Origin: Owenia fusiformis
Taxonomy: Eukaryota; Annelida; Polychaeta; Sabellida; Oweniidae
Assembly: GCA_903813345.2 (NCBI GenBank)
Contig: CAIIXF020000012.1
Coordinates: forward strand, 18,731,520-18,795,519
Length of the DNA stretch: 64,000 nucleotides
Direction: 5' to 3'
The notes under the pieces were generated by a model. It made no database searches. It was not told the origin of the DNA and saw only the letters and a program-made list of their open reading frames with translations. Below, in pieces: positions 1 through 64,000 of the stretch (positions within the stretch are counted from its first letter, which is position 1; the number at the start of each line of letters is the position of its first letter). Position numbers and translations under genes: made by a program.

Positions 1-276
1 GATTCTCAAAAATCACTTGTAATAATGATATTTTGATGGCGTTATCATAGTGAGTCATTTTGGGTCATTAGCTGTGACATTACATATAATGATGCATGCC
101 CATGGCATCACATAATTCTCAAAAATCACTTGTAATATAATGATATTTTGATGGCGTTATCATAGTGAGTCATTTTGGGTCACTAGCTTTGATATTGCAT
201 ATAATTAAGCATGCCAATAAACCCAAGACATCATACAATTCACACGGTCGATCACTTGATATTTTGAAATACGTAC

Positions 277-318
277 CTCCATCCCATTCATAACCGGCAT
301 AACAAAAGCACACTGACC
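277..318 (-). CDS. 42-nt EGF-tail microexon, copy 2
   Basis: A TTTTAG acceptor and a GTACGT donor bound a 42-nt stretch on the minus strand. In phase 1 it reads SVCFCYAGYEWDG, the C4-x-C5 plus GY tail of an EGF domain. It has the same length, phase and pattern as the microexon at 9899-9940. It lies downstream of the second copy of the unnamed domain (2950-3264), just as the other microexon lies downstream of the first copy. It is too short to be significant alone; the conserved length, phase and order are the support. Confidence 0.6.
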
Positions 319-420
319 CTAAAATAGAAAAAAGAATACGTTTTGCTTTGTTGTCTTATAAATAAAACTTTGCTCAATATTTAAATATCTGCGTATTTAT
401 ATTTACACTTTTACAATTTT

Positions 421-689
421 TTAAGAATTCTGAATCTGGAGTCGAAAAAGAAAACTGACTTCCGGCTCACTAGTCCATGATATGAATCCGGAATATGAAG
501 AATCCGTAACATAATATAGCGCAGCAACATTTGAACCAATACCTAAGGAGGTCCATACATTAGCCTTGCCCAAGTCGGTATTTTTTACTAATCTGATCTT
601 GTCATAATAGAAATCAAGATAAGTAAAAGAGACCGACTTGGGCAAGGCTATCCATACATGTATGTCTTTATTTTTGAAAATATTGTTTG
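421..689 (-). CDS. Exon-like frame, possibly a terminal exon, containing an inserted element
   Basis: After a good acceptor (AATTTTTTCAG) an open frame in phase 1 runs 88 codons to a TAA at 421-423. Phase 1 matches all the other exons of the putative EGF gene. I do not recognise the protein; it is rich in aromatic and Ser residues and ends near LFRLQIQNS. The frame is interrupted by a 90-bp inverted-repeat element (561-650) plus its 9-bp target duplication. That adds exactly 33 codons and keeps the frame open both with and without the insert. It could be an alternative last exon or a non-coding chance frame. If it is a last exon, the microexon at 277-318 must belong to another transcript. Confidence 0.35.
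561..650. mobile_element. 90-bp MITE with 9-bp target-site duplication
   Basis: A perfect 19-bp inverted repeat (TAGCCTTGCCCAAGTCGGT at 561-579 and its complement at 632-650) is flanked on both sides by the direct repeat TCCATACAT (552-560 and 651-659). This is the structure of a very small non-autonomous DNA transposon. A 9-bp duplication fits Mutator-like elements (8-9 bp is also seen in Merlin). The perfect arms and duplication suggest a recent insertion. Confidence 0.75.
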
Positions 690-691
690 CT

Positions 692-2949
692 GAAAAAATT
701 TGGGCTTTTGGGTCAAAATATGTCTTTCATCACAATGGGTAAAAAACGTAAACAATTACATAAGAATTTTTACCCATTTTAGACCCAAGACGTTTATCTT
801 TAGAAGCATATTTACAAACTGAAGTATCATTATGCACAAAAATTAGTTATACTTTTAATGTAATTGTCCGTGATTAGTGTAATTATGTGTGCTTTTATAT
901 TTTGTTTATGTTTCAAATATTGGTCAAGCAGATTCAACAAAATTGTGCGCATTATTTAAAAAATGATAAAAAATGATACAAGGATTTTACGATTTGAAAA
1001 TGTTATTTAAAAAATTCACCCCTATTATCGCCAAGGGTCAACTTAAAATAATTCCTTATGTATAACGAAACATAAATAAATGTTTTAGAGGTCTATTTGA
1101 ATCTTTATTTATTCAGAGGCTATGTCTATTAGCCCATGAGAGGCATATGCAATCAAACGCATTCGCATTCTCTTTCGATGGTACTGCTGCAGACCATCAC
1201 ATTTTCAAATAATTATATCTTTTTTACATTACTGCTGGTTATTATCACATTTTTGGTGAATATTAAAACTAATTTTTCTCAAAGTTTCATAAATTCGGTT
1301 GGTTGTTTTATAATCAACTGAGCAGTATCTAACAAGGGGCGAAACAATTTTAAGGTCATTGAAGGTCACAACTCAAATCTATATTCAGATTTGAACTTTG
1401 GAGAACTTTTAAATGATTTTGAAAAATGGTCGATTTGAAGCAAGTTGAAAAAATGCCTTGCCCTGTCCTGTCCTGTCCTGTCCTGTCTGACATCTCCTCA
1501 TAGATCGTTTGACTTTGCATGGGCTTACATATTTGGTCAACATACTAAGTGGGCCGGCGGACATTCTACGTAAGGTCAACATTTAGTAAAATGTCAATAT
1601 CTAGGTAATTTGCTTTTGAACAACGTTGACTACCTTGAATTTTGATTTTACAGATGATAAGGTTACTGGTATGCGGTGTAGCTTATTATAAACGCATCAC
1701 CATTTTTTACTTTCTTAAGAACCCTTGGTATACCATGAGGGTTAGGCCCACGCCACCTCTGAAAACGCGGTTGAATTGCTACGTTCACTGATTCATCCCA
1801 TAAAATGGCCACGATGGAACAGAAAGTTAAGATGGGTGCATGATTTTCTACTACTGTGTATCAATGAAATCATGAAGATTTATATAAGCGTCGCATTCGG
1901 TGATGCATTCAGTTATGTATATTTTGAAAGTAGTGTTTGCAAATTGATGCCCGGGAATAACATGAAATAAGCGAAAAACTGTCGAGTTTGAAATTCAAAA
2001 CTACATAAAATTTAGTATTTTTTTAATTTTCCTCGTTAGAGCATGGTCTACATTGCCTAAAAACCTTGGTGTATATAGATGTAACCTACATACGATCACG
2101 CAAAACATTGATGGACAGATACGCAAACCTTGTTCATTTATGATGCCACCGATTCATTTCATATCGCTTGTGATCCAAAATTGAAATGTTGCTAGATATC
2201 TTTCAACCGGATTTCTTACCCGTTATTACAATAACATGGAAAGAGGCTATCACAACTATCAACCTTGATTTGACAGGTGTACATGCATGTAACCGTCCAC
2301 TAAATATCGAATGTACAACTAATACAATACGTTACCGTCCTTAAAAAACATGTAATTCATACGTGGTCGTCTGGCGACCTTGCGATTGAAACCTTATTAT
2401 TAACAATATACACCACATTCCTACCCTGGATTTTTCATTATATACTTTTATACAAGTTTACTTACAGTTAGTATTAGGAGTGGCTCTGAGGCACATATAG
2501 GCTGAGAAAACACGACAATGGACTAACAATTATGAACTTGGGTATCTCAGCCGGTTGTATATGGCAGATTTAATTCAAGCTTTATTACCATCCATATAAG
2601 TTATATTTCACCGAATGGAACTAGTTTAAAAGGACATCTTACCTGTGAATCTTGCCTACAGGCACAAAGAGGACATGCTGTCTTTACCATCCGCCATTTT
2701 ATATTATCGTTTCCGCAAAATTTTGCAAATCGCCTAGACGTAAACGTCGTGGTATACCAGGGTGTAAGGCTCTCGAGGCCGCTATGGTATGTCTGGTATT
2801 GCAGCCTCGTTTTGGATAAACATGCATGGCTGGATCGCGTTACCTCTGTCGATCATGGATACTCCCGGGGGGATACTCATGTTTATTTATGCTCATCTGA
2901 AGCCCCCTTTTACGTTAATGCAAAGCACACAACTAACAAAAGTGTTTAC
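692..2949. other. Putative intron, no gene seen
   Basis: No supported exon or RNA gene. It holds a short CCTGT microsatellite (about 1458-1486) and, near 1350-1450, text of the 'ggtcaaatctaaagtcagatttgaa' repeat family that is amplified at 22.5-24 kb. Short frames on both strands lack domains and splice context. Confidence 0.4.
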
Positions 2950-3264
2950 CTTCTGTACATGATGTTAGCGTGTAATGAGAAAGCGTCCACGCGTTGTCGT
3001 TGCCAGCTACATACAGAGGAGTCTGTATAGATTCCGGATACTTTGGACCTTCGTAAAAATAACCCGTGATAGCGGCGGCTCCTACAGTTTGACTTATATA
3101 CCACGAATTAAACCCAGGCCAATAATACAGATAATTAGCAACATCTTTATGTTTATACACTGGGCTATCAGCAAAGGTTTCCTGTTGTAACACATATACA
3201 CCAAAAATGTTAAACGAATTAGGGTGTGCATAAGTGTCATCACCTTCCAAGTACAGCCATTGAA
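2950..3264 (-). CDS. Exon for unnamed ~104-residue extracellular-type domain, copy A
   Basis: One exon between a TTTTTTTTCAG acceptor and a GTAAAC donor, phase 1 at both ends, 104 full codons. It starts QWLYLEGDDTYAH and ends HYTLTSCTE. Landmarks are FGVYVLQQETF near residue 20, PVYKH near 35, YLYYWPGFNSWYIS near 44-57 and YPESIQTPL near 75. The copy at 12017-12319 is clearly homologous along its whole length. The G-x-Y, PVYK, YLYY and W-x-I pattern resembles an unnamed domain I recall in marine invertebrate proteins; that link is memory, not a search. It follows an EGF exon (4563-4667) and precedes a 42-nt EGF-tail microexon. Likely secreted or extracellular; function unknown. Confidence 0.7.
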
Positions 3265-4562
3265 CTGAAAAAAAATGAAAATCACAATAAAATTATATTA
3301 GATGGAATCGAACAACGCATTCTGTTTTTATACTTGCTGCCAAAATACCCCTTCTGTCCAAAATGAGCACGGTTTTATTTATTTTTTAAACAGAATATTA
3401 CTGTTAAATATCTGAGACACAAACAAAAGTAGAACCAACGATTTTGAAAATACTAGTACATTAAAGGCATCCGTTGAACCTTCGAAAGCCGTGATTAGAC
3501 AAAGAATCGAAAGATTTATGTAATATCCAAATTCTCATCTCATCTTTATTTCGATGAGATAGAAATTAACTTTCAAGCCCAGAGAACGGCGAGGGTGCAC
3601 ATTTTACGAAGAAATGAAGTCTGACTTCTATATCATTGTTAACCGATTCACTTAGCTACCCGTACAGGTTCAAGCACATTGAAACAACACTTTTTCATCT
3701 ATTTCGACAATAAAATACATGGTCCTTTGACTGAATTTTGAATTTCAATGACGTAAATTATTTTTGAAATTTCATATGACAGTCAGTTCTAATTATTTTG
3801 GGACGCTACGCATTGGACAATCGGAGACTTTATGTAAACACTTCATGTAAATTGAAGTTCCCTGCATAATTATCGACACATGTTTAAAATTCATGAAAAC
3901 AAGGTTGAACATGAAACATCGACCTAGTTACTGTCTATTTATAATGGAATCACTAGGCTAATGGAAATATCATTAATGACTTAAATCGTCAACAGATATA
4001 TGTTGTATTCCAAGAAACTTATCAAATGTTCAATTTTGTTTTCTTATTATAAAGATTGTCACCTGTAGAGAACAACGTTTACAAAATTATTTAAAACGGA
4101 GATATTTTCTTACGTAACATTCGTTGGCATGTGTCAGGGAGTAAATAAGAAGAATGTGCTTTTGATATTATATCTTGTTCCCAAAAGGATTTTTTCAGGA
4201 GCGGTATATCTTAACGTACTTTTATCATCCCGAACTCAAACATTTCGAATACTTATTTCGCGAATGTTTTGTTGAGAATTGATTCGAGATGTACTGAAAA
4301 TTAAAACGTTAAAATGTGTATTATCATCTTAATAACCATATCACAAATTATTTTGGAAATAAATATGTACGATCTTTGAGTTTTTTTTATTTTCTAATGT
4401 TGACAATTAGTTACTTTACTTAACTGACAAAATGGGGGAGTAAATCCTGAAAATGTCAAAGATATGAAGAAAATAGTGGTAGGGCTTCCAGTTTTTTACC
4501 ACCCTACCAAAAGATGGATTTTAAAACGAAACATTACATGAATGGTTGACAGAAGAGCTCAC

Positions 4563-4667
4563 CTGTACAGGTATGATCGTCTTGCAAAGTAAATCCATTG
4601 TTGCAGCTGCATTCGTATGATTCGCTGTTATTTAAGCAGGTATGCTCACATCCACATTCGCTATCAT
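4563..4667 (-). CDS. EGF-like domain exon, second cassette
   Basis: Exon with TTTAG acceptor and GTGAGC donor, phase 1 at both ends, 34 full codons. It encodes one complete EGF-like domain with six cysteines in the usual spacing: SEC, GC, HTC, YEC, SC and HTC. The GFTLQDD turn before the last cysteine is typical. It is homologous to the exon at 28586-28699 (GFTLRDD). The joined exon gives a codon G+TT with the next exon, leading straight into the unnamed domain. An extracellular protein-interaction or spacer role is expected. Confidence 0.75.
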
Positions 4668-5356
4668 CTAAATTAAATAAGAACATTAATTTGCTTCAAA
4701 CAAGTTGAAAAAAAGTATATCCAACTTCAAGGCCAGGATACTAAAATTCTCAAGCATTTTTTAAAAATACAAAGGTAGCAGTAAAAGGCCCATTTTGTCT
4801 TCCATCCAATGGTACCTAGATCATTATGTAACGGTCATGGATAACAGAGCAATCGTGACTTTTATGAAATGTGGTAAAATCAGTACTGTGCCAAGTTAGA
4901 ATTCAAGTAGGAATGACAAAGTGGATGTTTTTTTGTGTTCAAAACATCATTAATGTTCAAATTCAAACTTGTTTCGTGTTCTTCACACTTTTACATAATC
5001 GTCCGTAACTTTTTGTTTGTACCTCCCTCTCAAGAAATTGGATCCGAAGAGCCCTTTGATCAGCAATGAAACTTCTACTTGATGATATGCAGCTTTGAAG
5101 TCCCAAGTCCAGTTCAGTATGGAAGGGCTGTCATCTAACTTATTGTAACAGAAAAAAAGAATACTAAGCCAATTACACATCAATTGCCACACGTACATAG
5201 GAAGGTAACTTGGCACGGTGCTAATTTTACCACCTCTCATAATGGTCAAGATTGCTCAGTCATACATGAGGCCCTGTAGAACGTCTACTGTGATACTTTA
5301 TGTTGTTATATTCTCCTCCGTATTGCTTTGCGTTTAGTTTATAGAGAACCGTCTCC

Positions 5357-7005
5357 TAATGCCTGGGTCACATAGCCGCCGGGCGCCGGCCGATGAGTAG
5401 TCATCGGCCGATTTCTAAATCGACCGGGCGCCGGTGACTTTTCACCGATGTCTTGATCTAATCGTGAGTATGGTCACATTAGTACAGGCATCGTACGGCG
5501 CCCGCAATCAATTGAATCTGAAAGACATCGCACGGGTATCGCAAGGCTATCTGTCGACGGCCGTACGGCACCCGCCAGGACATCGGTCGATCTACAGGCC
5601 TCTAGATTTATACAAAATTCTTGTATGACCCGGTATGCCTGTTCCACATGGCGTGAATGCAAGATTTGAAAACGAAATACTTCGATAGAAAGGACTTCCA
5701 GGATATTAATGTTTCCATGCAATAAAAATCAGAAAGATCCTCTTTTGAGTAAATAGGTTCAATATTTAGAAAAAAATGCTGACATGGGGTCCCTATTTTT
5801 TTAATTTTTCAAATTGTTTGATTGATATTTTTACTATATCATGGGTACTTCAATTGAAAGAAAACATATTGTTTTAATAAAAACACTGTATTTATGCCCA
5901 GAAAGTACTCATGGGAAAGATATGACCGTGTAAAATCACTTGCCATACTGCAGGTGGTCTTTTCATCAAAGTGAACCCTGACCTTAATTCATTTTTAGAT
6001 CTTTCATATAAACAAATACTATGTCTACCTGTCCATCCGATGCTATTAGCAAAATTCCATATTTCTGCATCTTTCTTTTGACTGTTCTCGTAAAGAGAAT
6101 TTGTTTGGTCATAAAAGATATGGCCTATCTTCAAAGAAATTGGCGATTTTTCTTCCATTTCAAGTGGAGTACCCTCTTCCCTAGACACACCTAAATCTTC
6201 ATCATCCACCAGCTCACTAGTATTGTTATTGTCTTTTTCCACCTGTCTTCCCAAGGCCTTCCTGATATATGGCCCATTGGCCTTATCCCGTCTATCCTAA
6301 AGCCTTTGGCATATTAACTGTAATTGAGACAGTGAACTTTCGTATTAAAATTGTGACCCTTGAAAATACTGTACTCACAAAAACATTCAGAAGATTTTTA
6401 GAATAAATGATTTGTAATGGTATATACATGAGTGAATATACGCATAGATATGTATCACTCTATTCATTGTGTATGACAGACAAACACGATTAATGTCAAT
6501 ATAAGAAAGACTATATCAACCCACCCACCCAGCCATTCAAATGTGTGTCATTGTTATTCAGTAAGCCTAATCGTTCCATTTATGTTTTATAAAAAATCTC
6601 TGACAGTGTGTAGTAATTATAATTCCTTACCTCATTATTTCTAAAACCTTTATATCACTTTATAAGTAATCATTATTAAGATTTATCAAACAAATCAGCA
6701 CGCAAAATACCAAGATGACCGTGCGATGCCACCGGGCGCCGTAAGATAATCGTACGATGATCGGACGGGACACGGCCGGGTAGGTACCGATGAGTTTGGT
6801 TGAGAAAAAATCGCTAAGACATCGGCAACTTTTATCTCCGCGATAAAACTCTGCCGGCGCCCGTACGATGTCTAAAAATCGGCCGATGAGTGGCGATCAT
6901 CGCCCGGCGCCCGTACGATGCCCGGGCTCGCCGGCCGATTTTGAACAAAATACTCATCGGCCGGGCGCCGTAGTGAAAATCGGAGCTTATGTGACCAAGG
7001 CATTA
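5357..7005. mobile_element. Composite GC-rich TIR element
   Basis: Ends are inverted: TAATGCCTGGGTCACATAG at 5357 and its near complement ending at 7005 (TATGTGACCAAGGCATTA). Both ends carry subterminal clusters of CATCGGCCG and GGGCGCC, far more GC-rich than the flanks. An internal TATGACCCGGTATGCC end near 5640 suggests that the left 285 bp may itself be a complete short element. It contains the unrecognised frame at 5892-6296. No clear target duplication was found. Confidence 0.55.
5892..6296 (-). other. Unrecognised open frame inside the TIR element
   Basis: An open frame of about 134 codons, opening just after a TTTAG, reads DRRDKANGPYIRKALGR at its start, then an acidic, Ser/Glu-rich stretch (VDDEDLGVSREEGTPLEMEE). 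I recognise no domain. It may be a remnant of the element's own protein or a captured host exon. It has no supporting start context, so coding status is doubtful. Confidence 0.25.
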
Positions 7006-7639
7006 GTCAAGCTGTAGTTGAAAATGGAACAAGACGTGTAAGGAAGAATAAATACATTTTAATAACGATAAATCAAGATTGCAAGTATTCATACGTACAG
7101 CCCAGTGGGAGCGTTTGACAATTCGAAGGTCAGTCGAAGGTCAAACCTTAAATCTAATGCCATATTGGAACTTTTGGACGATATTGTAAAAAAGGTTTGA
7201 CATCTTGAGGGTCACTCAAGGTCAACCAAAGGTCAAATCTCAAGTCTAAGATCAGGACTCCAGATTTCTCAAAAATATAAATTTTGGTCTGTATGAGCAA
7301 GTCAAAAAAGGTTATTTTGACCTTCAATATCTTAAAATCTGGAAAAATAATTCACAAAAGAGCAAAATGGCTAATAGAAGTTGTAGATTACGTCCAACAT
7401 TTATGAGTAAACACATTTTTAGCCGAAATATTGATCTGTAGTCTCGAATTTTATTAGCTACCTGACTTTGAAACCTTGACGTTGACCTTAAATATGCTAC
7501 TTTTCCGACCTCAGTAGATCTTTAGTAATTAAGCTTATCTCAATTTGAATTCTAATTATCAATTTGAAAAAGCAACCTTTTTTACCTTTTAAAGGTCACT
7601 GAAACTCCAGTTAGAGTCATCTGTGGAATAGTGAATAAG

Positions 7640-8170
7640 TCAGATAAGTCAAAGGACTGGTATCGATATGGTGAACTGAATTCAACAATGTTTTTCTCTG
7701 AAACCAATTATTGAAACAACCTGTAAAAACACGGTCCTTTATGGAATTTTGACTGATTGACAACAATTTAACGCGAACATTATTTATATATAGTTTATAC
7801 ATGGACGTATATCATCGTTTATATAACTGTTTTTGTTAACATTTTTTGTTTTTAATGCAATTTGTTTTTGTTCCTTTTTACCAATTATTGAGAATGAAAT
7901 AAAATATCTTTCCGAAGCTTGTTGGAACAAAATAGCATATACAACTTTCTTAAACCTCTCAATATTATAGTTATACAAAGGAAATTTTGGTTGATTTAAC
8001 AAAAAGTATTCAAAAATTAAAACAGCAACCCCCAAAATAGATAAATATTGAGAGACCTTAACACGCTGTTTTTGTCATTTTGTTCCAATGAAGTTCGGAT
8101 AGATGTTTCATTTCATTCCGAACATATGATACCAATAACAAAAGAAGTGTCTTATGTGTTTTCTAAAACA
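7640..8170. repeat. Interspersed repeat R1, copy 1
   Basis: About 530 bp share text, in inverse orientation, with 29690-30315 and 39645-39905. Shared landmarks include a 'cattccgaacat' block, a 'gaaataaaatatctttcc' block and the 'gaattcaacattg' end. The text includes AT-rich and heptad-like frames that are not genes. Likely a non-autonomous transposon family. Confidence 0.6.
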
Positions 8171-8339
8171 ATATAGAGGAAAGTATATATATGTATTTCA
8201 AATTATATTGTTAAAATAATATTGACAAAGTGTAAAAAAATCAGAATTTTTTGATGACTAGTTTAAGAGAAACGTATGTTCAAAAAGTTCACCATGTCGA
8301 TACCCATCCTTTAAAAAATCAAAAGTCAACAAGGTTGAA

Positions 8340-9076
8340 CAGACTAGAATCTGGAGTCTAAAACTTGCCTATAGATTCCACATGCCAAGGTATTATTACT
8401 TACACTAATAGTAGCCGAGACAACACAAGTCCCAAGTCTGTTTACTCCCATTTCCTCACTTTCCTAAAGGAGGAAGGAAAGTAACCCGCAACAGATTTCG
8501 GACAGTCATATGTTGGATTTTGGCTATTTTCTGAGGATTTAAACAGGTACATATGTTAGATCAATGCATTACCTCCAGGAAAAGCACTCATAGAAATGAT
8601 AAAATAATTTCAACTTTGACACAGGGAAGATGCAAACAACCCACCCACATGTTTTTTCTAAAATGTTGTTCTGATTTTCAACCCCTTCCATCCCTGCTTT
8701 TTCATCATTTTGTGTAATGCACAACATAGAAATCAACCCAATCAATTGTTGTTGCATCAATATGTGGCGTTTTGACACACAGTAGACTCCTATGAAGGAA
8801 TAAGTGATTCATTTCTATGAGTGCTTTTCCTGCAGGTAATGCATCGATCTAACATATGCACCTGTTTAAATCCTCAGAAAATAGCCAAAATCCAACATAT
8901 GACTGTCCGAAATCTGTTGCGATACTAGTACTTTCCCTCCTCCTTTAGGGAATCATTTGATTCTAGTTGGTCTATTATCAAAATTTGTCAATTTGTGAGA
9001 CAGATGTAATATTTTGACTTATTAGAAATGAGAGTAAATACAGATTTGGGACTTGCGTTGTCTTGGCTACTATTAT
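8340..9076. mobile_element. Foldback element with ~200-bp arms
   Basis: The stretch 8395-8605 is repeated as an imperfect complement at 8804-9076. Shared landmarks are TAGTAGCC, GACTTGTG, AAAGGAGGA, ACAGATTTCGGACAGTCATA, GGCTATTTTCTGAGGATTT and AAAAGCACTCATAGAAATG. The loop is about 200 bp. The outer ends carry AGACTAGAATC and its relatives. The right end stops about 50 bp short of the donor of the cbEGF exon at 9124-9219. Confidence 0.65.
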
Positions 9077-9123
9077 GAGGATACTTTGGAATACTTACAC
9101 GAAAACAACTTTGGAATACTTAC

Positions 9124-9219
9124 ACGAACAAGTATATGCCCCATCAGTATCAGAGCAGGCAGGTGCTGTTTTACATGAATCGGTCCCAATACTGCATTCA
9201 TCTATGTTTGTACAATTTG
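9124..9219 (-). CDS. Calcium-binding EGF-like exon
   Basis: ATTTTAG acceptor, GTAAGTATT donor, phase 1 at both ends, 31 full codons. It carries the cbEGF signature NIDEC, then cysteines in DSC, PAC and YTC, ending TCS just before the expected C5. With the microexon at 9899-9940 upstream it forms the classical GY...NCTNIDEC link between neighbouring EGF domains. Joining directly to the exon at 4563-4667 would give Tyr rather than the fifth Cys, so an exon between 4667 and 9124 was probably missed or lost. The donor region is locally duplicated (TTTGGAATACTTACACGAA occurs twice). Confidence 0.7.
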
Positions 9220-9898
9220 CTAAAATCGAAAAAATCTTTGTTTTATTTCACATACCAAGTCATCAAACAACTTATTGAATCTCCTTGATAAAAATGCACG
9301 ACTACTCATAATTTCAATACTTGGCAAAAGGAAAACTATCATATTGAGGAATAATATATTATAATATATATTGATATTAGATTTTCTTCATGGCCCGCTC
9401 CTCTGGAATAACCTTTATAATAAAATAAAACAAACCGAGACTCTTTTAAAAGATTTTATAAAAACGCTATAGTCGTACTGTCATATGAAACATTTTATAT
9501 TGTTTTCTCTGCTTTTACCATCGTCGGTTCCCGCGCTCAATCACTACGAGGATAGGTCCGAGGCTTGATGAAGCAAGATGTGCTTTTACGGCATATCGTT
9601 TAACTGAGTCTGTGTATCATGTAAATGTGACTTAGTTTCCTTTTATAGTTGGTGTACATGTATACCATGCAAATACGGAGTTTCTTATTGGTTAGAATAG
9701 GAGTTCTGAAACAGGAGGTTAAAGCCTAGTCGAGGCCTTTCGGAACATTTTGGTGTAAGATCCATCGGTCGCATTATCAAAGTCAGTTAGTTTGTATCAT
9801 TACTTGTTACTACATAATGATGAAGCATGCCAATTAACCCTATGACATCATACAATTCTCACGATCGCTTTGTAATCATCATATTTTAAGATACTTAC

Positions 9899-9940
9899 AT
9901 CCATTATATTCATAACCGGCATCACAAACGCACATAACTC
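9899..9940 (-). CDS. 42-nt EGF-tail microexon, copy 1
   Basis: TATTTTAG acceptor and GTAAGTAT donor; phase 1 both sides. It reads VMCVCDAGYEYNG. It joins in frame with the end of the unnamed domain upstream (…TSCTE + G) and with the cbEGF exon downstream (…NG-S-NC-TNIDEC). It is the counterpart of 277-318. Confidence 0.65.
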
Positions 9941-10453
9941 CTAAAATAGAAAAGAGAATAAGTTTTGCTTTGTTTTCTTGGCCCCTCAATTGCACCTTAA
10001 GCGATCTATATTTTACAAAAACTTAAGCTTTTTCTTCACATTGTTCCCAATGCACACTAGACCTTTCCAATAAACCTTACCAGTTTTGAAAAGGAACATA
10101 TTCTGGGTTAGCTGATGACATCACAGTCGGTGAAATTTGTCAAAGCCAAAGTATGATAAACCTACTATCACTGGTATCGTAATAAAAAAACACAGTGTCT
10201 ATTAATTAGTAAATTTTAATGATTTTATAAATGCACGTAAATATAAATAAAGAGTTGTATTACATTCTAAATTATCTAAAATTTGATTTCAAAAGATGTC
10301 TTAAATTAAATAATAGTGACAACTTGATGAATTATCCTTGATCTTAACTGTTTTTGAATACTCTTACAACTTTCTATCCAAAGTATCATGCAAAATGCTG
10401 GATTTTCAGAAATGAATGACTTAAATTACTCATCATAAAATTAAATTAGACAT

Positions 10454-10563
10454 TGGGTTGAGTTGACTTGGGGTTGAGTTTTACTGGGGTTGACTTGGCT
10501 TGGGGTTGAGTTGACTTGGGGTTGAGTTGGACTGGGTTGAGATGACTTGGGGTTGAAATGACC
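10454..10563. repeat. Short tandem repeat of ~18-22 bp
   Basis: Imperfect tandem units of the form 'gggttgagttgacttg' repeat about six times. Non-coding. Confidence 0.7.
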
Positions 10564-11757
10564 TGTCACCTGTATACTTTTTAAACGGATGCTTTTTATA
10601 GACCAAGACCTTCGATTTTCTTACCAGTGATACATCATTCAATTATCTATCAACTCTGAAGATTTGAAAGCAAAACATGTAATATATTTTGATTTATCTT
10701 TATTTCCGTGAAGTAGGTATACCGGGACCGACATGACGTCAAACATTCTGAATCTATTTTAGCTTGTTTAACATGCAATCTAGTTGAATGCAGGCTGAAC
10801 AAAACCGGGAACAAAACAAACCATTATGGTCATGAATTACCCCATTTTGTTATGCTATAGTTGATTTTGAATATTTTATCATCTTTATGTGGTATTCATG
10901 CCACATTCATTCTACAGGGCCATCTACATAGGTTCCATCAAGTGCTACATGTACACAATTCCTCATCCTCTTAACTCAAGATTGTGAGACGAGGCGGAAT
11001 CCATTCTCTGACATGGTAGCAAGATGCAGTTGCACGGGTTGTTTTATTTCATCAATGTCAATAAACTTGCGTCCCTTCTCTATGGAAATAAGTAGTATAG
11101 GAATAAATTAGTCACACGTGGTCAGGTGTGGACAGATCTGGACAATATGGTGCATTGGCCAAGGGCTCAATTTTGAGGTCCAGGGATATTGTTTTCTGAA
11201 CATTTTGAGATCTGTGGGCAGGTGCATTGTCCATATGAAGTAGGGTGTTCCCTTCAAAACCTCGAGAAAGAATTGCCATGGGCTGCTTTTCTCTGCTTTA
11301 ACCAACAGATGACTCAGGGCTAAACCAAGCATGACGTGGACAGATGAGGGCATCTTTATGTGCAGGGAAGTGGTGGCAATTTGGAGGGGTATAGGATGTA
11401 TTCTTGCAAGAGTATGAGTATGAACACCTTACTGCCTATACCACACCTGTCACACCTTCTTCCAATAGCCACTATGCCCCTTGTACTGACTTTTGCAATG
11501 TTTGAAACTTGAGACCGAGCTGAATTTTGCCCCACTTTGCAAAATTAATGATTATTCGGCCAGTCATGACTCCCTGTGAATGAATGGTATTCCATTGCAA
11601 AGAGGAGTAATTTTTCAGTTGTGATTCAGGGATTAAAGCAACTTTGAGTTTTAGAGTATAATCAGTCAGTTACAACCAGGAAGTTGCTGTTGCCATGCAA
11701 TCAATGAACAATGAATGAGCATAAATCGAACTATATATCTTGTTTACTGTCACTTCT

Positions 11758-11897
11758 GCCTTGGTCACATTTGCTCCGATTCATCGGCCGGCGCCCGGCC
11801 GATTGAGTATCCTGTTCACAATTTTGTATTCGGTTTTGAAACGAATACTCAATCGTCCGGGCGCCAGCCGATGAATCTGGGCAAATGTGACCCAGGC
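11758..11897. mobile_element. 140-bp GC-rich MITE of the CATCGGCCG family
   Basis: The ends GCCTTGGTCACATTTGC and GCAAATGTGACCCAGGC are inverted, followed inside by GATTCATCGGCCGGCGCC and its complement, around an AT-rich core. Same family as 27378-27487 and 50345-50452, and related to the ends at 5357, 7005 and 27641-28312. Confidence 0.7.
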
Positions 11898-12016
11898 ATA
11901 AACGACACGAGCCATCTTATATACTATATATGTTACATTGGGGTTAAGACCGTTAAGATTACGTGTCATCATTTTATAACAATCCAAACAACCATATAGC
12001 TAACCAAAATATTTAC

Positions 12017-12319
12017 CTTCTGTGCATGATGTTAGCGTGTAATTGGTAGCCGTCCACTCATCGTCCCATACCATCAGAGGAGTCTGAATAGATTCCGGAT
12101 AGTTTGGATCTTCGTTAAAATAAGCCATGATAGATGCGCTTCCTAAAGTCTCACTTATATACCACTGATTGAGGGAAGGCAAATAATACAGATAGATAGC
12201 AGCAACTATATGTTTATACACTACGCGATCACTAAAGGTTTCCTGTTGTAACTCATATACACCAAAAACGTCATTAAGGTATGCATAAGTGTCATCACCT
12301 TCTAAGTACAACCTCTGGA
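12017..12319 (-). CDS. Exon for unnamed ~100-residue extracellular-type domain, copy B
   Basis: TTTTTCAG acceptor and GTAAAT donor, phase 1 at both ends, 100 full codons. It starts QRLYLEGDDTYAY, ends NYTLTSCTE, and keeps the FGVYELQQETF, VVYKH, YLYY, QWYIS and YPESIQTPL blocks of copy A (2950-3264), with a few short gaps. The single-exon, symmetric-phase layout is that of a shuffled module. The exon upstream in reading order is the EGF exon at 28586-28699; the one downstream is the 42-nt microexon at 9899-9940. A joined codon G+TC gives Val before QRLYL, as in the other cassette. Function unknown; extracellular by context. Confidence 0.7.
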
Positions 12320-12365
12320 CTGAAAAACAATTAATTTCAATTGTAAATAAATATGATGGATGAAT

Positions 12366-12530
12366 GATAATATGAGGTTATATAATGGTTGATTCCGTAT
12401 ATCGTGTTTATACTCAAGTGAGTATCTGATATATTCACGAGTGACTGAAGGGAACGAGTGAATATATCATTTACTCACGAGAGTATAACGATATACAGAA
12501 TCAACCATTATATGATCTTATTATCCCACC
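12366..12530. repeat. Imperfect palindrome of ~165 bp
   Basis: ATATAATGGTTGATTC… at 12379 and GAATCAACCATTATAT… at 12509 are complementary; the match continues inward through GTATATCGT and GATATATTCACGAG. Likely a foldback MITE. Confidence 0.65.
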
Positions 12531-12584
12531 CTAATCTTTAATCAATAAAAGGTTAATCTAAATTCAGCAGTTGCATATCAAGTC

Positions 12585-12665
12585 GAAGAGTTGTATACGC
12601 TGCCCAGGAGTTGTATACGCTATCCAGGAGTTGTATATCGTTCTCAAGAGTTGTATACGATGAGT
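12585..12665. repeat. Four tandem 'gagttgtatacg' units
   Basis: The unit 'caggagttgtatacgct' and variants recur about every 21-22 bp four times. Non-coding. Confidence 0.65.
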
Positions 12666-13174
12666 GTTGGTTTTATATTGCAGTTATACAAAGCTATTAT
12701 ACAATCATTTAAAGCACTTAGGGTGGGATAAGAATATATATACAGGGTGTTCACTGAGTAATGACACTAGTTCTCCCATTTCTACAGTTTTTAACCAACC
12801 TTTCTTGATTTTGCACATATTATGTGGCATGTTATAATGAGTGCACATACTAAATTTCATGTCTCGAGACCGAAAATAGTTAATTCTATCAATCATATAA
12901 ATTTTGATTTGGTAACATGGTACATGTACTTGACACAGCACATATGACGTCACATTTTACATTACTTAGGAATCTCTAATCCTGAGTATATCCCTTCTGC
13001 AAACGATGTAATATTTATATTCAGCACTTTTTGTCCCTACCCAGTGTATACAATGTTCACTACAAAGTAATTTTAATCTTCTTCATTGCATTTTTATTGT
13101 TGTTTAGCCACCCATTTTTGAGAAAGGGTCGATGGCAAACACTGACAAAACCCGGGTTTCTAAAACCCGTGCTA

Positions 13175-13368
13175 GAAACACGTACTGAAATAGTCTCGCA
13201 ACCAGTGCTATTTACTGAACGAAACGACACGAAAACCCCGGGACAGCGTCCTATCAGAGTATTATGGATACGAAACACGTACTAAAATAGTCTCACAACC
13301 AGTGCTATTTACTGAACGAAACGACACGAAAACCCCGGGACAGCGTCCTATCAGAGTATTTATGGATA
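13175..13368. repeat. Two tandem 97-bp units
   Basis: The unit beginning GAAACACGTACT and containing CCAGTGCTATTTACTGAACG and CCCCGGGACAGCGTCCTATC occurs twice in a row. A diverged third copy is seen at 13688-13795. Open frames here are repeat shadows. A 'ggcccgtagccagg' hAT-type start and a poly-C run follow at 13427-13580. Confidence 0.65.
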
Positions 13369-13799
13369 GGACCCCCGTATGACCATGCTATCAGTTTGAA
13401 TCTATCATTAACAAACTTATGTAACAGGCCCGTAGCCAGGACCCTCTACCATTGCCAAAAATGCTTTCAAAACCATGCAGTTTTCACCATTCTGAGCACT
13501 TTTTCAAATGGTTTTGGTCATTTTCGGGCCATTTCAAAAGTGAATCCCTTGGATTTTTTTAAAATCGACCCCCCCCCCCCGTCAAATGCCGGCTACATCC
13601 CAGATTTAAACTTAAAACAATAAAATGCTGTATAAAACCCAGGGGATATATCATCCTCCGACTCATTTCTCCTGCATCCCTTGACCCGTACTTAAATAGT
13701 CTCGAAACCAGTGCTATTTTAACTTTTGCCGGTAGAGGCGCCATAAACTGAACGAAATGCAAAACACTCTAAACCCGGGATGTAGCATCCTTTGGTATT

Positions 13800-15837
13800 C
13801 ATGAATTGGATTAATTGCCCGACCTTTTACCTTTCTGTCAATTTGAATTCATGCCGATAAAGGCTCTCAAAATAGAATAAAATTTGTTCTCGAAATTCAA
13901 AGATGAATTGGCTATTGCAATTAGGAGTTGGAGTCCTTATGTGTTCAAGTTTACGTTTTCAAAGGTATTTGGGATTACAGATGTAGATGAGGTTTTAATT
14001 AATGTTATAATTTCTGATAATAGCTGGCCTTGAACTTCATTGAAGTATTTGGAGTTGATGCTGTATTCAAGTCTGGATCAAATAAACTAATAAAGAAAGT
14101 TTGATGTACTGATTTATTTATTTCTATTGCAAATAACTATTTACACATGCTATTTCAAGGTCAACCCATGTGACTATTCATTTTATCAAGCGATTTATAA
14201 AGTTTTATAATTATGCATATACCTGTTGACTCACTTCAATCCTGAACATTAACAAATTTTATCTCCATTTCTGGATGTGGCTAATTCCTATTGTCCCTAC
14301 TGTGGACTAGTGACAATATATATTTTGCAAAAGCCAAAAATGTATGCATTCAGTATTGAAACATCAAGTACATTGTACATCGATCACAAATAAAGACACA
14401 TTTACATATATTCCAATAAATTCAAATACTGTAAAACCTGTAAATAGTGAACACCTATTGAGCCACAAAAAGTGTTCACGTTAGGTATTTTCTAACTAGA
14501 GGGGATTATATACAGGAGTCGATGTGAAATCTATCTTAAGTGGTGTGCACTAAAACAGGTTTTACTGTAGTATATGAGATATAATAAAAAATGTAATACA
14601 TATACCTGTAAACCATATTATATCTAATGAGCGCACAATTCCAATGAGTGCAAATGTGACTTTCTTATTGAATTTTGTCTCAATATTAACACATTGATTT
14701 TGATTAACAGAACTGATTGATATATTATAGTGAGTGATGATTTTCAACATGTTTAATGCAGATAAAAATAGTAGCTGTAGAGTATGAAAACCTAAGTGAT
14801 CACAGCTAAAAGCATCATCGTCGATATTTTTCTCAATATCATACCCTTGAGTTGGCAATAACACCACAGAAAATGCACCGATTCAGGTATGTCCACATAA
14901 ACTAAAATGCCTACATAATGAATACTGCAATTACTGGTTAAATTTGACAAGAAAAAACAATTTCCACAACCCCATGATTAAATGTCAATGAAAGCCCTCA
15001 AAAACTAAAGAATACAAAACACCAGAACCGCTGCTTCTTCAATTTTTGAATTTTTAGAAGAAATCCAATGTTTACCAACAACAGACGCCTTGTTATTCTC
15101 AGAGGCTCACTGTGCAAGAACCATTAATTGAATATCTTAAAGATCATCCAAATGTAATGAGCTAACCAATCTCCAATTTTTATGTATGATAAATCCTGTA
15201 TTGAAATAACAGTATTCATATTTATTCGCCAAGTAGAAATCTTATACTCTCCACCATTTTTATTGGGGCACCAAAATTCATCCATTTAAGATTTCCCTTA
15301 TTAAATGACTATATGTACTTTACAAAGTTATTGCAAATGAATATCTTTACATGAAGTTAACAAGGCATTTCTACAAAAGATTGTTTGCACACATTCAGTG
15401 TAACCTTGTAACAAACACCGATTTCCATCTGAATAACACTCTGACAGAGACTATAAAAATGTATTAGCTATCAAGAGTGATATTTTTCACCAAATGTTTT
15501 CGTAAGTACTATAAATTCAAATACTTCTGATCAATTTACTTAATAAATTCTACTAACCACTATTTCATCAATATTTCGATAGCTTGCGCACAACCAAAGC
15601 AACAAGACAAAAGTATTTTCCTGTATACTACCAGGCCATTGTCCCAATGAACATTAAGATGATTTTGAAAAGGTGTACTTTTTGTAACACATAACAAACA
15701 TGTAGAGAGCTTCTTCATCTGTAAACACAAAGCTTCAAAATCATCCCTGTCATACAGTTTTGTTATTATACCTCCAACATCAAGCGATAGTTCTTCTGTT
15801 ATCATGAACTGACAACCCCGAGAGCCTCTTGCTGATG
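13800..15837. other. Mostly non-coding stretch
   Basis: Apart from the MITE at 14427-14569 I see no supported gene. On the minus strand, 15665-15785 reads ITEELSLDVGGIITKLYD and onward, which is helix-like and could be another remnant exon of the spectrin-like fragment downstream of 17.2 kb; splice signals are weak. Confidence 0.3.
14427..14569. mobile_element. Short MITE with ACTGTAAAACCTG ends
   Basis: ACTGTAAAACCTG at the left and CAGGTTTTACTGTA at the right form imperfect inverted ends around a ~115-bp core. Related in style to the element at 53195-53357. Confidence 0.5.
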
Positions 15838-16670
15838 TTCTGACTCATGTTGTTGTAGAATCTGATGGTGTTCTGACTCCTGTTGTTGTAGAATCTGGGA
15901 ATATTCTGACGCATGTTGTTGTAGAACCTGGGGATGCATTGCTCTGACTCATGTTGTAGAACCTGATGATGTTCTGACTCAGGTTGTTGTAGAACCTGAT
16001 GATGTTCTGACGCATGTTGTTGTAGAACCTGGGGATGCATTGCTCTGACTCATGTTGTAGAACCTGGGGATGTTCTGACTCATGTTGTAACCTGGGGATG
16101 TTCTGACTCATGTTGTTGTAGAACCTGGTGATGGATATTCTGACTCATGTTGTTGTAGAACCTGATGATGTTCTGACTCATGTTGTTGTAGAACCTGATG
16201 ATGTTTTGACTCCTGTTGTTGTAGACACTGATGATGTTCTGACTCATGTTGTTGTAAAACCTGATGATGTTCTGACTCATGTTGTTGTAGAACCTGATGA
16301 TGTTGTAGAACCTGATGATGTTTTGACTCCTGTTGTTGTAGAACCTGATGATGTTTTGACTCCTGTTGTTGTAGAACCTGATGATGTTCTGACGCATGTT
16401 GTTGTAGAACCTGATGATGTTTTTACTCATGTTGTTGTAGAACCTTGGGATGTTCTGACTCATGTTGTTGTAGAACCTGGTGATGGATGTTCTGAATCAG
16501 GTTGTTGTAGAACCTGGGGATGTTCTGACTCATGTTGTTGTAGAACCTGATGATGTTCTGACTCATGTTGTAGCACCTCGGGATGTTCTGAATCATGTTG
16601 TTGTAGAACCTGGGGATGTTCTGACTCATGTTGTAGAACCTGGGGATGTTCTGACTCATGTTGTAGAACC
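15838..16670. repeat. 33-bp-type minisatellite
   Basis: About 25 imperfect copies of a unit built on TTCTGACTCATGTTGTTG followed by TAGAACCTGATGA, with lengths alternating around 30-36 bp. Because the units are mostly multiples of three, both strands hold long open frames (SQNIIRFYNN repeats on minus, DVLTHVVVEP repeats on plus). I treat these frames as by-products of the repeat. Confidence 0.85.
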
Positions 16671-18245
16671 TACAATTCACAATTTACAACTAGAAATTGG
16701 CAACTCCAAGGCGTAGGGAATCCCAACGAACATATATAAATCATGAACTGTACAGTCACAATGTAATATTTACCATCGCACTCTTCCCTTCAATAAATAG
16801 ATCATTGTAGTATCATATCTCTAAGTTATGGCCTATTCCAGCCATTTTTAATTTTCTGAGGCAAGAATCAGAAAAACAATGCCATAATTGTGATCTACTC
16901 TAAAATGCCTTCAGCTTTAGTATAATATAGCCATACTTCTAAGATGAAGAAAATTGAAAAGGTTTAATGGTGATTATAAATATGATCTTAAACAATGCTG
17001 AATGACTTAGTTTTTAACATTTGTTTCGATTAACATTTTTGGCTCACCCTGTGCCTCAATTGTTTCTTATTTCAAGTCATATAAAGAGTTAGTTTAAAAA
17101 TTGCATAAATTGTTGGACTCTGAGACATATCTTCAGTGTTTAATTGTTTTTCCTCAAAATCAGTGTTCAAATGCTCACTTAATAAGCATCATTTCCCAAC
17201 TTTTTGGAATAAAGATACTCATTCTCACCTGATCTGTGCGGTTACCATACTGTGACAACTCCAGGAGACAGCTCTCTAATGTGCCCTTGGTATCTGCGAG
17301 TCGTTTTGTCAAAGTTTCATAATCGTAGTGAAGGTTTTGCCGGATGGTGTCTGGACCCAATACCAAGAAATTTGTCAGAGTTTTCTCTCCCGTGTCTGCA
17401 TGGGATGAAGCAGGCTCTGGCCATCCTCTATTTGTACAGGAATATCCTTTTTGGAGAAATTATACTTTCATTTACATACAGTCACTTTGTTTGCTTGCAG
17501 TAATGCTTTTAGCTTTAATAATCTGAGCAATTACGCCTGATAATTTTAGATGAGTTGCATTTTTCATTCTCCGTAACTTGTAATATTTTGAATGTAAAAT
17601 ATGTTAGAGAAATACATTTGCACTGTATTACTACGAGAGGGTTTTTAATAGTAAATAAGAAGACCTTCACTCGTGCTAGTTGAGTTTGCATTGTGCTTTC
17701 ATCTCTTGAAGTATCCATACAAATGAGAGAGAAATGTAACTTTGGATAATCTCTACAATTTCTTTTGAGACATCTGTTTATAAGGGTTGAGGGTTCAAGT
17801 ATGTGGGAATACAATTTTGATGGAACACCCTGTGTATAATTTCGGCTTCATTCTGTAAAATATCCCAAAATTTACCTTGAGTAATTGAGCTTGTGTGGTG
17901 TGCCTATCCCCCTCCAGGTTATTCAATGGTTTCTCCATCTATTCATTCTGTTGCATTTTTCCAGTGCCTCCTGGTATATGTGGTTTGACAATACATTGTC
18001 ACATTCCCTTAATAAATCCTAAAAGAGAGATCAGATCAAAGAAATGAGATCAAATGGATATCCATTTGCAAGAACAAACACCCTGATTTACATATACTTT
18101 TGTACACGATACATGTAGATTGCAGGGTCAATTAGTCCCCATGACAACTGATTTCCAAGACAACTGGTTGCTAAGAACCAACTCATCCCAAAGTCAATTG
18201 ATCCCCAAAGTCAATTGATCCCCAAGACAACTCATCCATTAGACA

Positions 18246-18690
18246 ATAGACTAGGTGCGAGTAGAAATAATCTTGATTTACGTCATTAAAAATTCAAACT
18301 TCAGTCAAACTGATGTCATATTTCGAATCTACATGTAAAATTACATCTAGAAATGTGGCTTTGATAAGAGTTTATCAACTTTGAAAATTTAATTTTCTTT
18401 GAAAATGTGACTTCTAGGTCGGGGAGATTCCCCATAGACCCCATGTTGTAAAATCACAAAAAGTGAAATATCTTTTCTTGTGTTGGGCAGATAACATTTT
18501 CCTTTACTGGACATATTTTAATTTGAATAACTATCAGATACATAAGGGTAATATGAAAAGTGAACCACTAAAACTGATGAATATTCAAGTTTAAGGGAAA
18601 TTTGTAATACCCTGCCATGTTATTTCCCCCGACTCAGCCGCCTGGTGGCGAAACTGGTAACTACCTACTCACATCTGAGTAATTGATCCT
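18246..18690. repeat. Repeat with CTACTCGCATCTG-type ends, long copy
   Basis: Shares text in inverse orientation with 53620-53893, for example ACTGATGTCATATTTCGAAT, CAAGTTTAAGGGAA, CTGCCATGTTA and CTGGTGGCGAAACTGGTAAC. The copy at 53620 has matching inverted ends (CAGATGCGAGTAG / CTACTCGCATCTG). A shorter relative lies near 48230-48290. Likely a MITE. Confidence 0.6.
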
Positions 18691-19289
18691 ATAGCCAACT
18701 CATCCTCAATGTTGGAAGTTTATTTTTGTACCAGTAGTATTAAAATTACCCAATGTAACAGTGCATCATATAAAGTATCTCTAGATCATACCTCCACTTT
18801 GTCGAGAAGCATGTGGTATCTCTCAACAACAAGATTCTTCTCTAAGGTAAAATGAGGGTCACCACTCTGTGTCTGCAACTCTGAGAATGTCTCCCTCCTT
18901 CTGTCTACCAAACTTTTCTCACTCATTAGTGTCAGCTTCAAAGTCTAAAGATATATGCGAAATTGTAAGTCCTTCAGGGGTTCCATTCAAAAAATTACTT
19001 GTGTTCTGTGAAAACATGATTCATAAAATTTTAGATTTGCATATTGATAAAGCTAAAGTAGCTTCCATAATTCAAATGGTAATATGACTCTAAAATGCTA
19101 TTCTTAACTATCAAATAAGCCCTGCCCCCCCCCCCCTCTACAGCCAAAATCAAAATAGATGGTATCAAGTTTGATATATCAATGGAAAGATCGACCAAAC
19201 TTACATAATTATCATATATCTGATTCCTATAAATCAATGTCACAAATTGCTACATTGAATCAATTGAAGTGACTATAAAACTAGAAACA

Positions 19290-19530
19290 TGGCAATTTGC
19301 CGTATTTTCAGGATTTCAATTATCAGGCACCAGATAAGGCATTTTTTATCAAGTTGGTGCAAAATTCTCATTTTCACAATTCAGACCAAAACTGGTAAAA
19401 CTATGCCCATTTTTCATTATTTTTCTCATTTTTAAGTGGATGCAAATGAATTTTTAGGAAGATGAAATTAAGCCGGTTTTACAATTCTCAGGTGGGTGCT
19501 GTGCCTTCTTGCTTTAATGCTGAGCAGATA
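19290..19530. mobile_element. CAGTGATCTCCCCAGCAT family, diverged copy
   Basis: Shares 'gcaaaattctcattttcacaattcaga' type text and the 'aggtgggtgctgtgcc' end with 21985-22190 and 63408-63592. The ends have decayed. Confidence 0.5.
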
Positions 19531-20239
19531 ACTGTATGCATTGCATATGGCAGTGACTTGAACAAATTTGTGGATAATGTCAGTGAGATGTGTATAAAAT
19601 AAAAATTTAATTGAAAATACCCAAGACTTTGTGATTTAATGTCACTTTGGGTGATTCAGCTCTAAGCTTATGATTTTCTTCTTCGTTGTAGGACAGTAAG
19701 TTCTGAAATGAATACATAACAAAATGTTTGGAATTAAATATTAAAATCATTCATTGAGATAAAGATTCAGACTTTCATTGGACATACCTGGACATTCTGT
19801 AATTTAGCATGCACAGCTGATCAGTCCCCCTGTGTGAATGTATTGCTATTAAGTTTGGCCTCTAGGTCATCTAGGCTCTGTTGCAAAGCCTTGTTTAGTC
19901 TTCCATAGCCCTCATGTTCACTCACAGCCTTTTCCTGTTTCCTACACTGTTTCCTACACTGTTTCTTACAGCTACTAACTGGTAGTGAATGGTACCTACA
20001 GATGGAACAATTAAGTGTTACTCATTGTGTTTGAGGAATGACATGTTTTTATGATGACTAAGACCCAGTTGCATGTAGTTTTGTGAAGGTTTGATGCTAG
20101 TTGTCTTTAAATGCACTCCATATTCATCAAAAAAGTGAGAAAAAAAACAAGAATAATGTTGGGCCTGCCCACCTGTACACTATTGCAATTTTACACTCTT
20201 TATATCCAAAATATTACTAATTCACTTTTTTTGTCATAT

Positions 20240-20715
20240 GCATAACACACGGGTGATCCGCTCAATTACGCTGGTTACAGAAACAGTTCATTTGGGTAAC
20301 AAAATGTTGGAACGTCGAAGGTATGATTTTTCTTTTTTCCTTATTTCACACCTTGTAGGCAGAATCACCACGACATTTTTTCACACAAACGTGTATCAGT
20401 ATCATATGTTTTATAAAAGGTACATGTTTGCGAAAAAATAGATCAGAAGACAATAGAATCGTCGATTTAATTCCTCACTTAAGTTACAGAAACGATATGG
20501 GTTAAAAGTGCAGATCTTAACTGTTTTTTGAAATATTGTTTCTGTAATTTAAGTGAGGAATTAAATCGCCGATTCTGTTGTCTTCTTTCTTAAACATATG
20601 ATTGTGATATACATTGTGATAAAATGTTGTGGGAATTCTGCCTACAATATAGAAATAAGGAAAAAAGAAAAATTGTACCTTTGACGTTCCGAGTGGATCA
20701 CCAGTGATAACAGAT
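20240..20715. mobile_element. Foldback element F2, copy 1
   Basis: About 230-bp arms: 20246-20490 and 20530-20713 are imperfect complements (GGTGATCC, GTAACAAAATG, TCTTTTTTCCTTATTTC, GGCAGAATC, CGATTTAATTCCTCACTTAA). The outer right end reads GGATCACCAGTG. It falls between spectrin-like block 19788-19978 and the block at 20729-20855. Confidence 0.65.
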
Positions 20716-21984
20716 CTTTGTAAAATACCTGGCAATTATCTTTGAGGCAAGGTTGGCTCCTCTGGTGTTAGATGTGCTTGCTGATAGTAGCTCTACCCAT
20801 TCTCACTAATAGAGTCAAGCTCTGATCCATACACTATCATCTCTCTTAAAGCAGTCTGGAAATAAAACATTATACATCTTGTTTGGACCTCTAATGAAAA
20901 ATAATTGATCCTGATTGAACAACAAGTGTTTAAAAGCTTTGGTAAAGACTGGTTAAGTGTTTCAGGATGATGTCATAACATGTCATCATGGCAACAAATC
21001 AGAGGGAAATTGAACAGAATTTAATGACATGAATGTTCAAATTACTTGTTGGCATTATTGATGCTTCTAAATTGTACAAAGCTCAATTTTGGGATTATTT
21101 TGACAAAACTTATATTCTCACAAAAATAATGTCATTGCTGGTTTATTAAAGTAAAACTCATATAAAATACAATCAAAATTGAACAGAGGAGGATTGAATG
21201 GATAGGGGAGTTATATGTCTAAACATAAACCTAAACCAGAAAACTGTGCTCATTGTGAAAATCCCATTGCTCATTGTGAAAGTGAAGCTGCTTTTGTTCT
21301 GATATTTCTTACATCAAATGGCAGCTATCTTGTTTTTCCCCCTTCAAATTAAAATGGCGGAAAATTCAAAAAATTTGAAAAAGAATTAAATCCTTACATA
21401 TATTTAAAAAAAAGATTTTCTTTTTAATTCTTCATGGTCTTTAAGTTATTTCTATTTTATATGCCATACAGGTTGCCATTGGTGTTTTTTCTATGATAAT
21501 TATTGATTGTTTTCTGTTACTTATTTTGACTCTCAGCAGGGGGTTTATTTTGCATTAAAACTCATGAAATAGTAAATATACTTATCACATACATTTAACT
21601 GAGGGACCAAAAGGGCATATATCCAGACTCATCCTTTACACAAATTTGTGAGTTGATAAATAAACTCAGTAACACTTGATAACCCTCCCCCCCCCCCGCT
21701 TGAAAAATAATGCTGGGGAGATCACTGAATGCCTAAGAGTATATTTGCATCTCCAATGAATAATTAATCTCAGTAAAAAGTACCCTGTGCTTTAACAAAA
21801 CATTGTGGGGAGGTATGTATGTGGAGTAGGGGGAGGGGCTCATAAGGGCTTGTAGCTGTGTTTTCATTTTAAATTGAAATATAGATGGCAGCATGGGTGT
21901 TGGTAGGTCCAGAATACATGTAAATGTATTACAAGAGTCACTTAATTTCTTGATTTCCATTTGGATCAACTTAAAACACCATTA

Positions 21985-22190
21985 AGTGATCTCCTCAGCA
22001 TTTTTTCTCAGGTGGGTGCAAAAACTCTCATTTTTACAAATTAGACAAAAATTTGTGGAAATATGCCAATGATTTTTTTCATTTTTAGGTGGGTGCAGAC
22101 TGATTTTCAGGTGGGTGCAAGCATATTTTCAAAAACTCAGGTGGTTGCTGCGCCCATCTTGCTTTATGCTGGGGAGATCACTGCCAGTTG
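21985..22190. mobile_element. CAGTGATCTCCCCAGCAT family, clear copy
   Basis: Left AGTGATCTCCTCAGCAT and right ATGCTGGGGAGATCACTG are inverted ends; the core has repeated 'aggtgggtgca'. A lone right end lies at 21705-21728. CAGTG ends suggest hAT, but no 8-bp target duplication could be confirmed. Confidence 0.6.
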
Positions 22191-22504
22191 AATCTAATCA
22201 TATGAACCTATTGACATATGGATTGTAATTTATTATTAAAATTGTGACACTTATAAGAGTAAATGAATTTTTAATCTTTAAAGGTTTTTCAACATTGTGT
22301 AAATGGGGATTTAGCTTGAGCTTTTTCAGAAGACTTAAAAATCTTTAGAATTTGAGTAAAAGTAAATGAACCTAGCTCTATTGATAGAAAACAACATATA
22401 GAATTCAAATATGCCATTAAAAAGAAGAAACTGTTGGTCTTTAATTAATGGTTACAAATGCAGATCAATTAAAAACATGACTTAAACAAGGCATTTACAT
22501 GACA

Positions 22505-24056
22505 AAATGTCACCACCTAGTTGCTCACAATATTATGAGTTCAAACTTAAGTCAGATTTGAATTTCTGAGAACTTGTAAAGTCAAATTTGAACTTCTTCT
22601 TTGGTCAATTTGAAGCAAGTTAAAAACAGACCTTTTTGACCTTTTTTGACCTTGAGAAGGTCATTAAAGGTCAAATGTCAAATCTAAAGTCAGATTTGAA
22701 TTTCTGAGAACATGTAGATGATTTTGAAAAAAAAAATTAGTCAATTTGAAGCAAGTTGAAAAAATACCTTTTTGACCTTTTTTGACCTTGAGAAGGTCAT
22801 TGAAGGTCAAATGTCAAATCTAAAGTTATATTTGAATTTCTGAGAACATGTAGATGATTTTGAAAAAAAATTTAGTCAATTTGAAGCAAGATGAAAAAAT
22901 ACCTTTTTGACATTGAGAAGGTCATTGAAGGTCAAATGTCAAATCTAAAGTCAGATTTGAATTTCTGAGAACATGTAGATGATTTTGAAAAAAAAATTAG
23001 TCAATTTGAAGCAAGTTGAAAAAAGACCTTTTTGACCTTTTTTGACTTTGAGAAGGTCATTGAAGATGAAATGTCAAGTCTTAAGTCAAATCTAAAGTCA
23101 GATTTGAATTTCTGAGAACACGTAGATGATTTTGAAAATTTTTTTTAGTCAATTTGAAGCAAGTTGAAAACATACCTTTTTTACCTTTTTTGACCTTGAG
23201 AAGGTCATTGAAGGTCAAATGTCAAATCTTGAGTCAAATCTTAAGTCAGATTTGAATTTCTGAGAACACGTAGATGATTTTGAAAAAATTTTTTAGTCAA
23301 TTTGAAGCAAGTTGAAAACAGACCTTTTTTACCTTTTTTGACCTTGAGAAGGTCATTGAAGGTCAAATGTCAAATCTTGAGTCAAATCTTAAGTCAGATT
23401 TGAATTTCTGAGAACACGTAGATGATTTTGAAAAAAAAATTTAGTCAATTTGAAGCAAGTTGAAAACAGACCTTTTTGACCTTTTTGACCTTGAGAAGGT
23501 CATTGAAGGTCAAATGTCAAATCTTAAGTCAAATCTTAAGTCAAATCTTAAGTCAGATTTGAATTTCTGAGAACACGTAGATGATTTTGAAAAAAAAATT
23601 TAGTCAATTTGAAGCAAGTTGAAAACAGACCTTTTTGACCTTTTTGACCTTGAGAAGGTCATTGAAGGTCAAATGTCAAATCTAAAGTCAGATTTGAAGG
23701 TCAAATGTCAAATCTAAAGTCAGATTTGAATTTCTGAGAACATGTAGATGATTTTGAAAAATAATTTAGTCAATGTGAAGCGAGTTGAAAAAAGACCTTT
23801 TTGACCTTGAGAAGGTCATTGAAGGTCAAATGTCAAATCTAAAGTCAGATTTGAAGTTCCGAGAACATGTAGATGATTTAGAAAAAAATTGAAGTCAGTC
23901 TAAACAGTATTTGTTAAGTTATAGGAAGTTGTAAGAAATTGTTACAGACGCCGGACACCAACCGCCGGATGCCAACCGCCGGACGCCAACCACCAACCGC
24001 CGTCGCAAAAAAACGGAGACCATAACAATATGTCACCACTTTTGGTGGTGACATAA
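22505..24056. mobile_element. Transposon-like unit carrying a ~9-copy VNTR
   Basis: The ends AATGTCACCACC (22506) and GGTGGTGACAT (24041) are inverted. Between about 22545 and 23890 lie roughly nine head-to-tail units of 120-170 bp, each with AGAAGGTCATTGAAGGTCAA, TCAGATTTGAATTTCTGAGA, ACATGTAGATGATTTTGAAA and CAATTTGAAGCAAGTTGAAA. Smaller relatives with the same ends but no array are at 46575-46752 and 52885-53022. Single diverged units occur at 1350-1450, 7130-7330, 28880-29000 and 34540-34650. No coding capacity. Confidence 0.75.
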
Positions 24057-24745
24057 AAAACATGACTTTATGGAAACCATCTGATTAATAAAAAAAAATC
24101 AACATCACATTTACAGCTTCCTCAATTTTTTAGTTTCAAAAGATGTACTAAATAGTGTTAGGTTGCCAGGCTGAGAACATCTTCCCAAGAATCTATGCAA
24201 CCTTATGCAGTCATCATTTCCACATCATCATTGCACACAGAATATCTTTCTAACAATACATTCAAAAGATAGGGAGACGCATTAAGGACTAAGGCACACC
24301 CAAAGAGTACATTAAATCAATAGAATTAAGGTTGTGATTAATAAGAATCATTGCTTATGAAAACTCTTGGAAATGTAGGAAAATTCAGAATGGATATATT
24401 TTTAATACTCACATAATAGTACATTTCCTCTTCTTTAACTTCTTATCTCAGACATAAATTCATCTTCTGAAAGTACAAAATGGGGTTCATGATTTAGATC
24501 TAAATCATTTGAGCAGCTCTTGCTATTTTTGAGTATGTATGTTTGGTATTTTGATGCAATCCTCAATGGATTCACATGTTTCTCTATTAATAAATTCATT
24601 TGTTGAAATTAAGAGATCTCTAAAACACTAAATGATATACTACATTCCCTTTTTAAACTCAAAAAGTAGAAAACAGCAATTGTGAATAATTCCAAATGAA
24701 ATAAGATTATTTTAGTCAATATTCAAACATATGAACCCTCACATA

Positions 24746-24935
24746 GAGAGACTGATTGAGAGAGTGAATGAGTAAGTGAACTTCTGAATGAGAGTGAGAG
24801 AATGACTTTAAGGAAGTGAGTGACTTACTAAGTGACTGAGTAAGTAACTTGCTGGGTGGCTGGATGGCGGGCTTGCTGGCTGGCTTGCTGGGTGGCTGGG
24901 TGGCTGGATGGCGGGCTTGCTGAGTGGCTGGCTGA
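24746..24935. repeat. Low-complexity GAGT then GGCT repeats
   Basis: Irregular 'gagtgaatgagt' text passes into 'gctggctggcttgctgggtgg' text. The open frame on the minus strand (Pro/Ala/Thr/Gln-rich) is a product of this repeat. Confidence 0.7.
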
Positions 24936-24984
24936 TCAACTCCACATTTTGGAGATAAGCTTAAACATAAGTTAAGATGTAAGT

Positions 24985-26090
24985 TAACTACAGCCCATTT
25001 CAGTTTTATTTCGTCAGTAGAACCCCAAAAATATGAAATCAGGAGACCATTGTGCAATAATATTTGGAAAAGTATATTCATATTGTACATGAATGACATT
25101 TGTATATTTCAGATTATTTAGTTCTGTTTTGTGCAATAAGCCTGTGCCCTCTTATAATGAATTTCAGCCATGTTACAAAGTATCTTTTTGAAAATACTAT
25201 GGCAGAGAAGCATACATGCTATCTATTGCAAGACTTATGCCTGGCACAACCGTCACCAGGTTATTAAGTGTTTTTAAGTTTCGCAAGGATCTTGCCATGG
25301 CCGTGGTAGTGTTATCGCGAAAGCCTGGTATAATCGTGACAATGCTATACTATATTGCAAGGCTTGTCACGACCGTGGTAATGTTAAAGCACGATATGAC
25401 TGTGACAATGGTTATATTAAATAGCATTTAGAAGCATTGTAAATTTCATAGAATGATTAACTACCTTAAATATGTGAATCTAGACTTCCGTATACATGAA
25501 CATGGTACTCACGTACATTGAAACGTGAACTTTTAGATTCATTTAGAGTCCATTTCACTGTTTCATTGCGTCAGTAGAATGGCAAAAATAAGAAATTGGG
25601 AGACCATTGTGCAATAATATATGGAAAAGTATATTCATAATGTACATGAATGACATTTGTATATTTCAGATTTTTTAGTTTTATGTGCAGTAAGCCTGTG
25701 CCGTCTTGTAATATGAAGAATTTCAGCCATGTTAATCTTATTGAAAATAACATGGCAGAGAAGCATCCCAATATAAGAGGCCACACACTTTATAAGCCAA
25801 ACTAGAAGCAATCCAAGATATACAAATGTCATTCATGTACATTATGAATATACTTTTCCATATATTATTGCACAATGGTCTCTCAATTTCTTATTTTTGC
25901 CGTTCTATCTACTGACGAAATGAAGCAGTGAAATGGACTCTAGTCTTCTTAGTTTTTTGTGCAGTAAGCGATGTTATCTTTTTGCAGGTTAAACAAATGT
26001 CATTTATGTACAATAGGAATATATTTTTCAATTATTATTGCAAAATGATCTTTTGATTTTACGCAATAAAACACTGAAATGGGCGATAAT
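24985..26090. mobile_element. Nested foldback composite
   Basis: GCCCATTTCAG at 24989 and CTGAAATGGGC at 26077 are outer inverted ends. Inside, 25546-25660 and 25815-25945 form ~115-bp inverted arms (CCATTTCACTG, CGTCAGTAGA, CCATTGTGCAATAATATATG, GTACATGAATGACATTTGTA). A separate 25216-25430 segment matches the element at 57505-58638. Probably elements inserted into one another. Confidence 0.55.
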
Positions 26091-26639
26091 AGAGAGATCT
26101 GCTCACTATTACGGGAAATTCACGAGTTTATGTGGAATTTATCTGTCAAAAACATTATCATGTTTGATCCTCGTTTAGTCTAGTTTACTTTGAGCAACTT
26201 CTTACCTTCAAATCTGCTATCTTGACTACAAACTGAGTACAAAACCTCCACTGAGTTTACCACGTGAGGGTACAACAATATTGAATTTCGGCCAGTCAGT
26301 ATGCCATAATGATTGCTCCCAAAAATAGCACGGGCTAGGAGCGCTCTGATTGGTTGGATTTACAGCACGGGTTAGGAGCGTCTATTGTTTGGATTTCGAA
26401 CCTCAAACCCGGGTTCAATAGAAATTCAAACACGTGCTACACATCTTAGCACGTGCTACACATCTTAGCACGTATGGCACGGGTGCAATGTGTATTCGGC
26501 ATGGAGTGCTTCTGCCATTTTTGGAAAACATTTGTTTGGCCAATCTTATCAGTTTTTCTTCGGAATGAAGCTGTTGACTCTTTATGAGACAAACAGCATA
26601 GACATGTAATTCAAGTTCATTTGGAGAATAATGAGCAAG

Positions 26640-27143
26640 GTCTCAATTACCGAAACGGTTCGTTTTGGTAACAAAATGTGGAACGTCAAAGGTACAATTT
26701 TTCTTTTTTCCTTATTTCACGCGTTGTAGGCAGAATCCACACGACATTTTTCTCACAAACGTATATCAGTATCATATGTTTTAGAAAATGTACATGTTTG
26801 CGAAAAAACTCTGAAGACAACAGAATCGCCGATTTAATTCCTCACTTAAGTTACATAAACGGTTTGAATTAAAAGTGCAGACCTTAACTGTTTTTCGAAA
26901 AACCGTTTATGTAGCTAAAGTGAGGAATTAAATAGACGATTCTGTTGTCTTCTGAACTATTTGTTCGCAAATATGATCATTTTCTTAAACATATGATACT
27001 GATACACATTTGTTTTAAAAATGTCCGGGGAATTCTGCCTACAACGTGTGGAATAAGGAAAAAAGAAAAATAGCACATTCGATGTTCCGACATTTTGTTA
27101 CCAAAACGAACCATTTCGGTAACCAGCGTAATCGAGTGGATCA
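26640..27143. mobile_element. Foldback element F2, copy 2
   Basis: Same family as 20240-20715: arms meet near 26880 (CGGTTTGAATTAAAAG / TTTTTCGAAAAACCG) and end at GGATCACCAGTG near 27143. Arms share ACAAAATGTGGAACGTC, TCTTTTTTCCTTATTTC and CGATTTAATTCCTCACTTAA. Confidence 0.65.
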
Positions 27144-27377
27144 CCAGTGCAGTTACCTATTTCCACAAAACCTGTTTTCCGATGACGCTTTATTTTTATC
27201 TTTGGCAGACTTTCCAACTCATGGAGACATATCCCAGACTATTATGGTGTCTTTTAACTAGGACTACTATGATGTCATACTATGAATGAACCATACTATA
27301 AATTATCCACAGGAAATATTTTAAATCACCAACTGATATAAATTTAATGGAGAATACATGGCTCAAAATCATGTGAA

Positions 27378-27487
27378 TCATGTGCCCGGCCGATCGAGTG
27401 TTTTGTTCAAAATTGTTTTCAGTTTGGAACAAAATACTCAATCGGCCAGGCGCCGGCCGATGAATCGCAGCAAATGCGACCCTGCAG
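27378..27487. mobile_element. GC-rich MITE of the CATCGGCCG family, truncated
   Basis: Left GCCCGGCCGATCGAGT and right ACTCAATCGGCCAGGCGCC flank an AT core; the right end continues GATGAATCGCAGCAAATGCG. The left terminal part seen at 11758 is missing. Confidence 0.6.
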
Positions 27488-27640
27488 GCATGAGGGAGAA
27501 TACTTCTTATATATTATGCAATGCACTCGCCCGCGGGTAAGTCAAAAACGCGGTCTCAATATACTCATATATATTTATGAAATAGATGTCTCCAAGTCAA
27601 AATAAATTAGGATTTCTCAAAGGTGTCCCTATATGGCGTT

Positions 27641-28312
27641 ATGGCCTAGTCACATAGCCCGGCCGATGAGGTTACGATGAGCCAGCGATGCAATTTTCAC
27701 CGAACTCGGCCGAACACCGGCCGGACATCCGTGGCGTTTGTTGCTTAAAACCGCATCGGTGGTAGCTCGGTGAAATTTTAACTTCGGAGTTAAATTTCAC
27801 CGGGCTCTCACCGGGCTCCCTCATCATGTCATCGCAGCCCCATCGTAACCACATCGGAAAACACGTCGGCCGGTGCACGGCCGAGTATCGGCCGGTGTCC
27901 CGTGCATCTGAGACAACCAGAGGACGAGGTTTTTTAATGGACAGCGGCCGAACTCCGACCGAGCTCCGGCCGATGTGGGACAGAGCATCGGTCGGTCACT
28001 GTTCAAAGCCCGTTAACAACCCGGCCGGCGATCGCACGGTGTCCTGTTACCTGCTCGGGTACCGGCCGTATTCCTTCCGATGTCCGGCCGACCTCCGGCC
28101 GGTAGTTGCTGCCACATCGGCAGAAAAACTACCATTTTGAGACAGACTCCGTACGGTCACCGGCCGGTGTTCGGTCGGTCGCCTGAAGATGTCTGGACGG
28201 AGTCCGTTCACGTCACCGAGCTCTGCTTCCGATGAGGAGAGCTCGGTGGCACCAAAAAATCCACCGAGCTCTACCGATGCCGGACATCGGCCGGGCTATG
28301 TGACTAGGCCAT
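27641..28312. mobile_element. 672-bp GC-rich element with perfect 28-bp TIRs
   Basis: The 28 bp at 27641-27668 (starting ATGGCCTAGTCACATAGCCC) are repeated as a perfect complement at 28285-28312. The interior is densely GC-rich with many CGGCCGAT-type words and stands out from the AT-rich surroundings. Frames inside have a composition dictated by the repeat words and no domain. Target duplication not clear. Confidence 0.75.
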
Positions 28313-28585
28313 TAGCAAAAGCTCAATATCTCAAGGTTCCATCATTTGCCCACATTGCTTCCTGTTTATATAAATGATCTTAATGAAGCTCTGAATCATA
28401 ACTTTTTATACTTCTATTTTCTTTCACTGTGCCACAAATGTGCTGATACACAGACATATGAACGTACAGACAGACGGACAGGTATGTGGGTGATTACAAT
28501 AGCTAAAATAGCCCGTCCATATGAGTGAATGAATACTGATTTCACTGAAAACGAAGGGTTGATGGAACCATGTAGAACAGCTCAC

Positions 28586-28699
28586 CTGTACAGTTATATT
28601 CATCATCTCGTAAAGTGAATCCATCGTTACAGCTGCATTCGTTTGTTCCGTTGTTAATTGAACAGATTTGCTCACATCCACCATCACATTCGTTTGCAT
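28586..28699 (-). CDS. EGF-like domain exon, first cassette
   Basis: TATTTAG acceptor, GTGAGC donor, phase 1 at both ends, 37 full codons. A complete six-cysteine EGF domain: NEC, GGC, QIC, NEC, SC and NC, with GFTLRDD before the last cysteine. It is the counterpart of 4563-4667. The G left by the leader exon at 37986-38061 plus AT makes Asp, giving DANEC at the domain start, a common cbEGF-like opening. In reading order the next supported exon is the unnamed domain at 12017-12319, about 16 kb away. Confidence 0.75.
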
Positions 28700-29689
28700 C
28701 TAAATAATAACATTTTTACTATAAGTTGACAAAACTATATTCTCATTGCTTTGCGTCAGACATTTTTGAGCTAAGTAGGAGCATGTAGTAAATAGTTGAA
28801 AGTTAGTTCGAAGTGGGAGAAAATGTATGTGAGAAATAAATGAATGGTGATAACTAGAATTTGTTTTAAAATTTTTTGACATTTCGAAGGTCACTGAGGG
28901 TAAAGGTCAAATCTAAAGTCAGACTTGAACTCCTGATACTTTGTTTATGGTTTCTTAAAAATAAATTTGGTCAATTTAAAGCAAGTGGAAACTGCATTTT
29001 TCAATATCTTAAAATCTTAAAAATATTTCTCAATACAACAAAAGCCCACCACTAATAGAATACTGACATCTGTTATATCAGTATACAACATTTCGGTTAA
29101 AAATTTGTAGTCTCGAACGCTGATAAACTTATTAGATAGCCCAGTTTGCACCCCATGCAGACAGATCGCCTAAAATTACATTTGTATGATGTGAGACTCG
29201 ACATTCCCCAGGAAAGTAGAAACATTTTGTCACCCATGATGCAAATCAATTTTTACTGCTAATAAATGATGAATGACAGTCCACGCCGTCTTGATATTTC
29301 AAGGTAAGTCGTTCGAAAAATGATGACGGTGATTGAAATGACGATGTAAAGATAAAACCGCAACGAAATATTTGTAGATTTCTTTGAAAAACTGAGAAAC
29401 ATACATCTCATAATGAATTTTTCAAAACAGAAAAAACATGTACATAAATAGTAAGGCATGTGGGTCCGATTCCCCCTGGTAGCATTAACATTAGTATACA
29501 TGTAAGTCATACAATTAATATTCGAAACCCAACTATTATTCAAATTTATGATCGGACATAAATTGATGTGTATTTCAATGCAATATTAATAAAGTAACAT
29601 CATACTTATGTTCGATCATAAGTTCGAATGATATTTGTATTTCAAATATAAATTGATTGACATGTATGAGACCGATATGGCGAACTGAA

Positions 29690-30315
29690 TTGAACACATG
29701 TTTCTCTAAAACCAGTCATCAAAAAATTCTGAAAATTTTACACATCGTCAATTTCGTGATTATCCTTTAAATGGTAACAGTTTAATTAGAAATATATAGT
29801 TTCCTCTTTATTGTTTTAGAAAACACATCAGACACTTCTTTTGTTCTTGGTTGTATGTTCGGAATGAAACAAAACATCTATCCGATCCTCATCATTGGAA
29901 AAAAACGACATACACAGTGTGTTCGGGTCTCTCAATATTGTTAATAAAAAAAGATGTTTACTCGTACTTTGATATTTCTCTATTTTTTCATTTTTGAATA
30001 CTTTTTGTCAAATCAACCAAATTTTCCTTTGTATTACTATAATATTGAAATATTGAGAGGTCTAAGAAAATGTTATACTATTTTGTTCCAACAAAGTTCG
30101 GAAAGATATTTTATTTCATACTCAAGAATTGGTAGAAAGGATCAAAAATCAATTGCACTAAAAATCAAAAAATTTAAGAAATATATTTAAATGATTGTTG
30201 TCAATCAGTAACCGTTACATAAAGGACCTTGTTTTTTACAGAATGTTTTCAATAATCTGAGAAAAACAATGTTGAATTCAATTCGCCATATCGATACCAA
30301 TCCTTTAAATTAAAT
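29690..30315. repeat. Interspersed repeat R1, copy 2
   Basis: Inverse-orientation relative of 7640-8170; includes GAAAACACATCAGACACTTC, GTTCGGAATGAAAC, TTTCCTTTGTATTAC and the 'caatgttgaattcaattcgccatatcg' end in plus orientation. Confidence 0.6.
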
Positions 30316-31188
30316 AAAGTGTGGGGCGAATGATTTGTACTCTCAATTTGTATTTACGAATGTAACTAATGCCTGCCGGTTACCGGATTAACTTACTATT
30401 TTACACTGTGGCTAGTCGATCTATGTGGATGCAGTCAAGCACATGTAATGTTTCGTGAGTACCCGCCTCTGTACTTTTCAATGGAAGAAATTTGCACTTA
30501 TGTTTAAATAATCTACATTTACTCATCCGTGTATATCATACTTCATTGATTTACCAAACCAAAGCAACGCTATAAACACACATTCTCTGATAATTTTACA
30601 GCGAATATATAACTCAAACGAGTTCACTCGACCAGTTTTATCACCTCGCTCATAGCTGTGAGAAGGTATGTATAATTGCAATAGGTTTACCTTATAATGG
30701 GGAATAAAACATTCAAGTAATATAATTATTTCACGTACACAAATATGTCTGTGTGAACACCCTGGGTATAGTCTGTCACGTGACTTCATGGATGACGTGT
30801 GCGCGAGTGATTCGCATTTTCTTTCGCTTGAGGTTTGTAATCACACTTTTTACATGTTTTAAGATTTTGTATCTCTGTGAAACTTGTCCCGTACCATCAA
30901 TGTCTGAAGACGATCTAATTCACCAAATATCTCATCCAAGCGTGTCCCGGTTAAAGAGAAATTCGCACTTTTGTGTCTCGCAAAATGACGTGTGCGCGAG
31001 TAAATCGAATTTTACGAAGGATGGGTGCGCGAGTCTAACATATTTATATTCATTTTAAACAATTCTGCAAGCTAGACACAATATTGATTTTGTTACAAGG
31101 TGTTCTTGGGGTATATATTTTTAAACCAAATTCAAATCATTTTTAGTAGGGGAGGGGGAGGTATCAAGATTTTACCCATCAGAATACC

Positions 31189-32670
31189 TTGCTTTGGGGA
31201 CAAATGCATGGTAGTGACGGGAATCATTACCCAAACTATTTTGGGCGCAAATCAATTTTGTATTTGACTTTCTATTATGCTGTTCTTCAATTGTTTTTTA
31301 CAAATGGAGGATCTGAGTACACGAAAGCTCATATTATATATGTAAATAATAACTCATGTAAAGTTGGATCATTAAATGTGAGTTGTGTGTGTTATGCTGA
31401 TGATCTAGCAATTCTAGCTATACACAAGAGTAAATTAATTGATCAATTAAAACTTGCTAATAATTATGCCAATAAGTGGCGATTTCAATTTAATGCTTCC
31501 AAGAGCGCAATTATGGTTTTTGGAGAGACAAAAAGTCAGAAAAAGAAAAGACAACACTCTGAAGGTACCAACATTACAATTGAAAACCTTGTAATTAATG
31601 AGGAGAATTCATATAAGCATCTTGGTGTTAATGTTTATGCAAATAATAATTCTGATAAGTTGAGGAATGTTAATGCTACAATAAGTGATGCAAGATGTAA
31701 TTTTTATGCATGTGTAGGAGCCAGAATGAGGAATGATGGTTTAAACCCCCTAATACTTTCTAAGGTTTACCAATCTGTAATGATACCTAAAATGCTATAT
31801 GGAGCAGAAGTTAGATCTTTTAATAAGCAAGAGGTTGAACTCTATGAAAAAACTCATAAACACATGTGTAAATCTATTCAGAATTTACCTCAGAATACAC
31901 CAAATGATGCATGCTTGGCATTATTGGGGTGGAGAGGAATATTATATAATATTGAGCTATGTAAGCTAATGTTCTGTTTCAACATATTGTCCTTGGGTGC
32001 CAGTAATATTTATAGAAACATTTTTATATTTAGAGTGTTTGAATGTTTAGTGAATCATCAAGCAGGTGGTATTACTAAAGAGTATATTACTATTTTAAAT
32101 AAATATAAATTGTTGGACAATGTTGTGAGCTTCATGTACAATGGTTGTATAAATATGTCAAAGTTTCTTTGGAAAAAAATATGTAAGAACAATGTTAGGG
32201 ATTTTGAATTTAATAGTTGGAGACAATCTTTATCAATGAGTATTCAACTTCAAGATTTTAGAACTGTACAGTTGCATGTTGACATTCCTTCTATCTGGTA
32301 TTACTTAGGACTTAAACATCCTGAACTTAAGCAAAAATGTAATATGATGATTAAGTTGCTATGTGGTATACATACTTTAGAAATTAACAACCATGGTTTA
32401 CCTAGAGAAAATAGGGAATGTAAGAAATGCAATAATAACTCATTAGAGGATCTTTATCATTTTATTATGGGTTGTGATAATTATGTTGATATCAGAAAGA
32501 TTATGATTGAAAATTTGATTAAGGAAAATCCTACATTTAAGAAACTTCCATGTGAGGTATTATATAACATCATTTTAGGCATGGAGTTTCCAATGAAAAA
32601 TTGGGATAATGTTTTGATTATTTCATGTAAGAGTGTCTCAATTATGTACCAAAGAAGATTTTTTAGCTGA
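31189..32670 (+). pseudogene. 5'-truncated non-LTR retrotransposon ORF (RT C-terminal part)
   Basis: A 493-codon open frame. The reverse transcriptase part starts near residue 50 and shows the catalytic box CYADDLAILA at about residues 66-75, then NASKSAIMVFGE (RT motif D region). The C-terminus has a CKKC…H…C zinc-knuckle-like cluster (C-x2-C-x9-H-x4-C) near residue 430, common in LINE ORF2 proteins. The endonuclease and the N-terminal half of RT are missing, so it cannot be autonomous. The first ~45 codons look like flanking DNA. A (TAAA)-type tail ends the copy at 32814-32858. Its long intact frame suggests a young insertion. Confidence 0.85.
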
Positions 32671-32813
32671 TTTACCAATGTATCCATTGTTATGTTGGGT
32701 CTAAATTTTGCCCATGTATACATGTATAATTCATGATATTGTAATTGTCTAATTAGCATAAGGTATAGTGTAAGATTGTTTTAATTGTCAAACTATTCTT
32801 CAGTATTGGAGGC

Positions 32814-32856
<43 letters not shown>

Positions 32857-32917
32857 ATATTGCTACATTTATAGCGAACATTGATTTCTGAGTCTGTAAA
32901 AACAAAGTATGTGGGAT

Positions 32918-33156
32918 CACCCTTGGTATACGCAGCTGACGAAATGGACCGGTATGGGTCAAAAGCTGGACCTGTACGGGTGAACTTTGGGGGTACTTAA
33001 AATCATTCGGAGGGATCATATATTTCAACTTAGATACGAAGAAGTCAATATTGAGCAAGTTATAGCTGTTTTAAATTCAAATAAAACCGTTAACCCGTAC
33101 CGGTCCAGCTTTTGACCCGTACTGATCCATTTTGTCAGCTGCGTATACCAAGGGTG
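32918..33156. mobile_element. 239-bp MITE with 5-bp TSD
   Basis: CACCCTTGGTATACGCAGCT at the left and its complement at the right form ~65-bp inverted repeats. GGGAT flanks both sides (32913-32917, 33157-33161). The terminal CACCCTTGGTATA closely matches the CACCCTGGGTATA of the host element 30758-33863, so the two probably use related transposases. Confidence 0.8.
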
Positions 33157-34258
33157 GGGATGCGGAAGAAGTTAGAAGCTCCTATAATTATTTGATATTA
33201 CTTGGTATCATGGGCTTCCCCTTACTATTCCTTACATGGTTCTGATCGTGGCGGATGCTGAGTAACCACATAACAACTCTGACCCCCCCCCCCCCTTGTA
33301 TGGGATGTCAATAAATGAATATGCTGCCGGTTTTATGAGACCGCCAAAAATTTAATTCAATTTTTGGTTCAAATTTTAATTCACCTGCAATGCCGGACAG
33401 CCCTACAAGCTATTTCAAAACATTTATTGTCATTAAACGTAGACATGTATGTGCCATACATGAAACATCTACAAAATAGCAAACTATTCTTTAACATACT
33501 ACTTTAAGATGACAAAAACAAATGTCACGTGAGTTGTATTCTGCCTTAGCTTGCAGAATTGTCTCAAGTGAATAAAAATATTTTAGACTCGCGCACCCAT
33601 CCTTCGTAAAATTCGATTTACTCGCGCACACGTCATTTTGCGAGACACAAAAGTGCGAATTTCTCTTTAACCGGGACACGCTTGGATGAGATATTTGGTG
33701 AATTAGATCGTCTTCAGACATTGATGGTACGGGACAAGTTTCACAGAGATACAAAATCTTAAAACATGTAAAAAGTGTGATTACAAACCTCAAGCGAAAG
33801 AAAATGCGAATCACTCGCGCACACGTCATCCATGAAGTCACGTGACAGACTATACCCAGGGTGGTGAAGTAAAATACAAATACAACGCATTTTATAATAT
33901 TTTTGGGGTTATGGTATGAAATATCCGCTTTAAAAAAGCAATTTAATTATGATGTATCATGTGGATTAGTAGACGTGCTAATTGGATTCAATGAACAGAC
34001 TGGCTAGGTTTTAATTGAATCATTTTGAATGTGTGTATTTTTAATATTTTACATATATTTCTTAAACGCTCTCATTGGATACATCAGGAAGAAACAAATA
34101 TGGTTACATATAAACTTGAGTTGGGACAATAATTCAACAAAAATATAATTTTACAGTAGTATATGGTGAATATTTGATGCCCGACGATAATCTGATGTTT
34201 ACTCAAGATAATGGACATCTTGATTTTATTTTCAATATATATCACAACTATTTTGTAG

Positions 34259-34367
34259 ATGGATCTGGTTGTCCGCGTACAGCCAGTGGAGGAAACTGCC
34301 CCAACACGCCACATGTGCGATGAATGCGGCAACCTTTTCAATAGCAAAATCGCACTAAAAACGCATG
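34259..34367 (+). CDS. C2H2 zinc-finger exon-like segment
   Basis: ATG directly follows TTTTGTAG, and GTAAAG follows the last base. The 36 codons read MDLVVRVQPVEE first and then CDECGNLFNSKIALKTH, a good C2H2 half-finger to full finger (C-x2-C-x12-H when extended). The exon ends in phase 1 right after His, so the second His would lie in another exon not found here. It sits just left of a repeat-rich element (34450-36436), so it may be a captured or transposon-borne exon rather than part of a host gene. Confidence 0.4.
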
Positions 34368-34449
34368 GTAAAGAACCATGGCCTCCTCCATCAATGTGCT
34401 ATTGCAATACTTATAGCGAAGCCTGTGTTGATCAGGACCATTTTTATTA

Positions 34450-36436
34450 GACTCCAGATACAAATCTGGAGTCTATAGCTTTTGTCAGTATTCTTCTACT
34501 TCTTTATTCTTCTACACACGTTTTCTCCTTAACTAGAAGACATTGAGTCAAGTCCTGTATATGGTTAATTTAGGTCCAGTATCTAGTTTCTCGGAAATTT
34601 GGTCAATTTTTTTTATCTAGGTCAAAGGTCAAGAACTAGGTCAAATCTTAAATCTGTCTATTATCTTCGTTGTTATTTATCGAAACAACTTTGTCTTTTT
34701 TTCATTCATCATGTAGCTTAGAAACAGCCCTTTCATTATGTGCCATCAGATTTTTGATTACTGTTACCGATTTTGAGATATGGTGTCCGGAAAGTAGGTC
34801 AGAACAAAAAATTCTCCAAATTCAACATGTGAGTTATGAAATAAGTGAAGAATGATCACAGGAATCCGAATCTGTAAACCAAATTTGGATCGGATTTCCG
34901 GTTCGGAAGTTATTGCGTTTTGAAAGCTCAAAAATCGCTAAATTTGGTGCCCATGTTAAGTCAATGGGAAAAAAGATTTTTTAAGTGAAAAATACGAAAT
35001 ATAGACTGAGTTCAGCTAAATACAATGAAAGCTTTTAAAAGAATGGAACCTCAAAAGCCATCTAGCTTCAAAATTTGGACACCAAATTGCCTATGTCAAA
35101 ATCTAGGTCAAATTCAAAGTTTTTCCTTATTTTTGCGATTCTGACACTACACTTTAATTATATTCTTCGAAATGGTGTATACATGTAGCCAATAGTGTGC
35201 TAATAGTGTTAGCCTTTTGCCGTCAGAAAGTATTTTGACCCACTTTTGAGATATGACATCCGAAAAGTAGGTAAAAATAAAAAGTTCTCCAAATTCAACG
35301 TATGAGTTATGAATTAGGATAGAATTTTCTCAGGAATCCAAATCTGCAAACCAAATTTCGATCCGACTCCCAGTTCGGAAGTTATGGCGCTTTGAAATTT
35401 CGAGAAAAAATCGATCTGATGACAACCTTATAGAAAGTCAAGAAAAGTGAAAAAAATTGAAAAAATACCTTTCCAGTCCATTTTCGGGTTCAAGTCAAGG
35501 TCCAGTCCAGGTCCAAGTCCAGTGTTTGTCTAGGTCCAAGTCAAGTCTAGGTCCAAGTCCAGTTCAGGGCCTAGGTCAAAATCTAGGTCAAATTCAAAGC
35601 TTTTCCTCATTTTTTCGATTCTGACACTACACTTTAATTATATTCTTCGAAATTTGGTATATATGTAGCCAAGAGTGTGCTAATAGTGTTAGCTTTTTGC
35701 TGTCGGAAAATATTTTGACCCACTTTTGAGATATGGTGTCTGAAAAGTAGGTCAAAATAAAAACTTCTCTAAATTTAACGTATGAGTTATGAATTAAGGA
35801 TAGAATTTTCTAAGGGATCTGAATCTGCAAACCAAATTTCGATTCGACTTATGTTATGGCGTTTTGAAATTTCGAGAAAAATCGATCTTATGGTATCCTG
35901 ATAGAAAGTCAAGAGAAGTGAAGAAAATGTTGAAAATCCATCCATCCTTCCACCCATCCTTCCTATCTTATCCTTCCTTCTATCTATCTTTCCTTCAAAA
36001 AAAAAAAAAAAAATCTTTCCTTCATATCTTTTCCTTCCTATCCTATCCTTCCTATTCTATCCTATCCTTCTTCCCTACTCTATCCTACCGTTCCTTCTTA
36101 TTCTATCCTATCCTTCCTATACTATCCCATGTTATCCTATCCTATCATTCTTATCTATCCTTCCTATCCTTTCCTTTCCTTCCTATTCTATCATTCCTTG
36201 CTATTCTATTCTAATCTATCTCATCCTTTCCTATTCTATCCTATCGTCGTTTCTATTCTATCCTATCCCTCCTTCCTATTTCATCCATCCATCCATCTTT
36301 TTCTGGATGACTCAGTTTATTCTGGATGACTCTGCTTATTCTGGATGACTCGGCTTATTCTGGATGAGTCGGCTTATTCTGGATGACTCAGCTTATTCTG
36401 GATGACTGGGCTTAAAAAAGTTTAGATCTGGAGTCT
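34450..36436. mobile_element. ~2-kb repeat-rich element with GACTCCAGAT ends
   Basis: AGACTCCAGAT at 34450 and ATCTGGAGTCT at 36426 are inverted. Inside, 35100-35410 and 35577-35880 are two direct copies of a ~310-bp segment (TCTGACACTACACTTTAATT, GTGTGCTAATAGTGTTAGC, ATGAGTTATGAATTA). Between them are 'aggtccaagtcaagtc' repeats that recur at 36700-36775. Similar ATCTGGAGTC ends appear near 8350 and 430. No gene seen. Confidence 0.5.
35935..36413. repeat. Polypyrimidine tract and 21-bp tandem repeat
   Basis: 35935-36295 is almost pure C/T on the plus strand ('ccttcctatcctatcc'). It is followed by five units of TTCTGGATGACTCGGCTTA type at 36301-36413. The Ser/Phe/Tyr/Pro-rich frames here are repeat products. 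Confidence 0.85.
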
Positions 36437-36561
36437 GAAATTGAACTTGTTCAATTTCCAAAGTCTAGTTATATTTTATTATCATAAGAATTAAAAGTGA
36501 AAATGAATGAAGTCTTACCTCAGAAACTTCCCATGAAACAGACGAAAGCCCATGAACCAAA

Positions 36562-36900
36562 AGTATTTAGTTTCCTTTCTGTATCTTACTTGTTTGGCAC
36601 ATGGAGCGGTGAAATAGTCCACAGTGTCCAAAACAATAATAATCCTATATTGGTAATTGGAAAGATCCCACTTACCACGAAATATACCTTTCCAGTCCAT
36701 TTCCAGGTTCAAGTCAAGATCCAGTCCAGGTCCAAGTCCAGTGTTTGTCCAGGTCCAAGTCAAGTCTAGGTCAAGTCTAAGTATTTAGTTTCCTTTCTGT
36801 ATCTTACTTGTTTGGCACATGGAGCGGTGAAATAGTCCACAGTGTCCAAAAACAATAATAATCCTATATTGGTAATTGGAAGGATTCCACTTACCACGAT
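36562..36900. repeat. Direct duplication of a ~120-bp segment
   Basis: 36562-36680 and 36780-36900 are nearly identical (AGTATTTAGTTTCCTTTCTG through CACTTACCACGA), separated by ~100 bp of 'aggtccaagtc' repeat. The second copy forms the C-terminal end of the frame at 36766-37422. The duplicated CTTAC could be a minus-strand splice donor. Confidence 0.75.
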
Positions 36901-37422
36901 TTCAAAAAAATTGTAAATAGATGATATAATTCTTGAATTTGGGTCATTTGTTTCAAGGAATCTGTAGGCTCTTTCAACTGAGCTGACAAAATCACCAAGA
37001 TTTACAGATGGTCCATCTGTTGGCTGCTCATTGTCACTTTCAAGGAATGTTAATGGCTCTGAAACTTGATCTGTGGGTATTTCAGTGGGTTGATGGTTCT
37101 TGGGCTCTGAATTCACTTGATTGGCGTACCTAATTTCAACATCTTCATTATCATCATTACATGTTATGGACCCGTTTTTCAAATTAACAGTATTAGGGAT
37201 GAAACCATAGTTTTTCCTTCTGTAATGGCATTTTCCAGTTGACGGGTCTATATAAAGTCTATCAATTTTCAATTCTTCATGAGGGTGTATTGTAATGGTG
37301 TGGCTAATTACTTCACTGAAAAAGGAATGTTTATCCGAACAATGGATACAAAGAAAATCTGGCCAGTTGTCCATCTGTAAATAAATCATCATGATAAAAG
37401 CATAATTTATTATAGCATCCAT
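36766..37422 (-). CDS. Unrecognised 218-codon frame with C2H2-like start
   Basis: The N-terminal third carries FLCIHC…H…H spaced like a degenerate zinc finger (CIHCSDKHSFFSEVISHTITIH), then DPSTGKCHYRRKNYGFIPN, an acidic middle (DDNEDVE) and a hydrophobic segment with NIGLLLFLDTVDYF. Proteins with such a finger and a following 'STG…YR' motif occur, as I recall, in transposon-associated genes of marine invertebrates; I cannot name the family. The last ~40 codons are the duplicated segment above, so the true end is uncertain and may be a splice site. Probably a mobile-element gene fragment. Confidence 0.4.
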   Translation of the reverse strand: MDAIINYAFIMMIYLQMDNWPDFLCIHCSDKHSFFSEVISHTITIHPHEELKIDRLYIDPSTGKCHYRRKNYGFIPNTVNLKNGSITCNDDNEDVEIRYANQVNSEPKNHQPTEIPTDQVSEPLTFLESDNEQPTDGPSVNLGDFVSSVERAYRFLETNDPNSRIISSIYNFFEIVVSGILPITNIGLLLFLDTVDYFTAPCAKQVRYRKETKYLDLT

Positions 37423-37985
37423 TTGTTACCGTTCTGAATCCAAATGATACATAGTTGAATCCATTTGATACATATATGTTGACGTTTACGAAATATTGTT
37501 CAAATATCTTCCCCATAACAGGAATATGCTAGCTGAATCTTTCACACATTGTCATACTATGTATATTGAATATGTATGCAAGATTTCAAGTCAATATGTT
37601 AAGTAGAATCTCTGAGATCACTTACCTCGATTTTCTGTCATATTTTTTCAACGACCCCATTCACTATAATGTACGCGAGAACCCACGAAACATTGCATAT
37701 ACATGACTGCATCCACATTGATCGACTAGCCACAGTGTTTTATTAGAAACTCACGAATATGAATAGCACCTGCCACTATTCCATTCATATTTAAATCAGT
37801 TGGTCATAAAATAGTAGTCAATTCGGTGACCGACAGAATAAAGTTGCATTCGCGAATACGAGCATAGAAATGCAAAGGATAGTGCTTTGTACAAAGACAC
37901 TAATGGATCTAATATTCATGTAATTATTATACAAAACTCATGTTATCAAAAAAAAGAATTCACCCAAATAAAAACAGTTTCTTAC

Positions 37986-38061
37986 CCGTGCTGCATAAAC
38001 CTATGATAACCAAAGAAAGAATCACCACGAGGGACGAACCATAAAACGGGTTCAATGTCAC
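37986..38061 (-). CDS. Hydrophobic leader (signal-peptide-like) exon
   Basis: Acceptor TTTTCCAG, donor GTAAGAAAC, 25 codons plus one base (phase 1 donor). It reads VTLNPFYGSSLVVILSLVI then IGLCSTG: a hydrophobic core of about 14 residues followed by small residues and a Cys-Ser-Thr-Gly cleavage-like end. No ATG lies in the exon, so the start would be in an upstream exon or the acceptor reading is wrong. Phase and strand fit the EGF exon at 28586-28699, and I infer it is the leader of that gene. The 10-kb gap holds only mobile DNA. Confidence 0.45.
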
Positions 38062-38107
38062 CTGGAAAATAACGATGTTGTAATGATTAGTAACGATGTT
38101 GTTATGA

Positions 38108-38197
38108 TTAGTTAGTTAATTAGTTCGTTAGTTAGTTAGTTAGTTAGTTAGCTGATTGGTTGGTTGGTTGGCTGGTTAGTGAGCAAGTGAGCTACTG

Positions 38198-38229
<32 letters not shown>

Positions 38230-38331
38230 GGTTGGTTGGTTGGTTGGCTGGTTGGCTGGTTAGTGAGCAAGTTAGTTAGCTAGTTAGTTAATTAGTTAGT
38301 TAGTTAGTTGATAGTTGTTAGTTAGTTAGTA

Positions 38332-38418
<87 letters not shown>
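38108..38418. repeat. (GTTA)n microsatellite
   Basis: About 300 bp of GTTA repeats interrupted by 'ggttggttggctggttagtgagcaag'. Non-coding. Confidence 0.95.
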
Positions 38419-38419
<1 letters not shown>

Positions 38420-41325
38420 GAGCAATATCGTGGAATCATCAATACTAATCAAATCATATTGTGGATATAGTCAGTTAGCAGTTCAATTGCACATTCTATA
38501 TATAAAGCACGTTTTTCTAAATTATCATGAATGAATGAATATATTTTTTGAAGTGGTGTTAAAAAGTGGCCCCAGTGAATAGTAACAGGCCTCGAAAATA
38601 GAGTCCTCTATTACTCCTATGTTAATTTATCAATCTTCAAAAGACCGCTTGCAGAACAGCTCTAGAGCAATAAAATCGATATTCCTGGTATGTAATAATA
38701 ACTTGATTATCTTCAAAATCAAAATTGTCACTAACTGGTTTCATATCACATATCATCAAATCGATCTATTATAATGCATATTTAAACAAAATAGCAGCAG
38801 ATCTTCAACTTCAAGAATTGAGCTAAATTGTAAGACTAAACAGGCACATTTCTAAAAAAATCTTATTTTAAATATATTTAGTTATTCAGCTGCACACGAA
38901 AGTCCCCAATCGGCTGCAATCATAAACCGCTATCAGTATCAATATGGCTTTACTGTCATTTTCTCAAAAAGTCCACTATGAAATCTTTTGATATTGCAGA
39001 TTTATGTAGTTAATATATTAAAGTAAAAAACAAATGGACACATTTCTAAAACTTTCTTATTTCAATTTATTCAAACATCAGTTGCATACGAAAATTCCAA
39101 TTGGAAGCATTATAACTCGTTATCAATATGGCTTTACTAAAGTGTCATTTCCTCAAAAAGTCCACTATGAATTTTTTTCGAAATATTGCAGATTTTTTAG
39201 CTTATATATTTACTTTCCCATTTAGATTTCCCATTTTTAATATATTTAGCCGTTAACTTGCATACGGAAATTTAGAACCCATTGACTGCCAAAATAAATC
39301 TTTTTGAAAAGCCATGGTTCCGAAGTGAAACATAGTTCCTATAGGGGTAAATGGGCATATGCATTATTTTAATATTTAAAGCTTATTTTAGCAATCCCAT
39401 TTGCCGAAAAGTTTACCAATTAATTTGGCGTAAAATGGCAAAATCACATTTACTGAGTTTACCTGATACTACAATATAAATATTTCAACTATTGGACAAT
39501 GCGAAGTATTTTAATAAAATATCTAAAGCTGAATACATAATTATATTGTTAGGAGGTTTATTCTATCATTTCTTAGCATTAAGCTAGGTATATGTACTAC
39601 ACATGAAAAACAAATTAATCAATTCAAGGAAATAGATAGAATATACCAAAATTTCCTTTGTATAATTATATTGTTGAGAGGTCTAAGAAAATGTTGTATA
39701 TGCTATTTTGTCCAAACAAGGTTCGGAAAGACATTTTATTTCATTCTCAAGAATTGCTAGAAAGGAGCAAAAAACAACTGAACTAAAACCAGTTTTATTA
39801 AATAGATATAAATAATAAAGGACCATGTTTTTTACAGAATGTTTTCAATAATTAGTTTAAGAGAAAAACAATGTTGAATTCAGTTCACCATAACGATACC
39901 TATCTTTTTTTATCTCAAAAATTTCTGTGGACAACTCATGGTAAGTTTGTTATAGCAAGCTACTGTAGGTAAGTCTCTCTAGAACACCTAGGCCTGGATA
40001 CTAGCCGTTAATCACTCAAGCCACGTATTCCTTTCATAATAACGAATTTTATGTTACATGACTATATGTTTTTATTCCGCTTTTTAATATACGCTCTACC
40101 ATGAGTATTTGGTATCAAATTAAACGTCTCTTAATCCTGCAAAATATCATTTAGTTTTTATCTCAGGGTTACAAAAGCTGAACGCATTATCAATCGTCGA
40201 ACATTCCAAACTATCATTTTTTGCCTTGTAACCGATCACCCTTATGTTGATTGACAGTAACTTTTTTATATTCTGAAAATTATTTTGTTATAATAATTTA
40301 CTTTTTCATCACAAAGACTGCATCGTGTCGATTGTACGTTAGCTGGAATTAATTTATTTGCTAATTTACTATTGGAAAATCGACATTAAGTATGTGTAGC
40401 CCTCGAAGGCACCATCATCGACACCATGCTTGAAATCAACGGTGTCGAGAAGCCTCTGCACTATTCATGATGATCCCCCATTTACTTCTTTGACATATAA
40501 ATTGCCTTATTAATGGATGTAAAACATTTTCAAAATACATTTGAATATAACATATTTAGCTTGTTACGTATTTTTCGACGTAAAGTACTATTTTTCAAAA
40601 TCATCATCGACTCTACAAGTACGTTGTCTTTGCACTCTGCTTTCAATCAAAATCAGGTTTCAATGTTAAGTAATGGTGTTGATGGTTTGTCTCAATATAT
40701 ATTGATGATATAAACATACGCTTTATTGATGTTATTCTTTGACCACGTAAAAATTGAGATATTTACGACCATCAACGACTCCACCACATACGACTCCAAA
40801 ATACGATCCACATATTAAGTAGGTCACATGTATAATCGAACGCTATATATTTGTTGAATGAACCTACATTCATTAAATGACTATTTTGTTGTATGTGTAG
40901 CATTTTACAATGATACCGAGCTAAGGATTTGGAGCATATTGTTCATTGTGATTACAACGTATAATGATAAGTAAAATTGAATATATTAAGCAGATCATGT
41001 TATTTACTTATGATGCATATTCTGTTTGTCTTGAAATGCTAAGGTAATGTGACACAAGAATTGGGATGATTGAGCAGTTCATAGTTTTAATCAAATCACT
41101 GACAAATATAGATGCACATTCCCCGATATTTCTTAATTTATAAACGTTTCGTTCAGTGTACCACTAGACGAAATGTATTTCTTGCCATTATTGTAAAACA
41201 TTAAATATTTCATTGGGATAATCAGTTTTGTGACATTTTATTAATGTGCATAACTTCCCACACTCTCATTAGTATATCTGTCTTACTTATCAGACCTTTC
41301 TGATGATATAAGAATATGGCACTCA
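38419..41325. other. No gene seen
   Basis: AT-rich sequence. Two diverged direct copies (38870-39010 and 39040-39205) share TCAATATGGCTTTACT and TCAAAAAGTCCACTATGAA. Repeat R1 lies at 39645-39905. CACCATCATCGACACCA occurs at 40412 and again near 42615, on either side of the transposon-gene relic at 41.3-42.2 kb. Confidence 0.4.
39645..39905. repeat. Interspersed repeat R1, copy 3 (partial)
   Basis: Same orientation as 29690-30315: TTTCCTTTGTATAATTATAT, GAGAGGTCTAAGAAAATGTT, GGTTCGGAAAGACATTTTAT and the 'acaatgttgaattcagttcacc' end are shared. Confidence 0.6.
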
Positions 41326-42206
41326 CCAACGCCGAGAAGTGCCGTCGTTCCCTACAGACTACAGTACAGGGAAAGAAAAAGAAAGATACCAAAGGCTACT
41401 TAGAGCAAGAACGTATACACTGAGAAATAACCTGTCTGCTGAAGCTCTTCAACAGATCAGAGAAAAGAACAAGAAGGCATCCCGGGAATACAGGGTACGC
41501 ATACGCCAAGTGTAACCTATAGAGAAACAATCAAAACACACCAGACTGAAGGGAACGCTACGAGTCTAAAAGTGAAACTGTCAGGACACAAATGAAAATC
41601 CAATAAATCCCAGAACCATTATTAAAACATTGAAGATAAGGCGACTGGACTTAAACCAGTACCAGGTACCTTTCGAATCAATGCTGTGAGAGGGGTTTCC
41701 GATAATATTGTTGAAACGCGAGAATTATCGTGCTATTGTGACGCATGCAGAACAGATACGTCATCATCACCCTGTGGTCGGCAAAGGAACAAGCAGGCAG
41801 CTAAGGACGTGGTCACTGAGCAACCATCTTTAAAACCAAAACGGACCACACGACGAGCACAACCGACACCCAGTACGTCAAGTAAAGCATCGACGCCCTC
41901 CGACGTTTCCAATCTTTCAACCACATTGAAGCGTCAGCCTTTAGTACCCGATCTACAAGTTCAAAGTCTTCAGACACAATTGTTTCCGCGAAGAAAATGA
42001 GAGGCCCGATAAAAAGAACAGACACTGTAAATATTTGCAAGGCATGCGGTGTCAACTTTTATTCGTATTTACAATCGCAGTTCGAATGGATCAAGTGCTC
42101 TAAATGCCACGACTGGTTTCATGATTCCGGGAAATGTTCTCGTGTAAAGGGGATACTCATTGGAGAAATATTTACATGCTTTAATTGCAATAAAAGTCGA
42201 CCTTAA
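41326..42206 (+). pseudogene. Relic of a transposon-associated gene (NAEKCRR start, PHD-like end)
   Basis: The start reads MALTNAEKCRRS; after a frameshift the next frame continues ERYQRLLRARTYTLRN and AALQQIREKNKKASREYR-like basic helical text, resembling the 'AEK-x-R-RY' N-terminus of a family of invertebrate transposon-linked proteins. A Ser/Thr/Pro-rich linker follows (41686-42000). The last frame (41997-42206) holds a cysteine/histidine cluster: CKACGVNFY, WIKCSKCHDWFH and FTCFNC, spaced like a PHD-type finger. The overlap ATGA at 41997-42000 joins two frames. The expected catalytic middle is missing. Frameshifted and probably dead. Confidence 0.5.
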
Positions 42207-43367
42207 ATGTGTAAATTATGTAAACGTTATGTTTAAAAACCTAAGCGACCATCAGCGACACTGTTAAATAACTTTATATCACAAGGAGGAGTGATTGACA
42301 TATTCGTAACAATGTTGTATTTTGATGTAAGAAGACATGTGTGTGTAATTTGTACATTCATTTTGTCGATCGACGAATTGACTTGGCATATTATTTAGCT
42401 TAGAAAACAAAATCCTAAAATTAATTAACTTTAGGGAAACTCAAAACAATGTATTTCAATGATTATCTTAATAAAATTCTCTTGTTAAGATAAATAACAA
42501 CTATTGCAATTTATTTTTGTTCATGTGATTAAATAGTTCAAACTTAATACATTAGTTTATCTTTAAACTCAAAATTAATTTTGAAACATGAATCAATGTA
42601 AGCCTATGTATGCACCATCATCGACACCAGCAATTTAAGAGTATATTTACGTTTTGATGCACAATCAAGTAATTGTTTAAAGGGTAATACAAATATTTTG
42701 AGAAACGCTTCTTAAACCCCATGGCTAATGGTATATGCATTTATATCTCAATCTAAAATTTCATTTTTTCAACTTTTATATTGATCAAATGTGAAAGAGA
42801 TTCGTGGCTTGACTGTAATAAGATATAGGGTAAAATGTTATAGTGGAAACTCTTTTGAAGTCTCAAACCTATTAGCAAACGCATTTTGGGCTCTTTGGTA
42901 GGTTTTGTTCCTTTTTGAGGTTCTTGAGTTCATTAAAAAGCCTAATAGCGCATATCATATTAAAGGGCTGTATCTTAGCTGAACAATGGTACTAAAATCG
43001 TGACATTTTGAAGCAACTTTTGTGTTTTGGGGGTGAGGCCACTGTGCAAAGTACCCCGAATTCCATTCTCCCGTGACATTCAATTGTCCTTGGAGTAGTT
43101 TTGACATCATAAGATGCAATCAAACGCGTTGACATTGATATCACTTTAAAGATGATTCTTTTATTAGGGCAAAATTACAATTCAGTTCAGTTTGTTTCTT
43201 ATTGTCAAACATAGACATTTAGTTCAATTTTTCTGACGAGCTTGAAGAGATTTATAGAATTTCTAAAATATATAAAATAACTTAATTTTACTGACCTGCT
43301 TCATCTTTGATCAGGAGAGTAATACTTTATTCAAACCTTAATCCGTTGCCCCAAACATATCACAATA
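42207..43367. other. No gene seen
   Basis: AT-rich, without exon-like segments, inverted repeats or tandem repeats that I could support. Confidence 0.4.
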
Positions 43368-44141
43368 CAGGGTGTTTCATAAGAAATGCAACCCAACTAA
43401 CAATGCATATCTTTGAAACGAATAGAGAATGACAAATCATGTTTAAAAGAATTAACGTTCGTTCAATGTCCTTTAAGTTGACAAAGTGTTATCACTCTAG
43501 CATGTATATGTTTTATTTCCTGGCCATTTAAAAAACCTGCCCCTGCCCTAAAGACAGACTTGCACTCTGTGTGATGTTATTGACAACACACGTGTTTTTA
43601 TTGGAACATATTATATGTTTCTTATCCTGAAAGATAGTGTGTATGTCAACAATCCTAGAACCATTGCAGAGCTCAAACTATAGATAATACGAAAGATAAG
43701 GACATTTACCAGTCTGTCAGCAGAGAGGTGGTAGCCATTTGGAGCATATTCTTTATATGGGCAGCAAATGGGTCATACATAAGCTATATCACTCTACTAT
43801 ACCTTGCATTTGGTGTTCATGAGCAACCCATTTGGCTTACTTGTAATGATTATGTATTTGTTTTTATATGTCTGTTCCTTATTAATGGTTTATCGGTTGA
43901 AAGTTAGATTTTAATAAGGTACTTTCAAAAATATACTAAACAATACAATTGGACAAACAAAGTATCTTATGCATTTCTAGGTGTTAGGTATAGTAGTGTG
44001 TATATTGATGAAACTTGCTCAACTTAAAGGACATTGAACTACCTTTACTTCTGCCAAAATGCAAAAGAGATTGTTCAACCTTCATTGGTTAAAAGATATG
44101 CATTGTAAAGTATGTGGGTTGCATCCTTTTGAAAAACCCTG
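43368..44141. mobile_element. 774-bp element with TA flanks and CAGGGTG ends
   Basis: TA at 43366-43367 and 44142-44143 flank CAGGGTGTTTCATAAGAAAT at the left and its imperfect complement ATCCTTTTGAAAAACCCTG at the right; GCAACCCA / GTGGGTTGC extend the pairing, and further inner matches exist (AATGCATATCTTTGAA). TA duplication and this terminal type suggest a Tc1/mariner-like non-autonomous element. No transposase frame remains. Confidence 0.65.
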
Positions 44142-44846
44142 TAGTTTAAGCCCATATATAAAACGCCAAATGAATTCAGTTTTGTGAAACGAGAAGCAAG
44201 CAATAACGTTTAGGTAAATAGAATTATATGTCAGAGTTAATCTTAGACTAACATTTAATCGAACTTCATCATTTCGAGTATTAAATGTTCAACAATACAT
44301 TTAAACATCTTTGCTCGCACTATTTATGTATGGCATCACGTTTAATTGTGCATTTATATAATGAAAAAATCTTTAATCTTAGACAGGGGTCGTATTCCAT
44401 TTAGTACTGGAAATTCCTTGCAAAAACATACCAACGAAATCCAGGCAGCTATGAGAGTGCGTGGTCAACATTACATAGTTCATTAGATGCACTGTATTTC
44501 TTCACACAAACGCATTGTGTGCTTCAATGGGGCTTAGTAATGGAATAATATAATTCATTTGATAACTAGAGTATGCGACCATACTCGTAAGTAAAAATAA
44601 TATAACAATAAATACAACTGAGAATTGCTCAATTAGCCTATATGATTATTTGATTCCTATAACATACAAGAAAGAGACCATCTTTTCACCATATATTGTC
44701 TATTCGCATCGTGAGATATCACGGCTTTCTCTCAGTGTCCTTCTAGAACGTTCTTGTGCATAGCAGAGATGGTCTGAGTATCAGAATGGTCTATTCGAGA
44801 CATCTATAATTTTGTTATGACCGAGTAAAGTGATGGGGACGGTTGT

Positions 44847-46346
44847 TTTAGCTCACATGGTGAGGTTTTGTAATCGCTCACTTGTCCGTCTGTATGTCCT
44901 TGCGTGCGTGCGTCCGTCCGTCAACAATAGTGGCACATTTTCATATCCCTAAATGCTCTAAACTTTCCCTTCGCTATCTAGGTCCTAATCTTTGGAATGC
45001 TCTACCACATGATATTAAAAAATGCTCCACTCTAAATATTTTCAAATCTTCATATAAAAAACTACTCATCTATCGATAATGTATAATACCAATATCATAC
45101 TATACTGTTGATTTTATACTGGTACCTGATTTTTGTAACATTTTTACATTGTACATCCTTAGATTAATTGTAAATACCATTTTTATATACCTACATGTAA
45201 CATAATATAAGTGTTTTCTTTTATATGTAGTCTAGATGTAATTTTAATGATTTCTGTTAAACCGCAACATATGCCCACTAGGGTGTCTAGCGGCTTGTTT
45301 TTATAGTGTATTATATAAGAATTATGAAATAAATTGAATTGAATTTTATAACCTCTGTCGATAGGATTCCTGTTTTAAGTTATTTCTGTTAAACATCAAT
45401 ACAGAAAACTCCCTTATGAATCCTGGTTCAAAAGTTCGCCTAGTTTCAAAATGGCCGCCATTTTTGTCTCGCAAATTTCACTTTTGAGCCATTTCCTAGC
45501 TTTACAAATAATCTCAGGTGTCCTGCATTGTAAAAAGCCAGAGTAGTGCTATGAAATAATTTTGTTACAAAAAATCAGCAAAAAATAATATCCATTTTTT
45601 GGTTTTCAGCCATTTTAGTTAACATTGATTTGTCCATCTGTCTCGCGAAATCCACTTATCCACGTTTTAAAACCTCTGTCAATAGGGTTCCTGTTTTAAG
45701 TTATTTCTGTTCAACATCAATACAGAAACTCCCCTATGACTCCTGGTTCAAAAGCTCGCCTATTTTCAAAATGGCTGCCATTTTTGTCTCGCGAAATTCA
45801 CTTTTGACCCATTTGATAGCTTTACAAATAATTCCAGGTGTCCTGCATTGTAAAATCCATGTCAATATAAAGAGTAGTTGTATGAAATAATTTTGTTACA
45901 AAAAATCGGCAAAAAATCATATCCGTATTTTTTATTTTCAGCCATTTTAGTAAACATTGATTTGTCCATCTATCTCTCAGTCAGTCCATAATAGCGGCAA
46001 GAGTTAAAACCTCTGTCTGTTAACATGTGGCTCTTTTTAAATCCTCTGTAGATAGGATTCCCGTTTTAAAATATTTTTGTCCAACATCAATAAAGAAAAG
46101 AAAACTGTGACTCCTGATTCAAAAGCTCGCCTATTTTCAAAATGGTCACCATTTTTGTCTCTCTCGGGAAATTCACTTTTGGCCCATTTCCTAGTTTTAC
46201 AAAATATTTCAGGTGCCCTGCATTGTAAAAAGCCATGTCTTTGTAAAGAGAAGTTGAATGAAATAATTGTTACAAAAAATCGGCAAAAATTATATCATTT
46301 CTTTTTATTTTCTCTCATTTTAGCCATCATTCACCATGTGAGCCAA
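44847..46346. mobile_element. Element with GCTCACATGGTGA ends and ~300-bp tandem units
   Basis: GCTCACATGGTGA at 44851 and TCACCATGTGAGC at 46331 are inverted. Three tandem units (about 45361-45640, 45660-45960 and 46020-46330) share CTCGCCTATTTTCAAAATGG, CCATTTTTGTCTCGC and CAGGTGTCCTGCATTGTAAA. A LINE 3' fragment is inserted at about 44939-45345. The Leu/Ser-rich frames are repeat products. Confidence 0.65.
44939..45345 (+). mobile_element. LINE 3'-end fragment
   Basis: The first 140 bp read CSKLSLRYLGPNLWNALPHD then a Lys-rich tail ending LLIYR-stop, the very C-terminus typical of CR1/L2-type LINE ORF2 proteins (R-Y-x-GP-x-LWN-x-LP). About 265 bp of 3' UTR follow and end in an AATTG-type tail (45332-45345). 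It interrupts the element above: GTCAACAATAG at its left continues as ATAACCTCTGTCGATAGG at its right. Confidence 0.75.
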
Positions 46347-46574
46347 GTACACACGGAACTATTCTTATTACGGTATTATTGTTGATAATCTGGAAGTCGA
46401 TTTACTAACATTCATAGGCACTACAGTACATTGACAAAATAGTGTCTGTTGTCATGTGCAAAAGTATTACTTTGATTGTAGTTATTTTTCTGTCATTTTA
46501 GTTGAGAGTCTTACTCATTACACAAGCATCTGTTCAGGTCACTTTTATATCATTTACAAATTATTGGAGTAGTT

Positions 46575-46752
46575 TTGAAAGAACAACAGGGATGACAATG
46601 AGGCATTAACATGCAACATGTAACCACTTGCCATTTGTAACAGACGCCGACCGCCGTACGTCATTTGTTACAGCACCCCACAGCCGAACACCCTATACAA
46701 ATAGACCGAGACTAAACAATACGTCACCGCATATTCTGGTGGTGACATAAAA
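46575..46752. mobile_element. GTCACCACC/GGTGGTGACAT family, short copy
   Basis: Has the CAGACGCCGACCGCCG text and the GGTGGTGACATAAAA end seen at 24041, but no VNTR. Left end is diverged (TGTAACCACTTG). Confidence 0.55.
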
Positions 46753-47720
46753 ACGATCATTAACAGAACACAATTTTGATAATCAGACCTCAAGTTTTAC
46801 ATAGGAAGAAACACAGCAAATCATCATCTAGTTTCTAAGCACTCAGGGAGTCCCAGATTTGCTGCCGAAAATTCAAAATTATGTAATGCTCAACCCTTTG
46901 TACGTAGCTATTTCGCTTCATAAATTACCACAGGTAGGTAACGCAAAGGCTAGTTTTAGGCTGCGTAATGACTAGATTGACTCCTGTATATTTCAAGTGG
47001 GCTTCACAAGAAATCACTATATCTTCTTTGCAAAAAAAACAAAAACAGACACTTTTTCAGTCTTCAAATAACATTTCAATCCAACACTAGCAATGTATTC
47101 ACCATATGAAGGTGCATTCGGATTTTTCTGAGTTGACATTCTAAATCACCCTACAAAACATAAAATTGGAGTCGATGGACGGTAAACATTTTACCCCATA
47201 ATTCATGTGATATTAATACATGTTCGATTTTTTCAATAGTACTTTTTTCAAGGTTAAATTTTTTTAGTTTGGGCCACGGATAAATTACCCCTTTGGCACA
47301 AAAATCAAGGTGCTTTAGGGCATTGTAGGGTAGGGTCTGATGATAGCCGGATGTTTATGCCAATAACGAAATTAATATAATTTTGATAATTAGCTTGTCT
47401 CTAATACTGTAGAAAATGGAAATTAATCTTTATTGCTCTATTTGGTAGATTCTCATTTAACGGATGGAATTCCCTTTTTAACATGCTATATTTCATGACA
47501 ATCAGCCACTTTTGACAATCTTATGAATTCTTTTTTATCAATATTGTATTGATTTCTCAATGCACCCCTTATAGGGTATGAGAGTACAAAAGACAAACTT
47601 AACTTATACATGTAATAAACATTAAAATAACATTTATATATTATAGTGTACGTTTTTTGCCCAACCTCGATTAAAAATTTACAAAGTTTTATTAGTATAA
47701 TTTTTGTTCGAATTCATTAA

Positions 47721-48083
47721 TTATTTCTCAAACTTCTGCGTGTTTGGATTTGTCAAATAACATTTAGGAAGGTACCTTTTTCTAATATAACTTAAAGCTT
47801 TGCATTCTAAAATGACATGAAATTCATCACCTATTCCTCCCGCTATTCCTTTACCACATAAATCACAGAACCTATTTTCCCTTGGAATATTTTTATAACG
47901 TCCTCTTTCAACTCGAAGTCTATTATTACACAATCTGTACATAATTAGAACTTTTCTATATTTATCTGGCATAAATTCTAAATAGTGTTCAAATGAAAAT
48001 TCTGTTTTAAGTATTTCATAGTTGTAACTTTTAGTACTAACTGTCTTGTCACTATTCCACTTTTGTAAAAACTGATCTTGCAT
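47721..48083 (-). pseudogene. LINE ORF2 C-terminal fragment
   Basis: A 120-codon frame with RLCNNRLRVERGRYKNIPRE and FCDLCGKGIAGG followed by DEFHVILEC, a C-x2-C-x12-H-x4-C cluster, then SYIRKRYLPKCY. This arrangement is the C-terminal zinc-knuckle region of non-LTR retrotransposons and resembles the end of the frame at 31189-32670. The RT domain is missing. Confidence 0.75.
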
Positions 48084-48089
48084 CCTTAA

Positions 48090-49088
48090 TTAGTTTTACT
48101 TTTTTGATAAACTCTGCATAACTACAGTGTAACTGACTTCGGATTTATCCAAACATCTGACATGCCAAGATTGTTTAATGTGTTTTTCACATTAGTAAAC
48201 CAATTTGAGGAAAAACTGTCAGACCTCCTTATATCTGACCCGAACGAGCCACCTAGTGGTGAAAAGTACTACCTACTCGCATCTGCGTTATTTGGGTATT
48301 TCAGTAGCTTTGGCAAGCTCTAACTTTCCTATTAGACGGGTTTGGTCGCAATTCTTTCACCAAAACGTGCCTAATTCAATTTTAAGAAAAGTCAGAAATA
48401 AAAAGTATCATTCAAATGTCCACACTTGGATTATTTGGAAAGGAACCTAGTTTGGTCACACTCATTAGGCTTTGTCTGCTTATGTAACCATGCAGCTGCA
48501 GGTAATGCCTTCCCATGATACTTATGGTCAATAGAAATCTGTAAATAATTAACAGTTATTGGTGCATACATTAAGGGTTCAAGGAAACATTTTCTACACT
48601 CGTTCTCCCAAAGTCTGTCTATTCCAAAGGAGAGTAAAAGCTATGGATCCCACGATGGACATTGATGTATTTGTTACAAACCCTTGACATTATTACATGT
48701 GGCCCAAAGGGAGACTTCTGTAGCCGTTTGCAAAACTTTAAAGGAGTAAAAACTGAGTAAAAATCTTACATTGATTTTTTCATTTCCAAGTACAAATTAA
48801 GTTTTTTCACATTGATACACTTAATAGATAACTGTTGGCAAATGTAGAGTGAATAATAATTTAAAGAATAAATATTTTTGAATAAAAAAGGGAGTGTATT
48901 TTATACTAAAAGCTCTCAGCAAATAACATTGCCATGAAATGAACAAAAAATCACTTCCAAAGCTTTGTACATGTTCCTTCCACTTGCTGTAAAATGTCTC
49001 AGTTAGTTTATGAGATTACAGGTACATGCATTGGAACAGTTTGTTTTGAATTGGCACCTTGGAGATAAATGAACCAATCACAATGTCC
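48090..49088. other. RAD1 downstream region, no other gene seen
   Basis: Contains a solo CCTACTCGCATCTGCG end of the 18246/53620 repeat family near 48230-48290, and presumably the RAD1 3' UTR next to 49089. No clear exon. Confidence 0.4.
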
Positions 49089-52000
49089 TCAGTCATTCAC
49101 TTCTTCATCAGGAGAACACTGAAAATATATACCAATAAGAATGAATCAATAAATGAATGTCCTCAATCATTATGGCCTTGCTTAAGGACTGTCAATAGAT
49201 GGCGAAGAATTTAGTGGGTTTTACTATACACTTTTCAATAAAAAATATTCAAAACTTCATTATATTTCAACTTAAAATATTAACATTGTTAACAGAGAAA
49301 ATGTGTGACTTATCCTTCACAAATTCATTTGGAGAAGAGTAAAAATGAGCAGAATATAGGAACACATATTTCCCACCATGTTTGAAAATTTTGAAGTTGA
49401 ATTTTTTTGATTTTTGAATTTAGAATACTGCAACTAAGTGACATATACATGTAGTGCAGTGGAATGTTCAAAACCTCTGGGTGGAGAGCACTATGATATA
49501 TTTATTGTTATGTTCATGTATAATCTACTCAATCTCTGTAATAATTGCTATCATTGAATATATGAAATGTATCATCACCATTATAGTTCCTATAATCAAT
49601 TATAAAAAAGTCTACTTACATAATACTCAACAAAACACACTTGGCCGTCATCATTTTTTATCATATATTGCAGAGATATGAATCCTCTGTAGTCCGTCCT
49701 GATGGAGATTCTAGTGGCGGTTGCCAGGGCTTTAGTAGAGGGCTTTAACAGAGAGAGCTTGTACCTAGAAAAAAGAGATGAGATTCCTTTGTAATCTACC
49801 CTGTAAGGAATTCTTTTTGAGATTGCCAGGGCTTTAGTAGAGGGCTTTAACAGAGAGAGCTTGTACCTAGAAAAAAGAGATGAGATTCCTTTGTAATCTA
49901 CCCTGTAAGGAATTCTTTTTGAGATTGCCAGGGCTTTAGTAGAGGGCTTTAACAGAGAGAGCTTGTACCTAGAAAAAAGAGATGAGATTCCTTTGTAATC
50001 TACCCTGTAAGGAATTCTTTTTGAGATTGCAAGGGGGCTTTAACAGATGCAGCAAGCATACACAGAGATAAACGTGTACCTGGAATAAAGAAATAAGAAT
50101 ATAATGTACATAAATAAATGGAGGGCTCATACAAAAGGACCTATTTATGTACAATTGTACATAAAATAAATGAAGTGCATTTAATAGTAAAAGGATTTGA
50201 GATAATAGAGAGTTTAAACTTGCTCTGTTTTTCACAATGTAAACATAAACTGAAAGTACATGAATCAACAGAGAGATATAAGCACTTTAGTCTACTACAG
50301 ATACCAATTCAGCTTCAGATTTTCTTGTTTGTGAAATTCATGTGAAGTTACGGCCGATTGAGTATTTTGTTCAAAATTTAATACAATATTAAACAAAACA
50401 CTCAATCAGCCGGGCGCGGCCGATGGATCGGAGCAAATGTGACCCAGGCATTACTGATGTATGGATCAGTGAAAATGTCTCATTGATTTTGAACATTTTG
50501 TCTCTGGTGGTATATGCTTTGTTGAGAGATGATCCTTTTTCTCTACATGTCATGGGTAGTTTTTTGTAAACCATTCCTTCTTTGGCTCAAGGAGCATCTT
50601 TATCTCTATGAAGAAAATCCATTAACTTTCCTTAAACGTTTTTTTATTAAGGAATTTTTGAGTTGAATTTGTTTATTAAAATTTTTTCAAGATGGCCGCC
50701 GCTTTAAAAATGACGGGACTTTTTCGCAAAAATCATAAATTTTTCATTCTAAACCAAAGTAATTAATATTATTGTTTGAAATTTTGGTAGTATATTCACA
50801 ACATTTATCTATTTCACATATATTCCGTGTTTTTCATCCTGAACCCCAGGGGCCGTGTATGGGGGGTCAGGAAAACAGAAATTTTCGCTAATTTTTAGAT
50901 CTTTCTGAAGTATAGCTTTATTATACTCAAATGAAAGGCAATTAAGAGTAGATTGCAAATATTGTATCTTTTTTCTGATTCGAGCCTCGTAAAATTCAAA
51001 ATGGCCGTCTAATGTACGATTTCGCAATAATTTTTCGATCCCTTCAAAGTATGGCTATATTATACTCAAATTGAAGGATTTTTGGAGTAGATCACAATTA
51101 TGGTATTATTTTTCAGATTTGTACCTCAGAAAATTCAAAATGGCTGCTTAGCAGGAATTCGCAATTCTAAAATCTAATTTTTTCAATTTTAACCAAAGTA
51201 ATGAGTATAATTGATTGGAATTCGGTAATTGATATTTTGTTCGTTGGGATTTGCTACTCCGCAGAGTTGCCATTATCTAGTTCTGACTCTCAATATCCGT
51301 GTTTTCATCTCATAATTGTCGTCTGTCCATATGATAACCTTGCAGATTTTTTCATTGAACTAGTTTGTCTTGTATTTAATCTATTTAATCTCAGTTTCAT
51401 TATTAGAAATATTAGCATATCCATTTATTTCTTTTACTTAGATTCATTGAGATTCATCTGATGCAACAGATCAGTACGTGTAGGTACACCTGAACTACCC
51501 TTTGCATTCGTTTGACTTCACTTCTTAAAAGAGAGCTTCGTCTTGTAGTTTAACTAGACTCTGCATGCAGGGTACACCTGAACTAAGTGTAATCATAAAT
51601 CAATAAAGGCCTCAGGCCAGAGATGGTGTGAATCATAAAACTGAGGCTGAACAGATATTCAAGCGAGAAGACTACTTACAATGTATATATGGACGATTCA
51701 TAGGTTATATGTTTTCATTCTGATCTTATTTGTAAGCTTAAACTCTCTAATGTTTACCTACTATACAACAAAGGAAGTTCATTCAACACATATTACTTTT
51801 GCATTAAAAACAACAGTACAGATGGTTTTAATTTAGATGAAAATTATATTCTAATGCAATACCTGTTTGTTTGTGTTTGTTGACACTCGAATGATTCTAC
51901 CATATCAGAATCTTTGGGGAAATCTTGCTGAAAACAAAAAATATATACTGTAGATTGGGTTAATTTGGCGCCCGCTTTAATTTGGCGAATTTGGCGAAAT

Positions 52001-55000
52001 TGAAAAATTCGCCAATATAAATCTTCGCCAAAATTTAGAATGAATCCCCGGGAATTATCTAGGGTATTTCGTCCAGTGTATCTAGGTCACTTCCGGTTTA
52101 GTTTTTTCCAAAAATATGAAAAAATGTCTCTCATAAATTGGCTCAGAACTGGTCAGTCACTCATTAATACTCAGGGAAAACTAGAAAGGAAAAGCGCAGT
52201 ATAGGAGCAGCATCGATCGAGGGGCAAAATGTAAAGGATGATCTCACAAATATGTACAAACGTGGTGAATATCGCCATTGGTCCTCAAAAGATAAAATGA
52301 ACATTGCCAAACATGCCCATTTACATGATAATTCGCAAACAGCGGGTAAGTTTAACAATTTTTTTGCATATCCGCCAAATTAAATAGCCGCCAATATGCC
52401 AAAAATGGCAAAATCGCCAAATTAAATAGCGCCAAATTAACCCAATCTACAGTAATGTTCATACCTGACATACTTGTCTCTTTTTCAAAACTTGCCAGGT
52501 GATTTAAAGGGGCAACAAAGACTGGTGACAGTGTAGAGTAAGGTGAGAAAAAATGCACATGTTGGCATTTCTCCATGTTTTGCCTATTTTATTAGCATTA
52601 ACAGTTCTGACTCAATTTCAGGATAATCTCTTTAAATAATTTATGTGTCTAAACATTAAAACTTGCAAAAATTCATTTTTTTAATTCTGCTGAATTTCGT
52701 CATTTTATGTCTTTAAAAACTTTTACATTCTGTATATTCGATCGGATATTTAAATTCTTTTATCAGAAAAAGAAGGAATAGTAAATGAAATACTGGTATG
52801 ATGTTTGAAACGATTGCTTCCATCAATTTACAATCTCTTTAGAATCTTTATTGCAAAATACTGTCAAAATCTTATGACCTCCGCAAATATAACAGCAAAA
52901 TGTCACCACCTGTCATTTGATACCAAACTCTGAATGCCAACCGCCGAACTCTGAACACCCTCCACAAATAAGTTGGGGACTATAACAATATGGCACCACT
53001 TGTTGTGGTACAGACATAAAAAGTAAGCTTGTAGCCATAATCTTTGAACTCACAAGCTGATACATGCTGGTTAAGATTTTTTGACATTTTTACAATGAAT
53101 CATAATGATGTATAATTATGTTCAGGTATTTGTAACAGGTGATATGTTAAATATTTCAAACTCAATTATTGCAATGTAATATTTTACTATACACAGTGAA
53201 ACCTGTCTAAATCAAACACCTTTTGGACCTCTAAAAATGTTCAACTTGAGAGGTGTTCCATTTTTAGAGGTTTATTTCACATTGGTCTTGGGAAAAGTGT
53301 TCCACTAGCAGTGGTGTTCCACCTTTAGAGGTGTTTCATTTTATGGGTTTCAATGTACATGCATACTAGCAAATGCATACGTTACTCACATGTGTACTCC
53401 CCGAGTTACCAAATGTTGACATTCTAAAGTATGGTTTGTCTGGGGACATAAGAATTTGTAGAACTTCACTTGTCATGTCTAATTCACTGAATGCTTCCCT
53501 CAGAGGTTCAGTCTACAAAAGTCAATTTATAAAAGTCATCAATTTGTAAAATAGAGGGTTTGTTTAATCTGCCGCCCCTACCTAAGTGGATACCTACCCA
53601 TCCACCATGCAGGGTCTGATTTTAATTTAATTTCAATTACTCAGATGCGAGTAGGCAGTTACCAGTTTTGCCACCAGGTGGCTGATTCGGGTGAATTAAC
53701 ATGGCAGGGTATTACAAAATTCCCTTAAACTTGAATATGCATCAGTTTTAGTGGTTCACTTTTCATATTACCCTTATGTATCTTATTTCTAAATGTAATT
53801 TTACAGGTAGATTCCAAATATGACATCAGTTTGACTGAATTGTGAATTTTTAATGATGTAAATCAAAATTATTTCTACTCGCATCTGGGATATTAATCTT
53901 GCATTGCGAGAAACTATTTCAAGTTTATCACAATCCAGTTACTGGAGTAGGATGCATGTTTATATTTCAGAAGTACAGCGACATAGGGGAGGTAAAACAG
54001 GACACTTTTACACAGGATAAGTTCAGTCAGTTAAATGAAAGCATATTCTTCTACTTTTTATGTAGAGATGTACATTCATGCACTGAACATGAATATTACC
54101 TTCATTCACTTACCAACCAGCATTAAACTAATCTTGCTATTAAACATTTTCTCTTCAAATTGTGTCAAAACCATCTAAAGTGAAGCTATTTTCTTTAAAT
54201 TTGTCCAATTTTTAGAGTCTTTATTTTAATTTTTTCTGAGAACATTAATTCTTAGTACCCTGCGTGCAGAGTCTAGTTAAACTACACTCTGCCTAGTAGA
54301 GACCATATTACAGTTTATTAGCCCTGCCCCCACGACGGGTCCTGGTGACAGTTTGGGTAATAAATCACTTTTGACCTACGCGCTGACCTTTCTTTCATCA
54401 ATCAGCTAGCTTGAAGAAACATACGCCGAATGCGTTCTAATTAAATATGCGCATGTCATTGGTCAATTCCGGGCTCAACGATGACGTCGGAAGGAATGAC
54501 CATATATAGAACGTCGGTCAAATTTGGCCGACGAACAATGATTGGCGCGGTGAGTTCACAGGTTTATTTAAGTTTGAAAGAGTGAAGACGAAGCTCTCTT
54601 TTAAGAAGTGAAGTCAAACGAATGCAAAGGGTAAATTCTTAGTAGTTTATTGATAATTGACATGACAAAAATGTGTTTACTTGGTTGAGCTAAAATTGAA
54701 GGTTTACAGATATCAAAAAAAATTGTCTGCCATATTTGGATGATACTTAATATTAATATCATCCTGTTGTGGAACAGTCATTTGAGCAACATTACCTTCA
54801 TGATTATCTTGTTCACTACATTAGCACTGCTAAAGTTGAAATCTAGTGTCTCATCTGGTTCTAGTGTTTTAATGCTGCAGTCTGTCAATACCCCACTTTC
54901 TTCTAACCTGTAAAAGGAAATCAAATATATACGATGACTGCTTTCCTATAATCTCTGACACAATTTCAGTGAGCATAGGAATTTATATGTACACTTGTAC

Positions 55001-57172
55001 AGGGTGCCCACTTTCATTGTATTGCTGACAGAAATTTCAATGTACAGAGTGACCACTTTCTCTAGCAGGAATATCAAAGTACAGACCACATTTTTAATAG
55101 AATACATTATTTAAATTCCCATATAAATCCGTATAAAGCGTATTCACATGGACATAAAAACTCAATAAGCATGTCAGTAGTGTGGGTGGGGTTCCATGGG
55201 AGGTACCCATACTTACATTAGTGTAAGAGGACAACCATAGCCACCATAGCACATCTTCAAAGCTGTATTTACCCCTGGAACTGCACTGCTTCCAAATATG
55301 TTCAGGCAATCCTAAGATTAATTTAAAATGGTTTAGCACAATTTAAATATATGCCTATACATTCCAATGGGAGTCAAGACTCATATAGATGGCAGTTCAC
55401 TAAATTTTCTCTTGTAGGTTATTGTTCCCATTGGTTTGTACATAAATGTCACCTCAATATTTTAAAAATATACACTTGTAAGGAAAAGTCTCAAAAGAGT
55501 TAATACTAGGCATATTTTAGGAGACAGGGACACTAAATGATATGCCAATAATTAGCTTTTTAATTAACCTATTGATTTACATGCCGAATGAAACATGTAG
55601 TAATAATAAAAGTGGAACACTTTCCAAATGCCTGTTTTCTCATTTGAAATTGAAATCTGTAAATGGAACACCTAAAAGAAAGATTATTTTGTGGCACTAC
55701 ATGTATTTAGTTACTAACTACATGTACATGTATAGGCATTCCATGTGCACCAATGGGCAGTTATAATGCCATTGGTGTATGTACATATGTACCCAGCCAT
55801 TTAATGTATAAAGTTATGATAAATAAATATGTAAAAAACTGTATACCAGTAAGACTGTAAGGTTGATCTTGAACGTTGACTGCTCTTCTTTGATGATAAA
55901 CTCTTGGAAAACCCCTGCATGGATAAATGCATTGGCCTGGAGACACTTTGACTCCTCAACAGTCAACTTGATCCCATTCTTAGTGGCAAAAAATATTGCT
56001 GTCTGCAAAAGGAATGTATCACATATTAAAGTACACATGAAGATCATGGACCAAGATTTTTGGAGGCTTACATGTATGATCTGAGCCAAAACTGAAACAG
56101 TCAATCTCATCAGTGCATGAGGTACATGTAGCAACATACAGATACAGTACTTTCAATCATTTCTGGCCAGTTTCAGTTGAAAAACCGGTAAAATATATTT
56201 CTGCAAAATTTTGGTCGCAGTTTCTTTGCCTAGCTAAACCAGCTGTTCTGATAGTTCAAAATCAGGCCCGTAGCCAGGATTTCCCAGGGGGAGAGGGGGT
56301 TCACTTTTTGGAAAATACCAGGAGGGGTTCACTTTTGACAATTTTGGTCAAAAAATGGCAATTTGGAAAGAATTTTTGGCCAGGGTGGGGTTCGCTCAAC
56401 CCATCAAACCTCCCCTTGCTATGGGCCCAAAGATGTCAATAAATTTATTGAAACCCAATCTACTGTACATGTACATGTACAGTGTACATGTAGACTCCCA
56501 GTGTAGGCTACATGTAGTCTAGCTCTTACCGCAAAGCTACAAAAATAACATCTTGTATGATCTAGCCTAGGGTGATAATATTGGGCCGTCAACTCAAAAT
56601 TGCTGGCACGACTGTCCTAATTGGTCCTTGTAAAAATGTTGTGATTTGATAGACATATGAACTGTGATGGTTCTTAGTACATATTTGATCGGATAATTGA
56701 GATGATGAGTAGGAAAAACTGAGTTGATGGGATGGAAACTGATTTGACAGGTAACAGAAAATGAAATGACCGTGCAAAAACTGAGATGTTGGTTACCTGA
56801 GAATGAGATGGCGTGGTAAGCGCTGATATGATGGGTATGGTTACTACCCAGGTTACTACTGTGATGATGGCTAAGGGACTGAGATTAGGGGTGACATGCA
56901 TGGTCAGCTTCATTATTTCCTAGAAAAATATTCAGTTGACGGCCGAATAGTGGCTCAGCTTAGGTTACAATACACTTGACTTTCACTGTGACTGATTATT
57001 CAATTTCAAATATTTTTCATTTTCTTTTGAATTGAAATTTGAATCACGAAATCAAAATAGAACTTACATCTTTGAAGTGTATGGCTTTTATGATGCTAGA
57101 CATGTTCTTTGCGTTGTCCAGTTTGGCCACCAACACAAACTGTTCTTCTTCATCTTGGGTAGAAAGGGACAT
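49089..57172 (-). CDS. RAD1: RAD1 checkpoint clamp subunit, complete (8 coding exons)
   Basis: Coding exons, in reading order: 57068-57172, 55847-56002, 55217-55311, 54796-54907, 53390-53512, 51863-51927, 49620-49764, 49089-49118. All have GT/AG borders and joining them keeps one frame of 276 codons, against about 280 in vertebrate RAD1. Diagnostic text: VLVAKLDNAKN and IIKAIHF (exon 1), FFATKNGIKLTVEE and AFIHAGVFQEF (2), NIFGSSAVPG (3), DETLDFNFSSANVVNKII (4), LREAFSELDMTSEVLQI (5), FPKDSDMVESF (6), KLSLLKPSTKALA and GQVCFVEYY (7), CSPDEEVND-stop (8). RAD1 forms the PCNA-like 9-1-1 ring with RAD9 and HUS1, loaded at damaged DNA to activate ATR signalling in the nucleus. The start ATG lies in an exon whose acceptor is at 57289, so a non-coding first exon is expected upstream. 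Introns hold several MITEs, and exon 7 is partly duplicated. Confidence 0.95.
49723..50079 (-). repeat. 102-bp tandem array duplicating the 5' part of RAD1 exon 7
   Basis: Upstream of exon 7 (acceptor at 49765) the 102-bp unit made of TTTTTTCTAG plus the exon start repeats at acceptors 49867 and 49969, and a diverged fourth acceptor lies at 50080. Units 2 and 3 carry YKLSLLKPSTKALA followed by a diverged copy of the next exon part (ISKRIPYRVDYKGISSL versus TATRISIRTDYRGFISL). The unit is 34 codons with no stop, so use of the acceptors at 49867 or 49969 would add 34 or 68 residues in frame. The fourth copy reads a stop after 12 codons. Confidence 0.85.
50345..50452. mobile_element. GC-rich MITE of the CATCGGCCG family, in RAD1 intron 6
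   Basis: CGGCCGATTGAGTATTTTGT at the left and ACAAAACACTCAATCAGCCG at the right are inverted; the right end continues GGAGCAAATGTGACCCAGGC. The left terminal part is missing. Confidence 0.6.
51496..51574. mobile_element. 79-bp deletion derivative with 9-bp TSD, RAD1 intron 6
   Basis: Ends TACCCTTTGC and GCAGGGTA. CACCTGAAC flanks both sides (51487-51495 and 51575-51583). Its two halves match the two ends of the element at 54256-54633 in inverse orientation, with about 300 bp missing from the middle. Confidence 0.85.
51946..52454. mobile_element. 509-bp MITE with TA-type ends next to RAD1 exon 6
   Basis: TACTGTAGATTGGGTTAATT at the left and its complement AATTAACCCAATCTACAGTA at the right; the next inner words TTGGCG / CGCCAA are repeated several times as subterminal repeats. 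It sits in RAD1 intron 5. Its left end is about 18 bp from the first base of exon 6 (51927). Confidence 0.8.
52885..53022. mobile_element. GTCACCACC family, short copy in RAD1 intron 5
   Basis: Starts AAAATGTCACCACCTGTCAT, contains TGCCAACCGCCGAACTC and ends with a diverged GTTGTGGTACAGACATAAAA. No VNTR. Confidence 0.55.
53195..53357. mobile_element. MITE with AGTGAAACCTG ends, RAD1 intron 5
   Basis: CACAGTGAAACCTGTCTAAA at the left and ATGGGTTTCAATGTA at the right form weak inverted ends; the core repeats 'gaggtgttccatttttagaggt'. Confidence 0.4.
53620..53893. mobile_element. MITE with CAGATGCGAGTAG ends, RAD1 intron 4
   Basis: CAGATGCGAGTAG at 53642 and CTACTCGCATCTG at 53876 are exact inverted ends. 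The body is shared with 18246-18690 in inverse orientation. Confidence 0.65.
54256..54633. mobile_element. 378-bp element with 9-bp TSD, RAD1 intron 4
   Basis: Ends TACCCTGCGTGCAGAGTCTA and GCAAAGGGTA. AATTCTTAG flanks both sides exactly (54247-54255 and 54634-54642). The interior is GC-richer than the flanks. Only about 6-8 terminal bases are inverted. A 9-bp duplication suggests a Mutator-like transposase, but no transposase is present to confirm it. Confidence 0.85.
56268..56430. mobile_element. GGCCCGTAGCCAGGA-type element, RAD1 intron 1
   Basis: Starts AGGCCCGTAGCCAGGATT and ends CCTTGCTATGGGCCC, diverged inverted ends of a widespread hAT-like family in marine invertebrates. A related start is at 13427. 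Confidence 0.5.
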
Positions 57173-57504
57173 TGTCACATTTCCTCTTTTTGTAGAAATT
57201 AGGCTATATCTGTTTAAAATTTTCCCGGGAAAGTCTACCAGATTACGCCTGCCAGGTTGCGCTTGATGTACAAATTTGATTGGATACTGGAAAACGTGAA
57301 AATGTGAAATTATTTTTGTTTTGTCATACTATTCTAAATAAACCGGTTTAACCTGCGATCTTGAAGGTAAGTATGTTCCTGATATTCTTCAGTTCTGTGC
57401 ATTTAGCTTTGGTCGAAACAGTGACTGTAAATTGTCACTCTCTCTCCGTCAATCAAATCAAATCAAATGGCTTTTCACTTTGCTATGAAAATTCCACATG
57501 CTAG

Positions 57505-58638
57505 CCTATCTATTGCAAGACTTACGCCTGCCACAACCGTCACCATGTTAATCAGTGTTTTTTAAGTAGCGCAAGAATCCTGCCATGACCGTGGTAGTGT
57601 TATCGTGTAAGCCTGGTATAACCGTGACAGGCTGGTATAACCGTGACAATGCTGTATTCTATTGCAATGCCTGTCATGACCCTGGAAGTGTTATCGTGGA
57701 AGCCTGGCGCGACCGTAGCCTTTATTGTGGTTTATAAGCGAATGTGAATATTAATGTATAGTAGTAATTTTGATTTTGACATGATTAAGGTAGTTAACAC
57801 CATGATCATAGTATTAAACTGTTTAATTGTAATGAGGATCACTTAAAATTGTTAAGGATATTCCTGGCATTAATGCCATACATATTTACTAGTCATTGCA
57901 ATACATTATAATGGTCATAGTAGAACTAAGCCTAAATCTCTACATTACCACCCTCATACCTGGCCTTGCAATACTATATTACATTGTCACGGTCATACCA
58001 GGCTTTGCAATCCCATAAAACATTGTCATGGTCATGCCAGGTTTTCAAATACACATTGTCACGGTCAATTATAGCAATCATAAATTTCTACATCACCACT
58101 CTCATACCCGAACTTGGAATACTATATCACATTGCCATGGCAGTCATACCAAGCCTTGCAATACTATATTACATTGCCATGGTCATGCCAGGCTTTGCAA
58201 TACACATTGTCACGGTTATAGCAGTCCTAATCGTAAATTTCTACATTACAACTCTCATACCTGAACTTACAATACTATATTACATTGTCACGGTCATGCC
58301 AGGCTTTGCAATACACATTGTCACGGTTATAGCAGTCCTAATTGTAAATTTCTACATTACAACTCTCATACCTGAACTTGCAATACTATATTACATTGTC
58401 ACGGTCATGCCAGGCTTTGCAGTACTATGTTACATTGTTACGGTCATACCAAGCCTTGCAGAACTATATTACATTGTCACGGTCATGGCAGGCATTGCAA
58501 TATAATACAGCATTGTCGCGATTATACCAGGCTTTCACGATAACATTACCACGGTCATGGCAGGATCCTTGCGCTACTTAAAAAACACTGAATAACATGG
58601 TGACGGTTACGCCAGGCGTTAGTCTTGCAACAGATAGG
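57505..58638. mobile_element. 1134-bp TIR element with internal tandem repeats
   Basis: About 100-bp inverted ends: CCTATCTATTGCAAGACTTA… at 57505 and its complement ending GATAGG at 58638 (shared GCCTG, ACCGTCACCATGTTA, AGTGTTTTTTAAGTAGCGCA, CCTGCCATGACCGTGGTA). From 57955 to 58560 a ~55-60-bp motif ('gcaatactatattacattgtcacggtcatgccaggctt') is repeated about nine times. A partial copy is at 25216-25430. Frames inside are repeat products. It lies upstream of the RAD1 start codon. Confidence 0.7.
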
Positions 58639-58825
58639 GTCTCGAAAATTCTTACCTCAGTGTATTCACTATTCAGTGCTCTATTTTCTCCGTCCTAGTA
58701 AGTCCAAATATAGTGGAATTTGTGTCCATAATGATAAATAAGAACTTAAAAATTTGAAGCGGATATTTACATGTTCGCTATGCTAACTCTTCAAATGTTG
58801 AGGTGATTTTGGAGCCTGATTACGC

Positions 58826-60312
58826 CACAAGGAGGATTGGCTCCCAGAATGCAACATGACACATGCTAGGGGAAGTGGTCCTAATTATCGCACGGTCTTA
58901 ATTATCGCACGATTGTCCTAAATAGCTAAAATATACACCCACCATCTTTTAAAACAGTGTTACAAAAAACAGTTGTACACCCTCTGTAACACCATCCTCT
59001 CTGGAGTACCCTCCCACCCATACCTAGGCTTGACCATCTGCAATGACCTCAGGTGGAATGAACAAACTGGGAATGCAGTCTCCAAAGCCACCAGAGCACT
59101 TGGAGTTGTGCGTCGCAACCTCAGAGGGTGCCCCACATCCCTCAAAGAAAAGGCCTACAAGTCCATCGTTAGGCCCCACCTTGAGTATTGTGCCTCAATC
59201 TGGGATCCCCATACCCAAAGGAACATTAATGCCCTAGAGCAAGTCCAACATAGTGCTCTCCGTATGGTCGACAACAACTATGCTAGAGAACCAGGCACGA
59301 TCACCAAGTTATATGATAAGTACCAGTGGGATAAACTTGACATTAGACGTAGCAATAGCAGACTTTCCCTCATGTACAAAATAGTAAATGACAAGGTAGA
59401 AATCACATCTTCAGATTTCTTCACCCCCCTCAGATCCAAGACACGCCATAACAATACTCTGAACTTCACCACATACTCCTGCAACACTGACATACTCAAA
59501 TACTCTTTTGTACCAAGGACCATTGTTGAATGGAATAAGCTTGATGACACCATCGTAACCAGCCCATCAATAGAACTCTTTAATAAAGGACTATGTAATA
59601 AGGACTAATCCATTTAAAGTTATATAAATTATCCCCTTCAGGGTCACCTATATATATTTTCTTGAAAAATCCAGGTGATAAATATATAATGATTATGATT
59701 ATGACAGTTCAACACCATTACTACCAATCTTCATGATTTATTCATATATTTAGAAATATCTCTTCATTTTTTAAGAATTGTTTACTTCCGCTATTGTCAT
59801 GTATGCTATTGCGCAAAAAGTGAAATTCGTCTGACAAAGTTTGACCCCCCTCCAAATAAAGACAAAAAAGTAAGTGTATAATGGATATTTTGTTGATATT
59901 TTACACTAAAACTGATAGAAAAATGATTATGGCATATGTATGTATCTGTTATAAACAGAGAAATGTATACAGTATCGTGAAATGACATCTGAAACACAAC
60001 TGTGCGATAATTAGGACGACTGTGCGATAATTAGGACCACTGCACATGCAAGTCTAAGGGGTCTTAAAGTGTTAGCGTTCGGAGATTGAGAAATGTCAAA
60101 CAGTACTTAAATTTTAGAAGAAAGGTTGATCTTTCATCTCATATTCTCAAAGTAAGTTGAAGTTATCATATTTGAAATCGTCAGTAGTTTTCCAGAGTAC
60201 CCGTGCGTTGATAGGACCATTTCCCCTACTGTCGTTCTGCCATTTTGAAACCTAGCTGTCACGAGTAAATAAGGTTAACTGATGTTGCATTCTGGGAGTC
60301 AATCCTTCTTGG
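58826..60312. repeat. Inverted blocks around a LINE, with ZNF143/Staf-like motifs
   Basis: CAAGGAGGATTGGCTCCCAG… at 58828 and …CTGGGAGTCAATCCTTCTTG at 60292 are near-complementary, as are AGGGGAAGTGGTCCTAATTA at 58868 and the ATAGGACCATTTCCCC text near 60211-60226. Inner GTCCTAATTATCGCAC words pair with GTGCGATAATTAGGAC at 60002-60042. TCCCAGAATGCA (58842-58853) and its complement (60286-60297) match the core of the ZNF143/Staf site. Confidence 0.55.
58935..59700 (+). pseudogene. CR1/Jockey-type LINE fragment (RT C-terminal part)
   Basis: A 211-codon frame from 58973 to the stop at 59606-59608. Diagnostic words: HPYLGLTICNDLRWN, KATRALGVVRRNL, YKSIVRPHLEYCASIWDP (thumb/connection region of RT), ALRMV, WDKLDIRRSNSRLSLMYKI and a C-terminal FVPRTIVEWNKLD. 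This order is typical of the C-terminal end of CR1- and Jockey-like ORF2 proteins. Catalytic YADD and the endonuclease are missing. The 3' end passes into ATGATT-type repeats (59685-59703). Inserted between the inverted promoter-like blocks. Confidence 0.85.
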
Positions 60313-60378
60313 ATCACAAACATGGCGATTCATGAAAACATTCGTTCGATTTGGTAGGGATTTATCTATCATTTGCAG
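60238..60378. promoter_or_regulatory. Candidate bidirectional RAD1/TYW1 promoter and TYW1 5' non-coding exon
   Basis: On the minus strand CAAAATGGCAG (60239-60249) and on the plus strand ACAAACATGGCGATT (60316-60330) resemble YY1 sites, which in animals often lie just downstream of transcription starts. They point away from each other, about 80 bp apart, with a Staf-like site between (60285-60299). GCAG/GTATGA at 60378/60379 is a plausible donor for a non-coding TYW1 exon that would splice to the acceptor at 62709. No TATA box or transcript evidence. Confidence 0.4.
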
Positions 60379-60865
60379 GTATGAAGCTTTGGATTAATTT
60401 ATTGTGCTACTTAAAGTGAACGGGAATTATTTTTCTACCGCTTAGGAGAGTTTGAGACACGAACCTTAGAATTAAGCTCATTGTGACAACTTTTGATGGT
60501 TGAGGTTTATTTTTGTTCCCCACTTTAATTTAGCCTTGGCCTTGCCTAGGCCGAAACATTTTATAATTTTGAAATATAAATCAATCATTGCCTAGGCTAC
60601 ATGAGGAGAATCCCAATCGTCCAAATCGCATTGGTCTGAATCCCAATGGTCCATATCCCACATTTGTCCGAATAGCATGATAGAAAGATTTTGCTTACCA
60701 TATTTAGGTTATTCTTTTTGCTGACTGACAACACTACATTATGATTTGAAATAGCTAGCCACATACAGCATACCATTGGAAAGCTTATTTAGTGTTCTTT
60801 AATATCATTCATAACAGAATCAAATCAAATGTTCAGGGACTGGGAATTAAGTGTTACGCACAGAA

Positions 60866-61285
60866 ATTTAATTATTATTATTAATAAGTTTATTGGTTTC
60901 TTGAACATCTAATGTACATCGAGAAGTCCAATAAAGCAAATAACAAATAAAAACATTCATGTACACGTGCATGGTAAAACAATAATTACAATCTAATTTT
61001 AACAATCACTGAGTACTAAGTAGCATAAAATGATTTCACATCAGTTTTGTTTAACATATCTTTGGTAATATTATGAACTCTTGTAAAATAATCACCAATT
61101 GTTTCATTAATTGTATCATTGTGCGCTAACAAGGACTTGTATTAAAATGAGAAAAACTATTGTTTATACTTTTTATTTTACTGAGATATAGAGATTGAGC
61201 CAGTTTTAGTTCTGATTGAGAACAACAAAAAAGAATGTGTTCTTCATCACCTATTGTATTTTTCGAATGAAAGCTGGCTACGCCC
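60866..61285 (-). mobile_element. LINE 3'-end fragment in TYW1 intron 1
   Basis: On the minus strand 61285-61120 reads SFHSKNTIGDEEHILFCC and then ELKLAQSLYLSKIKSI, the C-terminal zinc-knuckle region of a LINE ORF2 (IGDE-x-H-x4-C). The 3' UTR runs to an (AAT)-rich tail at 60866-60885. 5' truncated. Confidence 0.6.
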
Positions 61286-62710
61286 CTGGTTGTAATATCT
61301 GACCTTGGTCATCTAGGATTTATTTTATCCAGAACATGTATACTTATACTTCTCCTAGTTTATACTGTGGAGAAGGGGAACAACGCCACTTGACACCCTC
61401 TATATGTGGCTAGCTATTTCACATCGTAAAAATGTTCGTAATGTTGTCAGTTCGCGAAAATATTTCATCATCTATTACATTATTTAATCTACTTTGAAGG
61501 ACTTGCTATATATTCATCGTAGATTCATTTGGTAAAATATGGCAGCAATTAACAGTTTTGGCTAGAGCATTCCATTCTTTAAGGTCTCGGGGTAGTAATC
61601 AGAAATGTACACCAAACTGGAAATGAAAAAAACATGTGGATTTTAGATTTCAAGATAACATATTGCTTAAAATGATAGGAGCTTTGAAAATTTGAATTCA
61701 TTTCTAGAAATAGAGAAAAAATGACCACAATTTTTGTTTCAGATAAATTTTCTAATTTTCAAAGCTCATCATTTAAAGCAATGTATTGGCCACATTTTCT
61801 GAAAAGGTCCATGTGGAGTATGGCAAGTGATTTTAGACAGTCATATCTTTCACCATGAGTGTTTTCTGGCCGTAAATACAGTGGTTTTTATATTTCTTTC
61901 AAGTGAAGTCCCCATGATAGTAAAATATCAGTCCAACTCTCTGAAAAATTATGGATTAGGGCCCCACCTCGGAACTTTTTCAGTCACAATTTCAGAGGGC
62001 TGAAAAAGCTATTTCAGCATGGTAAGGGTCATTTTGACTATGACCATTGTGATCCTGGTCATGTAAATAATATATGGGAGTAGTAAAACTGATTGAAGGT
62101 TAAAGCAGAACTCTGCTATTATCTTAGTTCAAAAAATTCTAAAATGCACATGGCTTTTACATTCCCTGTTTGGTGTAAATTTCTGATAACTACCCCAAGA
62201 CCTTAATATAATATGGAGCAACTGGTAAAAGTTACTTTATTTCTTAATTATTCCATCAAATTAAGGCCAAGTAGGGAGATCTGAGAAGATGTCCATTCAG
62301 TCATTCATCCATCCGTCACTTCAGTTTGTCTAACCAGGTGGTAACTCAAATACCAATTGGTAGAATTGATTCAAATTTGGGAATTTGCATAAATTTTAAA
62401 TATGGCCAGTCAATTCTTATCTTCTTCAAATTACCACTTTTCTAGTTAATCTGGCAAAGAATGAAATAGCGATATTTGGAAAATACTAGGCCTCAGATTA
62501 TTTAGTTTTCACAGATTCACAGATTACAATATCTTGGAAACTATTTGGTAAATTATCAGCTTATCACTATAGTGTATATAATGATCCATTTAGTCAGATG
62601 ATTATAATAAGTATGATATGATTGCCCATTATTTTTTGAAACAATATGATATGGTGTACATTAGTTTCAAAATCTAAAGCTATATAATATTACATATTTA
62701 ACATTTCAGG
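61286..62710. other. TYW1 intron 1, no other gene seen
   Basis: AT-rich with no supported exon or clear repeat; ends in the acceptor TTTAACATTTCAG just before the TYW1 coding exon. Confidence 0.4.
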
Positions 62711-64000
62711 ATGTCTCTGACATTGTGGTTGCTAGGCAACGCATATACATTACCTGGGGTTGTTGCCATAGTAACTGGGGGACTCCTCTTATGGCTGATA
62801 TTGACTCTTGGAAAACATAATAAAGATACCATAAAGGTAAGTTTTTAAGGATTTAATTTATTTTGGATTGAATCATTTCTCTGTAAATCTTTGCAGGCCT
62901 GCACGGTAGAAATGCAAAGTTTAGGAAACAACACCAGAGTGGAATAAATCAGCCATAATGCATCAATTCTTGGGCTGAAAATTATTTTCACACATTGCAA
63001 AATATGTTCTCACTAAAAGAACATATTTTCCATGAAAATTTTTGCAAGGATCATAAGTTGGCAAAGCATCACTTTCAATCTGTCAGCTTGACAACCATTC
63101 AACGAATGACCATTGGTGGGGTGATTGATTGTATAATGCAGTGCAGTTATATGAAATACTGTGTTTGGATTGGCTGGAATCGGGCACACCTTGCCTAGCT
63201 ATGTGCGAATTTATTTTTATGATATTCAGGTACATGCATTAGATGGCCAGGAGTTCAAATTACAAAACTGTGCTTGGATTCTTCTCTCATATAAACCATA
63301 CAGTCATAGCATTGTCATTCTCAAGTGAAAAATGAAGCTACTTGTCTGTGATAGATATTGGAAAAGGGCTACATAATATGACTGTATTATGACTACATAC
63401 CCAGTGATCTCCCCAGCATTAAAGCAAGTGTTCGCAGCACCCACCTGAGACTTTGAAGATAGGCTTGCACCCACCTGAAAATCCATTTGTACCCAAAAAT
63501 TTGCATATTTTGTCCAACTTTGATCTGAATTGTGAAAATGAGAATTTTGCACCCACCTTAGAAAAATATTCTTGAGAGATCACTGATACTTGTGGACAAT
63601 GCTGAGTGCTCCTGATCTTACAATTTATGGTCTTAAGACACTGACCTCTCATTTGACCTTGAGACATTAATCTTATGACCTTGAGGAAATTAATCTTAAT
63701 TTAATATCTGCAACTGTTCAGGAATTTCTTTGATCATTATGAATAAAAGCTAGTAGTTGTATTACATTATAACGTTTATAGGGATTTTAGTATGCTGCAA
63801 TTTCAATTATTTCCTCTTATCAGAAAAAGCTGATGCTGATCAGTTAGATCTATCAGACTTTTGAAAGCATTAAAATTTGTTTTATACCAACGTTAGGTAC
63901 CTGATGTGGATGTTACTATAGCAACCAATGATGCAGTCAAGAATACTGAAGATGCTGGAGAAGATGAACTAAGATTGAAAGTATTCTATGGAACACAAAC
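62711..64000 (+). CDS. TYW1: TYW1, 5' coding exons (runs off the window)
   Basis: Exon 62711-62836 (acceptor ATTTCAG, donor GTAAGT, 42 codons, phase 0) and exon 63897-64000+ (acceptor AACGTTAG). The first starts MSLTLWLLGNAYTLPG and holds one hydrophobic segment (about residues 14-33, VVAIVTGGLLLWLILTL), a membrane anchor. The second has an acidic linker and then RLKVFYGTQ, the first strand and FMN phosphate loop of a flavodoxin domain. Animal TYW1 has this layout: N-terminal anchor, flavodoxin domain, then a radical-SAM domain that converts m1G37 of tRNA-Phe to 4-demethylwyosine. The same loop occurs in NADPH-P450 reductase, but the short linker and anchor suit TYW1 better. Radical-SAM residues lie outside the window, so the call is not proven. 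Confidence 0.7.
63408..63592. mobile_element. CAGTGATCTCCCCAGCAT family copy in TYW1 intron 2
   Basis: Left CAGTGATCTCCCCAGCATTA, right AGAGATCACTG; core 'gcacccacctgaaaat' is the complement of the core at 21985-22190. Confidence 0.6.

What the first reader, a model, noticed from the sequence alone, without database searches (positions are those of the whole stretch)
49723..50079. RAD1 exon 7 start amplified as an in-frame, splice-competent 102-bp array
The acceptor plus the first ~90 bp of a core RAD1 exon are repeated every 102 bp. Two upstream copies have intact TTTTTTCTAG acceptors and an open frame of exactly 34 codons, so alternative 3' splice choice could yield RAD1 with 34 or 68 extra residues duplicating clamp structure (YKLSLLKPST). 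The extra copies share diverged text with each other but not with exon 7, so they were amplified after the first copy diverged. A fourth copy is already broken by a stop. This looks like an exon caught in the act of internal repeat growth in an essential clamp gene.
Basis: partly seen in the sequence, partly recalled or inferred. Interest (0 to 1): 0.8.

Follow-up and report, generated by a model that had tools for sequence, protein, structure and literature searches.

The report
Repeated exon head in RAD1 gene
The start of one RAD1 exon, with its splice signal, was copied long ago, the copy appears to have decayed like ordinary intron, and a piece spanning it was recently repeated; it is a neat example of ordinary tandem duplication, and whether cells ever make the longer RAD1 proteins it permits needs RNA data.

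Summary
On the minus strand, a 102-bp unit (first 44 nt of RAD1 coding exon 7, then diverged text and a TTTTTTCTAG acceptor) is present twice, head to tail, directly upstream of the real exon, with a fourth, broken 111-bp copy further upstream. The gene is complete in the window (8 coding exons, 276 aa) and is the only Rad1-family gene found in its genome. Splicing to the acceptors before 49866 or 49968 would give open proteins of 310 or 344 aa; the one before 50079 hits a stop (231 aa). The diverged text is not foreign: it is an old copy of the next ~50 nt of the same exon (32 of 51 bases match in register; maximum 27 in 20,000 shuffles). Its changes fall evenly over codon positions (6:6:7), it scores about half as well on the Rad1 profile, and copy 4 is broken. 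Best reading: an old partial-exon duplication that became intron, then a recent amplification of the segment between the two copies. Alternative isoforms are possible, because all four acceptors score above the gene's six other acceptors, but nothing here shows that they are made. The nearest known analogue found is the AG|GT-delimited array of polyubiquitin UBC.

The parts
49620..49764 (-). RAD1 coding exon 7 (145 nt), from acceptor AG at 49766-49765 to donor GTAAGT at 49619
   Evidence: matches human RAD1 (3a1j_C, E 2.2e-20); CDS closes to 276 aa
49721..49764 (-). block A: first 44 nt of exon 7, identical in the two adjacent units
   Evidence: first mismatch at unit position 45
49671..49721 (-). 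block C: next 17 codons of exon 7, homologous to the diverged part of the unit
   Evidence: 32 of 51 bases match in register; shuffle maximum 27 in 20,000
49765..49866 (-). unit 1 (102 nt): A, diverged B (homologous to C), pyrimidine tract and TTTTTTCTAG acceptor of exon 7
49867..49968 (-). unit 2 (102 nt), identical to unit 1; its A block is preceded by an intact acceptor
49969..50079 (-). copy 4 (111 nt): diverged A' with indels and an in-frame stop, then an intact B; own strong-scoring acceptor AG at 50081-50080
51863..51927 (-). RAD1 coding exon 6 (ends ...QTNR, phase 2, donor CAG|GTATTG)
49089..49118 (-). RAD1 last coding exon (CSPDEEVND stop)
49089..57172 (-). RAD1 gene, 8 coding exons: 57172-57068, 56002-55847, 55311-55217, 54907-54796, 53512-53390, 51927-51863, 49764-49620, 49118-49089
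   Evidence: exon limits inferred from frame, splice dinucleotides and similarity; no transcript

Best explanation
It is a two-step tandem duplication at the 3' end of RAD1 intron 6. Step 1, old: about 100 bp spanning the pyrimidine tract, the AG and the first ~93 nt of exon 7 was duplicated in tandem. The upstream copy was no longer needed and drifted as intron, giving A' and B. Step 2, recent: a 102-bp piece made of B, the acceptor and A (spanning the boundary between the old copy and the real exon) was amplified to three copies by unequal exchange or slippage. The layout is now acceptor|A'-B-acceptor|A-B-acceptor|A-B-acceptor|A-C. Every boundary is a usable-looking acceptor, and the unit happens to be a multiple of three and open. 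Shown by sequence: the layout, the homologies and the identities. Inferred, not shown: most mature RAD1 mRNA joins exon 6 to the 49764 acceptor (normal 276 aa), and the array leaves with the intron. Leaky use of the upstream acceptors would give +34 or +68 residues, or a truncated product.
For: The layout and identities are read directly. B is homologous to C: 32 of 51 in register against a shuffle mean of 13.6 and maximum of 27 in 20,000; protein score 38 with no shuffle as high in 20,000; with gaps allowed, local score 46 against a shuffle mean of 25 (p 0.0003, 3,000 shuffles). In an ungapped minus-strand scan of 47000-53000 the best place for B, apart from its own copies, is exon 7 at 32; the next is 27. 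A' is homologous to A: score 40 against a shuffle maximum of 32 in 5,000. Its acceptor tail matches the unit's at 18 of 29 positions before the AG, against a shuffle mean of 10.3 (p 0.0004) and 9 to 13 for the six other RAD1 acceptors, so the tract was duplicated too. Non-coding drift of B: codon-position changes 6:6:7; dN/dS about 0.53, roughly what one free and one constrained lineage would give; Rad1 profile 15.4 against 33.3 bits. Recent amplification: zero differences between units 1 and 2. High background: 8 separate arrays with period 80 bp or more in this 64-kb window.
Against: B holds no stop and no indel over 51 nt although it is 37% diverged, while A' needs three gaps against A; that would also fit some past coding use. 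With only 19 changes the codon test is weak (Fisher p 0.51 for synonymous against nonsynonymous). The upstream acceptors are not decayed: all four score 7.3 to 8.7 bits against -2.2 to 6.7 for the six other RAD1 acceptors, and the best is the furthest upstream, at 50079 (recalled weight matrix). So the claim that 49764 dominates is inference.
Confidence: 0.7

Rival explanations
1. One reading: real alternative 3' splice choice among identical acceptors yields RAD1 isoforms with 34 or 68 extra residues, possibly at appreciable levels.
For: Three identical acceptors with intact tracts, in frame, open through the array. Their scores exceed those of the six other RAD1 acceptors. B has no stop or indel over 51 nt.
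Against: B shows no clear sign of protein constraint. The higher-scoring 50079 acceptor gives a stop, so strength alone cannot be setting the choice if RAD1 works. No transcript data are available here.
Confidence: 0.2
2. Dual-specific splice-site array: each unit starts with GT straight after an AG and ends with AG, so each 102-nt unit can itself be removed as a GT-AG intron, or re-spliced after an upstream acceptor was used (which regenerates CAG|GTACAA). The array would then be self-correcting, like the UBC array.
For: All four boundaries are AG|GTAC. The 50079 boundary scores 1.45 as a donor and the regenerated CAG|GTACAA 0.62, against 1.35 for the native exon 6 donor; 5 of 77 GTs in the intron score as high as 0.62. 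[quoted passage not shown]
Against: The GT lacks consensus at +4 and +5 (consensus recalled). The three TAG|GTACAA boundaries score -1.68 as donors, below all seven native RAD1 donors (-1.31 to 5.12). AG|GT here is simply the codon boundary of the native exon.
Confidence: 0.08
3. Assembly artefact: copy number mis-stated, or a false tandem made by the assembler.
For: Units 1 and 2 are identical, and no raw reads are available here.
Against: The array is only ~315 bp, short for long reads if those were used. The fourth copy is diverged and still attached, and a single locus is found in G000.
Confidence: 0.07

Closest known systems
Polyubiquitin UBC array of dual-specific AG|GT splice sites (Duan et al. 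2024, PMC10809524; abstract and passages seen)
   Same: Tandem repeat whose every boundary is AG|GT; splicing choice could change the number of units in the mRNA
   Different: UBC units are functional ubiquitins with splicing shown by RT-PCR; here the units are partial, drifted, sit beside an ordinary acceptor, have a weak GT side, and no RNA evidence exists
[quoted passage not shown] potato RdRp case, PMC4974935; passages seen)
   Same: Tandem duplication spanning an intron-exon boundary, so the copy inherits tract and acceptor (in potato also a putative branch site)
   Different: In potato a cryptic GTAAG donor turned the copy into a new intron plus exon; here no comparable donor is seen (best inside the units AGG|GTAGAT, 0.42) and the old copy lies inside the existing intron
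Tandem duplicated exon substitution (mutually exclusive exons; PMC9741552, abstract seen)
   Same: A second, homologous copy of part of an exon next to the first
   Different: Those isoforms keep the key structural and functional residues (abstract) and come from whole exons with both splice sites (recalled); here the copy lacks the exon's 3' part and its donor, and differs at residues that exon 7 shares with human RAD1
Intronic minisatellite / recent tandem duplication (general kind, recalled)
   Same: Near-identical ~100-bp units, one of 8 arrays of period 80 bp or more in this window
   Different: The unit carries a 3' splice site and the head of a coding exon

Membership tests
RAD1 (9-1-1 clamp subunit, Pfam PF02144) | Sequence match over the family profile and to solved RAD1 | tested here: met
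   Four exon matches over the cut-off in G000, all at this locus; ORF 49596-50039 hits RAD1 chains at E 2.2e-20 and PF02144 at 2.3e-17; complete 276-aa CDS
Tandem duplication with later re-amplification | Head-to-tail copies, older copy diverged, younger copies near identical | tested here: met
Dual-specific splice-site array (UBC type) | AG|GT at each unit boundary | tested here: met
   four AG|GTAC boundaries
Dual-specific splice-site array (UBC type) | The same site used as both donor and acceptor | not testable with these tools
   no transcript data; donor side scores -1.68 (three sites) and 1.45 (50079)
Recursive splicing ratchet point | Acceptor juxtaposed with a donor that is generally stronger than the donor of the exon it heads (PMC8605326 passages) | tested here: not met
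   donor side -1.68 (three sites) and 1.45 (50079) against exon 7 donor 2.32 (recalled matrix)
Mutually exclusive tandem exons | The duplicate has its own acceptor and donor | tested here: not met
   units end at the next acceptor, before the exon's 3' part and its GTAAGT donor; the only donor-like site inside, AGG|GTAGAT at 49799/49901/50003, scores 0.42 and would give a 67-nt, frame-breaking exon
Mutually exclusive tandem exons | The duplicate keeps coding constraint | tested here: inconclusive
   no third-position excess, but 19 changes only; profile score halved
Alternative 3' splice-site exon | More than one acceptor used in mRNA | not testable with these tools
   acceptors look competent, no RNA

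The most novel reading that the evidence does not exclude
A newly forming, UBC-like splice-site array inside a DNA-damage clamp gene. Identical AG|GT-bounded 102-nt units make RAD1 mRNAs with 0, 1 or 2 extra 34-residue blocks, or remove the blocks by re-splicing, so that the gene tolerates copy-number growth at its own acceptor and the array varies between individuals.
Probability: 0.12. Interest if true: 0.6.

Novelty: new member of a known kind. Interest (0 to 1): 0.3.

Why it matters
If the upstream acceptors are used, this is a natural competition test among identical 3' splice sites in one transcript, and a young example of how a tandem repeat at an exon edge could add protein blocks or new introns. 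If not, it shows that strong-looking acceptors 102 to 315 nt upstream of a coding exon can be ignored, and how exon-edge duplications decay into intron.

Tried and rejected
Chance similarity of B to exon 7 was rejected by shuffles. The idea that B is plain ancestral intron tail was rejected because B matches the exon in register and A' and its acceptor tail match A and its tail. Dispersed repeat or transposon origin of the unit was rejected: one locus found in G000. A second RAD1 gene or pseudogene: none found (6 candidates scored, 4 matches, all here; distant, withheld or intron-split copies cannot be excluded). A structure prediction of the 147-aa ORF, without alignment, was useless (mean pLDDT 36.3), so no structural claim is made from it. 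Pfam on that ORF also listed four families below their cut-offs (PF13932, PF23265, PF18201, PF10838); not followed, taken as chance. Relatives could not be examined, because the genome tool said that G000 has no relatives held.

Paper searches: one search gave 0 papers, one search gave 1, one search gave 2, one search gave 2, (RAD1 splice variants) gave 9; judged from listings only, none appears to describe this. One search gave 4, one search gave 56 (12 listed), one search gave 45 (10 listed) and one search gave 44 (10 listed); from these I opened four papers, abstract or passages only. This is not a proof that nothing is in print.

Full report
The reported array exists and is correctly placed. 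TRF gives 49721-50035 with period 102, 3.1 copies and 99% matches. On the minus strand, AG|GTAC boundaries have their first exon base at 49764, 49866, 49968 and 50079; the first three share an identical 24-nt acceptor context ending TTTTTTCTAG. A search of the own genome with one unit found only this locus: 100% and 100% for the two full units, 96% over 71 positions of the unit for the fourth copy, and 83% over 94 nt for exon 7. The Rad1 profile finds four exon matches over its cut-off, all in this gene.

The gene is intact as far as sequence shows. Eight coding exons assemble to a 276-aa RAD1 with one terminal stop, and the exon 7 region matches solved RAD1 chains at E 2.2e-20. The exon 6/7 junction is phase 2 (AACAG|G TAC). 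Using the acceptor before 49866 or 49968 gives 310 or 344 aa in frame; using the one before 50079 stops at 231 aa.

Anatomy. Unit and exon 7 are identical for 44 nt (block A) and then differ. The differing part B is not foreign: aligned in register without gaps to the next 17 codons of exon 7 (block C) it matches 32 of 51 bases, against a shuffle mean of 13.6 and a maximum of 27 in 20,000. The peptides ISKRIPYRVDYKGISSL and TATRISIRTDYRGFISL score 38 with no shuffle as high in 20,000. With gaps allowed the local score is 46 against a shuffle mean of 25 (p 0.0003), and 34 against the 1.76-kb intron. Copy 4 begins with A', a diverged A with three gaps (net +9 nt) and a stop, and then carries the same B. 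A' aligns to A at score 40, shuffle maximum 32 in 5,000. Its acceptor tail matches the unit's at 18 of 29 positions before the AG, shuffle mean 10.3, p 0.0004; the six other RAD1 acceptors match at 9 to 13. This gives acceptor|A'-B-acceptor|A-B-acceptor|A-B-acceptor|A-C. The simplest history is an old duplication of acceptor plus exon head (A'-B beside A-C), followed by a recent amplification of the 102-bp B-acceptor-A segment to three copies.

Was B ever protein? Its 19 differences from C fall 6:6:7 on codon positions. pS is 0.50 and pN 0.33, dN/dS 0.53, about what a free copy paired with a constrained exon would give; synonymous and nonsynonymous rates do not differ significantly (Fisher p 0.51), so the test has little power. 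Of nine amino-acid differences, human RAD1 agrees with exon 7 at five, with the unit at one and with neither at three (human residues). The unit scores 15.4 bits on the Rad1 profile, under the cut-off of 24, against 33.3 for the same stretch of exon 7. The open frame is weak evidence: 51 coding nt with 19 random substitutions stay open in 60% of simulations. Against this reading, B has no indel although A' does.

Splicing. With a recalled weight matrix, the array acceptors score 7.3 (three times) and 8.7 (50079), above the six other RAD1 acceptors (-2.2 to 6.7) and above all 95 AGs scored in the intron between 51862 and 50110 (maximum 4.4). So upstream use cannot be dismissed on site strength. 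But the best site, 50079, leads to a stop; if the gene works, as its intact frame suggests, site strength alone does not decide. As donors, three boundaries are poor (TAG|GTACAA -1.68, below the seven native RAD1 donors at -1.31 to 5.12). The 50079 boundary scores 1.45, and the donor regenerated after joining exon 6 to a unit, CAG|GTACAA, 0.62, against 1.35 for the native exon 6 donor. This keeps alive, at low probability, a dual-specific-site reading like UBC, where AG|GT sites delimit repeats and splicing varies the number of units (PMC10809524; abstract and passages). Inside each B lies one further donor-like site, AGG|GTAGAT, at 0.42; a cassette exon ending there would be 67 nt and break the frame. 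Duplication across an intron-exon boundary with inherited 3' signals is also known from a potato gene (PMC4974935; passages).

Background. The window holds 8 separate tandem arrays of period 80 bp or more, 4.3 kb in all. If such arrays fell at random, one within 100 bp of one of RAD1's seven acceptors would have a chance of roughly 16% (crude). The event is therefore not exceptional for this window.

Verdict. A real and cleanly readable two-step exon-head duplication in RAD1, most likely intronic and ordinary in origin.

Noticed in passing
window 15835-16671: Degenerate 33-bp tandem array; one + strand frame reads DVLTHVVVEPD-like repeats over 142 aa (16122-16550), and two minus-strand frames of 104 and 138 aa are also open, so an open frame here is not evidence of a gene.
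   Followed up: partly
window 57913-58425: Tandem array with 39-, 111- and 151-bp periods overlapping an open + strand frame of 189 aa (57936-58505), just upstream of RAD1's first coding exon.
   Followed up: no
window 58922-59608 and 47721-48089: ORFs that look like fragments of retrotransposon reverse-transcriptase proteins on either side of RAD1 (identity recalled from appearance, not searched).
   Followed up: no
window 45344-45976: A 320-bp tandem duplication (1.9 copies, 87% matches) downstream of RAD1.
   Followed up: no
window 49726-49753: Inside block A the exon itself holds a 13-bp tandem repeat (2.2 copies, 86% matches), repeated again in each unit.
   Followed up: no
window 49799, 49901 and 50003 (minus strand): Each B holds a donor-like AGG|GTAGAT that exon 7 lacks at the homologous place; with the acceptor before it, it could in principle make a 67-nt frame-breaking mini-exon.
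   Followed up: partly
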